A stretch of 56,358 nucleotides of DNA from a virus, in IMG/VR virus record IMGVR_UViG_3300036770_007473, positions 1 through 56,358 of that record; one strand, written 5' to 3'. The notes under the pieces are model-generated. The model was not told the origin of the DNA. It made no database searches and saw only the letters and a list, made by a program, of their open reading frames with translations. Both the position numbers and the translations under genes were made by a program. Positions 1-56,358 of this stretch are shown here, piece after piece. The stretch's first letter is position 1. Each line of letters starts with the position of its first letter.

Positions 1-128
1 GCGAACTCTGCGACCTCCGCTTCGCTCATCCAGTTGAGGGTATCGCGAGCGATCTGCTCCCAGTCAATGATGCCTTCCTCGGCCAGTTCCAACACTCGGC
101 GGGTCATTCGGCGTGATTCGTTGGCCAT
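1..128 (-). CDS. Small phage protein, cut by the window edge
   Basis: The ATG is at 128 and 42 codons are visible before the window ends, so the C-terminus is missing. The visible part is charged and probably helical (MANESRRMTRRVLELAEEG), followed by a WEQIARDTLNWM stretch. It begins two bases after the stop of the next gene upstream and belongs to the run of tiny minus-strand genes behind the sigma70 promoter at 1244-1273. I recognise no family. Small genes behind strong host-type promoters are typical of phage early regions, so an early host-interaction role is possible but only inferred. Confidence 0.6.
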   Translation of the reverse strand, partial: MANESRRMTRRVLELAEEGIIDWEQIARDTLNWMSEAEVAEF

Positions 129-130
129 GA

Positions 131-352
131 TCAACCCCAGTCCTTCTTGTCACCGAACTGCTCGTTGTAGTCATAGCCGGCCATGTAGGCTTCGTATTCT
201 GGGGTACCAGGCTCGACCTGGACTTCCTCGCTGGCGTAACTGTCCCCTAGAAAGTAATGCGGGCGACGCTCGCGATGGTAGTAGGAATCGGCACCGCCGC
301 GGTCAAAAGGACCACCATGGCGGGTGTCGTATTGTGTGATAGTTTCTGTCAT
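131..352 (-). CDS. Small early phage protein, unknown function
   Basis: A 73-residue protein rich in Tyr, His, Asp and Glu, with no membrane segment and no Cys. The C-terminal half contains PGTPEYEAYMAGYDYNEQF. The short gene immediately upstream carries a similar PGTPEFREAM stretch, so the two may share a small domain. The ATG overlaps the stop of the upstream gene (ATGA at 349-352), indicating translational coupling within the small-gene operon. Function unknown. Confidence 0.65.
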   Translation of the reverse strand: MTETITQYDTRHGGPFDRGGADSYYHRERRPHYFLGDSYASEEVQVEPGTPEYEAYMAGYDYNEQFGDKKDWG

Positions 353-507
353 CTCACTTCTCCTACGAATTTACGATAAAAAGCGATTTCGATCTCCATG
401 GCTTCACGGAACTCGGGTGTTCCGGGCTGGTACCCAAAGGCCTTGACATTGGCCTCGCATTGGCGGTACATGGGCATCTCCTGTTTCAAGAGTTCTGGTG
501 CGGTCAC
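349..507 (-). CDS. Small early phage protein with GTG start
   Basis: A 52-residue reading frame that starts with GTG at 507 and overlaps the preceding gene's stop as GTGA; its own stop overlaps the next start as ATGA. The frame fills what would otherwise be a 150-base gap exactly, which is the main argument that it is real. The protein reads VTAPELLKQEMPMYRQCEAN at the start, then a PGTPEFREAM motif resembling its downstream neighbour, then a helical, basic end. No function recognised. The competing frame on the same strand at 404-604 looks like a shadow. Confidence 0.6.
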   Translation of the reverse strand: MTAPELLKQEMPMYRQCEANVKAFGYQPGTPEFREAMEIEIAFYRKFVGEVR

Positions 508-716
508 GATTCAACTCCGAAATGTTCTTTGATCCGGAACATGACTTCTGAGCCAGTGTTGTCTTCCAGCAGGCCATCAGCGATGTCAGCACACTCCCTG
601 ACAATCAACTCGGCGAACTTTTCTACTGCTTGGGCGTCTTCTGAACCTTTGACACCAATCCATAGAAGTTCTTCTAACCCAGACTGCACAGCGAGTTCTC
701 GGATCCGTTCGTTCAT
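504..716 (-). CDS. Small early phage protein, MNERI family, copy 1
   Basis: A 70-residue protein beginning MNERIRELAVQSGLEELLW. It contains VEKFAELIVRECADIADGLL and ends RIKEHFGVES. The gene upstream encodes a clear paralog with the same N-terminal, middle and C-terminal blocks, so this is a tandem duplication. I associate this layout (MNERI..LA, FAELIV.EC, RIK.HFGV) with small proteins found in many phages, without an assigned function. It overlaps both neighbours by four bases (ATGA or GTGA). It is expected to be expressed early from the promoter at 1244-1273. Confidence 0.8.
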   Translation of the reverse strand: MNERIRELAVQSGLEELLWIGVKGSEDAQAVEKFAELIVRECADIADGLLEDNTGSEVMFRIKEHFGVES

Positions 717-916
717 TCTTTCACTCCAAAACGTCGTTTGATACGACCCTGATAGTATTCAGCATCTTGCCCGTCGTCGTACACTGCATCGATGCATTCC
801 TGCACGATCAACTCAGCGAATTTTTCATGGGCACTGTTCTTGGCACCGTAGAAGTCGCCATCCTCATCACACAGACCACACTCTTTGGCCAATGCTAAAA
901 TCCGTTCGTTCATCAT
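713..916 (-). CDS. Small early phage protein, MNERI family, copy 2
   Basis: A 67-residue paralog of the next gene: MNERILALAKECGL, then EKFAELIVQECIDAVY, then RIKRRFGVKE. Two ATG codons stand in a row at 916 and 913. GGAGG precedes the second by about seven bases and the paralog begins MNERI, so 913 may be the true start, while 916 gives the usual ATGA overlap with the upstream stop. The central block differs (CGLCDEDGDFYG) and adds a second Cys. No function is known to me. Confidence 0.8.
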   Translation of the reverse strand: MMNERILALAKECGLCDEDGDFYGAKNSAHEKFAELIVQECIDAVYDDGQDAEYYQGRIKRRFGVKE

Positions 917-1215
917 GCTGCCTCCAATTCTAAAACCCGAGCGGGATACTGGATGGAGCCTTCGTATTCCAGTTGGCCGCGCTCGAAGTCTGTGACATAG
1001 TCGTCTGCCACCAACTGCCAGTCCAGGATGTACTCTTCGGTATACTCGTTCGAGTATTCGATCTGGCCGCGCACCTGTTCTACCAACACTCCAGGCGCAG
1101 TCTTGACAGGATCCACTCCCAGGATGAAGTAGTCCTCGCCGCCCTTGAACTTCCAGTAGGGCTCCGCCGGGGTGCCGTAGTTTTCGCGGTACTGTGTGGT
1201 GATCAAGATCTTCAT
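913..1215 (-). CDS. Conserved small phage protein
   Basis: A 100-residue acidic protein beginning MKILITTQYRENYGTPAEPY, followed by WKFKGGEDYF. I recognise this N-terminus from small conserved phage proteins of unknown function. It is the first gene after the sigma70 promoter at 1244-1273. The predicted leader is about 22 nt and has a good AGGAG six bases before the ATG. It leads an operon of at least five further overlapping small genes, so it should be among the earliest and most strongly expressed products of this region. Confidence 0.8.
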   Translation of the reverse strand: MKILITTQYRENYGTPAEPYWKFKGGEDYFILGVDPVKTAPGVLVEQVRGQIEYSNEYTEEYILDWQLVADDYVTDFERGQLEYEGSIQYPARVLELEAA

Positions 1216-1243
1216 GCGTGCTCCTGTTCTTTCACTATACCTA

Positions 1244-1273
1244 ATTATAGCCGAAATTGCCTTTTCTGGTCAA
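1244..1273 (-). promoter_or_regulatory. Sigma70-type early promoter P1
   Basis: On the minus strand, TTGACC (1273-1268), an 18-bp spacer, then a perfect TATAAT (1249-1244). It is nearly identical over about 40 bp to the promoter at 1960-1989 and shares GGTTGACCA and TATAATTAG with those at 2223-2252 and 37458-37486. It drives the small-gene operon from 1215 downward. It also overlaps the 3' end of the possible small gene 1245-1424. Confidence 0.85.
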
Positions 1274-1424
1274 CCAGCACTCTGCGCAGAACCCATGGCG
1301 CATCGATCCTGCTCACAAACCAGGCGAATAGTTTACGATCGCAGTCCTGCAGGAGCAGGCGTGGGTTGTAGATGCCCTGCTCCACGTCAGGAACTCCAGA
1401 AAGTTTCGCTACGGGGTGAGGCAT
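1245..1424 (-). CDS. Possible small protein ending inside promoter P1
   Basis: A 59-codon frame from ATG 1424 (MPHPVAKLSGVPDVEQG...) that ends with the TAA contained in the -10 box of P1. It overlaps the 3' end of the upstream gene by 38 bases and has no clear Shine-Dalgarno sequence. In its favour: it fills a region with no other coding frame, and the predicted protein has normal composition (CDRKLFAWFVSRIDAPWVLR). Against it: the overlap, the weak initiation site and the promoter inside it. A longer in-frame start exists at 1460. Function unknown. Confidence 0.45.
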   Translation of the reverse strand: MPHPVAKLSGVPDVEQGIYNPRLLLQDCDRKLFAWFVSRIDAPWVLRRVLVDQKRQFRL

Positions 1425-1650
1425 AATAAGGTGTGTCGTAGCGTTCCTGGAACTCTTCACCGGTCAAGGCATTGCGGCTGGTGACCATGGTGGCACACAC
1501 ATGGAAACGATATCCCTGGCTGGAAGGATACCGCTTCGAGTACACCTCGTGCAAGGCCCCGCTGTCCGCGGTTGAATGATCCACTTTCCTCACCAATCGC
1601 TCGCCGTTCCGGGTGCGACGGTCTCGCTTGTAAAGTTCTACTGTGAGCAT
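1387..1650 (-). CDS. Conserved small phage protein
   Basis: An 87-residue protein beginning MLTVELYKRDRRTRNGERLV and ending YDTPYYASPRSETFWS. I recognise the DRRT..GERLV start and SETFW end from a conserved small protein of tailed phages with no assigned function. It is 10 bases downstream of the gene at 1661-1930, with AAGGAG well placed before the ATG, in the operon driven by the promoter at 1960-1989. Confidence 0.8.
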   Translation of the reverse strand: MLTVELYKRDRRTRNGERLVRKVDHSTADSGALHEVYSKRYPSSQGYRFHVCATMVTSRNALTGEEFQERYDTPYYASPRSETFWSS

Positions 1651-1660
1651 CAGGTTCTCC

Positions 1661-1930
1661 TTAGGCGAATTCGTAAAATTTCACGGCAGGGTCCAACTTC
1701 TGCAGTTCACGGGCGCATCGCGTGAGCATGCGATACTTGCGGTCCACTGTGGAGCGCGGCAGTTCGCCATCACAGGTGAGGTTCTCAGGGCTCAGGGCAC
1801 AATCGATCTCGTTGGCAATCTCTTGCCGATCCTGGGCATTGTTGAGATCCAGGGGCCGGTTCCGGAACATGGCACGGATGGCATTGCGTTCTTTGACGTA
1901 CTGGGCCAGGGTCACTGAGTTGATGTTCAT
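1661..1930 (-). CDS. Small early phage protein, unknown function
   Basis: An 89-residue protein (MNINSVTLAQYVKERNAIRA...). I chose ATG 1930 because AAGGAG lies eight bases upstream; the in-frame GTG at 1951 falls at or before the expected transcript start of promoter P2. The protein is basic in the N-terminal half and contains STVDRKYRMLTRCARELQKL, probably an alpha helix. No homologous family recognised. First gene of the P2 operon. Confidence 0.7.
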   Translation of the reverse strand: MNINSVTLAQYVKERNAIRAMFRNRPLDLNNAQDRQEIANEIDCALSPENLTCDGELPRSTVDRKYRMLTRCARELQKLDPAVKFYEFA

Positions 1931-1959
1931 CGTCTGCTCCTTGTTATCCACTATACCTA

Positions 1960-1989
1960 ATTATAGCCGAAATCGGCATTTCTGGTCAA
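1960..1989 (-). promoter_or_regulatory. Sigma70-type early promoter P2
   Basis: TTGACC (1989-1984), 18-bp spacer, TATAAT (1965-1960) on the minus strand, followed by TTAGGTATAGTG exactly as at P1. The expected start is near 1953, giving a leader of about 23 nt with a strong AAGGAG. It drives 1661-1930 and the genes behind it. Confidence 0.85.
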
Positions 1990-2019
1990 CCGCCCCAAAA
2001 ATGCTAGGTTAGCAAGCAC

Positions 2020-2193
2020 TTACTTTTGGGGCTTTGGACCCACGCCGCAGGCGTAGAAGAAGCGATCACAGTCAAAGCGGCTGTTGGCTTCTTTACAGGC
2101 ACTGGCTACCGCCGTGGCCGCTTGCAGACGGGCGTGGGGATCTAGGATTGAGTCGATGTATTTGGCGAGCAGTTCAAAGTGTTTCCGAGACAT
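2020..2193 (-). CDS. Conserved 57-residue phage protein
   Basis: ATG 2193, AGGAG eight bases upstream, 57 residues: MSRKHFELLAKYIDSILDPH then AATAVASACKEANSRFD, CDRFFYACG. This matches a small conserved phage protein pattern (MSRKHFxxLA ... ANxRFDxxRFxxACG) that I know from many phage genomes, without assigned function. It stands alone between promoter P3 and the P2 region. The conserved Cys residues could bind metal, but that is speculation. Confidence 0.8.
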   Translation of the reverse strand: MSRKHFELLAKYIDSILDPHARLQAATAVASACKEANSRFDCDRFFYACGVGPKPQK

Positions 2194-2222
2194 GCTGTGG
2201 CTCCTATCGTTTATGATGTCTA

Positions 2223-2252
2223 ATTATAGTGGAAACGGGATTTATTGGTCAA
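2223..2252 (-). promoter_or_regulatory. Sigma70-type early promoter P3
   Basis: TTGACC (2252-2247), 18-bp spacer, TATAAT (2228-2223) on the minus strand. The -35 box sits directly after the porin terminator, so the end of one unit abuts the start of the next. It drives the 57-residue gene at 2020-2193. Confidence 0.85.
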
Positions 2253-2254
2253 CC

Positions 2255-2280
2255 AAAAAAAACCCCGCCGGGGCGGGGTT
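2255..2280 (-). terminator. Rho-independent terminator of the porin gene
   Basis: On the minus strand a GC-rich hairpin (AACCCCGCC, short loop, GGCGGGGTT) at 2280-2261 is followed by a run of eight T. It lies 19 bases after the porin stop and insulates the porin from promoter P3. Confidence 0.9.
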
Positions 2281-2298
2281 CATCAGCATCCAGACCAA

Positions 2299-3324
2299 TT
2301 AGAACGTGTGGCTGATACCCACCGAAGTGGTTTTAGGATCAAGTCCCCCGGCTGCTGGAGCAGCCACTTGGCCGGACATGTACATCTTGGCATTGGCTTG
2401 ATTGTCCACGGCAGTATAAGCCGCATACAGAGTGGTGCGCTTGCTAAGGGCCTTGGTCACTCCCAGGGTGTAGCCCTTGCCTTCACCGGCAGTACTCTGG
2501 CTCGCATCCTTGGCCACAGCATATACTCCGTGCAGAGCCACGCCGTTGGCCAAAGGCATGCGCACAGATCCTTGGGTCACGGTGTTTTCAGCACCATTGG
2601 CGTTGTTGACATCGCCGCGACCGTGGGCAGCACCCACTGATACCACTCCAAAATCATAGGAAGCACCGTAGGTGGTAAAATCACGATCTCCTGCTGTGGA
2701 AGTAGCACCCATGGTAGCATAGCCGACGAATGCTCTCACGCGATCTTGGCGATAGGATACCATGATGCCTTTTTGATCACCTGCGGCATCCGTGGTGTCT
2801 CCAGCGGCATTGCCGGAGGCATAGGCGATGTCGGCCTGGAATCCAGAGACCGTGGGCGACAGATAACGGATCACGTTTTTCTGATCGACTCCCAGTTCAA
2901 CTGCGGTGCCATTGATAGCGCGGTTGCCAAAGTTAGCAAACTGGCTCACAAAAGATTCCACATTTTGTGCATCGGTCACGTCACCGCGCCCGAATCGCAC
3001 TTCACCTAGAGATTTTGAAGCGAATCCTACCCAAGCTTCGCGATTGAATACCTCGTTGGTAGACGTGGATCCCATGGTGCCGTTGGAAGCAGCTACCGCA
3101 CCTTCCAACATGAACTTGACTTCAACACCATTGCCCAGATCTTCAGATCCTCGAAATCCCAGGCGGCTCGTGCCCCATGCATTGTTTTGAGCCCGAGTGT
3201 ATGTCTGGGTGCCGTTATTGTGACTCTGGAATCCGGTATCGATCACTCCGTACACAGAAACATTTTGCGCATGCACGGTGTTGATCATACTGCCCAGCAA
3301 AATAGACATTGCTAGTTTTTTCAT
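2299..3324 (-). CDS. Gram-negative outer-membrane porin (host-type, phage-carried)
   Basis: A 341-residue general porin of the betaproteobacterial OmpC-like type (16-stranded trimeric barrels). The signal peptide MKKLAMSILLGSMINTVHA is followed by mature QNVSVYGVIDTGFQ. Family signatures include SRLGFRGSEDLGNGVEVKF near residue 60 and AWVGFASKSLGEVRFGRGD near residue 110. The C-terminus TSVGISHTF ends in Phe, as needed for barrel assembly by BAM. I chose ATG 3324 because GAAAGGAAA precedes it; the upstream TTG overlaps that site. It has its own promoter, operator-like palindrome and terminator, so it looks like an imported self-contained unit. Length is normal and no damage is seen. Possible roles: altering permeability, or replacing or masking a receptor during infection. 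Confidence 0.95.
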   Translation of the reverse strand: MKKLAMSILLGSMINTVHAQNVSVYGVIDTGFQSHNNGTQTYTRAQNNAWGTSRLGFRGSEDLGNGVEVKFMLEGAVAASNGTMGSTSTNEVFNREAWVGFASKSLGEVRFGRGDVTDAQNVESFVSQFANFGNRAINGTAVELGVDQKNVIRYLSPTVSGFQADIAYASGNAAGDTTDAAGDQKGIMVSYRQDRVRAFVGYATMGATSTAGDRDFTTYGASYDFGVVSVGAAHGRGDVNNANGAENTVTQGSVRMPLANGVALHGVYAVAKDASQSTAGEGKGYTLGVTKALSKRTTLYAAYTAVDNQANAKMYMSGQVAAPAAGGLDPKTTSVGISHTF

Positions 3325-3390
3325 GATTTTTCCTTTCAAGAGATGATTGTTTTTTGCTTGTGAACGATTATTTCACTTACGGAAGGCGTT

Positions 3391-3427
3391 CTGTAGTAAC
3401 ACTACAGTAAAGACATTGATATGTCAA
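3391..3427 (-). promoter_or_regulatory. Porin promoter with palindromic operator-like site
   Basis: A perfect TTGACA (3427-3422), 17-bp spacer and a weak -10 TAGTGT (3404-3399) on the minus strand. A perfect inverted repeat CTGTAGT-AAC-ACTACAG (3391-3407) covers the -10 region. That geometry is typical of a repressor or activator site. The mRNA start would be near 3392, leaving a leader of about 70 nt. The regulator is not identified in this window. Confidence 0.6.
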
Positions 3428-3506
3428 GCGTCTAGGATGATCCGACGTCGGTCCAATACCGGCGCTGCTGTACTAATTTAGCATGCGATCGATGGGCAGA
3501 ATTTTT

Positions 3507-4550
3507 TTAAAGTATAATGTTAGCCCGAGCTTGAGCCACAGAATACTGGGCATCCTGTAGGTTATTGGCCACGGTGGTATTTGGGTTCACATCAACCAAC
3601 TGAGTGTCTAACTGTATGCCCACTGCGTTCAGCACTGCTATGTTCCTGCCCTCTCGCATGCTGGCTATCACTGCTTGACCAGAAAGAGTGCTGGTATTGG
3701 CCACATTTTCAAAAAACTGTGCTGTGCCGCCTTCGGTGATGTCCAGGCCAAGATCGTGCAGTTGACTGGTCAGACCCAGCACTGTACTGACAGAGTTGGG
3801 GACCAGATTAGCATTGGCCGGATCATTGACCACGTTGCCGATGTCTAAGCCTGCAGCGATACAGTTGTCCACATTGAGCACCAACTGTTGGGCGGTGGCG
3901 TCGAATGCATCATTGGCCAGGGTGGTTTGATTGGCATAGGTTGATGCTATGGTGTTTATCACGGCGTTGGCCGATGCTATGAGATTGCCGAATGCCGCAT
4001 CGATCACATTGCCAAATGATAGATCAGGACCGTAGGTTCCCTGTCCCGGTAAGGGAGCAGGAATGGTGATGGTATAAGTGTCAGGCGGTCCTGTGGTCAC
4101 AGAAGTATAGGCATTGCCCAGGCAGTAACTCATCACGGTATACACACCATTGACAGAGGATGTGGCCGTGCCTCCATTGGCTGTAAGGCCGTCCAGGGCG
4201 CCGATGTTGGCCAGGTCCTGGATCACCTCTGTGGTCACAGAGATAGCAGTGGTAGCAGTGGCACCGGCAGCGATTCCGATCACATCATTGGTGGTCAAGG
4301 TATTACCCGGGCCGGTACCGGTGGCCAGCACATTGCCATAGAAATTGGTGACCGCAGGTGGCAAGGGTTCCGTGAGAGCATTGATCAGACCGAGATCTTT
4401 GTTGCTTTCCAACTGGCTGACTGCGGCACTGACTGCAGGAAGATCTGCGCGGAAGATATCTTTGACTTGGCGCAGGCTACGGCTCAAGGCCTGGTTGGCC
4501 AAGGCCTGATCCGGAGGTATGATTTTTTTCAGTGTGTTATACGTGGTCAT
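3507..4550 (-). CDS. Putative virion structural protein
   Basis: A 347-residue protein, rich in Ala, Asn, Thr and Val and poor in charge, with long helical segments (QVKDIFRADLPAVSAAVSQL) and repetitive AVINTIASTYANQTT-like stretches. No catalytic motif, signal peptide or convincing membrane helix. It overlaps the next upstream gene by ATGA and lies two genes downstream of the PAAR tail-tip gene, so I infer a baseplate or tail component. I cannot match it to a numbered T4 protein. Confidence 0.65.
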   Translation of the reverse strand: MTTYNTLKKIIPPDQALANQALSRSLRQVKDIFRADLPAVSAAVSQLESNKDLGLINALTEPLPPAVTNFYGNVLATGTGPGNTLTTNDVIGIAAGATATTAISVTTEVIQDLANIGALDGLTANGGTATSSVNGVYTVMSYCLGNAYTSVTTGPPDTYTITIPAPLPGQGTYGPDLSFGNVIDAAFGNLIASANAVINTIASTYANQTTLANDAFDATAQQLVLNVDNCIAAGLDIGNVVNDPANANLVPNSVSTVLGLTSQLHDLGLDITEGGTAQFFENVANTSTLSGQAVIASMREGRNIAVLNAVGIQLDTQLVDVNPNTTVANNLQDAQYSVAQARANIIL

Positions 4551-5620
4551 ACTGTGGCCTCTAGGGGAGGTAGTCCCAATCTCGCTCGCACGATGGGATC
4601 ATCGCCGGTATAGGCTGGAGCATTGGGATCTTGCAGGAACTTCTCGAGATTGGTGTTCACGCTGCTGGCCGATGCATAGACGCCACGCAGTCCGTCGGGC
4701 GTGGGCATGGTCAGGGTGGTGTAACTGTTAGGCAAGATCTTGGCCGGATTTAGTAGATCGGCCATGTTTCCTATCCCGGGTGTGCTCACTCCCAAGATAC
4801 TTTTTACTTGGGTGAGTTCACTTCCTGTGATCTTGGTCATACCATCATATAACAGTTTATTGGCCGAATCGGAGATGTTCGCGAATCCTCCAGATGCCAG
4901 GCTGGCTATGGCTGAACTGTCTACCCCGGCTGAACGCAGGGCGTTTTCTACCCCGGGTATCATGCCGCCCACCGAAGCCAACTGCTTAACTAGAGCCGAC
5001 GGATCTCCAAGGCTAGGCAGATTACCAAGATCGATGAGATTACCGAGGTCGCCAAGGTCGCCGCCCAAGGCACCAAAAGCCTCCGACACTTGGCTGAAAC
5101 TGCCGGTGATGAGGCTGTCCATGCCTCCGGTGATAGATCCAAAGGTAGAACTGATTGAGTCGATGTTGAGGCCACTGTTGATGAATTGGTTGGCCTGGCC
5201 TACGAATCCTTGCGCTGAATTGAATATCTGCCCAAACTGGCTGAGATCTCCAGAACCCATCAAGCCAGAAGCGGTGCTGGATATCAGGCCAGTGAAACCC
5301 CCGTCAAACACACCGCCCGAGGCTATGGGACCCAGGGCCGATGCGAAATCCCCCGGGATGGCATTGGTCAGGGCCGGAAATGCTCCTGCTCCCAGAGTTC
5401 TAAGACTGTCCAAGGTACCACTGCCTAGCACACCTGTGGCTGAAGTCACTATGTTGGAAAACTGTCCTGTGATAGGCAGGCTAGAAAATCCACCCAGGCT
5501 GCTGGTCAGTGCAGAACTCACACCCAGGCTGGAACCCAATCCTGACACAGCGCTGGCACCCGGCAACATGCCAGCACCGGCGATCAACATGGTTGGACTC
5601 AGTGGACCAGCACAACTCAT
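4547..5620 (-). CDS. Putative baseplate or tail structural protein, Gly/Ser/Leu-rich
   Basis: A 357-residue protein of low complexity, very rich in Gly, Ser, Leu and Ala, with recurring short blocks such as GDLGDLGNLIDLGNLPSLGD (about residues 190-210). The C-terminal part is more ordinary (PDGLRGVYASASSVNTNLEK). It starts immediately after the PAAR gene and overlaps the next gene by ATGA. The hydrophobic repeats could form a fibrous or sheath-contacting element. Function assigned only by position next to the tail tip; no T4 counterpart recognised. Confidence 0.65.
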   Translation of the reverse strand: MSCAGPLSPTMLIAGAGMLPGASAVSGLGSSLGVSSALTSSLGGFSSLPITGQFSNIVTSATGVLGSGTLDSLRTLGAGAFPALTNAIPGDFASALGPIASGGVFDGGFTGLISSTASGLMGSGDLSQFGQIFNSAQGFVGQANQFINSGLNIDSISSTFGSITGGMDSLITGSFSQVSEAFGALGGDLGDLGNLIDLGNLPSLGDPSALVKQLASVGGMIPGVENALRSAGVDSSAIASLASGGFANISDSANKLLYDGMTKITGSELTQVKSILGVSTPGIGNMADLLNPAKILPNSYTTLTMPTPDGLRGVYASASSVNTNLEKFLQDPNAPAYTGDDPIVRARLGLPPLEATV

Positions 5621-5911
5621 TTATAGTCCCACAATCACATCCGGACTGCCTTGGGCCACAGAGGTGCATGATTTCAGTTTACTGCCCACAGTGGCAGCAG
5701 GCAATCCATTTATGAAAACCGAACTGGAACCTGTGATGATAGGCACAGTGTGCCGAAAGCAGCGTCTGGCTGGCGCGCTGTGAGATGTGCTGAGATCGGT
5801 TACTCTGGCAGCCTTGCGTGAGTTGATATTGACATTATCACTGCCAGTGGCTATGGTGTAACTGCTGCAGTGGGGTACTCCGGCGTCACCTTGTCTTGCT
5901 GCTGCGGGCAT
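5621..5911 (-). CDS. PAAR-domain tail spike tip protein
   Basis: A 96-residue protein with the PAAR pattern: MPAAARQGDAGVPHCSSYTI at the start, ARVTDLSTSH in the middle, VFINGLPAATVGSKLKSC toward the end. PAAR proteins form the metal-bound cone that caps the central spike of contractile tails (T4 gp5.4 is the phage example). The His and Cys residues (HC near 14, H near 44, H near 54, C near 81) are suitable Zn or Fe ligands. The length is typical. Its two downstream neighbours are probable baseplate proteins. Confidence 0.85.
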   Translation of the reverse strand: MPAAARQGDAGVPHCSSYTIATGSDNVNINSRKAARVTDLSTSHSAPARRCFRHTVPIITGSSSVFINGLPAATVGSKLKSCTSVAQGSPDVIVGL

Positions 5912-6101
5912 TCTCTATCTCCATCAATCTCTCAAATCGTGGGACCCATGCTTCTATCTCAGCATGCTGTTCCTCGGTATGCGGGCCCGGCGGGATTTCA
6001 GGACAGAACTCAATTACATGGTCAAACGCTGTCGGTATGTCTTCGAAGCGATCAAACTCATGCAACTGGCCCGAGATCATGATCACGAATCTGTGCGGCA
6101 T
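5886..6101 (-). CDS. Small phage protein, unknown function
   Basis: A 71-residue protein, MPHRFVIMISGQLHEFDRFE then IPTAFDHVIEFCPEIPPGPH, acidic overall. Its last 26 bases overlap the PAAR gene in another frame. It lies one base after the stop of the gene upstream. The reading frame fits the gene chain and has no competitor. No family recognised. Confidence 0.65.
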   Translation of the reverse strand: MPHRFVIMISGQLHEFDRFEDIPTAFDHVIEFCPEIPPGPHTEEQHAEIEAWVPRFERLMEIENARSSKTR

Positions 6102-6102
6102 G

Positions 6103-6408
6103 CTAGCCAGTGATGATCTGCTTCCTGACAGGCGCTATGCCCGTAGTGGCTTGGATCCAACTGTCACGCACATCGTCACGTGTTTCCGCGATCATGGCCC
6201 AACTAGAGTTATTTAGCCGCATGTTTTTGTCCATGTTAGCAGAAAACAGCCCGGGCATCATCTGCAGGCCCTGAGGACTCAGCACTGTAAGGATGGGGTG
6301 TTCAATGATCATGTGATCTGCATGGGTTTCCAGCACACGGGCCACGATTTCCTCGCCGGTCAGCAGTTTAAAGGTATAGATAGTGTCTTTTTCTATAGTG
6401 ATAGTCAT
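6103..6408 (-). CDS. Small conserved phage protein, possibly Sm-like fold
   Basis: A 101-residue protein beginning MTITIEKDTIYTFKLLTGEE, then IVARVLETHADHMIIEHPIL. The strand-rich pattern KLLTGEEIVARV...IEHPILTV resembles the Sm/Hfq-like small beta-barrel proteins I know from T4-like marine phages. That is fold-level resemblance, not a functional assignment. It overlaps the glutaredoxin gene by ATGA. Confidence 0.65.
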   Translation of the reverse strand: MTITIEKDTIYTFKLLTGEEIVARVLETHADHMIIEHPILTVLSPQGLQMMPGLFSANMDKNMRLNNSSWAMIAETRDDVRDSWIQATTGIAPVRKQIITG

Positions 6409-6683
6409 AGGGTTCCTGAAGCGAGTGAATCTCTCAGTTCCATTTCGTTGAGTATATCTTCTGTGGTCATCCGGCTGAGACCGGTCCAGCCACCTTCCAC
6501 GAATATCTTACCATCCATGAAGATCTGGGGCACGGTGCGCAGACCCTGGCGCTGGATGAATTCGCGTGCTTCTGTGTCTTGTTCGATGTTGATTTCGCGA
6601 AAGTTGATATTTTTGCTCTGGAGATAGTCTTTGGCCATCACACAGAAAGGGCAGTTGTTTTTGGAATAAATGGTCAACATCAT
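6405..6683 (-). CDS. Glutaredoxin, electron donor for ribonucleotide reductase
   Basis: A 92-residue thioredoxin-fold protein. The active-site motif CPFC is at residues 11-14, the cis-proline TVPQIF at 50-55 and the glutathione-binding GGWTGL segment at about 64-69. It regenerates the C-terminal cysteine pair of NrdA using glutathione. The gene overlaps nrdB by ATGA, so grx, nrdB and nrdA are translated together. Phage glutaredoxins of this size next to nrd genes are common in T4-like phages. Confidence 0.92.
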   Translation of the reverse strand: MMLTIYSKNNCPFCVMAKDYLQSKNINFREINIEQDTEAREFIQRQGLRTVPQIFMDGKIFVEGGWTGLSRMTTEDILNEMELRDSLASGTL

Positions 6684-7807
6684 AATGATAGTCCTGAGAG
6701 AGTGTTGGAGTCTACGTCTTGTATTGTTCCGCCGATGATATAACTGCTCAATTCAACTTCTTGTGGTGCTACCTGTACATCGGCTCCGGCGATCCATTTC
6801 TGCGTCCAGGGCAAAGGATTGGTACCTCCTTTGAATCGACTAGGCAATCCAATGGCGGTCATCCGTTTGTTGGCGATCCACTCGATGTAGTCGCACAGCA
6901 GTTGTTCGTTGAGACCGATCATGCTACCATCGCGGAACAGATAGTTCGCCCAGCGTTTTTCTTGATCTACTGCAGATTCGAACATGTCTTTCATTTCCTG
7001 CTCGGTCTCTGCTCTGATACGCACGTAGTCGGGATCATCCTGTGGCAGCAGTTTCAGTAGTTGTTGGGTGCTGGCCAGGTGGACGTTCTCGTCACGGGCG
7101 ATAAACTTAATGATCTTAGCGTTACCCTCCATCTTCTTGAGCTCTGCGAACGCCCAGGAGCACGCGAAAGACACATAGAACCTGATGCCCTCGAGAACAT
7201 TGACCGAAGCCAAGGCCAGCCACAGTTTTTTCTTAAGTTCGTATTCGTCGACATTGACAGTCTCTCCATTCACGGTGTGATTTCCTGCTCCCAACAATTG
7301 ATACCATCCGCTGTATTGCACTAGATCATCATAGTACTTGGTGATGCCATGGGCGCAGTCGATGATTTCTTCCACATCCAACATTTCATCGAATATACGA
7401 TCTGGATCACTGTACACATTGCGTATGATGTGAGTGTAGCTGCGGCTATGGATGGTTTCGCTGAACGTCCAGGTGGCGATCCATGTCTCCAGTTCGGGCA
7501 ATGACACCACCGGCAAGAAACCCAGACTAGGACTTCGGCCCTGCACCGAATCCAGCAAGATCTGCCGTTTGAGATTGCTGGTAAAGATGTGCTGTTCATT
7601 GGCAGTGAGATCTTTGAAATCTTTGGCATCTCGCAGTACATCGACTTCTTCTGGTCTCCAGAAAAATCCCAACTGCTTGTCCGTGAGTTTGTCAAATTGG
7701 CGGTACTTCATGGTATCGTATCTCTGCATGCCCACGCCACCTTCGGGGTCCAGAAAGGCCAGACTCCGGGTGTGATCGCGATTTTTCTTTAGATTTAGTA
7801 CTGTCAT
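6680..7807 (-). CDS. nrdB: Class Ia ribonucleotide reductase, beta (radical) subunit
   Basis: A 375-residue NrdB. All six di-iron ligands are present at positions offset by two from the E. coli protein: Asp86, Glu117, His120, Glu206, Glu240, His243. The radical tyrosine is Tyr124 in SETIHSRSYTHII. Motif LLDSVQGRSP surrounds Asp86 and FIARDENVH the last ligands. It generates the tyrosyl radical used by NrdA to make dNTPs for phage replication. It overlaps the glutaredoxin gene downstream and an SGNH-hydrolase-like gene upstream (ATGA both), the latter inserted between nrdA and nrdB. Confidence 0.97.
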   Translation of the reverse strand: MTVLNLKKNRDHTRSLAFLDPEGGVGMQRYDTMKYRQFDKLTDKQLGFFWRPEEVDVLRDAKDFKDLTANEQHIFTSNLKRQILLDSVQGRSPSLGFLPVVSLPELETWIATWTFSETIHSRSYTHIIRNVYSDPDRIFDEMLDVEEIIDCAHGITKYYDDLVQYSGWYQLLGAGNHTVNGETVNVDEYELKKKLWLALASVNVLEGIRFYVSFACSWAFAELKKMEGNAKIIKFIARDENVHLASTQQLLKLLPQDDPDYVRIRAETEQEMKDMFESAVDQEKRWANYLFRDGSMIGLNEQLLCDYIEWIANKRMTAIGLPSRFKGGTNPLPWTQKWIAGADVQVAPQEVELSSYIIGGTIQDVDSNTLSGLSL

Positions 7808-8496
7808 GATTGTGTCTCTCTTGATAGATAGTTAATTATTTCTCTTGCAATGCATTTATGTCCGTATACATTGGGATGATTCTCACAGGGCGACAGATAT
7901 TGATGCTCCTGAGGATATCCTTGATCCACATCAAATCCCAATAGATCGCTGAGACGTGATTGCACTCCAGCTGGCCAGTGATCGACATCGATATCAAAAT
8001 GCCACGGCGCGGTCACTCGAGTCACAGAATTAATCATAATATAGCATTGACCCTGGACCTTCAATAGATTTTGGAGACTCCAGATGGATCTCTGGGCCGA
8101 ATACATCATGTAAGCATAGTTATCTACATCTCGATACCAACGGCTCCATTGATCAGAAATACGTATGTCCTGCCGGTGGTTTTTTTCGTCGATCCAGAAA
8201 TATCTCGTGAAGCTGGGCCACACGATCAAGATCAATTCGTCTTGACAGGGCGATTTCAGATACTGGGAAATGCGCTGTACCAGGTGCTCGGCACTGATAC
8301 CCGGCTCTCCGAAGTTTTTTTCCTGCCATCCGAAGTGTTGAGCCACCAAGGCAGTGAATCGATTTCGCTCGCGGAACGAATCCTGATCCATGGCTTTGTA
8401 CCCCGCGCCCAGACTTTTTTCCAGTTCCGATCCCCAACACCAACTATCACCGAAACAGGCGATGGACTGGATGGTATCAGATAGTGCAACTGTCAC
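7804..8496 (-). CDS. SGNH/GDSL-hydrolase-like protein between nrdA and nrdB
   Basis: A 230-residue protein with SGNH blocks in order: block I FGDSWCWGSEL at about residues 15-25 (nucleophile Ser in GDS), block II NFGEPGISAEHLV near 61, a block III-like IVWPSFTRYFW near 90, and a C-terminal HPNVYGHKCIAREI with the catalytic His. Such enzymes remove or transfer acyl groups on glycans or lipids; here the substrate is unknown. It overlaps nrdA by 20 bases and nrdB by ATGA. Nucleotide metabolism gives no obvious reason for its position. Two distant relatives lie at 33560-34237 and 34234-34839. Confidence 0.75.
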   Translation of the reverse strand: MTVALSDTIQSIACFGDSWCWGSELEKSLGAGYKAMDQDSFRERNRFTALVAQHFGWQEKNFGEPGISAEHLVQRISQYLKSPCQDELILIVWPSFTRYFWIDEKNHRQDIRISDQWSRWYRDVDNYAYMMYSAQRSIWSLQNLLKVQGQCYIMINSVTRVTAPWHFDIDVDHWPAGVQSRLSDLLGFDVDQGYPQEHQYLSPCENHPNVYGHKCIAREIINYLSRETQS

Positions 8497-10789
8497 AAGA
8501 TTCGTCTGCCCGTAGTTCCGTGTTTGCTGGCTCTGTTGACGCAGATCGTTGATTGATCTGATCTAGATCAATCTCACCGGAGCCGTCGTAGGTATTGAAG
8601 TAGTAGAGTTGTTTGCCGCCATATTTGTAGAACATGATCATGTGCTTCATCATCTCGCTCATAGGGATCTTCTCATCTTCGTAGTGTTGAGGATTGTAAG
8701 AAGTGTTCACCGAGATCCCTTGGTCGATGTACTTCTGGAGGATGGCCATGATCTTGAGATAGCCTTCGGGACTGCGCTGATCCCACAACAGTTCATATCG
8801 ATTTTTAAGGCGTCGATACTCTGGAACCACTTGCTTGAGCACACCGTCTTTTGATTGCTTGACCGAAACATAACTGCGAGGGGGTTCTACTCCATTGGTA
8901 CTGTTTGATATCTGTGCAGAGGTTTCAGCGGGCATCAGGGCCATCAGGGTGCTGTTGCGTATGCCATGCTGGCGTAAACGACCGCGGAGATCCGCCCAGT
9001 CTACTAGATCTTGATGCGGTACCAATTCATCCACATCCTTTTTGTACGTGTCCACTGGCAAGATGCCATCATGGTAACGTGTTTCGTTGCTCTTGGGACA
9101 TGCACCAAATTCCTGAGCGAGATCCACCGATGCTTTGATCAGATAGTAACTCCAGTGCTGGGCCCAACGATCTACCACGGGCAGGGCGGCTGGATCAGAA
9201 TAACAAAGATCGTTCTTGGCCAACCAGTAGGCAAGATTGATGATGCCCACGCCCAAGGGTCGACGATTTTCTGTGGCCATCTGTGCGGCCAAGATAGGAT
9301 AGTTCTGATAACTCAACAAGGCATCCAGCCCGCGCACTGCCAAGGTGCAGGCCTTTTCCATGTCTTCGGGATCTCGGAACACTCCCCAGTTTATGGCGCT
9401 GAGTGTGCAGAGAGCGATTTCTCCGTTGGAATCATTGACATCATTGAGCGGCTGGGTAGGGAGATCGATTTCGCAACAGAGATTGCTCTGGCGAATGGGT
9501 GCTATCTCGGGCTTGAAACTGCCATGGCTGTTGGCATGATCCACGTTCATGAGATACACACGACCAGTGTCCTTGCGTTCTTGCATGAACATAGAAAACA
9601 GTTCCAGAGCCTTGATGGTTTTTTTACGCAGTTTGGTATTGCGTTCTGCTCTCTCATACAGTTCACGGAAGCGATCTACATCGGTATAAAAAGCATCCCA
9701 CATTTCGGGCACGTCGTGAGGAGAAAACAGAGTGATATCACCATTGATCAAGAGTCGCTCGTACATGACTTTGTTGAATTGTACACCATAGTCCATATGG
9801 CGCACTCGATTATCGTCTGTGCCTTTGTTGTTTTTAAGCACCAACAAGTCTTCTACTTCAAGATGCCACAGGGGATAATAAAGTGTGGCGGCACCATTGC
9901 GCACGCCTCCTTGGCTGCACGAGCGGGTAGCGGCCTGGAAAAGTTTGTAGAAAGGTATGACGCCTGTGTGATATGCATCTCCGTTACGGATAGGTGAGCC
10001 TATGGCGCGGATACGGCTCGCGCCGATGCCTATGCCAGCCTTTTGACTCACATACTTCACTATAGAACTGGCCGTGGCGTTGATCGAATCGAGGCTGTCT
10101 CCGGTCTCGATCAGCACGCAACTGCTGAACTGCCGCATGGGTGTGCGCACCCCGGCCATCACAGGAGTGGGCAGACTGACCTGGTGAGTGGAGATAGCAT
10201 CATAGTAGTCCTTGACCCACATCATGCGTGTTTCTCGGGGATAGCGAGAAAACAGAGTGGCCGCTATCAGCACATAGGCCATTTGCGGGGTTTCAAAGAT
10301 TTCTTTGGTCACACGATTCTGCACCAGATACTTGCCTCGGAATTGCTCCATGGCTGCATAGGTCAGGTCTTCGTCGCGATCGTGCTTGACGAAACTGTTG
10401 ATACGATTCCAATCATCCGCATCATAGACTTCCAGCAGTTCTGGATCATAAAATCCTGCGGCCACATTGCGTTTTACTAGATCTAACAAGTGGCAGGGAT
10501 CAAACTGTCCATAGACCTGCTTTCGCAGGTGATAGCAGATTAGTCTTCCAGCCACGTATTGATAGTTGGGAGTTTCTTCCGAGATCAAGTCGGCTGCACT
10601 CTTGATCAGGGTTTCCTGTATGTCTGCGGTCTTGATTCCATTGTAAAACTGCAGGTGGCTTTTGATTTCTACTTCGCTGGCGCTGACGCCGGTGATTCCT
10701 TCGGTGGCCCAAAAAACCACGCGATGTAGTTTTTCGAGATCCAGTGTTTCTTTGTTACCGTCTCTTTTTTGTACTTGTATCTGTGTCAT
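8477..10789 (-). CDS. nrdA: Class Ia ribonucleotide reductase, alpha (catalytic) subunit
   Basis: A 770-residue NrdA, close to the 761 of E. coli. An ATP-cone allosteric domain occupies residues 1-90. Catalytic residues: Cys224 (FSSC), the thiyl radical Cys438 with Asn436 and Glu440 (SNLCCEI), and Cys461 (EIALCTLS). The tyrosines of the radical path lie in the C-terminal KQLYYFNTYD. The tail ends CDSC-TI, the redox shuttle Cys765/Cys768 reduced by glutaredoxin. It reduces ribonucleoside diphosphates for phage DNA synthesis. It is followed by the SGNH gene, nrdB and grx. No intein or frameshift. Confidence 0.97.
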   Translation of the reverse strand: MTQIQVQKRDGNKETLDLEKLHRVVFWATEGITGVSASEVEIKSHLQFYNGIKTADIQETLIKSAADLISEETPNYQYVAGRLICYHLRKQVYGQFDPCHLLDLVKRNVAAGFYDPELLEVYDADDWNRINSFVKHDRDEDLTYAAMEQFRGKYLVQNRVTKEIFETPQMAYVLIAATLFSRYPRETRMMWVKDYYDAISTHQVSLPTPVMAGVRTPMRQFSSCVLIETGDSLDSINATASSIVKYVSQKAGIGIGASRIRAIGSPIRNGDAYHTGVIPFYKLFQAATRSCSQGGVRNGAATLYYPLWHLEVEDLLVLKNNKGTDDNRVRHMDYGVQFNKVMYERLLINGDITLFSPHDVPEMWDAFYTDVDRFRELYERAERNTKLRKKTIKALELFSMFMQERKDTGRVYLMNVDHANSHGSFKPEIAPIRQSNLCCEIDLPTQPLNDVNDSNGEIALCTLSAINWGVFRDPEDMEKACTLAVRGLDALLSYQNYPILAAQMATENRRPLGVGIINLAYWLAKNDLCYSDPAALPVVDRWAQHWSYYLIKASVDLAQEFGACPKSNETRYHDGILPVDTYKKDVDELVPHQDLVDWADLRGRLRQHGIRNSTLMALMPAETSAQISNSTNGVEPPRSYVSVKQSKDGVLKQVVPEYRRLKNRYELLWDQRSPEGYLKIMAILQKYIDQGISVNTSYNPQHYEDEKIPMSEMMKHMIMFYKYGGKQLYYFNTYDGSGEIDLDQINQRSASTEPANTELRADESCDSCTI

Positions 10790-10791
10790 TT

Positions 10792-11223
10792 CTAACCCAT
10801 TAAATGATGTAATGCACGACTATCTAACTGTTGTTTGATTGTGAACTGCTGAGATGTGATATTTAACAACTGGCCGGGGGCCCAATTCAGTATATATTTT
10901 CCCTGGTTCACGAGAACTAAATTGCCCATGTCACTCTGGGTCAGTGTGACATCCTGTACTTGATCTGATTCTATCATGCATATAGTATACAGCATTCCTA
11001 CAGCACGAGCAAGTTCACAGTAGATGTCATCGTGTAATAGTTCCCAGGCAGTGGGCCATTTTTTGCAATCATGCCAATGCAGATAATGGCTGGCGATCGG
11101 GGCGCGGAACCACCAATCATTTATCAATATCAACGACTCCTGGAGATCTGCTTCGATCTGGCAACGATCTCTGAGATCGCTCCAGTCTCTCAGACGTGTT
11201 TCAAAATCGCCAGGCCACATCAA
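10792..11223 (-). CDS. Conserved phage protein, unknown function
   Basis: A 143-residue protein, tryptophan-rich at the N-terminus (WWFRAPIASHYLHWHDCKKW), then a helix with DDIYCELARAVGMLYTICM and a beta-rich C-terminus. I recognise the WW...YLHW...W...DIYCELARA.G.LYT pattern from T4-like phages of marine bacteria; no function is known to me. It overlaps the tail-spike gene by ATGA and lies two bases before nrdA, so it is co-translated with both. Confidence 0.7.
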   Translation of the reverse strand: MMWPGDFETRLRDWSDLRDRCQIEADLQESLILINDWWFRAPIASHYLHWHDCKKWPTAWELLHDDIYCELARAVGMLYTICMIESDQVQDVTLTQSDMGNLVLVNQGKYILNWAPGQLLNITSQQFTIKQQLDSRALHHLMG

Positions 11224-12806
11224 GCGAGGTGTGCGAGTGAATATGTCAATGTGGCGGCAGTGCCGGTGTTGGTGGTGGTATAACGCACGCTCACTGTGTT
11301 AGATACCTGTGTCACACTCAGTGTGACTCCGATGTCTATATTTTCGGTATAATCATCTGTGTAACTCAACGTAAGGCTGCTGTCATCGCTGTTCTGCGCT
11401 ACCACTGTCAATGTTCCGTGACGTATGCCACTGTCACGTGTCATGGTGTATGTCATGGTAAATGCACGCACCTGCGTGCTAGAACCAGTGAAGATTGGTT
11501 GTGCAGACTGATTGTTGGCCAAGGTGAATGTACGTCCCGATTCTCTGCTGTAGCGTCCTAATTGCAGTTGGCTGTTGGTGGTAACTACGCCACCAGTGAT
11601 GCTCACAGTGGGATAACTGTTGGTTTCGGTGACCGGGCGCTCAAACATATCGGCCAGGCTGACGTTGTTATCGTTGCCAAACAACACCACTGGAGTAGCG
11701 GCATTACTGGTAAACTGATTGCCTACACCGTAGAACACATTGTAGGCCGTGATATTGAGACTGACATCATCATAGATCACACCTTCGGCGTAGATCGCGT
11801 CAAACATGTTGCCCACGGTACGGAATCCAGTGGCACCACCGTTGACAGGAGTACCGGTACCCAGCAAGATTCCTTGATACAATGTGTTGAAATTACTGTT
11901 GCTCACAGTGACACTTGAGATCTCTTCGTCGGTATTGATACCGTATGTGAGATTGGAAAATCGGCATTTGTCAAAAGTGATCTGATTACACACAAGGCTG
12001 GTACTGCTGTCAAATCTCACACCAGCGATGTTGTCTGTGGCCAGGTCGGACTGTATGTTGGTGGTGGTCAGAGGTCCCACGAAATTCACCGAATCGAAAT
12101 AGCACTGTGTAGCACGGTCCACGAGAAACACATCAGTGACCGGTCCGGTCTGGAAGGTCATGCTAGAGATCTCTATGTTACGAGGTGCGGCAGCGCCATT
12201 GTTACCGATGTTGACACCGGTCTGCTGCAGACTATCTCCAAATCTTGCCACGTAGGCCGTGAGGCTGGAGATGTCCACGCTCTCATCAAGATAGATGATA
12301 CTGCAATCCGCACCTTCGCCCACTAATTTGGCATAGGTGGGGATGATGATAGTCTCTGTCACCTTGTAAGTCCCGGCAGGGAAATACAGAGTGCGGCGGA
12401 TCTGGGTGTTGGTTTCTCTGCAATAGAGTTGATACAGAGCGCGATTGATGGCATCGGTGTCGTCCGCTATGCCGTTACCTACAGCACCAAAGTCTCTCAC
12501 ATCTGCGAAATCATCCAGTTTGGCCTGCACCGTGCGCACCACCGGATCTCCTGGAGTTGGACCGGTCTGGGCACTATAGCCCACCACAGAATCTGAATAA
12601 GTGTAAGAACTCAGGGTGGTAATATCGCTGAATTCTGTGAGTATCTCGGTATTTCCAATCACCGGTGCACCTTCTTGCAAGGTACCGTTACCGATGAATA
12701 GCCTGCGGCTATCAATGGCCCAGCCCAGTTCGGCGCCCGCTAGTTGTGGCAGGTTTTCCTGGAGACCTTTGCGATTGGTGATGCGTGAAATCTGTACTAT
12801 GGCCAT
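11220..12806 (-). CDS. Tail spike/fiber with pectate-lyase-like beta-helix
   Basis: A 528-residue protein. The N-terminus (about 1-60) is the adsorption-apparatus attachment type seen in many phage fibers: NLPQLAGAELGWAIDSRRLF then IGNGT. The central region (about 95-420) opens with VRDFGAVGNGIADDTDAINR, the hallmark of Pectate_lyase_3 right-handed beta-helices, and continues with regular short strands. The C-terminus (about 430-528) is Thr/Ser-rich beta structure, probably trimerisation or receptor binding. It would bind and perhaps cleave host surface polysaccharide. A late element lies 23-30 bases upstream of the ATG. The catalytic residues cannot be fixed from sequence alone. Confidence 0.85.
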   Translation of the reverse strand: MAIVQISRITNRKGLQENLPQLAGAELGWAIDSRRLFIGNGTLQEGAPVIGNTEILTEFSDITTLSSYTYSDSVVGYSAQTGPTPGDPVVRTVQAKLDDFADVRDFGAVGNGIADDTDAINRALYQLYCRETNTQIRRTLYFPAGTYKVTETIIIPTYAKLVGEGADCSIIYLDESVDISSLTAYVARFGDSLQQTGVNIGNNGAAAPRNIEISSMTFQTGPVTDVFLVDRATQCYFDSVNFVGPLTTTNIQSDLATDNIAGVRFDSSTSLVCNQITFDKCRFSNLTYGINTDEEISSVTVSNSNFNTLYQGILLGTGTPVNGGATGFRTVGNMFDAIYAEGVIYDDVSLNITAYNVFYGVGNQFTSNAATPVVLFGNDNNVSLADMFERPVTETNSYPTVSITGGVVTTNSQLQLGRYSRESGRTFTLANNQSAQPIFTGSSTQVRAFTMTYTMTRDSGIRHGTLTVVAQNSDDSSLTLSYTDDYTENIDIGVTLSVTQVSNTVSVRYTTTNTGTAATLTYSLAHLA

Positions 12807-12828
12807 GTGAGTTTACCTATGTTCTAGG

Positions 12829-12836
12829 TATTTATG
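12829..12836 (-). promoter_or_regulatory. T4-type late promoter of the tail spike gene
   Basis: Minus-strand CATAAATA (12836-12829). The TAA inside it (12834-12832) is also the stop codon of the nuclease gene. The start would be near 12823, leaving a short leader with AGGT before ATG 12806. Confidence 0.65.
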
Positions 12837-13548
12837 CGTATCTTTGGTAGTATTGCTCTACCCTAGCCCACCAACGATTGCACCATTGATCAAACTCAGC
12901 ACCCTCTACTATCCATTCTTGATACTGAGGTTCTGTGATAGGAATCCCTTGATCGTCGACTTCGGGCTTGGCGCACATCAAGATCACACCACGTCTTATT
13001 TTCGTGCCGTACACTTCGTTGTGCGCTTCTGCGTAGGCCGCTAATTGCAGGAAATAATCTTCGATCCATTCGGTTTTCTTGGGCCGGTTGGTTTGCTTGA
13101 AATCAAGTATTGCATCTTGCCCTTGGTGCACGCCCACACAGTCAGTGGTACCTGCATAAATTGAAGGAAAATACAAAGGGACTTCTGTACCCCAGAACTC
13201 GTCGACCTTGTTTAACCCTTGATTGATAACCACTTCGGCCATGGCATGGCTGGCCCAGCCAAAAGGATTGGTACCCCGATCTTTATGTGCGCCGTTTATG
13301 ACGTAGTGCTCTAAGTAGGTGTGCATCCTGGTACCACGGTTCGCAGCCTCTGTGGTTATCTGTTGGGCTTTTTCGTGACCTACTCTTTTTTTCCAATTTT
13401 CCAACGCGATGCGTTTCTCCTGGGGCTTGGTGCGATCTAGGATGGTGGTGACCGAGGGCAGTTTCTTGCCGTCAGGTGTGGCATAAAGCCGTTGCCCGTC
13501 CACGCTCTCTCTTGTCAGCGGAGCATACTGATATCGTTGTGTGATCAA
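12832..13548 (-). CDS. PD-(D/E)XK-family exonuclease
   Basis: A 238-residue protein of the Cas4/RecB-like PD-(D/E)XK nuclease group common in T4-like marine phages. N-terminal LPSVTTILDRTKP; helix AANRGTRMHTYLEHYV; core YAGTTDCVGVHQGQDAILDF then KQTNRP, giving the Asp ... Asp-x-Lys triad; then YFLQLAAYAEAHNEVYG, the conserved Gln/Tyr helix. The four-Cys iron-sulfur pattern of Cas4 is absent. It starts with TTG at 13548, overlapping the iscA stop as TTGA; no ATG alternative keeps the conserved N-terminus. Probably acts in phage DNA recombination or host DNA breakdown. Confidence 0.8.
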   Translation of the reverse strand: MITQRYQYAPLTRESVDGQRLYATPDGKKLPSVTTILDRTKPQEKRIALENWKKRVGHEKAQQITTEAANRGTRMHTYLEHYVINGAHKDRGTNPFGWASHAMAEVVINQGLNKVDEFWGTEVPLYFPSIYAGTTDCVGVHQGQDAILDFKQTNRPKKTEWIEDYFLQLAAYAEAHNEVYGTKIRRGVILMCAKPEVDDQGIPITEPQYQEWIVEGAEFDQWCNRWWARVEQYYQRYA

Positions 13549-13874
13549 ACTCGGAAACTTTCGCCGCAGCCGCAGCGATCCTTTTCATTTTGGTTGATGA
13601 ACTCAAAACCTTCATTGAGGCCTTTTTTCTGGTAATCGATGGTCATGCCGTCGAGATATACCAGATGCTCGGGGTTCACATACACACGCACCCCATTGGT
13701 GTCAAAATGTCTTGTGCAGATCTGTGAACCTTGTTCTTTATCCACATACTCCAAGATATAGGCCAAACCGGAGCAGCCCGTGGTGCGCACACCTACTCGG
13801 ATGCCCAGGCCTCGGCCCCGGCGTTCAATGGCCGAACGGATCTTTTCTGCTGCAGAGTCGGTAACTGTGATCAT
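13545..13874 (-). CDS. IscA/HesB-type iron-sulfur cluster carrier
   Basis: A 109-residue A-type carrier. The three cluster-binding cysteines are Cys34 (TTGCSGLAY) and Cys101 and Cys103 (CGCGESF), as in E. coli IscA. It accepts Fe-S clusters from IscU and passes them to target proteins. In this operon it follows iscU with one glycosyltransferase-like gene between, and precedes the nuclease. Overlaps both neighbours by four bases. Two radical SAM genes in this window are possible clients. Confidence 0.92.
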   Translation of the reverse strand: MITVTDSAAEKIRSAIERRGRGLGIRVGVRTTGCSGLAYILEYVDKEQGSQICTRHFDTNGVRVYVNPEHLVYLDGMTIDYQKKGLNEGFEFINQNEKDRCGCGESFRV

Positions 13875-14899
13875 AGCATTTCCTTCATCTGCTGTGTCAT
13901 TTCATCCACACCACGATAGGCCAATAGATGTTGTCGATTGTGTTCTAAATCTGACCATAGAGTCTGATATACCTGTTGTGGATCTAACGCTAGCAATCGG
14001 CGACATTGATCCATGGCTGCTGCCAATCGTTGATCGAAATCTTCTATCTCATCATAGGATTCGTCGATCACGCTGCCAAAGGTGCGGAATCCCAGATCTC
14101 TCAGTGTGCGAAGAGCACCAGGGAAAGAATGCACTGCCACAAACACTCTGCGTGCCAAAAGAGGTTTGGCAGTTTTTTCTGACATGAATACGCGATCATG
14201 ATGTGTTTCTACCAGCATGGTGTACCAGGTTTGGTCGTAGATCTGCCAGGGCACGAAGCAGCAGAGGTTCGAGGTCTGGGGCCCATTGAATGATACCTGG
14301 TGACCTTCCATGGAATTATGCATGCTGCCGGCGTTGTAGAACATGGGACTCTTGAAGTCGCCGACATTTTCCACCTTATCAGTATCCATGCCTGTGATCC
14401 ATGGAGTGCCTTGTCCGGTGTAGGATATCAGAGTAGCGCTGTCAAGGTCGGGCCTGGATCGTATCAGATCATAGACCTTGGTGCGAGACGATTTCCTGCG
14501 CCCCAGTAAAAGATCAAACTTGAAAACAGGATTTTTTTGCGACCATGGCGCACAGCGATCTGCATGTGCCACATGACTTTCTACTTCTCGACACCAGTCT
14601 AACCAGAACCAATAAGGTCGCACACGGGCATCAGCATGTATGGTACTGTCCCATAGCGTGATACGGGCATCGTCTGGCAAGTGATCTGGTGATCTGCCTT
14701 CGGTGTCGATCAACCAGATCTTTTCTGCTGCCTGCCATGCGGGCATTTTTTGCAAGATGTCAAAGTCCCAATCATAATCAAAGTCTTTGCCGGGCACCGC
14801 CAACTGCTCTGGAGTGCGGAGCCATATTTTCCATAAGAAAATATTTCTTTGATCCAGGCCTAGATCATTGAACAGCCAATGATCATTGGTCCACAACAT
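13871..14899 (-). CDS. Glycosyltransferase-like phage protein (EKT family), copy 1
   Basis: A 342-residue protein. The diagnostic part is about residues 235-280: VFMSEKTAKPLLARRVFVAV then PGALRTLRDLGFRTFGSVID and ESYD. The layout (EKT.KP.....F....PG....L..LGF.TF...IDESYD) resembles fucosyltransferase/exostosin-type glycosyltransferase ends and is shared with 25642-26652 and 50691-51704. The N-terminal half is Trp-rich and variable. Sugar and acceptor unknown. It sits between iscU and iscA, overlapping iscU by 17 bases and iscA by ATGA, an odd place for a glycosyltransferase. Confidence 0.55.
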   Translation of the reverse strand: MLWTNDHWLFNDLGLDQRNIFLWKIWLRTPEQLAVPGKDFDYDWDFDILQKMPAWQAAEKIWLIDTEGRSPDHLPDDARITLWDSTIHADARVRPYWFWLDWCREVESHVAHADRCAPWSQKNPVFKFDLLLGRRKSSRTKVYDLIRSRPDLDSATLISYTGQGTPWITGMDTDKVENVGDFKSPMFYNAGSMHNSMEGHQVSFNGPQTSNLCCFVPWQIYDQTWYTMLVETHHDRVFMSEKTAKPLLARRVFVAVHSFPGALRTLRDLGFRTFGSVIDESYDEIEDFDQRLAAAMDQCRRLLALDPQQVYQTLWSDLEHNRQHLLAYRGVDEMTQQMKEML

Positions 14900-15269
14900 G
14901 TTTTTTCCTGTAATCCTCTATGGCTGCTTTGATCGCATCCTCGGCCAAGATCGAGCAATGGATCTTTACCGGCGGAAGAGCCAGTTCTTCAGCGATTTCA
15001 GTGTTTTTGATAGTCTGTGCTTCGTCAAGAGTCTTGCCCTTAACCCATTCAGTAACCAGCGAACTACTAGCGATCGCGCTACCGCAACCATAAGTTTTGA
15101 AACGAGCATCGGTAATAATGCCATCTTCCACCTTGATCTGTAGTTTCATCACATCACCGCAAGCGGGGGCTCCCACCATGCCCGTACCAATTCCTGGATC
15201 CGTTTTGTCAAAAGAACCCACGTTACGGGGGTGTTCATAATGATCGATGACTTTTTCACTGTACGCCAT
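14883..15269 (-). CDS. iscU: Iron-sulfur cluster assembly scaffold IscU
   Basis: A 128-residue scaffold, full length. Cluster ligands Cys37 (PACGD), Cys62 (YGCGSA) and Cys105 (KIHCS) are present, as are Asp39 and the LPPVK motif (98-102) recognised by the HscA chaperone. The whole sequence is very close in feel to proteobacterial IscU (MAYSEKVIDHYEHPRNVGSF), suggesting recent host origin and an ability to work with the host IscS, HscA and HscB, none of which is encoded here. It has its own sigma70 promoter, a late element and AGGAG before the ATG, so it leads an iscU, glycosyltransferase-like, iscA, nuclease operon. Confidence 0.96.
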   Translation of the reverse strand: MAYSEKVIDHYEHPRNVGSFDKTDPGIGTGMVGAPACGDVMKLQIKVEDGIITDARFKTYGCGSAIASSSLVTEWVKGKTLDEAQTIKNTEIAEELALPPVKIHCSILAEDAIKAAIEDYRKKHVVDQ

Positions 15270-15287
15270 GATTTTCTCCTGTCGTTG

Positions 15288-15325
15288 ATTTTACTACGGA
15301 ATGCACCATCTGTCAATGGTATTTA
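15288..15325 (-). promoter_or_regulatory. iscU promoter region: sigma70 promoter plus late element
   Basis: TTGACA (15316-15311), a 17-bp spacer and TAAAAT (15293-15288), an almost consensus sigma70 promoter on the minus strand. Just upstream is TTAAATA (15326-15320), a T4-type late element that includes the TAA stop of the radical SAM gene. Both would transcribe iscU, early and late. Confidence 0.75.
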
Positions 15326-16210
15326 ATGTTTTTCTTTTTGTACAAAGTGTAGGCGATGATATCGATCATCAGTTGGGCAGAATTTACACTGCGGTATCAT
15401 GTCATCGATATGTTGGAAAAAGTCGTCACCGCGATCGTCGTACTCATCTATGGCCAAGGGTCGATAGGATCTGATCAGGGCTTTGTCTCCTGGAGAAAGA
15501 TCCAGATCGAACTGATCGTCCAATTCTGAAAAAAGAGCCACGGGACCACAACGATAGATCTTTCCTCGTATGAAATGATAGTTTTTGTGATGCTGGAATG
15601 CACAGATGTCAAATGCCTTTTCTGGAGGACTTTGATGCAGGGTCAGCCTGCCATCGGGCTGGTGGATCAGAGCATTGGGTTTGAACTCGTGCTGATCCCA
15701 GACCTCTACGAAAAACTGTTCATTGTCTGGATCCTGGAATGTTTTGCAACCGCCCAGGCGTGTTTTTGCTGGATCGTCGATCTCGATCACTGGCTTACCA
15801 AAGAATCTGCGTATCTTGTCGTAGATTTCGGATCTCTGATCGAGATCGTGGAGACTCACACCGACCCAGGCGTTGTTGCCCGAAGGATTGTCCGTCATCA
15901 CATGATAGAGATCGGGAATACGATCGATGTAGGTACCATTGGTCAATACCTGCACGCTTTTCTGCCAAACACGATTGAGTCCCAATACCCATTGCTTGAT
16001 ATCCGGATTGAGCAAGGGTTCTCCGCCCATGATCACGATCTGTCCTATGTCTATTTTTTCTGCCCAGGCAGCGATAGTGGATTCGTGATCCTTCCATTTT
16101 TGCCAACCGCGGAAATTGAGATCATTGAATCTGTTGCAACCCTGGCATGCAAGGTTACAGACGTTGGTTATATAGAATTCTAGTTTTGGTAATACCCGGC
16201 GTGTGTCCAC
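15323..16210 (-). CDS. Radical SAM protein with C-terminal cysteine cluster
   Basis: A 295-residue radical SAM enzyme. The [4Fe-4S] motif is Cys18, Cys22, Cys25 (CNLACQGC); MGGEPLL at about 61-67 binds SAM. C-terminal cysteines (CAFQHH near 208, YRCG near 222, CKFC near 276) suggest a SPASM- or twitch-like auxiliary cluster, as in peptide-modifying enzymes. Substrate unknown. It starts with GTG in a TAGTG overlap with the conserved gene upstream, and its stop lies in the late element before iscU. A protein-modifying role on a virion component is possible but only inferred. Confidence 0.88.
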   Translation of the reverse strand: MDTRRVLPKLEFYITNVCNLACQGCNRFNDLNFRGWQKWKDHESTIAAWAEKIDIGQIVIMGGEPLLNPDIKQWVLGLNRVWQKSVQVLTNGTYIDRIPDLYHVMTDNPSGNNAWVGVSLHDLDQRSEIYDKIRRFFGKPVIEIDDPAKTRLGGCKTFQDPDNEQFFVEVWDQHEFKPNALIHQPDGRLTLHQSPPEKAFDICAFQHHKNYHFIRGKIYRCGPVALFSELDDQFDLDLSPGDKALIRSYRPLAIDEYDDRGDDFFQHIDDMIPQCKFCPTDDRYHRLHFVQKEKH

Positions 16211-16554
16211 TATTTGAGAGCACGTTTGGCCATCTGATCCACTGTGAGACGTGCTTGATCCACGGTCATGGTGTCAGTGACAGTTTCGCCGCCACGGAAA
16301 GTGATGGTCACTGCTTCCGGGTCGTTGTCCGGTCCTTCGATATTGGCGATGAGATTGTTCAGCGGCGCTTGCTGGCTAAGAGTTTTGAGTTGCGTGATGG
16401 TGAGAGGTATCTTGAGTTGGTTGGCCAGATTCACAAAAGCCTGACCGGATATGGTTTTTTTGGCATCCACATCATCGGCTCGGCCGCTGAGAAAATCCAC
16501 AAGAGCCATCAAGCGACTTTGATCAACGTCGCCGGCCACTTCTCGGATCAGCAT
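16210..16554 (-). CDS. Conserved phage protein, unknown function
   Basis: A 114-residue acidic protein: MLIREVAGDVDQSRLMALVD, then FVNLANQLKIPLTITQLKTL. Predominantly helical with a beta hairpin (EAVTITFRGGETVTDTM). No catalytic motif. Its start adjoins the stop of the gene upstream and its stop overlaps the radical SAM gene. Context suggests a head or neck-related gene block, but I cannot assign it. Confidence 0.65.
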   Translation of the reverse strand: MLIREVAGDVDQSRLMALVDFLSGRADDVDAKKTISGQAFVNLANQLKIPLTITQLKTLSQQAPLNNLIANIEGPDNDPEAVTITFRGGETVTDTMTVDQARLTVDQMAKRALK

Positions 16555-17378
16555 TATCTGCGCTCTCGTCCCAGGCCTACAGAGACTTCTTCCTCTTCTT
16601 CCTCGTCGTCAGAGGGTAGATTGGCGTCCAGGCTGAGATCCATTTCTTCTTCGCCGGGCACTGGAGCAGTCGCGGTCATATCAGCTTCTGCGCCGGGTAC
16701 CACCGGAGCCTGGCCAGTGAGCACACCCTGGGCAGATTCCATCTCTGTCTTGCCGGCTTGCACTGCTGTCAGCAGGTTGCTGAGCGCGGCGGATGCCTGT
16801 GTCTGGAACTGGGTGGCCTGATCTACTCCCATGTCGTTCCGGATGCTGTTGACCAGGGCCGGGAGATCTTTGAACTGCATCTCGGAAATGTCTTCCATCA
16901 TGCCCTGGATGCGGTCTACCATGTCTTGCGCTGCCAGCACCACTTGAGCAGTTTGGACTTCGCTTTCTTTGACCATGCGCTTGTGTTTGGCGCTTTCTTT
17001 TTTCATGGCAGCGATTGCAGTCACGGTTTTCTGTTCGTCAGGAGTGAGGTTCTGCCCGCTCTGGGCTTTCTTCATTACTGCCTGTGTTTTGGGATCATTG
17101 ACATCCACGGCCATCACGGTCGCTGTGTCCATTTCGCTGAGCCTCCCGATCAAGGCCTGTTCCAGCATGACCAATTTGAGATAGTCAGGATTGCGTTCGC
17201 TGAAATGCCGGCTCACTGAGGATTTGTGCTCTTGTAGCATACCCTTGACACGGCCCAACATGCGGCGTGCCTGGCTCTCGCTCAGGCGGCGGAAATCCAC
17301 ACGATGACCGAAATATCCGTCCAGTGTTTTAGTGATTTTTTCTGTGGGACGCTGGGCGTCCAGTTCGTGCAGTTTCAT
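16554..17378 (-). CDS. Conserved phage protein, probable virion or assembly component
   Basis: A 274-residue protein from ATG 17378 (CGAGG upstream; the longer frame from TTG 17411 is less likely). Long helical region with ESEVQTAQVVLAAQDMVDRI then QGMMEDISEMQFKDLPALVN, a stretch I recognise from T4-like phages of cyanobacteria. The last 60 residues are Pro/Ala-rich, then strongly acidic (DDEEEEEE near 264) and end GRERR. Acidic tails of this kind occur in assembly or core proteins. A late element CTAAATA lies about 24 bases upstream. Not a recognised enzyme. Confidence 0.7.
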   Translation of the reverse strand: MKLHELDAQRPTEKITKTLDGYFGHRVDFRRLSESQARRMLGRVKGMLQEHKSSVSRHFSERNPDYLKLVMLEQALIGRLSEMDTATVMAVDVNDPKTQAVMKKAQSGQNLTPDEQKTVTAIAAMKKESAKHKRMVKESEVQTAQVVLAAQDMVDRIQGMMEDISEMQFKDLPALVNSIRNDMGVDQATQFQTQASAALSNLLTAVQAGKTEMESAQGVLTGQAPVVPGAEADMTATAPVPGEEEMDLSLDANLPSDDEEEEEEVSVGLGRERR

Positions 17379-17832
17379 TATTGAATCCTCGTGTTTGCCA
17401 GTATTTAGCAAGATTTATGCATTTGGTCAGGCGGGAATTTAAATCTTTCAATCGCTGTTTGCGTGTTTCCAGTTTGGCCTCTACAGATTCGGCCAGCCGC
17501 AGATCGCGGATCTTGGAGGCTAGATTGCTGCGTGTTTCGAGATCCGCGATCACCAAAGCACGTTGTTGCTCTAATCGGTGTATGTCATCGGCTAGATGCA
17601 TCTGCCCGAGTTTGTCTGCTATACACCATGCCAGAGCGCTTTTTACCATGGTGAATTCTCCCATGGAGTTACCATATCGCAGCACCGATACCGATCCCGG
17701 ATCGCGTTGTATACGATATCGACCGAACACTATGTAATGCCGGCCGTCGGGTATGATGGCTGTGGATTCCAACGCAGGAAGATCGGGGCGGATTATCTCT
17801 TCCAGTCGAGACAGTGCTTGGGCATTTTTCAT
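17329..17832 (-). CDS. Conserved phage protein, unknown function
   Basis: A 167-residue protein from ATG 17832 (MKNAQALSRLEEIIRPDLPA), coupled to the upstream stop by ATGA. It has a beta-rich N-terminal half (YIVFGRYRIQRDPGSVSVLR) and a long helical, probably coiled-coil second half (LEQQRALVIADLETRSNLAS). The end overlaps the next gene by 50 bases. No function recognised. Confidence 0.65.
   Translation of the reverse strand: MKNAQALSRLEEIIRPDLPALESTAIIPDGRHYIVFGRYRIQRDPGSVSVLRYGNSMGEFTMVKSALAWCIADKLGQMHLADDIHRLEQQRALVIADLETRSNLASKIRDLRLAESVEAKLETRKQRLKDLNSRLTKCINLAKYWQTRGFNNETARTGRPASHRKNH
17402..17408 (-). promoter_or_regulatory. T4-type late promoter element
   Basis: Minus-strand CTAAATA (17408-17402), with the start expected near 17396, upstream of ATG 17378 and its GAGG site. 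It lies within the 3' end of the preceding gene. Confidence 0.5.
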
Positions 17833-18092
17833 TTGATGACGTAGACCGCCAGGAGATATCCCACTATGGCCACCAAGGCGCCGATGATACCCATGCCCCA
17901 ACCCATGATCTGGTCCGTACGCTTCTCTGCCATGTTCTGCACCATGTCATGCACTTCGCGGATCACGGCACCTTGCTCTGTGATCTTTTCTTCCACAATT
18001 TGGAATTTTTGCTCAAGAAAGCGATATCGTTGGGCGCACAGGTCCACGTGGGCTTCGAGGCTTTTCTTTTCTAGATCGGTGGTTTCGTTCAT
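17829..18092 (-). CDS. Small C-terminally anchored membrane protein
   Basis: An 87-residue protein from ATG 18092 (MNETTDLEKKSLEAHVDLCA). Residues about 15-55 form a probable coiled coil (FLEQKFQIVEEKITEQGAVI) and residues about 66-86 form one transmembrane helix (GIIGALVAIVGYLLAVYVI). The layout resembles XhlA-type hemolysin/holin-associated proteins and a small membrane protein known in T4-like phages. A lysis-related role is possible, not shown. The ATG is four bases after a CTAAATA late element and has no Shine-Dalgarno sequence, so the mRNA may be leaderless. Confidence 0.7.
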   Translation of the reverse strand: MNETTDLEKKSLEAHVDLCAQRYRFLEQKFQIVEEKITEQGAVIREVHDMVQNMAEKRTDQIMGWGMGIIGALVAIVGYLLAVYVIK

Positions 18093-18096
18093 GACA

Positions 18097-18103
18097 TATT
18101 TAG
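18097..18103 (-). promoter_or_regulatory. Late element directly before a start codon
   Basis: CTAAATA (18103-18097) on the minus strand, four bases before ATG 18092. The TAA (18102-18100) is the stop of the upstream gene. No ribosome-binding site can fit between the expected mRNA start and the ATG. Confidence 0.6.
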
Positions 18104-18534
18104 TCTGGCAGTACCACAAACCAGGTATTGATGTCTGATCCCTGAGCAATCATGCAAGGTTGCACTCCGAGATCTTCGTCTAGCCCTGTGTGCATGGGCA
18201 CACCCTGGCAATCTTGTATCAATGCGCCCACAGGATCCTGGTTGATTTCCAGGGCGCCTGGCTGATCTACCGTGAAATCAAATTGCCAATAGCGTTGGCC
18301 ATCATGCTGCGTGATTTCTGGCCGAGAGATTTCTGTGGGCAGAGTGCGAAGGCTCATTACCGCATTCATGGTTTCCCAATTACGTTGCTTGTTACGACTA
18401 TGATGCCAGGACTGTTCATCGCAGATGTCATCGCCGGCATCGTCCTGGAACGGAATCCTTGCTCTGTTGAAGTGATTCTTGACTCCGGTGGCAGTGATAT
18501 CAAAGCGGGTGCAACATCTGATGCGTTGTGTCAT
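18100..18534 (-). CDS. Conserved phage protein, unknown function
   Basis: A 144-residue protein beginning MTQRIRCCTRFDITATGVKN, containing RNKQRNWETMNAVMSLRTLP and ending with a beta-rich region (ALIQDCQGVPMHTGLDEDLG). I recognise the R.RTR.DITATGV ... RN.QRNWETL..LISLR pattern from T4-like marine phages; function not known to me. It overlaps the 2OG-oxygenase-like gene by ATGA. Confidence 0.75.
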   Translation of the reverse strand: MTQRIRCCTRFDITATGVKNHFNRARIPFQDDAGDDICDEQSWHHSRNKQRNWETMNAVMSLRTLPTEISRPEITQHDGQRYWQFDFTVDQPGALEINQDPVGALIQDCQGVPMHTGLDEDLGVQPCMIAQGSDINTWFVVLPD

Positions 18535-19157
18535 TGTGCTAGCCTCACCCGACTGTTGAAACTCAGTACGAAACGTTCACGGCTGCCACGGTAGGGCAAG
18601 GCAGAATGCTGTATACAACTAGGGAATACCACCATCATGCCGGCCTGTGCGTTTATGTCAATGGTATTGTTCACTGTCATCCAGGCCGTACCGGCGTCAG
18701 TATAGGCAGTATCGTAGGGGCGGAAAAAACGGTTGATGCCGTTCTTGGAGGCTATGTCCATGTCTCCACAGTCAAGATAATAGATGGCTGACCAACTGCT
18801 GTTCGAATGTATATGTACATCATGATATCCACCATCTCTGGTGATATGACACCAGGATTCATGCAAGTCAACCGTGATGTTGATACCGGCGGGCCAAGCT
18901 GATCCACAGGCGTGCCGGGCCGCTTGGAAAACACAGTCTCGTGCCCAGGCAGTCCAGGCTGTCACAGCCGGTAAATCCTGCTGCACGAAATCAAACCCGC
19001 TTTCGTAGAGTCCTTGTTTGGCATCGGGTGCCACGCCACTGTGATGCTGCTGCTGTTCGAGATCTCGGCACAGTTGTCGCAGTTCGTCTTGATATCGATC
19101 ATGTTCTGGCCAGGCGTAATAATACATCATCACTGGCCACTGTGGTATAGAGTGCAT
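18531..19157 (-). CDS. 2OG-Fe(II)-oxygenase-like protein (TIGR02466 type)
   Basis: A 208-residue protein from ATG 19157. The C-terminal half shows the fold's iron-binding layout: HIHSNSSWSAIYYLD (first His), then AGMMVVFPSCIQHSALPYRG (second His), then RFVLSFNSR (2-oxoglutarate-binding Arg). The N-terminal half is Trp-rich. These phage proteins are widespread and their substrates are unknown; hydroxylation of a protein, sugar or base is possible. The ATG is eight bases from a TTAAATA late element, has no Shine-Dalgarno sequence, and lies just behind the terminator of the preceding unit. Confidence 0.72.
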   Translation of the reverse strand: MHSIPQWPVMMYYYAWPEHDRYQDELRQLCRDLEQQQHHSGVAPDAKQGLYESGFDFVQQDLPAVTAWTAWARDCVFQAARHACGSAWPAGINITVDLHESWCHITRDGGYHDVHIHSNSSWSAIYYLDCGDMDIASKNGINRFFRPYDTAYTDAGTAWMTVNNTIDINAQAGMMVVFPSCIQHSALPYRGSRERFVLSFNSRVRLAQ

Positions 19158-19165
19158 AATAGACA

Positions 19166-19172
19166 TATTTAA
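19166..19172 (-). promoter_or_regulatory. Late element before the oxygenase-like gene
   Basis: TTAAATA (19172-19166) on the minus strand, between the terminator at 19178-19206 and ATG 19157. The expected mRNA start is near 19160, so the leader would be only a few bases. Confidence 0.55.
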
Positions 19173-19177
19173 CGGCC

Positions 19178-19206
19178 AAAAAAAACCCCGGAACAAATCC
19201 GGGGTT
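19178..19206 (-). terminator. Rho-independent terminator after the 19226-19720 gene
   Basis: Stem AACCCCGG / CCGGGGTT (19206-19184 on the minus strand) with a 7-base loop, then a T-run. It closes a single-gene transcription unit. Confidence 0.9.
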
Positions 19207-19225
19207 GTTTGAGTTTCTGATCTGA

Positions 19226-19720
19226 TTACGAAGTAGCCAGTTTGAAACCTGTATTGGTGACGTCTGAGCCTGTGACATCCACGCCGGTTGTGACACCGGA
19301 CGAAGAAGTGATCTGCACGTTACCAGCGGTGGAACCGTTGGTGATAGCACGGATCTGGGCCTGCAGCGTGGCAGCTGTATAAGCGCCCGAGGGATAGATC
19401 GCATAAGAGATCTGACCGTTGGCATCACCTTGCACTTGGTACATGGCGATGGTGGCAGTCTGCTGGATGTTCTCGTTGATGATCTGAACGAGACCAGGAT
19501 TGAACACTGTGCCGCCGCCGGAGTAGTTGCCCAGCTGGTCACGCAGGTCGATGGCCTGGTTGGAAGTGTTCTGCACTACCACAGCAAAGAAGTCCAGTTT
19601 GGGACCCTGGGGTTGTACCAGAGCAGCAGTAGCACCGATGTTACCGGTCTGTGAACCGTTTTGGATGTCAAGCGCAAATACTGGTTGAGCATCACCGTTG
19701 AATGGATTGAATACAGCCAT
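19226..19720 (-). CDS. Abundant late protein, probably virion-associated
   Basis: A 164-residue protein, very low in charge, rich in Asn, Gln, Thr, Gly and Val: MAVFNPFNGDAQPVFALDIQ, then FFAVVVQNTSNQAIDLRDQL. Predicted mainly beta structure with no Cys or Trp. The unit is self-contained: late element GGTAAATA, a short hairpin at the mRNA 5' end, a strong AAGGAG, and a terminator right after the stop. That arrangement is expected for a major structural or decoration protein. It cannot be named from sequence. Confidence 0.75.
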   Translation of the reverse strand: MAVFNPFNGDAQPVFALDIQNGSQTGNIGATAALVQPQGPKLDFFAVVVQNTSNQAIDLRDQLGNYSGGGTVFNPGLVQIINENIQQTATIAMYQVQGDANGQISYAIYPSGAYTAATLQAQIRAITNGSTAGNVQITSSSGVTTGVDVTGSDVTNTGFKLATS

Positions 19721-19741
19721 TTTGTTTCTCCTTGGTTAAGT

Positions 19742-19767
19742 GGGCCGCAGCCCTACTGTTATTTACC
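19742..19767 (-). promoter_or_regulatory. Late promoter and 5'-terminal hairpin
   Basis: Minus-strand GGTAAATA (19767-19760). By T4 spacing the mRNA would start at 19754, directly at a hairpin GGGC-TGCG-GCCC (19753-19742) whose UGCG loop is of the stable UNCG type. AAGGAG follows before ATG 19720. Confidence 0.6.
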
Positions 19768-19790
19768 AAAAGGATCAAAAAAGTCCTGCG

Positions 19791-21635
19791 CTAGGCTAGA
19801 TCTGGATTGTTTCGGGCAAAGTTGGCGGCACTGAATCTCATGCGATCCACAAACTTCATGCCCTGGCCCACATAGCCTTCGTGTCCGGGCTCGTCGTTGA
19901 TCGAAGCCTCAACATCCAGGGCCTGCGTATCTAATTGGCGCACCAAGTCATTCTTGAGGCTAGATATCTCGAGGAATGCCTGGAAAACCGCGGCCACGGC
20001 CTGCTTGTTCTCTGTGGCCCACTCAAATATTCTGGGTGCCTTGGTTGGTGCCTTCTGCTGTGCCCACTCGCCAAATCCGGCCACGAGGTTTGAATAATCC
20101 CGCGCACGCACCCGGCTGTTGAGATACTGCTTGATCAGCTGCGGCAGATCGGTGATTTTACGGGCGCGTAGTTCTGCAGGGTCGAACAGTCGATCTATGG
20201 CTGATCCGTACTGCGTGATGATCTTTTCCACGTCTTGCACCACTTGAGGTTTGAGTTGGATGGTACGAGGTTCGCGCAGGCTGGGATCCAGGATCAAGAG
20301 GCCGGGACTGTCTGCGAGAGCGGCCGCACGTATGGGTGTGGCCGGAGCACCCGGTTCGCTGAGTGCAGTATGGATCACCACCCCTACTTCGCTGTCTGCG
20401 ATCCTTTGGCCCAGCTCCGAATCCACCGGTACTCGATACTTCACGGTATTGGGTGTGAACTCATAGGCACCCGACTGCACGGGAGGTCGATTCACGAACA
20501 GCAGATCACCCTGGATGTAGCCACGGAAATCCTGCGGAACTGCACGTCTCAACATAGGAAACAGTTTTTTGTAGATGGCCACCAGTTCGCCGCGCTCACC
20601 GCCACGCTGTGCCATGATCCGCTCGATCTGTTCGGGTGATGTGGCCAGGCCATCGTATCCACGGGCCAGAAATCCTGACTTGTCTGTGAGCACAAACTCA
20701 CCCGTGGGTTTGCGGCCAAATATGATGGCGGGTTTTCCGTCCCATTTTACAGTGGTGGTCTCGGGTGCCTTGGCCGCTGCCAAGATGCCCTGCAGAGCTT
20801 GACGCAGTCCTCGGCTGCCGGCATCCAAGACCATGTCTTCGGGATGTTCTATGCGCACACCTTCGAATATGGGCTGCATGCCCTGATTCACGATGCGATC
20901 ACGCAGACGCGCCATCCAGTTCACATCGGTGTAGCCAATGCTTTCGTCCAAGGGCGTGCCTGCACGCTGCATGTGATCGCGGAAGTCGGCCAGTTTGTCA
21001 TCTCGCTTGGGGTCGTTCTTCAGAGCAACCAGGATGCGTTCCACGGACGCGAGATCTTCTCGCGTGGCTGCTGGATTCAACAGCATCTTAGCGATGGCAT
21101 CTGGATCATCCGAGATCAAGTCATTGGTCTCACGATTCGCGATGCCCGAAATTTGATTCAGTTTGTAGCCCATGCTCTTGGCCATTGAGTTGATCAGGAT
21201 GTTGCGTGTGGCACCTTTGTACTGAGATTCCGGATCGCCGCGCAGGATCCATTTCGAAAACTCCGGCTTGGGCAGGAACATGAAATCAGTTTGCACGAAT
21301 CCTCGACCTTGCCGTCCGCCGATGGGCGTGAGCAAGTGCACCGCTGTGCCGCTTTTGCGCACCCATTCGCGAGAATCTTGACCGGATCGCTGTATCTGTT
21401 GGGTCAATTGTTGGTAGAACTGTTCTTTGTCTGTCTTGGTGCTGTCTACTGCCAGATCAAGATCACCCGATGTGGCTTTGAGTCCTGTGCTGCCCAGCAT
21501 GTTGTCCAGCAAAGGCAAGCCGGTCAGACCTTCCAGCCACTGAACCGTGGGCTCTATGTCAGCGAGATTGATGCGCTGGGTTTTGGAATTGCCATCAGCA
21601 TCCTTGAATACGTTGCCACCTTCGTTCAGTATCAT
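19791..21635 (-). CDS. Nucleotidyltransferase fused to a ligase-like KxDG domain
   Basis: A 614-residue two-domain protein. Residues about 45-125 match the Pol-beta nucleotidyltransferase signature: LGSTGLKATSGDLDLAVD, giving G-S and D-x-D, then FVQTDFMF with a third Asp. Residues about 285-470 match covalent nucleotidyltransferases of the DNA/RNA ligase family: motif I VKWDGKPAIIFGR (Lys near 297), a motif III-like GYIQGDLLF near 373, motif IV VGVVIH near 418, motif V TIQLKPQ near 459. The C-terminus is helical and ends EGYVGQGMKFVDRMRFSAAN. Similar large proteins occur in marine T4-like phages, as far as I recall unassigned. ATG 21635 is in a TGATG overlap. An RNA or DNA end-repair role is inferred. 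Confidence 0.7.
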   Translation of the reverse strand: MILNEGGNVFKDADGNSKTQRINLADIEPTVQWLEGLTGLPLLDNMLGSTGLKATSGDLDLAVDSTKTDKEQFYQQLTQQIQRSGQDSREWVRKSGTAVHLLTPIGGRQGRGFVQTDFMFLPKPEFSKWILRGDPESQYKGATRNILINSMAKSMGYKLNQISGIANRETNDLISDDPDAIAKMLLNPAATREDLASVERILVALKNDPKRDDKLADFRDHMQRAGTPLDESIGYTDVNWMARLRDRIVNQGMQPIFEGVRIEHPEDMVLDAGSRGLRQALQGILAAAKAPETTTVKWDGKPAIIFGRKPTGEFVLTDKSGFLARGYDGLATSPEQIERIMAQRGGERGELVAIYKKLFPMLRRAVPQDFRGYIQGDLLFVNRPPVQSGAYEFTPNTVKYRVPVDSELGQRIADSEVGVVIHTALSEPGAPATPIRAAALADSPGLLILDPSLREPRTIQLKPQVVQDVEKIITQYGSAIDRLFDPAELRARKITDLPQLIKQYLNSRVRARDYSNLVAGFGEWAQQKAPTKAPRIFEWATENKQAVAAVFQAFLEISSLKNDLVRQLDTQALDVEASINDEPGHEGYVGQGMKFVDRMRFSAANFARNNPDLA

Positions 21636-22327
21636 CACACCCGGAATCCAAAATATTTCAACACAGCATCGGCGATGGGATTGCGTGTGCTGCCGGCCAC
21701 CAAAGGTTGATTGGCATTGAGAGCCGTCAACCCCTTGGCGATGATTCCTGCTTGGGTTTGACTCACACCTGTTCGATCTAACATCTGCTGCACGGCAGCC
21801 GTGGCCTGGCTGAGGTTGGCTGGTGCAGCGGCGGGCTGTTGTGTGTTTTTTGCAGCGGGTTGGTTGGGCGAAGCCTGTGGTTGTTGCACTCGGGCAGTGG
21901 CAGAAAGATCTACCAAGCGATCAAAATACTGCTTGGCCGACGCAGGATCACCACGCATGTAGTAACTGGCCACGGCACGCATGTTCTGTTCTAGGTCATT
22001 CTTGACCGTGAGTGCGTTGTAATCTTGATACCTGTTCAGGAGGTTATTCTGCACATAGTCTCGCAGTTCGTCCTGGAACAGGGCCTGATCTACCTGGCCT
22101 TTCTTGGCAGCACCTATCTGGTACCACTTGGCCACCCAGTTGTCCCAGGCCGCTTTGCTGATCTTTTCCAGGGCGGCATCATTCTGTATGGCTTTTACAC
22201 GCTGGGCCGGTGTCATGGCAGCCATGGCAGGATCTTTGCTGGCTGCGCCAAAACGAGCGGACCATTGGTCTAGTAGACCTTCTTTCAAAGGTTCGCTGTC
22301 GTGCAATGTTATCTCATGTATCTGCAT
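21635..22327 (-). CDS. Putative assembly or virion protein with Pro/Ala/Gln linker
   Basis: A 230-residue protein: MQIHEITLHDSEPLKEGLLD, an N-terminal globular helical part (DQALFQDELRDYVQNNLLNR), a low-complexity linker (about 147-172, Gln/Pro/Ala) and a short C-terminal helical part. The modular layout suggests a structural or scaffolding-type role. It overlaps the nucleotidyltransferase-ligase gene (TGATG) and the upstream gene by 14 bases. No motif for an enzyme. Confidence 0.65.
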   Translation of the reverse strand: MQIHEITLHDSEPLKEGLLDQWSARFGAASKDPAMAAMTPAQRVKAIQNDAALEKISKAAWDNWVAKWYQIGAAKKGQVDQALFQDELRDYVQNNLLNRYQDYNALTVKNDLEQNMRAVASYYMRGDPASAKQYFDRLVDLSATARVQQPQASPNQPAAKNTQQPAAAPANLSQATAAVQQMLDRTGVSQTQAGIIAKGLTALNANQPLVAGSTRNPIADAVLKYFGFRV

Positions 22328-22574
22328 CTGTTCTTCTCACTGTGCGGGTAAATTTTGCCGGATCTTTGGTGCGTATGGCGTTCAGCAGTTTGCGCACTAG
22401 ATTTTCTGCCTGCTCCGGAGCATAGGCGGACTCTATCTGTTCTACCAGCCGCACAGCCGACGCGATCACGTTGGAGGCGCGGCTCTCGATGAAGTATCGC
22501 CGATCCAGGTCAGCATACTTTTCTGTGTGTATTGCGTCTAGTTCTTCTAATATGCTGCGGGTACGTTTTTGCAT
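22314..22574 (-). CDS. Small helical phage protein
   Basis: An 86-residue, strongly helical, charged protein (MQKRTRSILEELDAIHTEKY ... SNVIASAVRLVEQIE). AAAGG precedes the ATG, and a minus-strand AATAAATA at 22594-22601 may be its late promoter. It is the first gene of the minus-strand block and diverges from the plus-strand amidinotransferase gene. No family recognised. Confidence 0.65.
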   Translation of the reverse strand: MQKRTRSILEELDAIHTEKYADLDRRYFIESRASNVIASAVRLVEQIESAYAPEQAENLVRKLLNAIRTKDPAKFTRTVRRTDADT

Positions 22575-22593
22575 CGAATCAAGACCTTTTTGT

Positions 22594-22631
22594 TATTTAT
22601 TTGTTTTTAGAGATATTGCACAATGTAAATA
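22594..22631. promoter_or_regulatory. Divergent late promoters
   Basis: A 65-bp divergent spacer holds a minus-strand AATAAATA (22601-22594) facing 22574 and a plus-strand GTAAATA (22625-22631) eight bases before ATG 22640. The plus-strand gene has no Shine-Dalgarno sequence. The spacer is AT-rich and contains no other feature. Confidence 0.5.
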
Positions 22632-22639
22632 TACCTAGA

Positions 22640-23689
22640 ATGCAACAACGAATAATTTCAAGCCATAGCCAATGGCAATCTTTGCAAGAAGTCTGGATAG
22701 GAGGAACGTATCCTGCAGACTTTTACCAACATCTTGGTACCCAGTCCCATGATCTTTTTTCTAAAATCACCGAGATCACTGAGAAGGATTTTGACAGATT
22801 AGCCAAGATACTCACAGATCTCGGAGTAACTGTGGTTCGTCCCTGTTTTGATAGGGTGGACGATTATCTGGATGAACAGGACAATCTCCTGAAACCGCCG
22901 GTGAGTCCTTGCGATATAGCCTTGACACTAGGCGATAACCTGCTGATCATGCCGCAATATCCATCGGGCGTTAATCCATATCAATCAGCCATAGACGCTT
23001 ATTTACTGTGCGACCAAAAAATACATGTCATTGACCGTTCTACTCCCGAGCCATGGGCCTGGATAGTGTTCGCTAGCATGGTGAGATCTGGCAGAGACAT
23101 CTTGATTGATTATATTCCGTCGATTCCAGAATCAAAAAACAATGCATTGCAAGTGGCGCAGGATCTCGCACAGCATTATCGTGTTCATCTCAGTGGTACA
23201 GGGGATCACAACGACGGTGTATTTTGTCCCATCAAACCCGGACACATTTTTAGTTCTCATTATAGAGATATCTACGACCAGAGTTTTCCAGGATGGTCGG
23301 TTTTTCATCTACCCGATACTACACACACAAACATCCAACAACTCGGTACGCATCGCAAATGGTATATCCCCGGAATAGATTATGGGCATTTCAATCAAAA
23401 TATCTTGGATGTAGCCGAGACTTGGTTAGGTGATCCCCGAGAAACAGTGTTTGAAGTCAATATGTTGGTAGTCGATGACCAAAATATTGTGTGCGGAGCT
23501 TATCACGCAGAGGCCTTCCGTTATTTCGAGTCCATTGGCATGACTCCCCATCTGGTAGATTTCCAGTCTAGGTACTTCTGGGATGCTGGCATACATTGCC
23601 TTACCAGTGACATACATCGCAGCGGGCCATGCGAAGATTATTGGCCAGATCGTGGCGCCAATGGTATATACCATATAACCGAATGGTAA
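22640..23689 (+). CDS. Amidinotransferase-family enzyme
   Basis: A 349-residue enzyme of the arginine:glycine amidinotransferase / arginine deiminase superfamily. N-terminal VWIGGTYPADF; substrate region SPCDIALTLGDNLLIMPQ near 90; GTGDHNDGVFCPIKPGH near 186 with candidate catalytic His and Asp; and the nucleophile segment DAGIHCLTSDIHRSGP with Cys320. It probably transfers the amidino group of arginine, or hydrolyses a guanidino compound; the acceptor is unknown. Start ATG 22640 is eight bases after a GTAAATA late element. It begins a three-gene plus-strand cassette that is visibly richer in A+T than its surroundings, suggesting transfer. Confidence 0.85.
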   Translation: MQQRIISSHSQWQSLQEVWIGGTYPADFYQHLGTQSHDLFSKITEITEKDFDRLAKILTDLGVTVVRPCFDRVDDYLDEQDNLLKPPVSPCDIALTLGDNLLIMPQYPSGVNPYQSAIDAYLLCDQKIHVIDRSTPEPWAWIVFASMVRSGRDILIDYIPSIPESKNNALQVAQDLAQHYRVHLSGTGDHNDGVFCPIKPGHIFSSHYRDIYDQSFPGWSVFHLPDTTHTNIQQLGTHRKWYIPGIDYGHFNQNILDVAETWLGDPRETVFEVNMLVVDDQNIVCGAYHAEAFRYFESIGMTPHLVDFQSRYFWDAGIHCLTSDIHRSGPCEDYWPDRGANGIYHITEW

Positions 23690-23693
23690 TTTG

Positions 23694-24161
23694 ATGCATG
23701 AATGTATAAAAGTGAAGATAGTGCTGACAGCAGAATTCTGGGATCTTTTTCCAATGATTGATTTAATCATTGATGGAATCACAGTTTCACAGCATATTAT
23801 CGATCAAAAAAAATATACAATCGAGGACACGGTTGACCTGGCAATGGATCAACCTCATCTACTCCAGATACGTCGAAAAAACAAATCAGACGATCAATGC
23901 ATGATAGTTGATGGAGAAAAAAAAGATCAATACGTTATCATCGATGAGGTGGTAATCGATGGTATAGACGTGCAAAATTTAATATGGGATCGATGCTGGT
24001 ATGAACCAGAGTATCCAGAGATCTGGGCCGACCAACAAAAAAAAGCCGGCGTGGTGCTTGAATCAAAAGTGATAGGCGAAACATGGTTATCCCACAATGG
24101 TATCTGGAATTTTGAATTTTCAAGCCCTTTTTATAAGTTCGTTATCAGACAATTTGGGTAA
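23694..24161 (+). CDS. Conserved phage protein, beta-rich, unknown function
   Basis: A 155-residue protein (ATG 23694) predicted almost entirely beta: IVLTAEFWDLFPMIDLIIDG, then QYVIIDEVVIDGIDVQNLIW, then the end GETWLSHNGIWNFEFSSPFY. I recognise the last segment (GETxLGxNGxWxFxFxSPFY) from small conserved proteins of T4-like marine phages. The fold may be a ligand- or carbohydrate-binding beta-sandwich. It lies four bases after the amidinotransferase and four bases before the PLP-enzyme gene, so the three are probably co-expressed. Confidence 0.7.
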   Translation: MHECIKVKIVLTAEFWDLFPMIDLIIDGITVSQHIIDQKKYTIEDTVDLAMDQPHLLQIRRKNKSDDQCMIVDGEKKDQYVIIDEVVIDGIDVQNLIWDRCWYEPEYPEIWADQQKKAGVVLESKVIGETWLSHNGIWNFEFSSPFYKFVIRQFG

Positions 24162-24165
24162 TATT

Positions 24166-24999
24166 ATGAGTTGGCAAAAGAAAAACATCACTGAAAAATT
24201 ATGTCCTATCACAGATTATCGCATGAAGTGTTTAAGGGAATCATGGTATCATGGATCTCAGACACAAAAATCCTACAAAGAATTTACAGAAAAAGCCTCT
24301 GAGTGGTTTGGTAGCAGCCGGGTCAATGATCTCCAAGGATGGACATCTCTGCCTTGTATAGATGTGACCATGGGTTGTACACATTACATCGAAAATTTCA
24401 TTCTAAGTCAAGGATGGCATGGATTCCAAATACTCAAAAACGAATATGCTTATTACACACTGATGGGCAAACACGGGGTCGAGATAGATCAACTCGAAAC
24501 CAATAAACCACTGATCATAACTATGCCACATTGGCAATTTTGCGATCTCAGGCCAGAATGGACCGACTTGTTAAAAATCTGCGAACAACGAAACATAGAC
24601 ATACACATCGACATGGCTTGGATCATAACCGCCAAAGACATCTCGATTGATTTTTCTCATCCCTGTATCAAAAGCGTAGGGATGAGTCTAAGCAAATTAA
24701 ACTTGCAATGGAGCCGTGTCGGGTTGAGATTCAGCCGGCAGAAAACCATGGATTCAATCACGATATTCAATGATTATTATCAAGATACCAACACTGTACT
24801 GACTTCTATCGGAGCATATTGGATTGATAATTTCGACCGTGATTACCTATGGAATACCTACGGTCAGGATCATCAAAATCTATGCCAGTCTCTAGACCTG
24901 ATTCCTACCAAGATCATACACGTGGCCCAAGATCTTCAGACTAATAAATCACTGGGCATCGGGCGTATGCTTGGGCAATCTGCTCCAGACAGCATATAG
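24166..24999 (+). CDS. PLP-dependent aminotransferase-fold enzyme
   Basis: A 277-residue fold-type-I PLP enzyme, shorter than usual (about 400). Asp149 in NIDIHIDMAW would hold the pyridine nitrogen; Lys177 in GMSLSKLNLQWSRVGLRFSR is the probable Schiff-base lysine (SxSK), with the following Arg-Val-Gly contacting phosphate. The residues before it (VTMGCTHYIENFILSQG and EYAYYTLMG) fit the large domain. It could transfer an amino group onto a keto-sugar or 2-oxo acid. Its last 51 bases overlap the 3' end of the opposite-strand oxygenase gene. Partner: the amidinotransferase. Confidence 0.7.
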   Translation: MSWQKKNITEKLCPITDYRMKCLRESWYHGSQTQKSYKEFTEKASEWFGSSRVNDLQGWTSLPCIDVTMGCTHYIENFILSQGWHGFQILKNEYAYYTLMGKHGVEIDQLETNKPLIITMPHWQFCDLRPEWTDLLKICEQRNIDIHIDMAWIITAKDISIDFSHPCIKSVGMSLSKLNLQWSRVGLRFSRQKTMDSITIFNDYYQDTNTVLTSIGAYWIDNFDRDYLWNTYGQDHQNLCQSLDLIPTKIIHVAQDLQTNKSLGIGRMLGQSAPDSI

Positions 25000-25560
25000 G
25001 CTGTACCTGATGATTCCTTCGGGGATGATATTTTGTGTGCGGTGAGGCATCTTGTTATCTCCGGTATGCAGAACCATGTACCCAGAATTATGATTGCTGG
25101 ATATCAACAAGGGCTCTTCCTCTGATATAAAAACAGTTCCTAATCCAGCATTGACATAGAGATAGATTTGCACAGCAACATCAATGTCAGCATTGTCAGT
25201 ATGCCAACCAAGTTCGTACCCTGGTAGATCTTTCCAGACAGATACGCCCCAAAAATTTTTGGGTGGTCCTGAAAAAATTCGATTTATTTTTGGAGTGACT
25301 GCATTGAAAATCTCGTGCAATTCTTCGATGACAGTATCCGGATCCCAGGATATCCTAAATCTCGGTCTGGATTCTTGCTTTTCTACCTTCTGCCAGAAAT
25401 GATCTGGCACCGATGAAACGTATTGCCATAATTTTTCTAGGACCGTTGCATCTAATGCGTCGGATATCACAAAAAGATTTTCTGCGTTGGTGTTTATTTT
25501 AGTGTCGAGAGATTTGCTTAGATGTATTTGATTGGTATCAATGAGACGTTGATCGATCAT
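24949..25560 (-). CDS. 2OG-Fe(II)-oxygenase-like protein
   Basis: A 203-residue protein from ATG 25560. The iron site is visible: GWHTDNADIDVAVQIYLYVN (His-x-Asp) and HTGDNKMPHRTQNI (distal His), followed by IIRYSLYAVW with the likely 2-oxoglutarate Arg. SVWKDLPGYELGWHTDN is typical of prolyl-hydroxylase-like folds. Target unknown. The ATG is exactly five bases after a TTAAATA late element, with no Shine-Dalgarno sequence; an in-frame TTG at 25641 would add 27 residues and is less likely. It converges with the PLP-enzyme gene, sharing 51 bases. Confidence 0.75.
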   Translation of the reverse strand: MIDQRLIDTNQIHLSKSLDTKINTNAENLFVISDALDATVLEKLWQYVSSVPDHFWQKVEKQESRPRFRISWDPDTVIEELHEIFNAVTPKINRIFSGPPKNFWGVSVWKDLPGYELGWHTDNADIDVAVQIYLYVNAGLGTVFISEEEPLLISSNHNSGYMVLHTGDNKMPHRTQNIIPEGIIRYSLYAVWSRLPKHTPDAQ

Positions 25561-25565
25561 ACCAA

Positions 25566-25572
25566 TATTTAA
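25566..25572 (-). promoter_or_regulatory. Late element positioned for a leaderless mRNA
   Basis: Minus-strand TTAAATA (25572-25566), then five bases, then ATG 25560. By T4 spacing the A of the ATG would be +1. It lies in the 81-base gap behind the gene at 25642. Confidence 0.6.
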
Positions 25573-25641
25573 CATCCGACATAGATCACAGTAAATATCG
25601 CACAGGTACACAGAGCCAATATCAAAGCGATTTCTGTACAA

Positions 25642-26652
25642 TCACATCTGGCAGACTAGTCTCATGCACTCCCTGGCGTGCGCTTGATATTCAGTGGGTA
25701 AATTATCTATCTGCTGCCGACAGTATTCTAAGAGTGTACCAGACAGCAGCAGATCCCTGTTGTGTCTAAGCCTATCAACCGCCTCGAGTCGCAGAGACTT
25801 GACTCTATCAAGATCACGGAGTAGACGGTGATTGAGATGCAGAGCATACCAGCAGCGTTCCAACACAGTGGACTTGAATTGATATCCGTGATCAATGACA
25901 TCATCAAATATATCAAATCCAAACTGCCTCCAGGTCTCAGCCTGCGCATAACCGCCTACCCAGATTGGAAAATTCAAAGCCAATACGGAAAACACAGTTT
26001 TTTCAGTGAAGATAGATTCAGCAGCGGGCACATAGGTTTCATTGATCAAATTGATACCCGATCTCATGAACATAGATCCCAGCCCTTCATACCAACCTGC
26101 ACGGTGTCCTTTGTGCAGCATATGAGAATCGTCCACTAAGCGTGGTTGGCCGATTACCTTTGCTGGCATCACGATGGGCGATAAAATTTCATTTTTTTGA
26201 TCAGCAGTGAGTGGACACTGCGAACCCAATGCGTCCATTTCAGCAATGATCGCCGACATATCCGTGGAACGACCTAGTCCACTCCAGGTATATTCAAAAT
26301 CGGATAACCCCAGCATTTCCGTCATGCGCAGACACAATGATCTAGTCAAGGTTTTTTTGTTGGCCATGATGCAAAACGCCCGATCGGTATCGAGGGCACA
26401 GTCATCGAAATCACTGACTTGCCACCACGTGCTGGCTTTGAGCGCGAACAAAGGTAGAAAAATACCCTGGATATCCTCAGGCAACGTTTGCTTGACGGTC
26501 ATATGGTCGTTCAAGATCACTGCTGGTTTGCCCCACCTGGTGATGATGTGCTCCACATCCTGAGTGGTGAAGGTATCATACAGATGCAAAAAACATTGTG
26601 TCAAATCCTGATTTTCTTGGAAAGCATTGGTAAGGCTGGAATAGAATTTCAT
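25642..26652 (-). CDS. Glycosyltransferase-like phage protein (EKT family), copy 2
   Basis: A 336-residue protein. Around residues 210-255 it carries FTEKTVFSVLALNFPIWVGG then WRQFGFDIFDDVIDHGYQ, the signature shared with 13871-14899 and 50691-51704. An N-terminal domain (HLYDTFTTQDVEHIITRWGK) is of unknown fold. The C-terminus is a long helix rich in Arg and Leu. It overlaps the helicase gene by ATGA, so a putative surface-glycan gene is co-translated with a replication gene. Function beyond family resemblance unknown. Confidence 0.5.
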   Translation of the reverse strand: MKFYSSLTNAFQENQDLTQCFLHLYDTFTTQDVEHIITRWGKPAVILNDHMTVKQTLPEDIQGIFLPLFALKASTWWQVSDFDDCALDTDRAFCIMANKKTLTRSLCLRMTEMLGLSDFEYTWSGLGRSTDMSAIIAEMDALGSQCPLTADQKNEILSPIVMPAKVIGQPRLVDDSHMLHKGHRAGWYEGLGSMFMRSGINLINETYVPAAESIFTEKTVFSVLALNFPIWVGGYAQAETWRQFGFDIFDDVIDHGYQFKSTVLERCWYALHLNHRLLRDLDRVKSLRLEAVDRLRHNRDLLLSGTLLEYCRQQIDNLPTEYQAHARECMRLVCQM

Positions 26653-28055
26653 GACTGGCGTATCTGTCCTAATAACTGTTTGAGTTTGTTTGACTGTACT
26701 TCTGCTGTGATCCGGCCAGGCTCGTCGGCCACAGTGGCATTGGGTTCATTATCGCTCAGTGTAGATTTGGCCTTGATAGATTCATAGATCGACGGTGCAC
26801 GCTTCTTGAACTCCTGATATCCCTCGTCCTGTGCAAGATCTCGAATCCTGAGGCTTTCGATATCAAATTCCAGTTCCACCTTTTGACCCACACCGCTGGA
26901 ACTCCTGGTCTTCATCAACTGTAGTTGATAGCGTCCGCGCTCGCGCATGGCGCGCGATGTGAAGATGCCAAACACATTGTCTGCTGTGTTGATCTTGGAA
27001 ATACCCCCGGATATGTGACTATGATCGAACTCAATCTCTTCCACCGCGGCACGATTCAATTGACTCGCTGTCACGAACAACACATTGAGTTCTTTGGCCA
27101 GATTGCGCAATTCTTCACTCACATATTTGTCTTTCACGAACAAGTCATTGGGACTGACCTTGGCTGACACCGGCATCAGCAAATCAAGATAGTCGATGCA
27201 CAGGAAATCCGTTTTGACCTTGGTCTGTATTTCCAGTTCTTTGAGATAAGCCCGGATGTCGTTCACAGTCGACTGTGCTGGCATATACTTCACCCGCAGC
27301 CGGCCTGCTTTCTTGGCCATCATTTTCACCTTCATCTCTACGGTGTCAATGTCCTTAAAGATATCTTTGGCCGCTGTATTGGTCATCATTGAATCTATGC
27401 GATAGGAGCACAGGCCTTCGCTCAGTTCCAGCGTGATATACACGCCACTGAGCCCGGCCTGTACCCAGTTCACCGCAAGATTCTGCATGAACAGGCTCTT
27501 GCCTGAGCCTGATCCACCTGCGAAGATCTGCAGTTCGCCGCGATTGAATCCACCGTACAGGAGCTTGTCCAGAGCAGGCCAGCCTGTAGAGTTCTGTCCG
27601 TTGTTGCTCTTCAAGGCCATGAGTCGCGCACGCGGATCATCAAAGTAGTCTGTGCCCATGTCCTTGGTGAGAGAAATCTGTACCGCATCCTTGATCAGTT
27701 TCTCCACAGGGTCAAAATTGCCCTTCTCCAGGAGATCCGCTGATTTCAGGATCGCACGTTCCAGTTCTTGTCTACGGGTGAACGCTTCAAACTCTTCCAG
27801 GAACCAGTCAAAATGTCCTTCATTGAGATCAGGTACTGCAGCCAGTTTCACACCCGTAGTGGCTGAGATCTGCGCCCGGTCCGGCATGGTCTTGTGTTCA
27901 TCGCAGTGTGTTTTTATGAATTCTGCAGCAGTCCGTAGGCTGCGATCAAAGTTGTCCGGATTGAAGATGTTCTGCACTCGCACATAACTCTGTGCATCCT
28001 CCAACATCATCTCCAGGAACAATCTTTGTACGTCGATACTGTAGTCTTTTATCAT
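26649..28055 (-). CDS. Replicative DNA helicase, T4 gp41 / DnaB type
   Basis: A 468-residue hexameric helicase. The N-terminal helical domain (1-150) begins MIKDYSIDVQRLFLEMMLED. The RecA-like motor has Walker A GGSGSGKS at 180-187, Walker B FLCIDYLDLL with Asp288 and the DnaB-type motif HISGGISKINTADNVFGIFT. The C-terminal 60 residues are a variable tail. It unwinds DNA ahead of the phage polymerase and recruits the primase encoded two genes upstream. Length matches T4 gp41 (475). Confidence 0.95.
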   Translation of the reverse strand: MIKDYSIDVQRLFLEMMLEDAQSYVRVQNIFNPDNFDRSLRTAAEFIKTHCDEHKTMPDRAQISATTGVKLAAVPDLNEGHFDWFLEEFEAFTRRQELERAILKSADLLEKGNFDPVEKLIKDAVQISLTKDMGTDYFDDPRARLMALKSNNGQNSTGWPALDKLLYGGFNRGELQIFAGGSGSGKSLFMQNLAVNWVQAGLSGVYITLELSEGLCSYRIDSMMTNTAAKDIFKDIDTVEMKVKMMAKKAGRLRVKYMPAQSTVNDIRAYLKELEIQTKVKTDFLCIDYLDLLMPVSAKVSPNDLFVKDKYVSEELRNLAKELNVLFVTASQLNRAAVEEIEFDHSHISGGISKINTADNVFGIFTSRAMRERGRYQLQLMKTRSSSGVGQKVELEFDIESLRIRDLAQDEGYQEFKKRAPSIYESIKAKSTLSDNEPNATVADEPGRITAEVQSNKLKQLLGQIRQS

Positions 28056-28056
28056 G

Positions 28057-29166
28057 TCATCCTCGATAGTATGTATCTATGCCGAGTGCTCGACGCCAGT
28101 TTGTGCCACGGCGTTGATCCAGTCTCTCAAAGTGCTCTATCCATCCGTCATCAGATGACGAAGGCAGCAATAATTGTGCGCGGAGATCCTGCAACACCGC
28201 TATGTTTTGCAGTTGCCGAGTGGCCGCTTGTTTGGCTTCAAATGTGAGTTTGCCAACTTCAAATCCATTTGATGGCTGCCAGCAAAAATCGCTGGCATCC
28301 CCTTCTCGATTGGTTGCTAGATTCTCGCAAAACCATCTCCATAAAGATTCCATTTCCAATACATTGTAACAGCCCACTGTGGCATTGATACCCAGCATCA
28401 CGTTGCTGGGTGCTATGTCTTTGATCAGCAAGATATTTTCCTGCACGGAATTCCAAATAGCCGGGTATCTCACATATTCAAACGCGCCTTCCACTGCATC
28501 CAGGCTGAAATACAGTTTAACCAGTCGAGCCTGCGACCACAGGTCCAGAGTTTCCGAATCTGGCATCTGTGTGCCGTTGGTGTTGTAACTGATTGCGACA
28601 TCCATCAGATTGCCCGTGGCACATATCCGTTGCATCACGATTTTGTGATTGTTGTTCAACAGAGGTTCACCACCATTGAAATGCACGCGTCGTAACTGGG
28701 AGAAATCAACATGATCGATCCAGGCATTGTTTTTTTGATCCTGTCTGCCGAGATTTTCAAGATCATCTCTCCTGACACCGGTCTCCTTGGCCCAGGTGCT
28801 GCTCCATCGTGGTCCGCACATCACGCAAGCTAGATTACAAGCCCAGGTCACGTTGATGTCAAGGCTGGTCAACGATGCCGCAAATTGAGAATCACCATAT
28901 TCATCCAGCACGCTGTGTCTCCGGCTGCGACCACCAAGTGCTTCTATCTGCCAGCATTTACCACACTCGGGCGACGGTATAGAGTTTGCTGATGATTGCC
29001 GCATCCTTTGGAAATCAGGGTCTGACAAAAAAGAGAACGATTGCAATGATGAGACATGAGCCTGGGCCTGACAACAAGCGGCCACGTTGATACTGTCTTT
29101 GTTGATTGGTTCAACATAGAGATTGTGGAAAATGTCAGGACAGTGTGTGCTTGAATCTTTTGACAA
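28057..29166 (-). CDS. Radical SAM protein with auxiliary cysteine clusters
   Basis: A 369-residue radical SAM protein of a type known in marine T4-like phages. SAM cluster Cys110, Cys114, Cys117 (CNLACVMC); FNGGEPLL at 164-171. Extra cysteines at 9, 31, 32 (NVAACCQAQA) and 68, 71 (ECGKCW) are likely auxiliary-cluster ligands. The initiation codon is probably TTG 29166, because the conserved N-terminus (CPDIFHNLYVEP) begins at once and no ATG is available; the first 32 bases overlap the primase gene. Substrate unknown. It stands between primase and helicase. Confidence 0.85.
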   Translation of the reverse strand: MSKDSSTHCPDIFHNLYVEPINKDSINVAACCQAQAHVSSLQSFSFLSDPDFQRMRQSSANSIPSPECGKCWQIEALGGRSRRHSVLDEYGDSQFAASLTSLDINVTWACNLACVMCGPRWSSTWAKETGVRRDDLENLGRQDQKNNAWIDHVDFSQLRRVHFNGGEPLLNNNHKIVMQRICATGNLMDVAISYNTNGTQMPDSETLDLWSQARLVKLYFSLDAVEGAFEYVRYPAIWNSVQENILLIKDIAPSNVMLGINATVGCYNVLEMESLWRWFCENLATNREGDASDFCWQPSNGFEVGKLTFEAKQAATRQLQNIAVLQDLRAQLLLPSSSDDGWIEHFERLDQRRGTNWRRALGIDTYYRG

Positions 29167-30151
29167 TTTGTTTCTTTCGGAGTTCGATTTTCACACGCGA
29201 AGTTTCTCTGGATTGCATGATCATCATCGCTGTGGCCAATCTACCGTGTGCCTTGACCGAATCATTGACGTCTTTGATGTGGTCCGGCCATGCAGGCATG
29301 CTCACTGCCCACCCCAGTTCTAGGGCACGATCCACCAGTTTCATGCCGGCAAAGTCTTGATCGGGTACCACGGTTACTTCTTGACCCAGGCTGCGTATGT
29401 GCCTGACCTGTGTATCTGATATCTCAGCATGCAATACCGCCAAACCACCAATGCTTAGAGCATCAAACACACCTTCCATGACCAATACATGTTGCCAATT
29501 GGCACGCTGGAGATCCGTACCAAACACATAGCCCGGTTGCATGTCATGGACGTAACGAGGATTTTTGTCGTCCAAGAACCTCGTGGTATGCCCCACTATG
29601 CGTCCATCATGGGTGAAAGGTATGATGATGCCGGGCCTAGCACTCCACTTCGCAGATGGGCCTGGCGAGTGCATGCCCACAGGATAGTCTCGGGGCACAC
29701 ATCTATCTCGGAGATATTGATAGTGTACCGGAGTATTTTCATCCACTATGATGAATCCTTCGGGCAGTTCACGATCTTCAAATTGGATATCTTGTACTGC
29801 ATTGGCCACACGTTGGCGTTCATCCAGGATACCTTGTACAGATCGATGACGCAGGCTTTCAAGATTGATGCGTTCGATTTCTTCTTGAGGTACACCCATC
29901 CAAGACAACAACCGACGTGCCTTGAATGACAGCGTGCGGCCCTGGATGAATGAAGCAGTGAATCCGCAGTTGAAGCAATGCCACGACCAACCCGAGTCAG
30001 TGATCTTGATACCACCCCTCTGCCGCCGATCCGCGGATTCTCCATTGTGTACACAGCAAGGTGCGTTGACTGATATCCAGCCCGACGCCGTCTGTTTGCG
30101 TTTGGCAGGTAGATAAGCGGAGATATCTAGCATCTCGCTAGTATAGCGCAT
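29135..30151 (-). CDS. DNA primase, T4 gp61 type
   Basis: A 338-residue primase. The zinc-binding domain uses Cys33, His35, Cys59, Cys62 (APCCVHN and WHCFNCG). The TOPRIM domain has Glu226 in VLVMEGVFDALSIGG and Asp264/Asp266 in VVPDQDFAG, the metal-binding acidic residues. It makes RNA primers for lagging-strand synthesis with the gp41-type helicase downstream. Length matches T4 gp61 (342). Confidence 0.93.
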   Translation of the reverse strand: MRYTSEMLDISAYLPAKRKQTASGWISVNAPCCVHNGESADRRQRGGIKITDSGWSWHCFNCGFTASFIQGRTLSFKARRLLSWMGVPQEEIERINLESLRHRSVQGILDERQRVANAVQDIQFEDRELPEGFIIVDENTPVHYQYLRDRCVPRDYPVGMHSPGPSAKWSARPGIIIPFTHDGRIVGHTTRFLDDKNPRYVHDMQPGYVFGTDLQRANWQHVLVMEGVFDALSIGGLAVLHAEISDTQVRHIRSLGQEVTVVPDQDFAGMKLVDRALELGWAVSMPAWPDHIKDVNDSVKAHGRLATAMMIMQSRETSRVKIELRKKQIVKRFKHTLS

Positions 30152-30164
30152 GTCGTGGCAATGA

Positions 30165-30950
30165 TCAACGATATTGGATCAGATCGACATTGCCAGCCGA
30201 GATCTGGAATTCCAGACGGAGATAGGGATGGAATCCAGCCACATTGATCCCGCGCCGCACAGTGGCATCAGAGAAGTCTACAGAGTTCACGGTGTTTCCA
30301 GTGTTGAGATCTTCAAACGGGATATCATACCACAATACGGTGTAGGCCGTGGCATCCGAGGATCCCTGTACTGACAGCGTGCCGGTAAACTCCTGGGTAT
30401 CCAGTTGGAAAGTGGTCAAACGGGCACCTTCAGTGACCAAGGTGCTGGAATAGTAGATGCTGCTGTCTGGTGCTTGGCTGGGTATGGTGAGTTCTTGGCT
30501 GGGCACAAATGCCGGGAAAACCGAATCCACGATGTCGATATCTCCGCGAGCACCAGAATAGTCATCGGTGAGCACGGCCTGATTGAGCACCCCGGATGAA
30601 ATCTCCAGGCTCCAACTTGCGGGTTGTTCCTGCAGGTGGCGTGTTTCAGCCTGGGTGATCGTGACCTTGGCACGACCCAGGGCGTTGGAAAGGCTCACCA
30701 ACTCCTTGGCGTACAGCAAGTTCTCGCCATTCTGGCTGATGATACGGAACGTGAAGGTGGCGCCAGATATGTTCACTGGTTTTTGATCTTGATTCAGGAA
30801 CTGGAACAGGATCACATTGTCCACTCCTAGATTTAATTTTAGATTTTTTGCATACACAGGGTTCCACCTCGCATTGAAATAAGCCCCACTGACATCTATC
30901 AATAAAACTTGTTGTATCTGTTGATATAAATAGGCAGTGGTACTATACAT
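30165..30950 (-). CDS. Putative virion protein with immunoglobulin-like domain
   Basis: A 261-residue protein from ATG 30950 (GGAG upstream). Residues about 30-115 (VYAKNLKLNLGVDNVILFQF ... KPVNISGATFTFRIISQNGE) resemble BppU-type baseplate Ig-like domains and a conserved protein of marine T4-like phages. The C-terminal part (TLSVQGSSDATAYTVLWYDI) looks like a discoidin-type or other beta-sandwich. A late element CATAAATA (30973-30966) lies upstream. A surface or adhesin role is inferred. Confidence 0.65.
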   Translation of the reverse strand: MYSTTAYLYQQIQQVLLIDVSGAYFNARWNPVYAKNLKLNLGVDNVILFQFLNQDQKPVNISGATFTFRIISQNGENLLYAKELVSLSNALGRAKVTITQAETRHLQEQPASWSLEISSGVLNQAVLTDDYSGARGDIDIVDSVFPAFVPSQELTIPSQAPDSSIYYSSTLVTEGARLTTFQLDTQEFTGTLSVQGSSDATAYTVLWYDIPFEDLNTGNTVNSVDFSDATVRRGINVAGFHPYLRLEFQISAGNVDLIQYR

Positions 30951-30973
30951 TGGATTCTCCACAGATATTTATG
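30925..30973. promoter_or_regulatory. Interleaved divergent late promoters
   Basis: Plus-strand TATAAATA (30925-30932), a perfect T4 late element, lies inside the minus-strand gene's first codons. Minus-strand CATAAATA (30973-30966) overlaps the plus-strand gene's ATG. Each gene's promoter thus lies in the other gene. Predicted starts: 30938 (plus) and 30960 (minus). Confidence 0.65.
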
Positions 30974-31348
30974 GGCAACAACATCTTCGCACAACTCACT
31001 GAAAAATATCCTTTCATAACTCTTTGCATCTATGCAGGAGTGGAATATGTAGGGATAGTACAAAACAGCGACGATGCCATCACCACCATCTACGACTTCG
31101 GGAACATACAGGATCCCGAAGAAAAGCGTCGTTTTGTAGATCTAGCCAACATCTGGTGGTGGGAGAGCAATCGATCAGTTCCCATAAACATCTTTCTCAA
31201 GCAAGAGTGGGAACCTTTCCGAAACTATCTCCGCACATTCAGCAACAAAGATCTACAAATCATACACGGGCCTGTTTGCAGCCTCGGCAACATTGGGCGT
31301 CGCAAAAACAAACGTAAATCAATCACCCTGGTGCGCCGGATCTCATGA
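30971..31348 (+). CDS. Conserved phage protein, unknown function
   Basis: A 125-residue protein from ATG 30971: MGNNIFAQLTEKYPFITLCI, YAGVEYVGIVQNSD, then LANIWWWESNRSVPINIFLK and a basic end (GRRKNKRKSITLVRR). I recognise the YVGIVQN ... WWWESNR.IPIN ... GP ... KRR.I.LVR pattern from T4-like marine phages; no role is known to me. The basic tail could contact nucleic acid. The leader of about 33 nt shows no Shine-Dalgarno sequence. It stands alone on this strand and ends overlapping the opposite DnaE-like gene by six bases. Confidence 0.8.
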   Translation: MGNNIFAQLTEKYPFITLCIYAGVEYVGIVQNSDDAITTIYDFGNIQDPEEKRRFVDLANIWWWESNRSVPINIFLKQEWEPFRNYLRTFSNKDLQIIHGPVCSLGNIGRRKNKRKSITLVRRIS

Positions 31349-31912
31349 TGCTTCATCCAGCAGTCTCATGTGTAGAGATACCAGCATGGCATAGGAAATG
31401 CTGTGTGATTTTTTGAAGGTATATCCACGGCTGTCATCACCGTCCCATACTGAAGCAAAAACTTCCCCCCAAGGACGATTCTGTAGGTTCGCTTTGCCCG
31501 GGCGTATGATCGATATAAAAGCAGCCATCCTGGATATGCTGTCTGGACGCATGGATGCCAAGAGATCTGTGTAGTTGCCTACATGTACCAATTGTGCAGC
31601 CCAGTCTGGTTCTTGCCACAGTTTCTGCCAGGGCACGGGCCTCTGTAAAATCTCTTCGTAGTGCGCAGGACTCTGGATCATCTGATACACAGACATGTTC
31701 AAGAAATCTATCTTGAAATAGCCCAGGGTATCGGCCTGTTCGTATTCGATAGCCGCGCAGCCATTTACAGGGTCTCTCGGAATCTCAGTGACATATATAC
31801 CGGAGTTATGACGGCGCACCTGTCCTTGAACCAGATGTCGTGCGGGCACATGGTCTATCAAGGCCAGCACGCGGTCGCGATCAGCAAAATCGATATCAAT
31901 ATCTGCTGCCAT
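31343..31912 (-). CDS. Very short DnaE (PolIII alpha)-like protein
   Basis: A 189-residue protein that aligns by eye with the catalytic core of bacterial DNA polymerase III alpha (over 1100 residues). DIDIDFADRD (Asp4, Asp6, Asp8) matches E. coli PDFDVDF; RRHNSGIYVT matches GKHAGGVVIA; YFKIDFLNM (Asp69) matches VKFDFLGL; MRPDSISRMAAFISIIRPG matches QPDCFEDMIALVALFRPG; GYTFKKSHSISYAML matches GYGFNKSHSAAYALV. All three palm carboxylates survive, but the PHP, most of the fingers, tandem HhH, beta-binding and OB parts are absent. Polymerase activity is uncertain. ATG 31912 is in a TGATG overlap. It ends the replication cassette starting at 33528. Confidence 0.75.
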   Translation of the reverse strand: MAADIDIDFADRDRVLALIDHVPARHLVQGQVRRHNSGIYVTEIPRDPVNGCAAIEYEQADTLGYFKIDFLNMSVYQMIQSPAHYEEILQRPVPWQKLWQEPDWAAQLVHVGNYTDLLASMRPDSISRMAAFISIIRPGKANLQNRPWGEVFASVWDGDDSRGYTFKKSHSISYAMLVSLHMRLLDEAS

Positions 31913-32604
31913 CACCAACCCGCCCGTGTTAGCATGTCTCGTATGTATTCTGTGTCTGCAGGATAATCTCGGAATTTCTTCTGCCAAAAATCAGCGTCGA
32001 TATAAGGCCATGTCATAGCCAGTTGTTCTTCATCGAGATTGGACAGGAACTCCGTACCAGAGTCACAGTTGTACAGCACCCAAGCAGAAACACGTCCTGT
32101 GGTCACGGCATAACACACAGCGTTGGTGTTGGCGTACCGCAGGTAATCTCTGTCTGGAGATCCGGTTTCTTCAGCCCAAGAAAGACTGTGTTCCAATGCC
32201 CTGGTCAGGGCATCAGTAGGCTGCTCATCTCTGAGATACTGTGCGAGATACTCCCCGTACACAGAATCTCGGCACCAGTGATCGATCTTGCGGTTCTGCC
32301 GTATCAACCAGTCAATGAATCTTGGCGTGTTCACTGCCCGGATGGCCACGCAATGTCGACCAAATTTTATGAATGCCCGATAGTAAGGACTGCGTGCGAA
32401 ATCATCAAAGGTTTTTAGCCGGGCCGATCCTTGGGTGATCTCATAGAAACGCAGATAGGCTTGCAGTCCCAGGGTCGCTCCTACTTCGTCTCGTTCTTGA
32501 TATCTGCGTTTGGGCTCACAAAGGTGCACCGCGAGACTGCTCTCTCGCTGGAAAGATTTTTCGCAATAACGACATTGGAATTCAGTCTTTGTCTGGGTTT
32601 CCAT
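31912..32604 (-). CDS. Conserved phage protein with N-terminal zinc finger
   Basis: A 230-residue protein from ATG 32604. Residues about 10-30 form a C2H2-type finger (FQCRYCEKSFQRESSLAVHL, then CEPKRR). The rest is a conserved domain with AYLRFYEITQGSARLKTFDD, SPYYRAFIKFGRHCVAIRAV and DYPADTEYIRDML; I recognise it from T4-like marine phages. It sits between the gp62-like gene and the DnaE-like gene, so a DNA-binding role in replication is plausible but not shown. Confidence 0.78.
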   Translation of the reverse strand: METQTKTEFQCRYCEKSFQRESSLAVHLCEPKRRYQERDEVGATLGLQAYLRFYEITQGSARLKTFDDFARSPYYRAFIKFGRHCVAIRAVNTPRFIDWLIRQNRKIDHWCRDSVYGEYLAQYLRDEQPTDALTRALEHSLSWAEETGSPDRDYLRYANTNAVCYAVTTGRVSAWVLYNCDSGTEFLSNLDEEQLAMTWPYIDADFWQKKFRDYPADTEYIRDMLTRAGW

Positions 32605-33028
32605 GATCACGCAGATACTGGCGTAGTTCTCGGGGATCGATCAGTTGGCTCAGTGTCTCGATGTCCGAGACCTTCATTGCCGGATAAAGGTCCATCAAGG
32701 CTTTCTTGGTCTGGTTGGTACCACTGTCTTTTTTCTTGGGAGCTATCCACGGATGTCGGTGTGTGCCCATGCCAGGACTCACCGAAGTGGCCATGAGCCA
32801 CTGTAGTTTGGGATGACGGTTTACGGAAAAGAAATGCTTGTTCAATCGCTCATTGGCGGCGATCACATAAAACTCTTGCAATTCTCTCGAGCCTTGCACA
32901 GCAGATCCCCAGCGGATCATGAGATAGTTAGAGAATTTTTTCCGTTCTTCATCCGTAAGGCTGTCATAAAACTCTCGGTTCTTGCGATCAAACTCGGCCA
33001 TTTCATTTTGTATAGAAAGTTTGTCCAC
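32582..33028 (-). CDS. Possible clamp-loader small subunit (gp62-like)
   Basis: A 148-residue protein from GTG 33028 in a TAGTG overlap (AAGG seven bases upstream). It has a helical N-terminus (EFDRKNREFYDSLTDEERKK), FSNYLMIRWGSAVQG, then VIAANERLNKHFFSVNRHPK and a C-terminal helical segment. The order (YL..R..., AANE.xNKHF, PK..W, C-terminal helices) resembles gp62, which pairs with gp44 to load the sliding clamp. The resemblance is one of layout, so the call is tentative. It shares an operon with the zinc-finger and DnaE-like genes. Confidence 0.5.
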   Translation of the reverse strand: MDKLSIQNEMAEFDRKNREFYDSLTDEERKKFSNYLMIRWGSAVQGSRELQEFYVIAANERLNKHFFSVNRHPKLQWLMATSVSPGMGTHRHPWIAPKKKDSGTNQTKKALMDLYPAMKVSDIETLSQLIDPRELRQYLRDHGNPDKD

Positions 33029-33528
33029 TACCACGCCTTGTTGTAATCTACTATTTCACAATTGCGACTGATGTCTTTGACAAAATACACGCATTCTGGT
33101 TCTGGATCGTTGGATATAGGAACTGCCAGCATCTGCCCATTTTTAAGTTTGGGTGCGTACCACGTGACTTCGTGATACACATCGACGATCTCGATGTCAG
33201 GGAAACTGGGACGGAAACTGGTCAATGGGTTGAACTGGAAGGCCTTAAAGCCCCGATCGTTGATCGATGTCAATGGCAGCATCTCTAGATCTCCCAGGTC
33301 GGGTTCGCCGATCAAGATCTGCCAGTCCACTGGCATCTTGATTTCCTGCTCACCGACTCGAAGCACCAGAGCCGGACTGCTAAAACTCTCAAGGAAGATC
33401 AAGGGTATGTAGTGATAATCTGGGTTAGCAGGATCGCTGTTGTCTAGTATGGCGAATCTCATATCATCCACTTCCTCGGGTAAATGATCCAGATCGTAGG
33501 CTGTGTTGTCAAGTGTCAGTATTCTCAT
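33028..33528 (-). CDS. Conserved phage protein, unknown function
   Basis: A 166-residue protein: MRILTLDNTAYDLDHLPEEV, then YHYIPLIFLESFSSPALVLR, IKMPVDWQILIGEPDLGDLE and LPLTSINDRGFKAFQFNPLT. I recognise it as a well-conserved protein of T4-like marine phages with no function known to me. It is the first gene after a perfect sigma70 promoter at 33535-33563. The ATG is only six bases after the -10 box with no Shine-Dalgarno sequence, so the early mRNA may be leaderless. Confidence 0.85.
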   Translation of the reverse strand: MRILTLDNTAYDLDHLPEEVDDMRFAILDNSDPANPDYHYIPLIFLESFSSPALVLRVGEQEIKMPVDWQILIGEPDLGDLEMLPLTSINDRGFKAFQFNPLTSFRPSFPDIEIVDVYHEVTWYAPKLKNGQMLAVPISNDPEPECVYFVKDISRNCEIVDYNKAW

Positions 33529-33534
33529 TGATTA

Positions 33535-33563
33535 ATTATAACTTTATATTCTCGTGATGTCAA
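33535..33563 (-). promoter_or_regulatory. Perfect-consensus sigma70 promoter of the replication cassette
   Basis: Minus-strand TTGACA (33563-33558), 17-bp spacer, TATAAT (33540-33535). Both boxes are exact. The normal start seven bases after the -10 coincides with the A of ATG 33528. The -35 overlaps the stop of the SGNH-like gene. Confidence 0.85.
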
Positions 33564-34237
33564 GGCTTGCTGTTTTTTAAGTGGTGCAAACATTCGTAAG
33601 CAAACTGTTCATGCACGGATGAATCTTTAACGTGGAAATCTGGAGCATCCGCGGAGAGGTCGCTGTGTGCCCACAGATCTGTATGCAGGCGATGGTCAGC
33701 ATACCTTCCTAGATCGTTAACTAGAAAGTTAGCGGACAATGTTCGATCAATGTCAGATTGGGGGAGTCCGCCCAATGTGAAACAGAAAGGAATGCCCATC
33801 CTATCGAGGCGGAACAGCATGTTTTCAACAGTAAAGTAGTTCCTTAGCAAATCGAAATCGTCACTGTTGACCAGGGTGGTAAATCTAGTCCAGATATCAA
33901 ACAACGGGCCCTCTGACACCCGACTGGTCGTGGTATATCTCCTGAAATTATAATCAACGATATCCTCGTGACTCATGATGTTACCAATCCTGGCACAAGG
34001 ATCATGGTCTATTTCAAATCTCTGTGGCTCAGTAAACAACAGTATCACAAAATCTGGTCGGAATCTCAGGCCCTGCCTTAGTTGAAGATCGATCATGGCA
34101 TTGGTGCTGCCACCCATGGCAAAATTGATCACTTCATGATCTGCGCTGTGATTCAGTATTTTTTCACTCCAATGTAGATCTGGAAATCTGGCATCTGTGG
34201 TAGCATGGCTGGGTCCTACTATCAGTATTTTCGTCAT
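33560..34237 (-). CDS. SGNH-hydrolase-like protein, copy 2
   Basis: A 225-residue protein from ATG 34237 (ATGA overlap). Block I is ILIVGPSHATTDARF, where GPS replaces the usual GDS but Ser is kept; block II INFAMGGSTNAM; a block III-like VILLFTEPQRF; the C-terminal DSSVHEQFAYECLHHL supplies Asp/His. Divergent block I raises doubt about hydrolase activity. It follows a second SGNH-like gene directly. Possible acyl-glycan modification; substrate unknown. Confidence 0.6.
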   Translation of the reverse strand: MTKILIVGPSHATTDARFPDLHWSEKILNHSADHEVINFAMGGSTNAMIDLQLRQGLRFRPDFVILLFTEPQRFEIDHDPCARIGNIMSHEDIVDYNFRRYTTTSRVSEGPLFDIWTRFTTLVNSDDFDLLRNYFTVENMLFRLDRMGIPFCFTLGGLPQSDIDRTLSANFLVNDLGRYADHRLHTDLWAHSDLSADAPDFHVKDSSVHEQFAYECLHHLKNSKP

Positions 34238-34839
34238 TTCTGTGATCCTGAGTTGATCATCGTTGATAAAATCTGGCTCACACGATTGTTGCCTAAAAGA
34301 TCCAAGTGACATATATCTCCCGGATGTTTGTTCCAGATTTTATGGAAGTTGACTAGGTTACCTCGGAAATCGTAAAAGCCCGACCATTCAAAAAAAGTTA
34401 TGTGTGTCACTGGGTAGTCGTTGGTCAACTGATCGATTTCTTTACAACAATAATGGTGTACAAATCTTTGGTAGTCAGGGTCATAGATATATCTAAAATA
34501 ATCCATCAATGATTTTGCCGCTGGTAACGAATCAGCCTTGCTTTCGGCATCCGCCAATATTACGTCACTGCCTTTGTATATGTGCCCGTTGGGATACAAC
34601 GGGTTGGTTTCACAATGCAATCGATAAGGACTGGTATGACAAACGATGATATGATCAAAATTTTCCAGCATCGTCTCTTGTAGCGACTGCAATATCTTGT
34701 ATTCGCCAATGCCGGGCCTCGAAATGTTGGTTACCTGACAATTCCGTGCTAACTGGTCGGGCCAACCTTGCCCTTGGCTCAGATGGCCGCTGGCAAAACT
34801 ATCACCAGCGATCAGAAGACGAGTCACTTTTGCATCCAT
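34234..34839 (-). CDS. SGNH-hydrolase-like protein, copy 3
   Basis: A 201-residue protein with LLIAGDSFASGHLSQGQGWP (block I, GDS near residue 12), NISRPGIGEYKILQSL (block II), IIVCHTSPYRL (block III-like) and CHLDLLGNNRVSQIL near the C-terminus (possible Asp/His region). It overlaps UvsW by 16 bases and the second SGNH-like gene by ATGA. The DNA looks more AT-rich than the helicase genes around it. The pair looks like an insertion between uvsW and the replication cassette. Confidence 0.65.
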   Translation of the reverse strand: MDAKVTRLLIAGDSFASGHLSQGQGWPDQLARNCQVTNISRPGIGEYKILQSLQETMLENFDHIIVCHTSPYRLHCETNPLYPNGHIYKGSDVILADAESKADSLPAAKSLMDYFRYIYDPDYQRFVHHYCCKEIDQLTNDYPVTHITFFEWSGFYDFRGNLVNFHKIWNKHPGDICHLDLLGNNRVSQILSTMINSGSQK

Positions 34840-36290
34840 TCCAGGCGTTCATGTGTGAAGGGATAGCGGGCTTCTTTGTAGTAGGCTTTGCGCTTGGTGA
34901 GATGTCGCTTGGCGAACTTGCAAGTAGAGGTTATGTCCCAGATCTGAACAAAGTCTTTGTCCTCTGCCTTGCGAATTCCGCGTCCAATACTTTGGATAAC
35001 CCTGACGAAACTCTTTCCCGGCTCCAGCAGAACAAGATTAAATATCCTAGGTATGTTAATGCCAACAGCAGCCACCCCGTATGTTGCCACGATGATCTTA
35101 TCTGTTGCTTCAGCCACTTCATCATATTCATCTTGTCGATCCTTGGCTTTGGTAGCCCCAGATACAAATACTGCACGATCTCCCAACCTCGAGACCAGTT
35201 CCTGACCTGCGCCAATGCGATCTACCAGGACCAGAGTATTTCCGGTCTTATTGACTTCGGCGATCACTGATGCAATGGTATCCAGGCGACCCGATTCTTC
35301 TAAGAGATATTTAAGTTCGCTCTGATAGTTCGTGTACTCTACATGGTCTACCAACTGCACTATGTTCACATGGCACTGTGCCAGCACACCACGATCCTGC
35401 AGTTCGGCCGCGGCCAATCTTGACACTACAGGTCCCAGGCTTACATGTATGGCTTGGAATTCAAAATCTTCTTTGGGCACGGTTCCGGTAAGACCCCAAC
35501 GGATAGGCACTTGCGACATCACGCCGGTGAGCAGGGTTTTCAGCGCATCAGCCTTGGCCATGTGTACTTCGTCCACGATCACACACACCACGTCCTCCAG
35601 GAACTCACCAATGGTGATGTCTGCTGATTGGTTCTTGGTGTTCTTAAGCAACACGTTGAGACTCTGCCAGGTGCAGATAGTGTGCTGTCGGCCAAACTCT
35701 TTGCGATCCCCAAAAAACACACCGGTGTCCAGGCCGAGATTTACATAGTCCTTTTCAGTCTGCGTCACGAGGCTCTTGTTGGGTACGATCACGATGGATC
35801 GACCATAAGGTGTCACAGCATGGCTTAGGGCCGCGGTCATCACGGTCTTGCCTGCCCCTGTGGCCACTTCTTGTATGCACTGTGGATTGGCCAAGAAGTT
35901 GTTGACGATCTCTATCTGATAATCACGTAATGTAACAGGTTCGCCGGCCTGAGGGTGTCCTCGGGGCCAGGCATATTCACTAAAGGTGTCTTCGGCCACA
36001 GGAGAGAACTCGAATGTGGTACTATACTCGCGCTGGTCATCCAGTTCGATGTCGTAATTATATTCTTCCAGGATGGGTATGATCTCGGGCAGGAGATTCA
36101 CGTAGGTGCTGCCACCCAATTGGAAAAAACTTATCTTGCCATCCCATCGTCCCAAACGAACTGCTGGAAGGTATCGGGCATAGGGCACATCGTATTTGAA
36201 TCGATTGACCAATGTTCGTCGAGCATCGAGTTCCAATCCCTCGATCTTGACATTGACTTCGTCGCGGATGATTAATCTTGCCTGTTTCAT
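34824..36290 (-). CDS. uvsW: SF2 DNA/RNA helicase UvsW
   Basis: A 488-residue helicase. N-terminal substrate-binding domain (1-100; FKYDVPYARYLPAVRLGRWD). Q-motif region LRDYQ near 121, Walker A ATGAGKT at 143-149, DEVH box at 240-243, motif III LTGT, motif VI QSIGRGIRK. T4 UvsW unwinds recombination and R-loop intermediates and shuts down origin-dependent replication. A GTAAATA late element (36316-36310) lies upstream, which fits the late expression of UvsW known in T4. The leader has no clear Shine-Dalgarno sequence. Confidence 0.93.
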   Translation of the reverse strand: MKQARLIIRDEVNVKIEGLELDARRTLVNRFKYDVPYARYLPAVRLGRWDGKISFFQLGGSTYVNLLPEIIPILEEYNYDIELDDQREYSTTFEFSPVAEDTFSEYAWPRGHPQAGEPVTLRDYQIEIVNNFLANPQCIQEVATGAGKTVMTAALSHAVTPYGRSIVIVPNKSLVTQTEKDYVNLGLDTGVFFGDRKEFGRQHTICTWQSLNVLLKNTKNQSADITIGEFLEDVVCVIVDEVHMAKADALKTLLTGVMSQVPIRWGLTGTVPKEDFEFQAIHVSLGPVVSRLAAAELQDRGVLAQCHVNIVQLVDHVEYTNYQSELKYLLEESGRLDTIASVIAEVNKTGNTLVLVDRIGAGQELVSRLGDRAVFVSGATKAKDRQDEYDEVAEATDKIIVATYGVAAVGINIPRIFNLVLLEPGKSFVRVIQSIGRGIRKAEDKDFVQIWDITSTCKFAKRHLTKRKAYYKEARYPFTHERLEWMQK

Positions 36291-36309
36291 GTTGTGATTG
36301 TACAGGCTT

Positions 36310-36316
36310 TATTTAC
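36310..36316 (-). promoter_or_regulatory. T4-type late element of uvsW
   Basis: Minus-strand GTAAATA (36316-36310), with the mRNA start expected near 36304, 14 bases before ATG 36290. It sits between the terminator at 36324-36354 and the gene. The rest of the 36291-36407 gap holds only that terminator. Confidence 0.6.
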
Positions 36317-36323
36317 AAAAGTC

Positions 36324-36354
36324 AAAAAAACCGGTGCCGTTTTAGGGCACCGGT
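36324..36354 (-). terminator. Rho-independent terminator after the AAA+ ATPase gene
   Basis: Minus-strand stem ACCGGTGCC / GGCACCGGT (36354-36330) with a 7-base loop, followed by seven T. It separates the ATPase unit from uvsW. Confidence 0.92.
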
Positions 36355-36407
36355 GTCAAAAACCAGATCACCTAGGAGCTAGACTAAGCGAGTGATCCGG
36401 GCACTGC

Positions 36408-37427
36408 TCAACCGTGTCGCATGCAGGTGCTTTCGGCCAGCGCCTGCCAATTGGTGCCGATCTTGGTCAAATCCGCAATCTTCAGCGCCATGCGCAGGCT
36501 GATCTCACGCAACCTGCTGTGATTGTCCTGCATGAACTGCACGATTTCTTCACCCTGCTGGGGAGTGAGATCATAGTCCTGGAACAGATCACCTTTGCGG
36601 AAAATCTGTCGGATACGCAGGATCTTGTCGCGTGTAGTGTCCAGAGTGAGATCCAAGAAGTGGCATCGACTCTGCAGGGCCTCCAAGTGGTCCTGAAGTT
36701 TTTTGCTTTTGAGGTGATCGAACTTCAAGTTCGTGATAAAAATCACCGAGCCCTTGAAGTCGAACGCGTCTGGCACACCCTCACGGCGCAACATGGATGA
36801 ATCGGCATTCCAGTGGATGCGACGCCGCTTGCCAGAGTCCAGGGCGGCTTTGAGGATGTTCAAGGCAACATCATCCAGCAGGATCGAGTCGCAATCGTCG
36901 AACACCAGGACGTTCTGCGGATCTGAATTCTTGTACAGGGTGCAGTACAATCCGATGGGTGTCATGGCACCCTTGATCACTTGGTACTTTACCTTGCGGC
37001 TGGAGATCTTGTCAAACATGCCAGCCTTCTCTAATTGATACTCCACGCCGTAGGATTTGCCTACTCCGGGAGGGCCCACAACAATCATGGCACGGATGTC
37101 GCCGGCGATGGCTGCTTTGGTCATGTCGTCCAGGATCGAGAATCGTTGCTCGATACGATCCATGACCTGTTCATCGGTCTCTTCGGGTTTGATGAATTCC
37201 ACGACTTTGTCTTGCTTGATCACTTGCCGATCTCCTGTGATTTCGATGTCATCGATTGAGTCTACACGGATACGGATCTGCTCGGGCATACCCGGAAACA
37301 CTCCGTCATTACTTACCACGATATTGCCACCTTTGGAATCTGTCTGGAAATCGCGCACCAAGGTGAATTTCATACCACTGACATCTTGTCGACGATATTC
37401 GCCGTTACGGATCAGTACTTGTGTCAT
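36408..37427 (-). CDS. AAA+ ATPase
   Basis: A 339-residue AAA+ protein. The N-terminal 100 residues are beta-rich. Walker A GPPGVGKS at about 118-125, Walker B VLVFDDCDSILLDD near 175, sensor-1 VIFITNLKF near 229, and arginines in the C-terminal helical lid (RLREISLRMALKIADL). Such ATPases occur in many phages, often uncharacterised; roles in DNA packaging, recombination or protein remodelling are all possible. It does not look like gp44, which would sit with gp62. Expressed from promoters P4 and P5, and ended by a strong terminator. Confidence 0.85.
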   Translation of the reverse strand: MTQVLIRNGEYRRQDVSGMKFTLVRDFQTDSKGGNIVVSNDGVFPGMPEQIRIRVDSIDDIEITGDRQVIKQDKVVEFIKPEETDEQVMDRIEQRFSILDDMTKAAIAGDIRAMIVVGPPGVGKSYGVEYQLEKAGMFDKISSRKVKYQVIKGAMTPIGLYCTLYKNSDPQNVLVFDDCDSILLDDVALNILKAALDSGKRRRIHWNADSSMLRREGVPDAFDFKGSVIFITNLKFDHLKSKKLQDHLEALQSRCHFLDLTLDTTRDKILRIRQIFRKGDLFQDYDLTPQQGEEIVQFMQDNHSRLREISLRMALKIADLTKIGTNWQALAESTCMRHG

Positions 37428-37457
37428 TGCTAGGCTCCTATGTGTTATTGTCTAACT

Positions 37458-37486
37458 ATTATATGAAATTGGCAATTTTTGGTCAA
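37458..37486 (-). promoter_or_regulatory. Sigma70-type early promoter P4
   Basis: Minus-strand TTGACC (37486-37481), 17-bp spacer, TATAAT (37463-37458), followed by AGTTAGACAATA, resembling P1-P3. AGGAG precedes ATG 37427 after a leader of about 24 nt. Confidence 0.85.
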
Positions 37487-37608
37487 CCACCGCGCAAACA
37501 CACTATGTTAGTGCTTACCAACCTACGGATCCATGATCCTGGACCTGGGTTATACGCCGTTTAGTGCTGACCTGGGCTGCTGCCAGGGCGAGACACCCTT
37601 TTGTCGCA
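37487..37608 (-). ncRNA. Structured non-coding leader or small RNA candidate
   Basis: About 120 bases between promoters P5 and P4 with no reading frame on the transcribed strand. Several short hairpins are visible: GCGAC...GTCTCGC, CCTGG-CAGCAGC-CCAGG and GGATC-ATG-GATCC. CAGCACTAA and AAGCACTAA occur as a loose repeat. It may be a small RNA or a long leader of the AAA+ gene. Structure was judged by eye only. Confidence 0.35.
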
Positions 37609-37614
37609 ATCTTA

Positions 37615-37643
37615 ATTCTATATGCATGAGATTTTTTAGTCAA
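37615..37643 (-). promoter_or_regulatory. Sigma70-type promoter P5
   Basis: Minus-strand TTGACT (37643-37638), 17-bp spacer, TAGAAT (37620-37615). It lies directly behind the terminator at 37648-37673 and points into the non-coding stretch and then the AAA+ gene. Confidence 0.75.
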
Positions 37644-37647
37644 CCAC

Positions 37648-37673
37648 AAAAAACCCTGCTAAGGGCAGGGTTT
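37648..37673 (-). terminator. Rho-independent terminator after the 37691-38239 gene
   Basis: Minus-strand stem AAACCCTGC / GCAGGGTTT with a 5-base loop (37673-37651) and a following T-run, 17 bases after the stop codon. Confidence 0.9.
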
Positions 37674-37690
37674 TTATGACTAGTTTTTTG

Positions 37691-38239
37691 TCAGATACCG
37701 GGAGAACCTTGTGCTGGCAGCACAAAGTCAAAACCCAGGATTTGTCCAGGCTCGAGATTGAATGTCCAACCTGTGAACGGATTCGGAAAACCAGTGGTGG
37801 CATAATCTGCTGGGTTGCAAATTTGCCCATCGATGGTGAAATTGCTACGCAGATCAGTAAGGGTATCATCTATGGCATCGGCGCTGCTGATCGACCAACC
37901 ACCTTTTGCTTGCACATCCAGTTGCATTGCCTCGGGGGCATCTGCTGTGGTACCTGAGTTGTAATAAACCAATTCTTCTTGGGTCAGTAATGGATTCGGT
38001 CCAAGAAGATAGTTGGTCTGGACCATTCCCACAGTGATGGAGCCACTGTTTGATATCACTGTCATGGTATGACTAGTGTCTTGTGTAATGTCAGCGTCAA
38101 TGGTCATTGTGGCTATACGTGACGTTGAGCCGAGGTCAGTGCCGGAACCGGGACCATTGTAAACAATATTATCATCGATCGTGACTGTTATATTGGCCCC
38201 AGTTGCTATGCCACGCACTGCTATTATTCTGTCTGCCAT
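37691..38239 (-). CDS. Late, probably virion-associated protein in a single-gene unit
   Basis: A 182-residue acidic, beta-rich protein: MADRIIAVRGIATGANITVT, DDNIVYNGPGSGTDLGS, then GWSISSADAIDDTLTDLRSN and FTGWTFNLEPGQILGFDF. I recognise the GWSISSADAIDD..SDLR.NFTIDGQ...P type from phage structural or fiber-associated proteins, without a defined role. It has its own late element (GATAAATA at 38280-38273), a strong AAGGAG and a terminator, the same layout as 19226-19720. High late expression is therefore expected. Confidence 0.75.
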   Translation of the reverse strand: MADRIIAVRGIATGANITVTIDDNIVYNGPGSGTDLGSTSRIATMTIDADITQDTSHTMTVISNSGSITVGMVQTNYLLGPNPLLTQEELVYYNSGTTADAPEAMQLDVQAKGGWSISSADAIDDTLTDLRSNFTIDGQICNPADYATTGFPNPFTGWTFNLEPGQILGFDFVLPAQGSPGI

Positions 38240-38272
38240 GTCAATTTACTCCTTGTTTGGTGGTGTGTAGAT

Positions 38273-38280
38273 TATTTATC
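38273..38280 (-). promoter_or_regulatory. T4-type late promoter
   Basis: Minus-strand GATAAATA (38280-38273), mRNA start expected near 38267, with AAGGAG before ATG 38239. It lies in the short gap behind the glycosyltransferase gene. Confidence 0.7.
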
Positions 38281-38288
38281 TTGCACGA

Positions 38289-39053
38289 TTAAATCCAATT
38301 GGCTTTCACCACCGAATCCGATATTTCATGGGGTTTCGGATATCCATGGAAAATCATCACGTGCGTGTGGTTATCCAATACCGAACCTGCGCCGGGTCGC
38401 GCATATGTGCGATTTTTCATGTCCATACCACCGTCCTTGACCTGCCAGCGCCAACTCTTGACCAGGCCGGGATCTATGAATCTAGTGTCTTTTTCAGTGA
38501 GAACTGCGCTGAGATAGTCCTGGTCACCGTGATAGAGCCGAGTGATAGCATGGATGTTCTTGTCCCGAAAATCCTGCCAGATCCAATCGTAACGCACGGT
38601 ATCCCATAGCATCACGCTAGAGTTGATACCTTTCCAGTTAGGGCGCCATAGATGTCGGAAATCCCGTATGGTCCAAAAGTATCTGGGTTCCAGTCCGGTG
38701 ATCCAGTCTATGTTACGCACTATCACAGTATCCAGATCGAAATACAGCACACGCCCTTGTATTTGTCGGCTGTCAAACATCTGCATCTTGTACCACCATG
38801 CTCGTTTACGCCCAGCCATACCGGGCCAGTCTTCCAAGATGTGTTTGATCATGGTGGCCGGCACCGGGCGATCATGCTCAGTAAAAACATGGAAACGTAT
38901 TTCTGAGGTAAGATGCCTGTGTACCATGTTGTAGAGTTTTTCCACATACTCCCAGGCATAGAGATCGCCGTGGATCACACAGGCCACATCAAGCACAGCA
39001 GCGGCACGCTGTCGTTCTTGGCGTGCCAGGATGCGTTGCTGTTTGCTATCCAC
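38289..39053 (-). CDS. Glycosyltransferase, GT-A fold (GT8-like)
   Basis: A 254-residue enzyme. The nucleotide-sugar/metal motif is the DLD in GRVLYFDLDTVIVRNIDWIT. NSSVMLWDT and the terminal HTHVMIFHGYPKPHE (metal-binding His) fit the GT8 layout. GTG 39053 is preceded by GGAG at five bases and preferred over GTG 39059. It overlaps the GT8-GT17 fusion gene by a few bases. Sugar and acceptor are unknown. It ends the minus-strand half of the glycan island. Confidence 0.8.
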   Translation of the reverse strand: MDSKQQRILARQERQRAAAVLDVACVIHGDLYAWEYVEKLYNMVHRHLTSEIRFHVFTEHDRPVPATMIKHILEDWPGMAGRKRAWWYKMQMFDSRQIQGRVLYFDLDTVIVRNIDWITGLEPRYFWTIRDFRHLWRPNWKGINSSVMLWDTVRYDWIWQDFRDKNIHAITRLYHGDQDYLSAVLTEKDTRFIDPGLVKSWRWQVKDGGMDMKNRTYARPGAGSVLDNHTHVMIFHGYPKPHEISDSVVKANWI

Positions 39054-40554
39054 GATCACTCCACCATGGATATCGCTGTATCACTGCCAGAACTTTTTCT
39101 GGATAATTGGGCTCTACCAGAGTAGTGGCACATTTGTGATTGACCGCGAGATCTGCCCGATTCTGAGAAAAATAGTCATACACTTGATCCGCATCTCTGT
39201 GCTGTGTTTCTATGCAGCTCACGACCTTGCTCTTGATGCTGCCTTCGTCCCCCATCCATCCCCAATGCCAGCCCACATTGCCTTCGGTCCATACACAATG
39301 GCTGCGATCTTTCTTTTTTTGCGCGGTACCTACACCTGCCATGACGCCTTTATAGAGTTTGCAAGGATCCTGGAAATGGCGTTTCTTGGCCACCACATTT
39401 CCGGCCCAGTTCCTGTTGAGTTTCTGGTCGAATCTGTGCATGTACATCTCCAGGCTGCAACTCACAGGGCGGTCGCTTCTTTCCAACTGCAAAAATATGT
39501 CCGACACTCGGTCAGGGTCCAGTATTTCGTCGAGATCACTGTGCATGACTATGTCATCATCGTTACAGTCCGCATAACCCTCTGCTATCGCGGCACGCTG
39601 GCCATTTTCGATGTCCCAGTTGCTCCATCCTTCTGGCACATCCAATTTTATCACTTTCAATCGATCTCCGAGATGCGCATATCTCTCGATGTTGTCAGAG
39701 AGATTATAAGGCTTGGGCAATCCACTGAGTGTGCGATTGCCTTCGCACACTACCCAGCGATCCACCCAGTGTTTGGTGAGATCTATGCGCAGATCTAGCA
39801 TGTCGAATTCGTTATTAAAAAGAAAAGTATCAATTATCATAGGTCTTCCTAACCAATATCTTATCACGTCAGGATGGTAGAGATTGTTCCATGGTTTGCG
39901 ATTGCCGCTGCAAAAAAGTATGGCTGCTTCACCATTGGTGCGTTGCCGCCTGAATCTATCTGTGCGTATGGTACTATCTATGACATCTTGTATGATGCCA
40001 TGTGATTTGCTCGCTGCCACAAACGCTTGCTCTACTCCTACGCGATCGTGCCCTGGCGCATTGTTGTAGACTTCTATCCAGTGTTCAAATGGTTTGCTGC
40101 AAAATCGTTCCCAGATGTCACTGTGGTCGCCTTCCCAGTACATGATGGCAGAACAACTGATGTCACCACGCCAGGGATCGTTGCTCATCAAGAAACTGTG
40201 TCCGCGGCATTGCTCGATGAGATCAGCAAAATCGTCCACGATCAGCATGTCGAGATCGATGAACAGAGTACGACCAGTGAATCCGTGCTCTGCTCTGTGT
40301 ATCTGTATTTTCTGCCATGACTTCCAGCAGTGTTTGCGATCGCCGATGATGTCGATCAAGGGTCGGGTCTCGCAGAATTCCAGTTCAGCATCTGTCACAC
40401 ACACAAAACGGAACGGCACAGAGAGATGCTGTGTGATAGCATTGAGCATACGGCGCACTACATCTGGTGTCCATCCTGCCGACTCATTGACCTTGAGCAG
40501 GGTCACGATAGTCACTGCATCATCAGAACTGGTAGATGATCTGGTAATGGTCAT
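39046..40554 (-). CDS. Two-domain glycosyltransferase: GT8-like plus GT17-like
   Basis: About 502 residues from ATG 40554 (a GTG a few codons later is an alternative; no clear Shine-Dalgarno sequence at either). The N-terminal domain (about 1-230) is GT8-like with TLFIDLDMLIVDDFADLI and ISCSAIMYW. The C-terminal domain (about 240-500) is GT17-like: MIIDTFLFNNEFDMLDLRID, then VDRWVVCEGNRTLSG and DIVMHSDLDEILDPDRV; GT17 contains beta-1,4-mannosyl N-acetylglucosaminyltransferases. The fusion could add two consecutive sugars. It overlaps the methyltransferase gene upstream by 32 bases. Confidence 0.82.
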   Translation of the reverse strand: MTITRSSTSSDDAVTIVTLLKVNESAGWTPDVVRRMLNAITQHLSVPFRFVCVTDAELEFCETRPLIDIIGDRKHCWKSWQKIQIHRAEHGFTGRTLFIDLDMLIVDDFADLIEQCRGHSFLMSNDPWRGDISCSAIMYWEGDHSDIWERFCSKPFEHWIEVYNNAPGHDRVGVEQAFVAASKSHGIIQDVIDSTIRTDRFRRQRTNGEAAILFCSGNRKPWNNLYHPDVIRYWLGRPMIIDTFLFNNEFDMLDLRIDLTKHWVDRWVVCEGNRTLSGLPKPYNLSDNIERYAHLGDRLKVIKLDVPEGWSNWDIENGQRAAIAEGYADCNDDDIVMHSDLDEILDPDRVSDIFLQLERSDRPVSCSLEMYMHRFDQKLNRNWAGNVVAKKRHFQDPCKLYKGVMAGVGTAQKKKDRSHCVWTEGNVGWHWGWMGDEGSIKSKVVSCIETQHRDADQVYDYFSQNRADLAVNHKCATTLVEPNYPEKVLAVIQRYPWWSDRG

Positions 40555-41167
40555 AGACAGGCAGGATGTTTTTCGATTCCAGGTACTCCACGATGCAACG
40601 ACCCTTTCCAGTCCTTCGACCGTCGTTGGCAAAACGAGCATTGTCATCGATGGCTACCACTGTGCCCGGGCGCAGGAAGGGCTCAATGGTCTGGAATTCT
40701 CTGAGATGGTGCTCAGCGCTGGGAGTGTCATCTTGCCATTTGACATCATAACTGTCAAGATAAAAAAGATCTATCTGATCGAGATCTGGTTGTTGCTGGA
40801 GCCAGGCCACACTGTCGCTGCAAAATACCGAAAATCGATCGCAGGAGATATGCTGCCGGGCTCGCTCACAGGCATCTGGGTTGATATCCACACTGCGCAC
40901 CCATCCGCCGGCGATGTCCACAAAAGATGAAAACAACACCGCGCTTTGGCCGTCTTTCCAGTTTCCAGGATCTCTGCAGGTACCAGTCTCGATGATATGA
41001 TATTCCGATCGCGGATTTTTTAACAGGAGGTCAAACATCAGTCGGAATCCATCGATGCGTTGGCCTAATCCGGGCCGCAGTCCTCGTTTGGCAGCATGCT
41101 TGTCTGCTGGTATTCGTTCGGCCAACAAGGGCGCAAACTGTTCCTGATACACACTGCGCCAAGTCAT
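40523..41167 (-). CDS. SAM-dependent methyltransferase, class I
   Basis: A 214-residue enzyme from ATG 41167 (ATGA overlap). Motif I is YHIIETGTCRDPGNWKDGQS, motif II VRSVDINPDACERA, then LFYLDSYDVKW and VVAIDDNARF. This matches the Methyltransf_24-like group often seen next to phage and bacterial glycosyltransferases, where they methylate sugars. Lies between another methyltransferase and the GT8-GT17 gene. Confidence 0.78.
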   Translation of the reverse strand: MTWRSVYQEQFAPLLAERIPADKHAAKRGLRPGLGQRIDGFRLMFDLLLKNPRSEYHIIETGTCRDPGNWKDGQSAVLFSSFVDIAGGWVRSVDINPDACERARQHISCDRFSVFCSDSVAWLQQQPDLDQIDLFYLDSYDVKWQDDTPSAEHHLREFQTIEPFLRPGTVVAIDDNARFANDGRRTGKGRCIVEYLESKNILPVYDHYQIIYQF

Positions 41168-41733
41168 CGTGGATCCTGCGGTTTGGTCACTATCCAGCAT
41201 CGCCCACTCTTGGACACACGAACTTCCAGTGGACGGAAAAAATCTTCTACTGCTCGGCACACTTCTGGCCAGCCTTTGGTATAGTCGTCCCCGCCAAAGT
41301 GCCGGCCTGGTCGGACCTTGGGCCACCATGCTCGGAGATCTTGCATCACGGCATCGTAGGTGTGTCCAGCATCAACATAGCAAAAATCCACTGAACCGTC
41401 GACGAAGCGGTCAGCTGCCTGCCAACTCTGAGATTTTATCACAGTGATCTGATCACGTATGGGTGAGATATTCTTGTGGAAATCTTGCTCCAGTGTCTGT
41501 AATTCTTGCCATCCTTGATGTTCCACTCCGCCGTCCCAGGTATCCACGCAGAAAAAAGGTCCCAGTTTGCCGCGGTTGATGAGTTCTACCACACAATAAG
41601 CCGCGCTGCGACCCATCCAAGAGCCCAATTCTACCCAGGTGCCGCCCGAAGGAAATCTTTCTATGGCGAGATCCAGCATGATGGTATTTCGATGGCTCAT
41701 GAAGCCTTCTACATCTTGATAAAAATGTTCCAT
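41164..41733 (-). CDS. SAM-dependent methyltransferase, class I
   Basis: A 189-residue enzyme from ATG 41733 (MEHFYQDVEGFMSHRN). Motif I TWVELGSWMGRSAAY, motif II FFCVDTWDGG, and VDFCYVDAGHTYDAVMQDLR with the acidic catalytic region. Same broad group as its downstream neighbour. The ATG lies seven bases after a GGTAAATA late element, without a Shine-Dalgarno sequence, back-to-back with the plus-strand promoter of the nucleotidyltransferase-cupin gene. Longer in-frame starts run into that promoter. Confidence 0.78.
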   Translation of the reverse strand: MEHFYQDVEGFMSHRNTIMLDLAIERFPSGGTWVELGSWMGRSAAYCVVELINRGKLGPFFCVDTWDGGVEHQGWQELQTLEQDFHKNISPIRDQITVIKSQSWQAADRFVDGSVDFCYVDAGHTYDAVMQDLRAWWPKVRPGRHFGGDDYTKGWPEVCRAVEDFFRPLEVRVSKSGRCWIVTKPQDPR

Positions 41734-41740
41734 GATTTGA

Positions 41741-41768
41741 TATTTACCATAATCTGCGCCTATAAATA
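41741..41768. promoter_or_regulatory. Back-to-back late promoters in a 40-base divergent gap
   Basis: Minus-strand GGTAAATA (41748-41741) faces ATG 41733; plus-strand TATAAATA (41761-41768), a perfect T4 late element, is followed after five bases by ATG 41774. Neither start has a Shine-Dalgarno sequence. Confidence 0.75.
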
Positions 41769-41773
41769 TTTCC

Positions 41774-42544
41774 ATGAAAACCATCGTTCTTGTTACCGGG
41801 GGGTTCGATCCCATCCACAGCGGACACATAGCATATTTCAAAGCAGCACGAACACTGGGCGACATGTTAATTGTCGGCCTCAATAGTGACGAATGGCTTG
41901 AGCGTAAAAAAGGTCGTGCGTTCATGCCATGGAATGAACGGCTATGCATAATCAACAACCTTGCCATGATAGACGAGGTTTATACCTTTGACGACGAGGA
42001 CGGATCTGCACGGCAGTTCATACATCAGGTCCGGGCACATTATCCCGATGCACGACTGGTGTTTGCCAACGGCGGAGATCGCACAGATAAAAATATACCC
42101 GAGATGGATGTGGGTGATCCCAACATCACATTCGAATTTGGAGTGGGCGGATCTAACAAAGCCAATTCCAGTTCTTGGATATTGGAGGAGTGGAAGGCAC
42201 CGCGCACCCGCAGGACCTGGGGATACTATCGTGTGCTGTATGAATCTCCAGGAGTGAAAGTCAAAGAACTCACAGTGGATCCGGGTGCGTCGTTGAGCAT
42301 GCAGAGGCATCAAGATCGACGAGAATTCTGGTTGGTCAGTTCCGGAGAAGCCACGGTATACAGCCTCAACAGATCCACCGATGCAGAGTTACTGGGCCGC
42401 TACAGTTGCCACCAATATCTACACATCGGCCTGCACGAATGGCATCAGTTAGTGAACGAAGATCCCAATCCTCTCAAGATCGTGGAGATACAGTACGGAG
42501 ATCGCTGCGAGGAAGAGGATATAGAAAGAAAGTTTTTGGGATGA
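41774..42544 (+). CDS. Cytidylyl/adenylyltransferase fused to a cupin
   Basis: A 256-residue fusion. Residues 1-140 are a HIGH-type nucleotidyltransferase (VTGGFDPIHSGHIAYFKAAR, DMLIVGLNSDEWL), as in RfaE-C and glycerol-phosphate cytidylyltransferases. Residues about 145-256 are a cupin like the C-terminal domain of mannose-6-phosphate isomerase/ManC: WGYYRVLYESPGVKVKELTV, LSMQRHQDRREFWLVSSGEA, HEWHQL. It could both activate and isomerise a sugar phosphate for the glycan genes. The A of the ATG coincides with the predicted +1 of the late promoter. Confidence 0.85.
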   Translation: MKTIVLVTGGFDPIHSGHIAYFKAARTLGDMLIVGLNSDEWLERKKGRAFMPWNERLCIINNLAMIDEVYTFDDEDGSARQFIHQVRAHYPDARLVFANGGDRTDKNIPEMDVGDPNITFEFGVGGSNKANSSSWILEEWKAPRTRRTWGYYRVLYESPGVKVKELTVDPGASLSMQRHQDRREFWLVSSGEATVYSLNRSTDAELLGRYSCHQYLHIGLHEWHQLVNEDPNPLKIVEIQYGDRCEEEDIERKFLG

Positions 42545-43227
42545 AACCCATTCCTGTATTCGTGGGCTATGATCCCAGAGAAGCCATAGCCTATCATGTG
42601 TGTACCAACAGTATCATTCGCAATGCCTCGGCACCAGTGGCCATCATACCCGTGGCCTTGAACCTGTTCCAGGACTATGAAGAAACACATGGCGACAACT
42701 CAAATCATTTCGTTTACACACGTTTCTTGGTACCACATCTCATGGGATTTTCGGGCCGTGCTATATTCATCGACGGTGACATGATCGTGCGCGGAGACAT
42801 AGTGGAACTCTACGACAGTTTTGTCCTAGGCAATGACGTGGCCGTGGTCAAGCATGATTACAAAACACGAATGCCGGTGAAATACATGGGCGCTCCCAAC
42901 GAAGACTATCCGCGCAAAAACTGGAGCTCGGTGATAGTCTGGGATTGCCAAACCTACACCAATCGCAAACTGACACCGGAATTCGTGCAATCGCAGCCTG
43001 GCAGTTTCTTGCATAGATTTAGTTGGATCCCGGAGGATCGTATCCAGGAATTGCCCGCAGAATGGAACTGGTTACCCGACGAGTACGGTGCCAATGCCGA
43101 TGCCAAACTCTTGCACTACACTCTGGGTACACCCTGTTTCCATGAGTTCGCCGACACTCCGCAAGGGGATCTCTGGCACCGAGAGCGCATACTCACAGAG
43201 TACTGTCAGCAGAGCGGCATCAGATGA
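42541..43227 (+). CDS. Glycosyltransferase, GT-A fold (GT8-like)
   Basis: A 228-residue enzyme: MKPIPVFVGYDPREAIAYHV, then NHFVYTRFLVPHLMGFSGRA and IFIDGDMIVRGDI with the DGD metal motif, WSSVIVWDC, and KLLHYTLGTPCFHEF with the His motif. The shape is typical of phage glycosyltransferases. ATGA overlaps with both neighbours. Substrates unknown. Confidence 0.82.
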   Translation: MKPIPVFVGYDPREAIAYHVCTNSIIRNASAPVAIIPVALNLFQDYEETHGDNSNHFVYTRFLVPHLMGFSGRAIFIDGDMIVRGDIVELYDSFVLGNDVAVVKHDYKTRMPVKYMGAPNEDYPRKNWSSVIVWDCQTYTNRKLTPEFVQSQPGSFLHRFSWIPEDRIQELPAEWNWLPDEYGANADAKLLHYTLGTPCFHEFADTPQGDLWHRERILTEYCQQSGIR

Positions 43228-43766
43228 AGAAAAAACATCTCGGTGGACACATGAATATCACAAATTTAGATGCTCCTGTGTTTGAATTCCTGGTAAGCAA
43301 TTACCATATCACAAGCATGGTCGATATTGGCTGTGGCCCGGGAGGTATGAAATCGATGGCAGAAAATTTCAAGGTTGACTGGTTCGGTATTGACGGAGAC
43401 GAATCCATAATTTTCCACAGTGATAACACTCGTTGTCATGATTTTTCCACTGGAATTCTTGATCTGGATCTGACTTTTGATCTGGCATGGTCGGTAGAAT
43501 TTTTAGAGCATGTGCAAGAAAAATTTATTCCAAACTTCATGCCGCTATTTTCCAAATCAAAATATGTCTTGATCACAGCAGCGTTGCCTGGTGCGCCCGG
43601 ACATCATCATGTGAACTGCCAGACAAATGATTATTGGATAGAAATTTTTTCAAGCCATGGATTTCGATATCAGGAACAACAGACATTGCATCTGAGATCT
43701 ATCAGCGAAATGAGAAAAGAGTTTTTTAAAAAAAGCGGGATGTTTTTTATTAAGGATAATTCTTAA
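43224..43766 (+). CDS. SAM-dependent methyltransferase, class I
   Basis: A 180-residue enzyme: motif I MVDIGCGPGGMKSMAENF, motif II DWFGIDGDE, then FDLAWSVEFLEHVQEKFIP and YVLITAALPG. It is of the type-11/23 class that methylates small molecules or sugars. AT-rich compared with its neighbours. Coupled to the upstream glycosyltransferase by ATGA and to the next gene by TAATG. Confidence 0.82.
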   Translation: MKKKHLGGHMNITNLDAPVFEFLVSNYHITSMVDIGCGPGGMKSMAENFKVDWFGIDGDESIIFHSDNTRCHDFSTGILDLDLTFDLAWSVEFLEHVQEKFIPNFMPLFSKSKYVLITAALPGAPGHHHVNCQTNDYWIEIFSSHGFRYQEQQTLHLRSISEMRKEFFKKSGMFFIKDNS

Positions 43767-44554
43767 TGACTGATTGGATTTTCCTCAGCAAGGGTGGAGC
43801 CGATCAATATATCAATCAATTTGCCGCTGGTAGTGGAGGCTGTGTTACCAACACGGATAATTTTGAATATGAATTCAGTGATCGACCCATCGTGCTGAGA
43901 GGCATCCTAAAACACAAAATCATGCAGCGTTGTTGGCAAGATCATAGAGATTTTTACTACATGGACACAGGGTATTTTGGTAACGGTGTCAATAAACTCT
44001 ACCATCGTATAGTGAAAAATGACCTACAACACGGAGATATCCGACCTAGGTCCGCTGATCGATGGAATTCTTTGCGCATCTCTTTGCCCAAGAAATCAAG
44101 GAAAGGACGACGCATAATCGTGGCGGCACCAGATGAAAAACCTTGTAGATTCTACGGCATCGATCAGCAGACCTGGATACGAGATACTGTCGCCGAACTG
44201 CAGAAACACACTGATCGGCCCATAGTGGTACGTGAACGTGCGTCACGACGTATCGATCGTGTGCAGCATGATCCTCTGCGTGCAGTGTTACAGGACGACG
44301 TGCATGCCTTGGTTACGTTTAACAGCAATGCAGCCGTAGAAAGCATACTGGAGGGAGTACCGGTGTTTGTCACAGCGCCCACACATGCAGCCGCTGCCGT
44401 GGGCAATAGAGATCTTTCTCAAATTGAAAATCCCGCATGGCCTGATCAAGATAAATTATACGCATGGGCCTGCCATCTGGCCTATGGCCAGTTTCATGTT
44501 AATGAGTTGAAAAATGGCACAGCCTATAGGATATTGAATGAAGATAATTGTTAG
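43766..44554 (+). CDS. Capsule-synthesis-type glycosyltransferase-like protein, copy 1
   Basis: A 262-residue protein: MTDWIFLSKGGADQYINQFA; PIVVRERASRR; then VHALVTFNSNAAVESILEGV then PVFVTAP and AVGNRDLSQIENPAWPDQDK. The order (H/N-S-x-x-x-x-E-x-I-x-G-V-P-V-F-V ... GN.DLS.IE.P..PD...W) resembles KpsS/KpsC-type capsule polysaccharide proteins of GT-B fold. Three paralogs follow in this island. Donor and acceptor unknown. It overlaps the next paralog by 17 bases. Confidence 0.6.
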   Translation: MTDWIFLSKGGADQYINQFAAGSGGCVTNTDNFEYEFSDRPIVLRGILKHKIMQRCWQDHRDFYYMDTGYFGNGVNKLYHRIVKNDLQHGDIRPRSADRWNSLRISLPKKSRKGRRIIVAAPDEKPCRFYGIDQQTWIRDTVAELQKHTDRPIVVRERASRRIDRVQHDPLRAVLQDDVHALVTFNSNAAVESILEGVPVFVTAPTHAAAAVGNRDLSQIENPAWPDQDKLYAWACHLAYGQFHVNELKNGTAYRILNEDNC

Positions 44555-45569
44555 TCTAGCCAGCGGAGCCAACAACATTGAACGGGATGTCATGCGCAAG
44601 TTCTACTGTGGCATACTGAGGTACTATGCTAGAACCACTGGTCTACCACTGCGAGGAGAGAAAAAAACCATCGATTGGGCTCTGGGTAAACAGTACGGTA
44701 TTGATCTCAGACTCAGTTACGACATCGACCCGGGCTCGTGCGATATCGCTGTACAGTTTGGTGCAGCCAAACCTCGAGATCAAGAACATCATGTGGTCAG
44801 ACAAAATCTAGCCAAAGGTGCTACTCATCTCATACACATAGAGACACCTTTGCTGGGACGTCGCATAGTGCAACGCAATCAACACGAGTACTACCGCATC
44901 GGAGTGGATGGATTTCTCAATGGATCGGCACGATTCCATCCTGAAGACACGCCTTTAGATCCTGATCGGTTGGATCAAATGCAGAACGATCTTGGTGTAC
45001 AATTTATCGGATGGAAAAATCATCAGCACGGTTCTGTGCTAATCCTCACCCAACTCATTGGCGACGCCAGTCTCAGAGGACAAAATCACAGTGAGTGGGT
45101 CAGCGATACAATCAAGGCCATACGATCTATCACTGATAGGCCCATCGTGGTACGCACGCATCCTTCTATGTCTGCCAAGGCTCGCCAGGAATTTTTTTCA
45201 GGGCTAGATTCGCTGATCATGTCTAATCCAGCGAATCTTACCTGGAGTGATGGATCACAGGTACCTCTAGCCCACGATCTTGATCAAGCCGGCATCTGCG
45301 TGACTTACAGCAGTGGCAGCACCATAGACGCTGTATTGGCCGGTGTGCCCTGCATTACCATGGATCAGGGCAATCTTGCCTATCCTGTATCGGAATGGGA
45401 TATTCAAAATATCGCCGCACCTTATACGGCCAAAAATAAAGAGATACGAGATTGGCTGCTGAGGCTGGCCTATAGCCAATGGAATCTAGAGGAAATTGCG
45501 CAAGGGCGTGCGTGGCAACATGTGATAGACATCCTGCAGGAACAGAACATAGATTTGACCAGATCATGA
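44538..45569 (+). CDS. Capsule-synthesis-type glycosyltransferase-like protein, copy 2
   Basis: A 343-residue paralog, the longest of the four. MKIIVSLASGANNIERDVMR at the start; TKAIRS-like helix then DRPIVVRTHPSMSAKARQEF (R.HP motif); then ICVTYSSGSTIDAVLAGVPC with the SxSTxxDAxxAGVP segment; then SEWDIQNIAAPY and LAYSQWNLEEIAQGRAW. The R.HP and SS..IDAVL.GVP elements are the usual GT-B donor-site features of capsule enzymes. ATGA overlap with the third copy. Confidence 0.6.
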   Translation: MKIIVSLASGANNIERDVMRKFYCGILRYYARTTGLPLRGEKKTIDWALGKQYGIDLRLSYDIDPGSCDIAVQFGAAKPRDQEHHVVRQNLAKGATHLIHIETPLLGRRIVQRNQHEYYRIGVDGFLNGSARFHPEDTPLDPDRLDQMQNDLGVQFIGWKNHQHGSVLILTQLIGDASLRGQNHSEWVSDTIKAIRSITDRPIVVRTHPSMSAKARQEFFSGLDSLIMSNPANLTWSDGSQVPLAHDLDQAGICVTYSSGSTIDAVLAGVPCITMDQGNLAYPVSEWDIQNIAAPYTAKNKEIRDWLLRLAYSQWNLEEIAQGRAWQHVIDILQEQNIDLTRS

Positions 45570-46519
45570 AAGTGATAAGTTATCTGGCTACACTGCCGCA
45601 AAAACTTTTATCTACGCAGAGATCTGATGCACCAAAAATACAGACTTTGCAGAAATTTGTGCAAGGTGTGTGCGTGGTTGGTGATCAAGGCATAGTGTCT
45701 GCTGACATGCAATACCAGGATTGCGATGTGGCTGTGATGTTGGGTTGGGTGCATGAACATGGAAAATCTGCTCCGCATCTACAGTTTCGACAAGATCTAC
45801 TGACTAGACAACAGCAACGCGGTGGTCGTGTGGTCATTGCCGACAGCAACTTATTTTTGTATGCCAATCTCGACAACCCTCACCGGATCACACGCTACAG
45901 TTTTGACGGAGTGTTCCCTGACACCGGTGAATACTGCGACACCGAGCCAGATCCCAGACGGTGGCAACAGATAAAACAGACCATGAGCGTCGATCTCAGA
46001 TCCTGGCGCGATCAAGGAAATCATATACTGATGTGCCTACAACGCGACGGAGGATGGAGCATGGCTGGATTCAGCGTGGTAGACTGGGCATTGATCACTG
46101 CCAAACAGATCCGTCAACACAGCAATCGACCCATCAGGATCCGTCCTCATCCTGGTGACAAGAAAGCCGGCAGATACTGTCGAGACATCCTAGAATTATT
46201 TGCGAAACATGGTATTCAAAATGTGTCATTGAGTGACAGCAACACTGCCCTGACCAGAGATTTTAAACATTGCTGGGCCATGGTATGCCACAACAGCAGC
46301 CCCGGTGTAGCAGCTGCTATCGAAGGCATACCAGTGTTTGTGACCGATCCGATGCGTAGCCAGGCACGAGAGGTGGCCAATACTGACATTGCCATGATAG
46401 AAAATCCGCTGCTACCGGATCGAGATGCATGGATACAGCGCATCAGCCAGTTTCACTGGAGTTATGCAGATCTCGAATCGGGTGCTTGCTGGCAACACAT
46501 GAGGAAATGGGTACGATGA
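45566..46519 (+). CDS. Capsule-synthesis-type glycosyltransferase-like protein, copy 3
   Basis: A 317-residue paralog from ATG 45566. MKVISYLATLPQKLLSTQRS; GGWSMAGFSVVDWALITAKQ; NRPIRIRPHPGDKKAGRYCR (RPHPGD); then CWAMVCHNSSPGVAAAIEGI then PVFVTDP, ANTDIAMIENPLLPDRDAW. Closely parallels copies 1 and 4 in the last third. Tandem duplication with divergence at the N-terminus suggests different acceptors for a shared donor type. ATGA overlaps on both sides. Confidence 0.6.
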   Translation: MKVISYLATLPQKLLSTQRSDAPKIQTLQKFVQGVCVVGDQGIVSADMQYQDCDVAVMLGWVHEHGKSAPHLQFRQDLLTRQQQRGGRVVIADSNLFLYANLDNPHRITRYSFDGVFPDTGEYCDTEPDPRRWQQIKQTMSVDLRSWRDQGNHILMCLQRDGGWSMAGFSVVDWALITAKQIRQHSNRPIRIRPHPGDKKAGRYCRDILELFAKHGIQNVSLSDSNTALTRDFKHCWAMVCHNSSPGVAAAIEGIPVFVTDPMRSQAREVANTDIAMIENPLLPDRDAWIQRISQFHWSYADLESGACWQHMRKWVR

Positions 46520-47238
46520 ACATAGATGTGATAACCAGTTTCAACCAAAAATATTTTGATATAATTGGTAACCGATGTGTATCTACTTGGTTGAAACATT
46601 GGCCTCGTGACATGATACTGACCTGTTATGTGGAGAACATGCGCATCCCTAATCTTACTCGCACGCGCCAAATTGAGTTTGACCAGTTGGGATCACATTA
46701 TCGAGATTTCCAAGCTGCGCCGGTCAAAGGTCGTGTGCATACCTTTGCCAAAAAAGCGTTTTCGGTGATCCATGCTATGCACCACAGCAGCGCAGATCGA
46801 ATCGTTTGGCTGGATGCAGATGTGCTGACTCTCCGTGCAGTTGATCGAGTCTTGTTAGAACATATCATGCCCGATGATGTTGTGAGCACTCACATGGGTG
46901 TGACCTATAGTGCAGATGGGCGAGGCCGGCCTGGCTCATGGTTGGTGCCCGAGACCGGTGTGTTTGTGCTTAACACGCGACATGAAAGATTTTGTGCTTT
47001 CCGTGATGAGTACACCAGACGATATCAAGATCAAGATTTCGTAGGCCTTAGACGCAGTTACGACAATGATGTATATGGTGCAGTGATCACCAAACTGGAC
47101 ATTCCATCACTTGATCTCTGTGCCGATCTCAAAAAACCCTATAAAACTCCTCTCAAACACACTGTGTTAGGAGAGTATCTACATCACTACAAAGCCAAAC
47201 ACAGCAAAGATCACTTTGCTGCCACAGCAGACCAGTAA
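46516..47238 (+). CDS. Glycosyltransferase, GT-A fold, DAD motif
   Basis: A 240-residue enzyme from ATG 46516: MNIDVITSFNQKYFDIIGNR, TWLKHWPRDMILTCYVENM, then DRIVWLDADVLTLRAVDRVL with the DAD metal motif, then ETGVFVLNTRHERFCAFRDE. The TSFNQKYFD start and WLDADV motif also appear in the opposite-strand gene 47211-48047, so these are convergent paralogs. Their 3' ends overlap by 28 bases. Last gene of the main plus-strand block. Confidence 0.78.
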   Translation: MNIDVITSFNQKYFDIIGNRCVSTWLKHWPRDMILTCYVENMRIPNLTRTRQIEFDQLGSHYRDFQAAPVKGRVHTFAKKAFSVIHAMHHSSADRIVWLDADVLTLRAVDRVLLEHIMPDDVVSTHMGVTYSADGRGRPGSWLVPETGVFVLNTRHERFCAFRDEYTRRYQDQDFVGLRRSYDNDVYGAVITKLDIPSLDLCADLKKPYKTPLKHTVLGEYLHHYKAKHSKDHFAATADQ

Positions 47239-48047
47239 CTCTCATTGCGTGCCACGATGAGATCTCGTGTGTCGCTGTGACCTGCGTCTTTCCTGCGTCC
47301 TTTGAGATGATCTAGATATGCTCCCCATGGAGTGTTGATCAAAGGGTGCCCTTCACCTTGTTTTGAGAATCCTTCGGTCCAGTTGAGTTGGCGCCATGCA
47401 GGAAACTGCTGCTGCACACGTTCTCTGACTCGATCAAACACCCAGCAGTCATTCCACTCAGACATCTCAAAGATCGAGCCATCATCATAGGCTGCCTGGA
47501 ATTGTTCTACGAAACTCTGCGTGGCTTGATAACGTATGTTCAAGGCATAAAGTCCGCATTCAGTAAATTTCTTAGCACGTCCCAAGAAAGCGATACCGTA
47601 GGCATCGGGTATCTGGCTGGCAATGAAATCTTCAGTGATGGGGCTATGACATACCATGTCGGCATCCATCCATAGCATCACTTCCCCGGCATGATTGCGG
47701 GCATGATGGCATACCGCGTAGACTTTATGGCTGAATCTGATAGCGTCCCAGCGGAATCCAATACCGGGCTGTTTGCCTTTCTTGTCTGCTGGACCCATGG
47801 CCACTTGACCTCTTGCCTTGGGATCGTTGCCCCATCGTTGCTTGAATGCAACCAACTCTGGAACAGTGTTATGGAAATCCAGCACATGCAAGCGTGGATG
47901 TTGTTGTTGGATCTCACAATCTTCGGCATAGACCCAAAGGTGTATGCTATGGGGCCAGTTTTTTAGAAAAGTGTCGATCATGCGGCTTCCGTACCTATCA
48001 TATCCGCTTTGATTGAATGTAGTGACCACAGAGAATGTCCTGCTCAT
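47211..48047 (-). CDS. Glycosyltransferase, GT-A fold, DAD motif, paralog
   Basis: A 278-residue enzyme: MSRTFSVVTTFNQSGYDRYG, TFLKNWPHSIHLWVYAED, GEVMLWMDADMVCHSPITED (DAD), CGLYALNIRYQATQSFVEQF and NTPWGAYLDHLKGRRKD. Paralog of the convergent gene on the other strand. AAGGA precedes ATG 48047, and TTAAATA (48084-48078) could be its late element. Substrates unknown. Confidence 0.78.
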   Translation of the reverse strand: MSRTFSVVTTFNQSGYDRYGSRMIDTFLKNWPHSIHLWVYAEDCEIQQQHPRLHVLDFHNTVPELVAFKQRWGNDPKARGQVAMGPADKKGKQPGIGFRWDAIRFSHKVYAVCHHARNHAGEVMLWMDADMVCHSPITEDFIASQIPDAYGIAFLGRAKKFTECGLYALNIRYQATQSFVEQFQAAYDDGSIFEMSEWNDCWVFDRVRERVQQQFPAWRQLNWTEGFSKQGEGHPLINTPWGAYLDHLKGRRKDAGHSDTRDLIVARNESYWSAVAAK

Positions 48048-48088
48048 GATTGTCCTTATAATAATTACTGTATGGGATATTTAACACG

Positions 48089-48934
48089 ATGAGATTTGGT
48101 CTTTTCCATAATTTTGGAGCCAAAAATAGCCAGCCAGTATTTGACAGTTTCCGCAAAGGATTGAACGCGCTGGGTTTTTTTCATGAGTCGCATGACATGA
48201 CCGCGGATGTGGCAGTGATCTGGAGCGTGCTCTGGTCCGGCACCATGCGTCACAATCGTGATGTATGGTCGCACTTCCGGCAGCAAAACAAACCTGTGAT
48301 AGTGATTGAAGTAGGCATGCTGCAGAGAGGGCATACCTGGAAAATGGGTGTGAATGGCACTGGATCATATGCTTACCACGGACAGGGCCTGGATCTATCG
48401 CGTCCCACAAAACTGGGCCTGTCGCTGCAGCCATGGCGATCCACAGGAGATCGTATCGTGGTCTGCGCTCAACGCACAGAAAGTCTGCAATGGCAAAATC
48501 AACCTTGTGCAGAACAATGGTTATCAGATGTCAGGAACAGATTGAGATTATACACCCAGAGACCTTTGGTTCTGCGTACACATCCTCGACAAAAGATCAC
48601 TCCCCCGTCGGGATATATTCTGGAATCGCCACGGCCTGTGACCGGTACCTATGATGATTTTGACTTTGCAAAAAGTCTCTCAGATACCTGGGCAGTGATC
48701 AATCACAACAGTGGACCCGGTTGCCAGGCTGTGATCTCGGGAGTACCCGCATTCGTAGATGCCAGTAGCCTGGCAGCCTCTGTGGGCAACCTTGACCTGT
48801 CACAGATCGAATCTCCCGTGATGCCTGATCGAGGATCGTGGTTCATACGGCTATGTCACACTGAATGGACTGTGCAGGAGATAGCCACCGGGTGGCCCAT
48901 ACAACGATTACTTCCGGGGCTGCAAGCGATCTAG
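48089..48934 (+). CDS. Capsule-synthesis-type glycosyltransferase-like protein, copy 4
   Basis: A 281-residue paralog of the three genes at 43766-46519: MRFGLFHNFGAKNSQPVFDS, IVIEVGMLQRGHTWKMGVNG, RPLVLRTHPRQ, then TWAVINHNSGPGCQAVISGV then PAFVDA, AASVGNLDLSQIESPVMPDR and WTVQEIATGWP. Separated from them by the convergent DAD-type pair. No clear promoter or Shine-Dalgarno sequence was found. Its 3' end overlaps the opposite-strand GDP-mannose dehydratase gene by 27 bases. Confidence 0.6.
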   Translation: MRFGLFHNFGAKNSQPVFDSFRKGLNALGFFHESHDMTADVAVIWSVLWSGTMRHNRDVWSHFRQQNKPVIVIEVGMLQRGHTWKMGVNGTGSYAYHGQGLDLSRPTKLGLSLQPWRSTGDRIVVCAQRTESLQWQNQPCAEQWLSDVRNRLRLYTQRPLVLRTHPRQKITPPSGYILESPRPVTGTYDDFDFAKSLSDTWAVINHNSGPGCQAVISGVPAFVDASSLAASVGNLDLSQIESPVMPDRGSWFIRLCHTEWTVQEIATGWPIQRLLPGLQAI

Positions 48935-49885
48935 ATCTGCGTCAACCATGTCTCGCACCATCTGTTCAAATGTGGTCTGAGGTTTCCATCCCAACAGTTC
49001 GCGAGCACGGCTGCTATCTCCACAGAGACTGTGTAGTTCTGCTGGTCTCTTGAATCTGGGGTCGCTTTTGATATATCGTTCCCAATCCTCGATACCTGCA
49101 TGGCGGAACGCAGTATCCAACAACTCGCGGATGGTGTGCTGTTCTCCGGTAGAGATCACATAGTCTTGGGCCTCTGGCTGCTGCAGGATCATCCACATGG
49201 CTTCTACAAAATCTCCCGCAAATCCCCAGTCTCGTCGGGCGTCAAGATTGCCCAAGGTGATACTGTCGGCCAGCCCTAGTTTGATCCGTGCCACACCATC
49301 GGTCACTTTGCGTGTGACAAATTCTCGGCCTCTCAGAGGCGACTCGTGATTGAAAAGTATTCCAGAACAGGCATAGAGACTGTAACTCTCACGGAAGTTC
49401 ACCGTGATCCAATGTGCATACAGTTTGCTCACTCCGTAAGGACTGCGGGGATGGAACGGGGTATTTTCGTTCTGTTGGCCTCCGGTGCTGTTGCCATACA
49501 TTTCCGAGGTACTGGCCTGATAAAAACGAGTTTCGGCAGAGTGCTGTTTGATAGCATTTAGTATGTTCAACGGCCCCATGGCATTGACTTCGGTGGTCAA
49601 TTTATTGAGATCCCATGAAATGCCCACAAAACTTTGAGCGGCCAGATTGTAAAACTCTCGAGGACGGATGGTCTTCATGAGATGGTTCATGCAACCATCA
49701 TCTGTGATATCTCCGGTTATGAGTTCGACATCATTCTCGATGCCCAGCCATCGGAGGTTGTCAAGATTGGGATTGCTGTATCTCTTGACCAATCCATAAA
49801 CGTGATAGCCTTTTTCCAGCAGTAATTTTGCCAGATAAGGTCCGTCTTGTCCGGTCATGCCTGTGACAAAAGCAGTGGGTTTCAT
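48908..49885 (-). CDS. gmd: GDP-mannose 4,6-dehydratase
   Basis: A 325-residue short-chain dehydrogenase/reductase of the extended type. NADP-binding VTGMTGQDGPYLAKLLLEKG at 8-27; catalytic STSEMYG near 126 and YGVSK near 149 (Tyr/Lys); PRSPYGVSKLYAHWITVNFR and NHESPLRGREFVTRKV are Gmd signatures. It converts GDP-mannose to GDP-4-keto-6-deoxymannose, precursor of fucose, rhamnose or perosamine. No GDP-fucose synthase is seen in this window, so the keto sugar may go to a host enzyme or to the PLP aminotransferase at 24166. CAGGAG precedes the ATG. Confidence 0.95.
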   Translation of the reverse strand: MKPTAFVTGMTGQDGPYLAKLLLEKGYHVYGLVKRYSNPNLDNLRWLGIENDVELITGDITDDGCMNHLMKTIRPREFYNLAAQSFVGISWDLNKLTTEVNAMGPLNILNAIKQHSAETRFYQASTSEMYGNSTGGQQNENTPFHPRSPYGVSKLYAHWITVNFRESYSLYACSGILFNHESPLRGREFVTRKVTDGVARIKLGLADSITLGNLDARRDWGFAGDFVEAMWMILQQPEAQDYVISTGEQHTIRELLDTAFRHAGIEDWERYIKSDPRFKRPAELHSLCGDSSRARELLGWKPQTTFEQMVRDMVDADLDRLQPRK

Positions 49886-49936
49886 GTTGTCTCCTGTTTA
49901 GTCTATGTATCAAGACCGGCAGGTTGCTCAAAGATT

Positions 49937-50707
49937 TTACTGCTGCGCCAGACTGGTAAGGCTACGATCCACCCAGGGCAATACCAAATCTCTTTGCCGC
50001 AGATACCCGTGGCGCTGCACGCTCTGCGCTGCAGATTCTGGCAGGAGACCTAGATCGCATAGATCATACCATCGAGTGGTCTGCGGATCCAGCGGTGCGT
50101 GATCGCTCTTGTAGACCACGGCATGGAGCCATGGATCACCAGGATCTTTTTTGAAGAACCCACCAGCACAGTCCCATCCAGATACAGCCAGCACGTGTAT
50201 GAGACTGACCATGGTCCAGTTCCAATAACAACCATCCAGTTGATCGAACGCCTGCACACGACCTTCAAGGTTGGTGGTCTGGGGCAAGATCAGTACCATC
50301 ATGGCACCTTTTTCTGCTACCTGCCACCAGTTTTTCAATGTGGCGAAAGGATCTATCACATATTGGAAAGCATCGTGACACCATATGATATCGAATTTTT
50401 TCTTTCCTACCAGCAAAGGCTGTGTAAAATCCTGCGGATGATAACTGATATTACGATGACGCTGCGCAGCACTGATCTCAGACAAACGATCGATACCGAG
50501 ACACTTGATATTGAGAGGTCGAGGTGTTTCATCTCGAGTAGTACGTGAGGCCCACCACTCGAGATCTCGACCTCGGCCGCAACCCATGTCTATCAGAGTC
50601 TTGATACTGCCCATGAAATCGTCAAATTGATACAGAGTTTCCAGGGTCTGGAGACTGTGTGCATGGCTCTCGTCATCGTTGGTAAAAGGTCTATATGGTT
50701 TTGACAC
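49937..50707 (-). CDS. SAM-dependent methyltransferase, class I
   Basis: A 256-residue enzyme: SIKTLIDMGCGRGRDLEWWA (motif I), IKCLGIDRLSE (motif II), FDIIWCHDAFQYVIDPFATL and GAMMVLILPQTTNLEGRVQ. Of the type-11 group. The C-terminal third (WLHAVVYKSDHAPLDPQTTR) is specific. It overlaps the EKT-family gene upstream by 17 bases and lies upstream of gmd, consistent with methylation of a deoxysugar, though the substrate is not known. Confidence 0.82.
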   Translation of the reverse strand: MSKPYRPFTNDDESHAHSLQTLETLYQFDDFMGSIKTLIDMGCGRGRDLEWWASRTTRDETPRPLNIKCLGIDRLSEISAAQRHRNISYHPQDFTQPLLVGKKKFDIIWCHDAFQYVIDPFATLKNWWQVAEKGAMMVLILPQTTNLEGRVQAFDQLDGCYWNWTMVSLIHVLAVSGWDCAGGFFKKDPGDPWLHAVVYKSDHAPLDPQTTRWYDLCDLGLLPESAAQSVQRHGYLRQRDLVLPWVDRSLTSLAQQ

Positions 50708-51704
50708 GCTGTATTATCTCCGGCCAATGTGACATCCTGGCATTTTTAAACTCAAGCAGTCGAGCATTATTTCGTTCTAGTCTAGGAAATATCTGTTGAT
50801 AGAATCGATCAATTCCTGCTGTATGTATCCCGTCGATGGCATGGTCCAAGGTATCTAACATGTCTGCAAGTCGCAGCCCTGGATCCTGTATGGTATCGTA
50901 TGCATGTTCCAGCAGGAGATCGTCAAACACATCAAAGCCCAAGGATCTCACATCTGCTACCAACCCTGGAACTGACCACCATATGGGAATCTGATGCCAG
51001 GCAAAGCACTTGAAAGTTTTTTCAGTGATGAATCTTGTGCGCCAACTAATTTCAGTGCAGGGCTCCTGATTGCTGGTTTCTGACACAAGATTGATCATGC
51101 ATCGGAATATGTCATGGTTCTGGGCACGGTGCTGCTGTTCTCCTGGCACAGGGCCGTCGAGCAGTACCGGTATAGTGGTTTGTGCGATGGGATCATATCC
51201 TGTGTAGTCAATCATGGATGCATAACTCACAGTGTAAGTGTCTGTACCGTGACGTTGTCTCAGTTCGCGGAAGAGATTCGCTCTTTGTGTGCTACGTCTG
51301 CGCATGAGACAAACAAACGCTCGATCTCTCGTGATGTGTTTCCAGTCTATTCCCAGACCTAGCACATGGCTAAACCAGCCAGCATGATCGATCATCTGCC
51401 AGGGCCAGGAAACCGATTTTATATGAGATGGAGGATCGTCGAACACATTGTTCAAGAAGATCGCGCGGGCAGGATCAAACCAGGCTTCTTGTGCCAGGCT
51501 TTGTGTCACTGCCCGGAACTCTTCGGGGCCGTGACCTTCGAAAAGGCTGTCGAATATCACACGGCGATGAGATAAATCCTCCAGACGTAGCATACCTGCC
51601 GTCACGACGTGGTCAAATTGAGATTTCACCGTTCCGGCACGTATTTCTTCTATGTTAAAAAACGCCAGCTTGCAGCGTACTAACCCATGCCAACGATCAA
51701 TCAC
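50691..51704 (-). CDS. Glycosyltransferase-like phage protein (EKT family), copy 3
   Basis: A 337-residue protein from GTG 51704, five bases after the uvsY stop; longer starts would run into uvsY. N-terminal LVRCKLAFFNIEEIRAGT; DRAFVCLMRRRSTQRANLFR in the middle; signature region RFITEKTFKCFAWHQIPIWW, VADVRSLGFDVFDDLLLEHA then YDTIQ. Shared with 13871-14899 and 25642-26652. Sugar and acceptor unknown. It joins the recombination operon to the glycan island. Confidence 0.55.
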   Translation of the reverse strand: MIDRWHGLVRCKLAFFNIEEIRAGTVKSQFDHVVTAGMLRLEDLSHRRVIFDSLFEGHGPEEFRAVTQSLAQEAWFDPARAIFLNNVFDDPPSHIKSVSWPWQMIDHAGWFSHVLGLGIDWKHITRDRAFVCLMRRRSTQRANLFRELRQRHGTDTYTVSYASMIDYTGYDPIAQTTIPVLLDGPVPGEQQHRAQNHDIFRCMINLVSETSNQEPCTEISWRTRFITEKTFKCFAWHQIPIWWSVPGLVADVRSLGFDVFDDLLLEHAYDTIQDPGLRLADMLDTLDHAIDGIHTAGIDRFYQQIFPRLERNNARLLEFKNARMSHWPEIIQRVKTI

Positions 51705-51709
51705 CGAGG

Positions 51710-52162
51710 TCAGACCTGTACGTCTTCCATTCCTGCAGTACGTAGGCGCACGATGTGTCCGCTCATCCAACTCTTGGAGTCCAGACCTTTCATGATACCT
51801 AACCAACGATTACGCAACAAGGCCACTTCGTTGATTATGGTCTCAAAATCGATCACTTCGTCTTCGCCGTCTACATATTTTTCAGCATCGCGTGCTGTGA
51901 GCGCTCGGGCATAGTTTTCCAGATATTTCTGGAAATGCCTGCGGCGTATCTTCCTGAGTTGGAGATTGAGATAATTTAACACAGCTTCGATTTCCTGCAA
52001 CTGATTAAATCTATGTTCGGTGATGCCCGGCAACTCTTTGATGTTGACTTCTACATAACCGCCAATACGACATTCGCGCTTGGCTTGCTCAAGCTCGTGT
52101 TCGTAGTGGGCTATAAAATCCGGAATAGTGCCCAGGTCAGAGATGACACGGTTATACCACAT
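51710..52162 (-). CDS. uvsY: Recombination mediator UvsY-like protein
   Basis: A 150-residue helical protein, close to T4 UvsY in length (137). Sequence of the type found in cyanophages: RFNQLQEIEAVLNYLNLQLR, YLENYARALTARDAEKYVDG, ALLRNRWLGIMKGLDSKSWM, HIVRLRTAGMEDVQV. The C-terminal pattern (GI..GLDSK.W...HI..LR..GMED) parallels T4 UvsY. It would load UvsX on gp32-covered single-stranded DNA; both partners are encoded just upstream, as expected for this operon. Confidence 0.75.
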   Translation of the reverse strand: MWYNRVISDLGTIPDFIAHYEHELEQAKRECRIGGYVEVNIKELPGITEHRFNQLQEIEAVLNYLNLQLRKIRRRHFQKYLENYARALTARDAEKYVDGEDEVIDFETIINEVALLRNRWLGIMKGLDSKSWMSGHIVRLRTAGMEDVQV

Positions 52163-52164
52163 GA

Positions 52165-52410
52165 TCAGTAATCGTCGCGATCAGTGTCTTCGTCATAGTC
52201 CTCTAGTTCTTCTTCGTCGGTGTCATCGAGATAAGTCTGTAAGGCACGCTTAACGTCGTTATCGCCTTTGAAGGCTGCACGTATGCCTTCTGCATCATAG
52301 TCGTTGTCGATCAACACATTGACCAAGGCATCTGCTGCCTCGGATCGGTCGGGAGCACTCAAAAAACGACGGAGTTCCGTCCATAAATCATAGGCTACAT
52401 CAAGAGACAT
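52165..52410 (-). CDS. Small acidic phage protein between uvsX and uvsY
   Basis: An 81-residue protein with a helical N-terminal domain (MSLDVAYDLWTELRRFLSAP, ALVNVLIDNDYDAEGIRAAF) and an extremely acidic tail (DDTDEEELEDYDEDTDRDDY). Such a gene is regularly found between uvsX and uvsY in cyanophages; function unknown. The acidic tail could mimic DNA or contact gp32, UvsX or UvsY; that is inference. Two bases separate it from both neighbours. Confidence 0.75.
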   Translation of the reverse strand: MSLDVAYDLWTELRRFLSAPDRSEAADALVNVLIDNDYDAEGIRAAFKGDNDVKRALQTYLDDTDEEELEDYDEDTDRDDY

Positions 52411-52412
52411 CT

Positions 52413-53474
52413 TTATTCCCCCTGAGGTTGGGTGTCGGAAGTACTTACCTCAGTCTTCTGATTTTGGAAATCTGCCATGACCTTGTCCAGGCATCCATCT
52501 TCGTTTGATTCCCAGGCCTTGCGGAACTGTTTGATGATTTCGCCATCTGCGGTGGTAAATGCCAGGCGGTTGCCATCTTTCTTCAATAGACCTTTCTTTT
52601 CAGCCAAGTCAACCAGACCAGAATAAGGACTCATACCTGTGGAATACGGAATCTTGACTTGCACACCCTCAAAGGGTTTGGCATATCGAGTTTTCATTAC
52701 TTTACAGGCTGATCGAATGCCCATGACATCTGAGATCTTGTTGCCGTCCTCGTCTTCCTTGAGCTTGAGTTTCTTCATGGCCACAACGATAGAACTGGCA
52801 TAGATGAAGCCTTGTCCGCCTGAGATCTTGTCGTCGGGGTCAAACATGTCCTGGCTGGCATAGGTATGATTGGTACACACCATGCCCACACCGTAGGCTC
52901 CAAACATGTTCACACAGTTACGAACCAATGCAGTCAAACTCTTGGCCTTGCGACCCAAATCACCTTTCATGTCGCCGGCTTCAAACTGGTTCACATCTGT
53001 GGGTGTAAGCAACATGCCTACTGAATCGATCACGAACAGCACTTTGGGGCGCTCGCCATCGGGCAGAGCCTTGTATTCTGCCATGAACGTAGAGATAGTT
53101 TTGGCCACATCATCTACCATGGCCATGCTCAGTTTCAGTAGTTTTGATTCATCTGTGCTTACGCCCAGAGCATGCAACCAAGTTTCGTCCAAGGCATTTT
53201 CTGTGTCGATCAATACAACAAAGATTCCTTGTTCCTGGGCATGTTTTACAATGTTACCGGAACAGATATACGACTTGCCGGCACCGGATTCGCCAGCGAA
53301 CACTGTGACTTTGCCAAGAGGAATTCCTCGACTAAAGTCGCCAGAAATTAGATAGTTCAAAGCATAGTTGCCTGTGGAGATCCAGTCGGTGGGATCGTTG
53401 AAACCGATTGAAAGTCCATCGATTGATTTGGTAATTTCTTTTCGGAATTTACTTACGTCGAAAGGTTTAGCCAT
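52413..53474 (-). CDS. uvsX: Recombinase UvsX (RecA-like)
   Basis: A 353-residue RecA-family recombinase. Walker A GESGAGKS at 61-68; the catalytic Glu follows in VLIDTENALDETWL; Walker B KVLFVIDSVGML; loop region SGGQGFIYASSIVVAMKKL. It forms filaments on single-stranded DNA for recombination-dependent replication, with gp32 upstream and UvsY downstream. AGGTGAT precedes the ATG. A stable hairpin in the gp32-uvsX gap may adjust expression relative to gp32. Confidence 0.95.
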   Translation of the reverse strand: MAKPFDVSKFRKEITKSIDGLSIGFNDPTDWISTGNYALNYLISGDFSRGIPLGKVTVFAGESGAGKSYICSGNIVKHAQEQGIFVVLIDTENALDETWLHALGVSTDESKLLKLSMAMVDDVAKTISTFMAEYKALPDGERPKVLFVIDSVGMLLTPTDVNQFEAGDMKGDLGRKAKSLTALVRNCVNMFGAYGVGMVCTNHTYASQDMFDPDDKISGGQGFIYASSIVVAMKKLKLKEDEDGNKISDVMGIRSACKVMKTRYAKPFEGVQVKIPYSTGMSPYSGLVDLAEKKGLLKKDGNRLAFTTADGEIIKQFRKAWESNEDGCLDKVMADFQNQKTEVSTSDTQPQGE

Positions 53475-53494
53475 GTATCACCTATTAAATTGAA

Positions 53495-53521
53495 ACCATG
53501 GGAGACGGATGCTCCCATGGT
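53495..53521 (-). terminator. Stable hairpin between gp32 and uvsX (attenuator candidate)
   Basis: Perfect 10-bp stem ACCATGGGAG / CTCCCATGGT with a 7-base loop, 12 bases after the gp32 stop, followed by TTCAATTT rather than a clean T-run. It may terminate partly or protect the gp32 mRNA 3' end, allowing more gp32 than UvsX. Confidence 0.65.
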
Positions 53522-53533
53522 GCTCCTTATATA

Positions 53534-54538
53534 TTACTGTTTGTTCTGACGAGCACGGATCATGGCCAGGATGTCTTGCGCATTCTGGCCACCGGGAGCA
53601 GCAGGTTTGGCCACAGGGGCAGTGGCCACTGGAGCATCCTCTTCGTCGAAACTGGAGGCAGCAGGTGCTGCCTTGGCTACAGGGGTGACCGACACCGGTG
53701 CTGCCTCCTCATCTACAACGGGCGCCGATGAAGATGAAGCAGATGGAGCCGCTACGCCGGCCGGTCGAAAATATTGACCCCAACGATCGGGATCATAAGG
53801 TTTGCCGTCCACAGAAGCCTCGAACATCTCTTTCATCACACGGAGTTCGACTTCAGTGGGTTTCTTGGGCAGGAATTCAGCCAGGGTAAACAGACCATGT
53901 TGGGCCAGGGCCGCTTGTTCCTGCTCAGTCAAGGCTGTTTCTTTCCGACTCCATTTGGAGGTGCTGTAGTCAGCATAGCCACCCTTGGAGGTCTTAGTGA
54001 TACGGAAGTCCAGGCCACGCATGAGATCGGTTGGCAGTTCTTCCAGTTCGGGATCCATCAGGGCTGATTTGATCAGGGTAAAGATCTGCGGACCAATGAT
54101 GAATCTACGGATGGGATTTTCCGGAGTGCGATCTTCGGTAAGAGGGTTCTCACGCACAAAACCCTGCATGATGTATGAACGCTTTTTCCAGTACTTACGG
54201 CCCATATCTTCCAGGCTCTTGTCCTTGAACCATGTGCGAACTTCGGCCAAGATCGGGCAGGCCTCGCCCCACATTTCTACGCAGGGCACTTGCACCTGTA
54301 CCTGTTTGGAATCCATTTCGCCCTTGACGCCTGCGAATGGCAGTTTGATCATAGCGCGTTCGGCCCAGAAGAATGTGTTTTTTGCATCGCCATCGGGCAA
54401 GAAACGCAGCGTGGCTGAGTGCCCTTCGTCCATGTTCCAGTGGGGGTAGATTGCGTTGTCGCCGCCAGTTTGATTGTTGCCGCCTTTGTTCGACTCAGCG
54501 GCTTGGAGTCGAGCGCGGATTTCTGCTAAAGATGCCAT
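53534..54538 (-). CDS. 32: Single-stranded DNA-binding protein gp32
   Basis: A 334-residue protein, close to T4 gp32 (301). N-terminal region MASLAEIRARLQAAESNKGG (cooperativity arm). Core residues about 30-240 with PHWNMDEGHSATLRFLPDGD, VPCVEMWGEACPILAEVR (two Cys of the probable zinc site) and KYWKKRSYIMQGFV. The C-terminal 80 residues are Ala/Pro/acidic linker ending DILAMIRARQNKQ. It coats phage single-stranded DNA. AAAGGA lies about 11 bases before the ATG, and the leader has repeats and a hairpin suggesting autogenous control. Confidence 0.9.
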   Translation of the reverse strand: MASLAEIRARLQAAESNKGGNNQTGGDNAIYPHWNMDEGHSATLRFLPDGDAKNTFFWAERAMIKLPFAGVKGEMDSKQVQVQVPCVEMWGEACPILAEVRTWFKDKSLEDMGRKYWKKRSYIMQGFVRENPLTEDRTPENPIRRFIIGPQIFTLIKSALMDPELEELPTDLMRGLDFRITKTSKGGYADYSTSKWSRKETALTEQEQAALAQHGLFTLAEFLPKKPTEVELRVMKEMFEASVDGKPYDPDRWGQYFRPAGVAAPSASSSSAPVVDEEAAPVSVTPVAKAAPAASSFDEEDAPVATAPVAKPAAPGGQNAQDILAMIRARQNKQ

Positions 54539-54554
54539 AGTATGATTGTCCTTT

Positions 54555-54645
54555 CGTTGCCTATGTTTACTACTTGCCTAGTGTACTACTTGCCTGTTGT
54601 GTACACTCATTGCTGAGTATACACGATATTATTTAGCAGAGTCAA
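54555..54645 (-). promoter_or_regulatory. gp32 control region: two promoters, 5' hairpin, direct repeats
   Basis: Minus strand, in order: sigma70 promoter TTGACT (54645-54640), 18-bp spacer, TATACT (54621-54616); late element CTAAATA (54636-54630) within the spacer; an 11-bp inverted repeat GTGTATACTCA-GCAA-TGAGTGTACAC (54624-54599) whose first base is the predicted late +1; then two exact 12-base repeats AGGCAAGTAGTA (54595-54584, 54579-54568) and a partial third AGGCAA (54563-54558). Confidence 0.75.
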
Positions 54646-54663
54646 CAAACTCTGCGGATTTTT

Positions 54664-56052
54664 TTATCTAGATTTTGCCAATTCCAAAAGACGTCCTAGA
54701 TGTCGCTCTATGCTTTCGCTGCTCATATTGCTGGGACGTGTCATCATCACGCCATCCACATCTAGGTCCTCGCCTACACCTACTTCTGTGCCCACGGCCG
54801 AGTCTGGCTCTGGTTGGAAATCAATATCCAGTCCTAACTCTGCCAATCTGGCCTGCACCAAAGGTCTGGCATCGGCGTTGGGATCCTGTTGTGCCAACTT
54901 GGATAGGTCATCAAACAATTGGTCATCGCCCACGAGATCGTACAGTTGTTCGGTGGCATTGGTAGCATCGGCACCCACGGGCAAAGGACGTGACATCAGT
55001 TCCTGCAGTTGGCGCATCTCGCGTGGATCATCGGGCAGAGCCCAGGTTCCTTCTACCAAATCATCCGCCCATTGTTCGAACATCTCAGACTCTGCAGCAG
55101 AAGATCGGTCTGAGATCGCGCTGGCTGCTGCACCCGCGGCTATGCGTGCCAAGATAGGCAAGGCCTCTTCGATGCGCTGATCCAGACTCTGCTCCAGGAA
55201 CATGTCTCGGATGCTTTCTGCTGTGACTTCGCTGTCTGTGAACGCAGCAGGGTCAAAATTCTCTCGCTCTTCATGATAACCTCGCTGGCTGATCATGCGT
55301 TTGGCTTTGGCTTTGAGATCCTGGTAGTGGCGTATGGCCGATTCAACCAGACTCTGTGTGTCATTATCGTATTGTTTGTTCCGGGCCGCACGCACGAAAC
55401 GTGCTAAGGTGCTCATCTCTGCTACCATCTGCGTGATATGTTGCCCGAACGCATCATAAGGTGTGCCACCTTCAGCACAGTGGCGGGCCATGGCTTTGCC
55501 GGCCATGAGATTCTTGAAAGGCAGAGGAAATCTAGCGCCTTCATCGGTTTCAACAAACAATCGATCTATGTGTCGAAAACGTGCATCACCTTCGCCCAGA
55601 GTACGATCATGTTTGATCACCAGTTTGGTCTTTTTGGGCTGGTCGCTGTAGGAAACTTTGCGTGTGCCGTAGTAGCCCTCAAACAGGCCTTCTCGGATAG
55701 CGGCCATGCCTTGCATGGTGTACTTGAGACGATTGAGGTTTTGCGGACGGAACGTCAGTAGATTGCTGGTGGCAAATTTCTTGATCTGATTAAGGAACTC
55801 ATACCATTCTCGACGATCGTCGCTCTCCATGGCCCGGCCGAGGTTATCGCCAAAATACATCTCCAGTTCGTTGTCTGAATTGATCAGTAGCACCACTGTG
55901 CCGTAGTTTTTGTCCTGGGTTTTCCAATCAAAACTGAAAAGTTCTGCTTCGGCAGGATCCATCACGGCCTTGCCCTTGCTGTCCAGTATTTCTGGATCAA
56001 AATCACGGGTGACCAGGAGATTGTACAAGGAGTTAGCGGCGGTGTTTTCCAT
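54664..56052 (-). CDS. Large conserved phage protein, unknown function
   Basis: A 462-residue protein. N-terminal part: NLLVTRDFDPEILDSKGKAV, LFSFDWKTQDKNYGTVVLLI, NELEMYFGDNLGRAM; middle: YTMQGMAAIREGLFEGYYGT then HCAEGGTPYDAFGQHITQMV; C-terminal 180 residues acidic and helical. I recognise the middle from a conserved protein of T4-like cyanophages next to terL; no function known to me. ATG 56052 is six bases after a CTAAATA element and has no Shine-Dalgarno sequence. Followed by a short GCAGAGT/ACTCTGC hairpin at 54635-54654. Confidence 0.8.
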   Translation of the reverse strand: MENTAANSLYNLLVTRDFDPEILDSKGKAVMDPAEAELFSFDWKTQDKNYGTVVLLINSDNELEMYFGDNLGRAMESDDRREWYEFLNQIKKFATSNLLTFRPQNLNRLKYTMQGMAAIREGLFEGYYGTRKVSYSDQPKKTKLVIKHDRTLGEGDARFRHIDRLFVETDEGARFPLPFKNLMAGKAMARHCAEGGTPYDAFGQHITQMVAEMSTLARFVRAARNKQYDNDTQSLVESAIRHYQDLKAKAKRMISQRGYHEERENFDPAAFTDSEVTAESIRDMFLEQSLDQRIEEALPILARIAAGAAASAISDRSSAAESEMFEQWADDLVEGTWALPDDPREMRQLQELMSRPLPVGADATNATEQLYDLVGDDQLFDDLSKLAQQDPNADARPLVQARLAELGLDIDFQPEPDSAVGTEVGVGEDLDVDGVMMTRPSNMSSESIERHLGRLLELAKSR

Positions 56053-56058
56053 ATCTTT

Positions 56059-56065
56059 TATTTAG
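56059..56065 (-). promoter_or_regulatory. Late element overlapping the terL stop codon
   Basis: Minus-strand CTAAATA (56065-56059); its TAA (56064-56062) ends terL, and ATG 56052 follows after six bases. Confidence 0.6.
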
Positions 56066-56358
56066 CCGAGGGTCATTACAAACGGCAATGGCTCGATGAT
56101 GCTTTCGTTGTGATCTCGCATGTGCGTGTCTAGTTCGGCATGATAACTCTGCAGGATCTGCAGCATCCGTACCACCAATATAGTGGCCATCACGAGATCG
56201 TCTGTTTCTCCGATCTTGGCTGCATAACTGATACCTGATGCCACGAAAGATTTCAGTTCAGTGACGAGATTTGGGCTGTTGATGCGCATCTTGCCAGTTT
56301 CCACGAGATTTTTGAGCTTGGCGCAGGCAGCGAGTTTGGGTTTGTGCGTGGTATTGAA
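56062..56358 (-). CDS. Terminase large subunit, C-terminal end (partial)
   Basis: The last 98 codons of a gene that continues beyond the window, in frame to the edge (no start inside). PKLAACAKLKNLVETGKMRI, then LVTELKSFVASGISYAAKIG and ETDDLVMATILVVRML. The G-x-x-DD-x-V-M segment is the last catalytic-Asp motif of the RNase H-like nuclease domain in gp17-type terminases, which cut and pump phage DNA into heads. An internal ATG at 56304 would only give a fragment. Confidence 0.85.
   Translation of the reverse strand, partial: FNTTHKPKLAACAKLKNLVETGKMRINSPNLVTELKSFVASGISYAAKIGETDDLVMATILVVRMLQILQSYHAELDTHMRDHNESIIEPLPFVMTLG

Follow-up and report, generated by a model that had tools for sequence, protein, structure and literature searches.

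A covarying RNA leader upstream of an Omp32-like porin gene in a T4-like phage, and a possible late uptake regulon

The DNA analysed here (the window) is a linear IMG/VR virus record of 56,358 bases, and it carries an Omp32-like porin gene that, on strong comparative evidence, is preceded by a structured RNA leader. The leader is apparently an undescribed RNA. Because the same leader also stands before nutrient-uptake genes of other phages, we suggest that these viruses rewire the uptake of the dying host. A late uptake regulon, in which the porin helps organic anions into the infected cell, is our main reading, with a probability of roughly 0.55. Its fuller version, which we give a little under even odds, describes a late uptake regulon of jumbo T4-like phages of freshwater Burkholderiales, marked by this leader, switched by a factor or ligand, and serving import across both membranes through a porin, TctC or DctP, and TctA or an ABC permease.

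The porin gene was found on the minus strand at 2299-3324 (coding sequence 2302-3324, stop codon to 2299), where the ORF listing and translation gave an intact frame encoding a precursor of 341 aa. The longest listed frame (2299-3339) begins with TTG, and the ATG at 3324 is the likely start. The first residues, MKKLAMSILLGSMINTVHA (3268-3324, minus strand), were read by eye as a putative signal peptide with cleavage before Q20; the predicted mature protein begins with QN, a start that agrees with the Omp32 alignment, and the C-terminal residue is Phe. Porin_4 was the only Pfam family in the protein (E = 8e-38, 131 bits against a cut-off of 27), and a PHROGs search returned nothing. The AlphaFold2 model showed a 16-strand barrel (pLDDT 82.9, pTM 0.80) with an inward loop 3 that is itself of low confidence. 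Downstream of the gene, the terminator scan placed an intrinsic terminator at 2281-2260 on the minus strand. The complete host-type porin and the terminator proposed in the initial annotation were thus recovered, as was, by eye, its signal peptide.

A phage-only clade (clade A) contained 16 members with 47-62% identity to the window porin, while the nearest cellular porins, at 39-42%, were of the Polynucleobacter type. Polynucleobacter is a genus of freshwater Burkholderiaceae with small genomes. Within it, 5 of 186 genomes matched at E <= 1e-28 (best E = 7e-46, 39% identity), and two other Polynucleobacter genomes had full-length porins with 42% identity. In the order of Polynucleobacter meluiroseus, 48 of 399 genomes matched at E <= 1e-20, and a pattern scan of 84,980 species genomes gave no best match above 35% among the matches listed. 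In the trees, 13 clade A rows formed one side of a branch (support 97-98, starred). Porins of the Polynucleobacter type were its neighbours, with unstarred support values of 92 and 94. L131, L135 and L084, being possible host or unverified contigs, were left out of the trees, and the second tree also omitted L101 and L133. The clade is thus phage-only, as in one outcome that the initial annotation had weighed, but it does have host relatives. A recent transfer from the host was rejected, given the lower identity to cellular porins than inside the phage clade, and a single origin of all phage porins was also rejected (p-AU 0.026, with groups named after the first tree). The phage porin is under purifying selection, with a dN/dS ratio of about 0.06-0.15 in unsaturated pairs (dS < 1). 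The Omp32-like porin would be an old acquisition from a Polynucleobacter-type host that has since been retained as a phage gene.

Sequence comparison with solved structures identified Omp32 of Delftia acidovorans as the closest relative (E = 2e-20). The top Foldseek match of the model was 2fgq, the Omp32-malate complex, and comparison with 1e54 gave a Z score of 32.8 and 2.3 Å over 309 residues at 28% identity. The pore of Omp32 has three Arg residues, which we take to be R38, R75 and R133. R54 and R95 of the window porin align to the first two, whereas clade A has Asp at the R133 position in 16/16 members (Asp147 in the window). Since the third aligned pore Arg is Asp, the window porin is best described as Omp32-like rather than as Omp32 in the strict sense. 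Asp was also found at this position in 7/10 Polynucleobacter-type porins, and Arg in 39/42 other Burkholderiales porins, a set that includes two plasmid rows, one of these being from Rhodocyclales, and whose groups were defined by us. The residue is an independent character agreeing with the kinship of clade A and the Polynucleobacter-type porins. The Asp may weaken anion selectivity; a general basic cluster has been described for the Omp32 pore (PMC3723809).

The window also encodes NrdA/B, a UvsX-like recombinase, a gp32-type SSB, a DnaB-like helicase and a primase, in line with the earlier assignment to a T4-like phage, and it is a probable fragment of a jumbo phage of this kind. Family searches and locus comparison identified nrdB, g7804 and nrdA (6680-10789, minus strand) as the anchor of a syntenic block with the order nrdA-nrdB-grx-g6103-PAAR-g4547-g3507-porin. 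The gene g3507 (3507-4550, minus strand) was identified by locus comparison as the conserved neighbour upstream of syntenic phage porins. The nrdB scan yielded 80 loci and the porin-alignment scan 51. The order from nrdA to g3507 was common to many nrdB loci, and in some of them a porin followed. A porin occupied the same place in nine phage loci (L085, L086, L089, L090, L091, L093, L094, L101 and L133), those of L101 and L133 being divergent; L091 belongs to the contig of L016, and L133 to that of L003. The nrdB relatives L008, L040, L011, L018, L019 and L022 had no porin at that place. Porin_4 was found once each in 31 of 43 virus records, 28 of which had been chosen for a known porin. Among the 15 chosen by nrdB it occurred in three, G001, G002 and G003, the three longer than 300 kb, and the search of G009 (261 kb) found none. 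The PAAR protein and the pair of low-complexity proteins, each about 350 aa long, that follow it (3507-5911, minus strand) are conserved behind nrdB and are perhaps a tail-tip module. AhpC/TSA-like peroxiredoxins were observed in or beside the porin slot in L022 (14150-14719), L119 (5761-6300) and L127 (6871-7401), the one in L119 being called by Pfam and the others by eye.

A betaproteobacterial host is supported by the relatives, since 8/14 relative records, including all 7 longer than 200 kb, carry a betaproteobacterial permuted tmRNA. The host is probably a freshwater member of the Burkholderiales, perhaps Polynucleobacter. Permuted tmRNAs (RF01850) were observed in loci L087, L088, L099, L119, L127, L311, L128 and L300 and in records G001, G002, G003, G009, G026, G030 and G039, and in several phage loci the tmRNA lies just upstream of the porin. 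In L311 (4597-7811; G632), a phage that has the window's leader, 28 tRNA genes are clustered beside the tmRNA.

Upstream of the porin gene, the initial annotation had described a TTGACA promoter and an operator, the exact palindrome CTGTAGT-AAC-ACTACAG, over its -10. The palindrome is present at 3391-3407 and TTGACA at 3427-3422 (minus strand). By number such a palindrome is no more than expected by chance, with about 0.2 expected in the 182-nt gap upstream of the porin; the window has four exact 7-3-7 palindromes, and 66 with spacers of 0-8. The palindrome is significant because homologous phage copies keep its arms paired by compensatory changes. An exact 22-mer matched one other contig, L300 (157 kb), where about 100 nt before an ABC importer operon were 88% identical to the window region. 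A relaxed search found copies in which both arms were altered together, and a degenerate pattern of the leader core matched 37 IMG/VR contigs. The 40 leader rows were reduced to 22 distinct copies by leaving out near-identical rows and those lying too close to a contig end, and 21 of these entered the structure alignment, without L340, a tandem copy.

Alignment and the covariance model placed the leader, of about 113-115 nt, at 3356-3468 on the minus strand, from GCAGCGCC, its likely 5' end, to ...CAAGC. The aligned copies share an invariant TAAAT (21/21), a few nucleotides, GCA(A/G)CGCC, the hairpins, and a CCGTAAG-hairpin-AAGC end. The start codon follows the leader core by about 50-60 nt in most copies, and 36 of the 37 contigs have a sense-strand ORF within about 330 nt downstream, the remaining copy lying at a contig end. 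The structure comprises 25 pairs in six helices. The TTGACA of the annotation lies in helix 4 (GACAT-N4-ATGTC, 3412-3425), its palindrome is helix 5 (CTGTAGT-GTT-ACTACAG, 3391-3407), and helix 6 is GTGAA-ATAATCG-TTCAC (3360-3376), all on the minus strand. Pairing was seen in 98.3% of 521 cells, compared with 90.6% in shuffles and 22-49% in slid controls. Eight pairs covaried (5.4 in shuffles), 40 cells were changed on both sides (10.8 in shuffles), and the covariation score of 0.242 (0.098 in shuffles) was reached by 0/500 shuffles, while the measure of further pair types was no higher than in shuffles (16 and 16.0). Folding z-scores of single leaders were modest (-1.1 to -1.5), so the case for the leader rests on covariation. 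Helix 4 showed no variation among the 21 copies, its letters having been fixed by the search pattern; in divergent copies found by the covariance model it was re-paired with other letters, and those lacking TTGACA kept its arms paired.

The covariance model gave 20 matches in 81 sources, several of which had been chosen for holding the pattern. Applied to 79 porin loci of cellular genomes or plasmids, it had no match. In Rfam 15, the window had no match at the gathering score and the L337 copy none at E <= 5. The leader stood directly before the porin in only 4 of the 36 phage porin loci run through the model. The syntenic relatives L003, L016, L085, L086 and L101 had no leader by this model, and L085, L086, L089-L094 and L101 had a shorter late leader upstream of the porin. 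In L128 (5777-5989), the leader core is tandem-duplicated before a porin.

Just upstream of the leader, the motif and the leader alignment identified a late promoter-like octamer, CTAAATTA, at 3474-3481 (minus strand), and this position makes it likely that a late mRNA begins with the leader. The late promoter of T4 is TATAAATA, which the octamer resembles; it differs from the T4 promoter in being followed by a conserved structured leader common to a set of genes. Within 110 nt upstream of 399 ORFs from 20 sources, late-like octamers were found 22 times on the same strand and twice on the opposite strand. A second candidate for the window's late promoter, CGTAAGTGA at about 3380-3372, was rejected as the conserved CCGTAAG plus helix 6 of the leader. 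The porin would thus be transcribed late from a TAAATA-type promoter, and its mRNA would begin with this conserved leader, about 115 nt long and folded into several hairpins, with the palindrome as one of the helices.

A reading at the DNA level takes TTGACA-17-TATTAT (or -18-TATAAT) for a promoter of the sigma-70 type, with the palindrome across the -10 serving as an operator that a repressor or activator of the phage would bind, and the element may act at both levels. In most aligned copies the centre of helix 5 does read TATTATT or TTATAAT, suitably spaced from TTGACA, and palindromic arms would suit a dimeric DNA binder. The window copy itself has only TAGTGT, 17 nt after TTGACA, and falls below the threshold of the consensus promoter scan, which near the porin found instead TTGACC-18-TATAAT at 1273, 1989 and 2252 (minus strand). 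The copies in L100 and L112 and the second copies in L326 and L132 lack the -35 and still have paired arms (by eye), the arm letters vary freely while pairing persists, the element lies downstream of the late promoter, and a promoter would have no use for helices 1, 2, 3 and 6. We therefore consider the DNA-level reading unlikely, and the operator reading of the palindrome is probably wrong: the hexamer and the non-random palindrome stand as observed, the latter as a helix of the RNA leader. A host regulator, which the initial annotation had offered as a reader of the operator, is also unlikely, because the syntenic porin relatives do not conserve the palindrome and it was recovered from 0/186 genomes of Polynucleobacter, the possible host genus. 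It was absent from 298 other loci too. Its conservation is a matter of the leader family and not of the syntenic phages. A LexA-like CTGT...ACAG site was rejected, the spacing being 9 rather than the 8 of LexA-type sites. Early-type TTGACC-N17/18-TATAAT repeats were observed at 1244-1273, 1960-1989, 2223-2252 and 37458-37486 (minus strand), and three of them precede small genes near the porin.

Twelve of the 22 distinct leader copies precede envelope transport genes: TctC in eight (L314, L315, L316, L322, L325, L330, L336 and L337), TctA in L346, porins in the window and L340, and the ABC operon in L300. TauD-type oxygenases follow four copies (L318, L328, L329 and L317, the last a weak match below the cut-off) and a Trp_halogenase follows one (L321); for the genes behind L313, L320, L326, L333 and L348, the family search found no family. 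Since five of the 22 downstream genes are without a family and five encode an oxygenase or halogenase, uptake does not describe the whole regulon. When the genes on all 37 contigs were grouped by their first 60 residues, the counts were 16 TctC, 7 TauD, 2 porin, 1 TctA, 1 ABC, 1 halogenase and 8 other, with 1 contig end. Further leader copies were found before the porins of L115, L100, L112 and L338, and in L326 and L132 the leader precedes DctP genes as well. In the L300 operon, a secreted protein takes the binding-protein place before an ATPase (PF00005) and a permease (PF00528); it had no match by Pfam, NCBIfam or PDB, and its place and signal peptide suggest a binding protein. The halogenase-like gene lies at 384-2021 of L321 and TauD-like genes at 414-1454 of L318 and 183-1238 of L328. 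By eye, the DctP-family proteins behind the leader in L326 (9392-10345) and L132 (4856-5806) have no obvious signal peptide.

A PF03401 search found TctC in 12 of 21 virus records and none in the other 9, and TctA occurred in 4 of 21. In 5 of the 12 records with both a porin and a Tct gene, the porin lay within 1.2 kb of a Tct gene, compared with 0.9 at random (p = 0.0009, the records being non-independent). About 60 nt separate porin and TctA in G003, and a third protein of the operon (L252, 2827-3720) matched the profile of the phage TctC set weakly (model pLDDT 37.9). No Tct gene adjoins the window porin, TctB was not found in the window, and G001, the largest syntenic relative, has no Tct gene within 170 kb of its porin. 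The missing Tct neighbour in the window, the syntenic relatives without the leader, the oxygenase and halogenase genes behind it, and the possible effect of Asp147 speak against the uptake reading. A PBP-family, phosphate-type binding protein, PstS-like by eye, was observed beside TctA in a 316-kb phage (L250, 3257-4252, minus strand).

The initial annotation had also offered receptor switching or superinfection exclusion, with the phage porin displacing or masking the host receptor. The Lc porin of lambdoid phage PA-2 reportedly acts in this way, and homology of the window porin to host surface porins would fit such a role by analogy. Among pairs with 45-75% strand identity, the loop-to-strand identity ratio was 0.81 for the 77 pairs from clade A, compared with 0.57 for 196 pairs of host porins. 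The phage loops are nearly as conserved as the strands and so do not resemble a surface under receptor or immune pressure. This, the late-type promoter, and the use of the leader for transport genes of the periplasm and the inner membrane make receptor replacement or exclusion improbable, and we found no positive evidence for it. Still less probable is a general envelope effect, in which the porin would help with lysis, release or osmotic balance and have no specific solute; the late-type promoter and the more than one origin of porins in the same kinds of phage agree with it, but the leader is common to solute-binding proteins, which also lie at short distances. A permeability change during infection is the best supported of the options in the annotation.

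In the late uptake regulon proposed here, phages of this kind place one leader before TctC, DctP, TctA, an ABC importer, TauD-type oxygenases and other porins. The leader would coordinate late expression of a solute-uptake and metabolism regulon by acting on translation or stability, with a ligand or an RNA-binding protein of the phage or the host as the mediator, and the porin would widen the outer membrane for small organic anions feeding virus production. With one late leader ahead of them all, the porin, binding proteins and permeases would amount to a trans-envelope uptake set. Viral uptake genes are usually reported singly, as auxiliary metabolic genes. If the proposal is true, a shared covarying leader ties them into one regulon, whose new members could be found with the covariance model, and a phage can supply components of an import route in the outer membrane, the periplasm and the inner membrane. 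The benefit of these genes to the phage would then become a question about one RNA, and an RNA family without an Rfam match would be added.

One of 50,697 INPHARED phage records had a weak porin match, megablast of INPHARED gave no useful lead, and the phrase 'phage-encoded porin' retrieved no report. Lambdoid Lc/NmpC porins are carried by temperate enterobacterial phages; they are phage-borne like the window porin and differ from it in porin family and context. The window porin resembles Omp32 of Delftia (Comamonas) acidovorans (PDB 1e54/2fgq/2fgr) as a 16-strand porin and differs from it in being phage-borne with conserved surface loops. OmpC-labelled porins of uncultured Caudovirales (BFVD A0A6J5L4P1 and A0A6J5LP82) have the same fold (TM 0.83 and 0.64, respectively) at only 20-24% identity, and their entries describe no function. 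The viral porin OmpL of oxygen-depleted ocean viruses is also phage-borne and lies beside an uptake gene (glnK-amtB); unlike the window porin, it was reported as taken from Bacteroidetes, and the accessible part of that report mentions no leader RNA (PMC8115048). The tripartite tricarboxylate transporter gene tctA has likewise been reported on viral contigs, by protein-domain match only and with its role called unknown, and neither a porin nor a shared leader is mentioned in the accessible parts of those reports (PMC4164917, PMC6359870). Viral porins and viral tctA are thus already on record, and the new element suggested by these comparisons would be the regulon that the leader links.

Follow-up and report, generated by a model that had tools for sequence, protein, structure and literature searches.

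A polymerase X-like nucleotidyltransferase joined to a ligase-like DUF6267 domain in a large phage: a possible head-packaged repair protein

The window analysed here is the whole of virus record IMGVR_UViG_3300036770_007473 (56,358 nucleotides), which derives from a large tailed phage. It encodes a ribonucleotide reductase, a DnaB-like helicase, a primase, a UvsX-like recombinase and several virion-type genes, a gene set as in T4-like large phages, and there is no tRNA gene in this 56-kb window. On the minus strand, which carries the parts of this gene described below and the two genes upstream of it, positions 21635 to 19791 hold a single intact open reading frame of 614 amino acids that joins a Pol-beta-superfamily (polymerase X-like) nucleotidyltransferase domain (residues 6–225, 20961–21620) to a DUF6267 domain (residues 262–607, 19815–20852) in one uninterrupted frame; relatives carry both halves, and the preliminary description was right to read the gene as a fusion within one polypeptide. 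The ATG at 21635 is a more likely start than the alternative GTG at 21638 (614–615 codons to 19791), and residues are numbered from the ATG unless stated, the GTG numbering adding one. The start overlaps the stop codon of an upstream gene (TGATG; 230 amino acids, 21635–22327), and next in the same gene run is an 86-residue gene (22314–22574) that matches the virion structural protein family phrog_11854 (E 1.7e-12). Elsewhere in the window we note radical SAM genes at 15323–16210 and 28057–29166, and at 14883–15269 an IscU/NifU-like protein, named by eye (MAYSEKVIDHYEHPRNVG...), whose peptide VIDHYE is also found in 20 of 151 related loci.

By its predicted fold, the first half of the protein belongs with polymerase X. 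A whole-protein AlphaFold2 model built on 70 aligned rows has a mean pLDDT of 86, and polymerase X structures account for every one of its top 50 Foldseek matches in the PDB (3upq, Pol lambda, with E 5.6e-4 and prob 1.00), the closest folds of this half being the DNA polymerases lambda, beta, and mu; the suggested Pol-beta-type assignment thus survives by fold. The motifs that had been placed near residues 48–120 are present, with the signature LGSTGLKATSGDLD (LGSTG-x6-DLD) at residues 47–60 (21456–21497) and a third carboxylate, recognised by motif reading and row conservation, within QTDFM at residues 115–119 (21279–21293). G48, D58, D60, and D117 are invariant in all 54 full-length rows, S49 is present in 52 of them, and the model places strands at residues 58–64 and 113–121. 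The protein therefore has the features that define the Pol-beta superfamily, namely hG[GS]...DhD, a third Asp on the following strand, and a palm fold. Profile searches, which had been proposed as a check, identified the C-terminal half as DUF6267/phrog_455 and left the nucleotidyltransferase half unmatched in Pfam, PHROGs, and NCBIfam. Among 15 members searched for polymerase X profiles, one touches DNA_pol_B_thumb, weakly (E 0.13); a family search of the window's own record gave no match to PF01909. Membership of the RlaP family (PF10127) is ruled out, there being no profile match in the protein or in four related contigs (G003, G004, G007, and G009).

The second half is a clear member of Pfam family DUF6267 (PF19782; E 5e-44, 151.6 bits against a cut-off of 27, over residues 263–608 in GTG numbering) and of phrog_455 (E 7e-36), both of which are families without an assigned function; a literature search on DUF6267 found no paper, and an NCBIfam profile search of the protein returned nothing. 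Modelled alone with AlphaFold2 from 58 rows, the domain gives a pLDDT of 90.8 and a pTM of 0.85, and in a Foldseek search of the PDB ranks 1–18 are all ligases or ligation complexes, each a weak match and many of them redundant entries of the same enzymes. They include LigIII (10ye, the best, E 0.06, prob 0.80), LigIV, LigI, an archaeal ligase, AsfvLIG, and RNA-editing ligase 1 (REL1); TM-scores are low, and no PDB match falls below E 0.001. Structure prediction, also proposed earlier, thus upheld the Pol X fold of one half and put ligases in the lead for the KWDG-containing other, the best PDB E-value there being only 0.06. Sequence profiles built from whole, N-terminal, and C-terminal alignments had no meaningful match in the PDB. 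Among the viral models of BFVD, the domain matches PA5oct A0A4Y5JUK8 (E 7e-5) and the Atu_ph07 RNA ligase (E 1e-3, prob 0.95), as well as DUF6267 homologues, some of which are fused to cytidyltransferase-like domains. Because ligases lead the PDB ranks, albeit with weak E-values, and an RNA ligase appears in the BFVD search, we place good but not final confidence in the model-based view that the DUF6267 half is ligase-like and very divergent.

The order of the conserved motifs also bears on this assignment. Of the four ligase motifs listed in the preliminary description, two are in place: motif I, KWDG, at residues 297–300 (20736–20747), with K297 as the predicted adenylylation site, and GYIQGDLL at the motif III position (residues 372–379, 20499–20522), where Asp (D377) replaces the usual Glu in all members. 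The other two were misplaced. The VGVVIH segment taken for motif IV lacks its Glu, and QLKP, taken for motif V, is not conserved; the real motifs lie at the C-terminus as GHEGYV (E586 and G587; 19869–19886) and MKFVDR (K594 and R598; 19842–19859), forming a conserved pair, E586-G587-Y-V589 and K594-x-V-D-R598. An all-helical insert in the predicted secondary structure (AlphaFold2; residues 462–570, 19926–20252) precedes motif IV, and between motifs III and IV lies FTPNTVKY (20436–20459), a PNxxxY motif common to the ligase-like proteins of jumbo phages, as seen in motif and profile alignments. K297, D299, G300, D377, P395, N396, Y400, H422, E586, G587, K594, and R598 are each invariant in 70 of 70 rows, so that motifs I (KxDG), IV (EG), and V (K) of the ligase superfamily are all present and only the motif III Glu is absent. 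DNA ligases have an OB domain after motif V; since only 16 residues follow motif V here, such a C-terminal domain is absent.

Relatives are numerous among viral contigs, with at least 590 in each of two scans, and both halves are present in nearly all of the best 80 of these in each scan; a pattern search of 84,980 bacterial and archaeal genomes found none. Given so many relative-encoding stretches and the invariance of the catalytic residues, the domain motifs lie far beyond chance. By tblastn, 115 phage records were matched, mainly cyanophages, the best 60 of which align over the DUF6267 half only. Stand-alone homologues of the nucleotidyltransferase occur in Phosso (8e-30), Atu_ph07 (4e-25), and PA5oct (7e-16; hmmsearch E-values, computed on a set of only 524 frames), and in Phosso and Atu_ph07 this gene overlaps a ligase-like gene just upstream that carries EKLDGS, PNxxxY, EGVV, and then a K; in PA5oct, EST35_0228 (EGYV...VKIVDK) is a gene of this kind, three genes upstream of the nucleotidyltransferase. 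The ligase-like genes of PA5oct and Phosso are related to each other (E 2e-5), and that of Atu_ph07 has a weak match to Pfam RNA_ligase (E 0.002). A first local hhalign comparison of DUF6267 with two of these proteins was not significant; a global profile alignment with more DUF6267 rows and all three proteins, PA5oct included, gave P 3e-5, and in it motifs I, PNxxxY, IV, and V line up. The reported probability of this alignment is only 47%, and the remote homology that it suggests is for that reason likely rather than proven. The ligase-like assignment made in the preliminary description thus holds by fold, with weak E-values, and also by motif order and this remote profile match.

Several other genes near these loci deserve mention. 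Three related contigs carry a conventional RNA_ligase gene as well, and no kinase or phosphatase neighbour was seen in the clade of the fusion. In HTVC008M (L238 7718–8380) a P-loop kinase (AAA_33, E 1.9e-12) lies two genes after DUF6267 and starts MIPFILKEGLYD, with an [LI]xEG leader; it is possibly an end-healing kinase. Within the cyanophage-type loci L154–L233 the gene just upstream of DUF6267 varies among several unrelated-looking families (for example MASLSVKDLGKRNN..., MSLTIQEIETRL..., and MASLSGKTTAGE...), and this slot looks like one for exchangeable cargo; a suspicion by eye that some of these are PD-(D/E)XK proteins found no Pfam support. Of 76 cyanophage-type DUF6267 loci, 66 also have an HxGH nucleotidyltransferase. 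We also note that PA5oct EST35_0229, which lies between the ligase-like and nucleotidyltransferase genes, shares its N-terminal 107 residues with the S-CAM9 gene upstream of DUF6267 (E 5e-11; L236 3647–4663 and L081 7069–7992).

The fusion protein begins with MILNE (21621–21635), and a cut is predicted after Glu5 (MILNE|GGNVF) in an [LIV]xE|G pattern. All 94 distinct relatives have a Glu (P1) directly before GG, with L (57), I (33), or V (4) at P3, so that 90 read [LI]xE|GG and four VxE, and both P2 and P4 are hypervariable; residues 1–6 of the model have a pLDDT below 50. The stand-alone jumbo-phage nucleotidyltransferases have no leader and start at the GG or SG itself. T4-type prohead proteases cut after Glu and T4 leaders are 10–20 residues long (PMC5694885), and the M..[LIV]xE|GG start, a new observation here, is like the T4-type head-protease and capsid-targeting pattern. 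A T4-type prohead protease (Peptidase_S77) is encoded in three of nine searched fusion contigs (G003, G004, and G007), both contigs longer than 300 kb being among them, as well as in the cyanophage-type contig G010, and a major-capsid candidate with LLE/LRE sites lies beside the protease gene. The leaderless PA5oct nucleotidyltransferase is annotated 'structural protein, ESI-MS/MS', its ligase-like neighbour not being marked as MS-detected. The leader motif, the protease in relatives, and the PA5oct annotation lend independent support to the earlier hint of packaging with the phage, and from these we predict that the phage probably packs the fusion protein into its head and injects it together with its DNA. 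As a separate observation, DLP6 and C48C1 have DUF6267 proteins that stand alone (L237 5953–7188 and L239 5965–7188) and begin MMKFTQFLAESK and MMLDFKNFITEQK, starts that resemble T4 internal-protein leaders.

The upstream overlapping gene has a similar beginning, MQIHEITLHDSEPLKE|GLL. Across relatives its product ranges from 123 to 668 residues and is hypervariable except for the leader, often MQIHEIT...[LIV]xEG. The pattern [LIV]xE[GAS] occurs within residues 5–25 of 47 of 65 upstream proteins, which are related sequences and not independent trials, as against 41 of 741 other genes, and in no more than 12 of the 65 in later stretches. Many of these 41 genes belong to a single, predominant family, that of the virion protein phrog_14154, which is found in the window at 16554–17411 with a likely internal start MKLHELDAQRP... 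and whose relatives read MKLQELAV...KVFESYFG. In T4, internal proteins are diverse and the capsid-targeting sequence alone is conserved (PMC3012670), and to judge from its sequence the upstream gene likely encodes an internal head protein. Two loci (L045 and L055) carry the upstream leader protein and the nucleotidyltransferase–DUF6267 protein in one open frame of 848–852 codons, possibly a polyprotein with an LAE|GG site inside.

Our preferred reading, held tentatively and at somewhat under an even chance, is that the fusion is a two-enzyme fill-and-seal nucleic-acid repair protein, probably packed in the head and injected with the DNA. The MILNE leader would take it into the prohead core, where a T4-type prohead protease would cut after Glu5; after injection, the Pol X-like domain, judging by its fold and catalytic Asp triad, would restore the missing nucleotide or nucleotides at a broken 3′ end, and K297 of the DUF6267 half, judging by its motifs and fold, would take up AMP and pass it to the 5′ phosphate, whereupon the break would be sealed. 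The linkage of nucleotidyltransferase and ligase, whether fused or split, fits such a restoration followed by sealing. We slightly favour RNA over DNA as the substrate, most of all tRNA that host anticodon nucleases of the RloC/PrrC type have cut or trimmed, because of the missing OB domain, the RNA_ligase-like partner in Atu_ph07, and the RlaP precedent (PMC7824862); of these nucleases, RloC excises the wobble nucleotide (PMC2610378). Against the preferred reading stand the motif III Asp, ligase E-values of at least 0.06 and low TM-scores in the PDB, the want of a PDB match by sequence, the lack of any kinase or phosphatase neighbour seen in this clade, and the conventional RNA_ligase gene that three related contigs already carry; against packaging stand the leaderless PA5oct nucleotidyltransferase, its ligase-like neighbour that bears no MS mark, and a leader of five residues compared with 10–20 in T4 (PMC5694885).

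The same enzyme could instead act on DNA, filling short gaps and sealing nicks of the incoming phage genome in repair of the base-excision or end-joining type. Polymerase X is a DNA-repair family, which counts against an RNA substrate; the nucleotidyltransferase half is nearest to DNA polymerases, the PDB matches of the other half are mostly DNA ligases, and delivery together with DNA would suit DNA repair. The one described PolX-ligase fusion, that of the algal virus PgV, does exactly this kind of repair (PMC5537341). Action on DNA is a serious rival, but we consider it rather unlikely, as there is neither an OB domain after motif V nor an extra N-terminal DNA-binding or lyase domain, the jumbo-phage partner genes resemble RNA ligases, and numerous LIG1 entries inflate the PDB counts.

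Less probable still is an injected host-takeover enzyme that AMPylates or otherwise nucleotidylates a host protein, its ligase-like half being a nucleotidyl-lysine transferase that does no sealing. T4 Alt, which ADP-ribosylates RNA polymerase, offers a parallel, and the signs of packaging, the altered motif III, the missing OB domain, and the pairing or fusion of cyanophage DUF6267 with an unrelated HxGH nucleotidyltransferase would all fit; but several phage groups pair the nucleotidyltransferase with ligase-like genes, a recurrence that points to a common task on nucleic acids, and every other catalytic position is kept in both halves. That the protein is a structural or scaffold head protein with inactivated enzyme domains, as its place among virion-type genes and its leader might suggest, is very improbable, since the catalytic residues are invariant (54/54 and 70/70), which would be unexpected in dead domains.

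If the fill-and-seal reading is extended beyond this locus, large phages would pack a self-contained add-then-seal enzyme, made of a Pol X-like nucleotidyltransferase and a previously unrecognised ligase family, DUF6267, to undo damage by host nucleases from the very start of infection, and in cyanophages the same ligase, DUF6267, would be teamed with a different nucleotidyltransferase; this we regard as possible, though doubtful. DUF6267, common in marine T4-like phages and without an assigned function, would gain a testable one. Should the leader act as predicted, the fusion would be an unusual example of a nucleic-acid repair enzyme that a phage injects ready-made, and host defences that cut tRNA or DNA could then be undone ahead of any phage gene expression.

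We regard the fusion as a variant of two known kinds. RlaP is predicted to restore lost nucleotides beside an ATP-dependent RNA ligase in phage RNA repair (PMC7824862), likewise linking a Pol-beta nucleotidyltransferase to an RNA ligase; the fusion, however, has no RlaP match and is one protein with a ligase-like DUF6267 half and a head-type leader. The PolX-ligase fusion of Phaeocystis globosa virus repairs DNA gaps (PMC5537341), but belongs to a eukaryotic virus, has lyase activity, and uses an NAD+-dependent DNA ligase, whereas the sequence of the phage fusion shows no detectable similarity to known DNA ligases. The DUF6267/phrog_455 proteins of T4-like cyanophages share its second domain, without a Pol X-like half, and adjoin or are fused to an HxGH cytidylyltransferase-like protein. 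Like the fusion, Alt and the internal head proteins of T4 start with a short peptide ending in [LI]xE, which in T4 is cut by the prohead protease, the proteins being delivered with the DNA; their leaders are longer than the five residues predicted to be cut here, and the enzymes are unrelated to Alt. Although encoded as separate genes and lacking a leader, the nucleotidyltransferases of Phosso, Atu_ph07, and PA5oct are homologous to that of the fusion, each with a ligase-like gene nearby.
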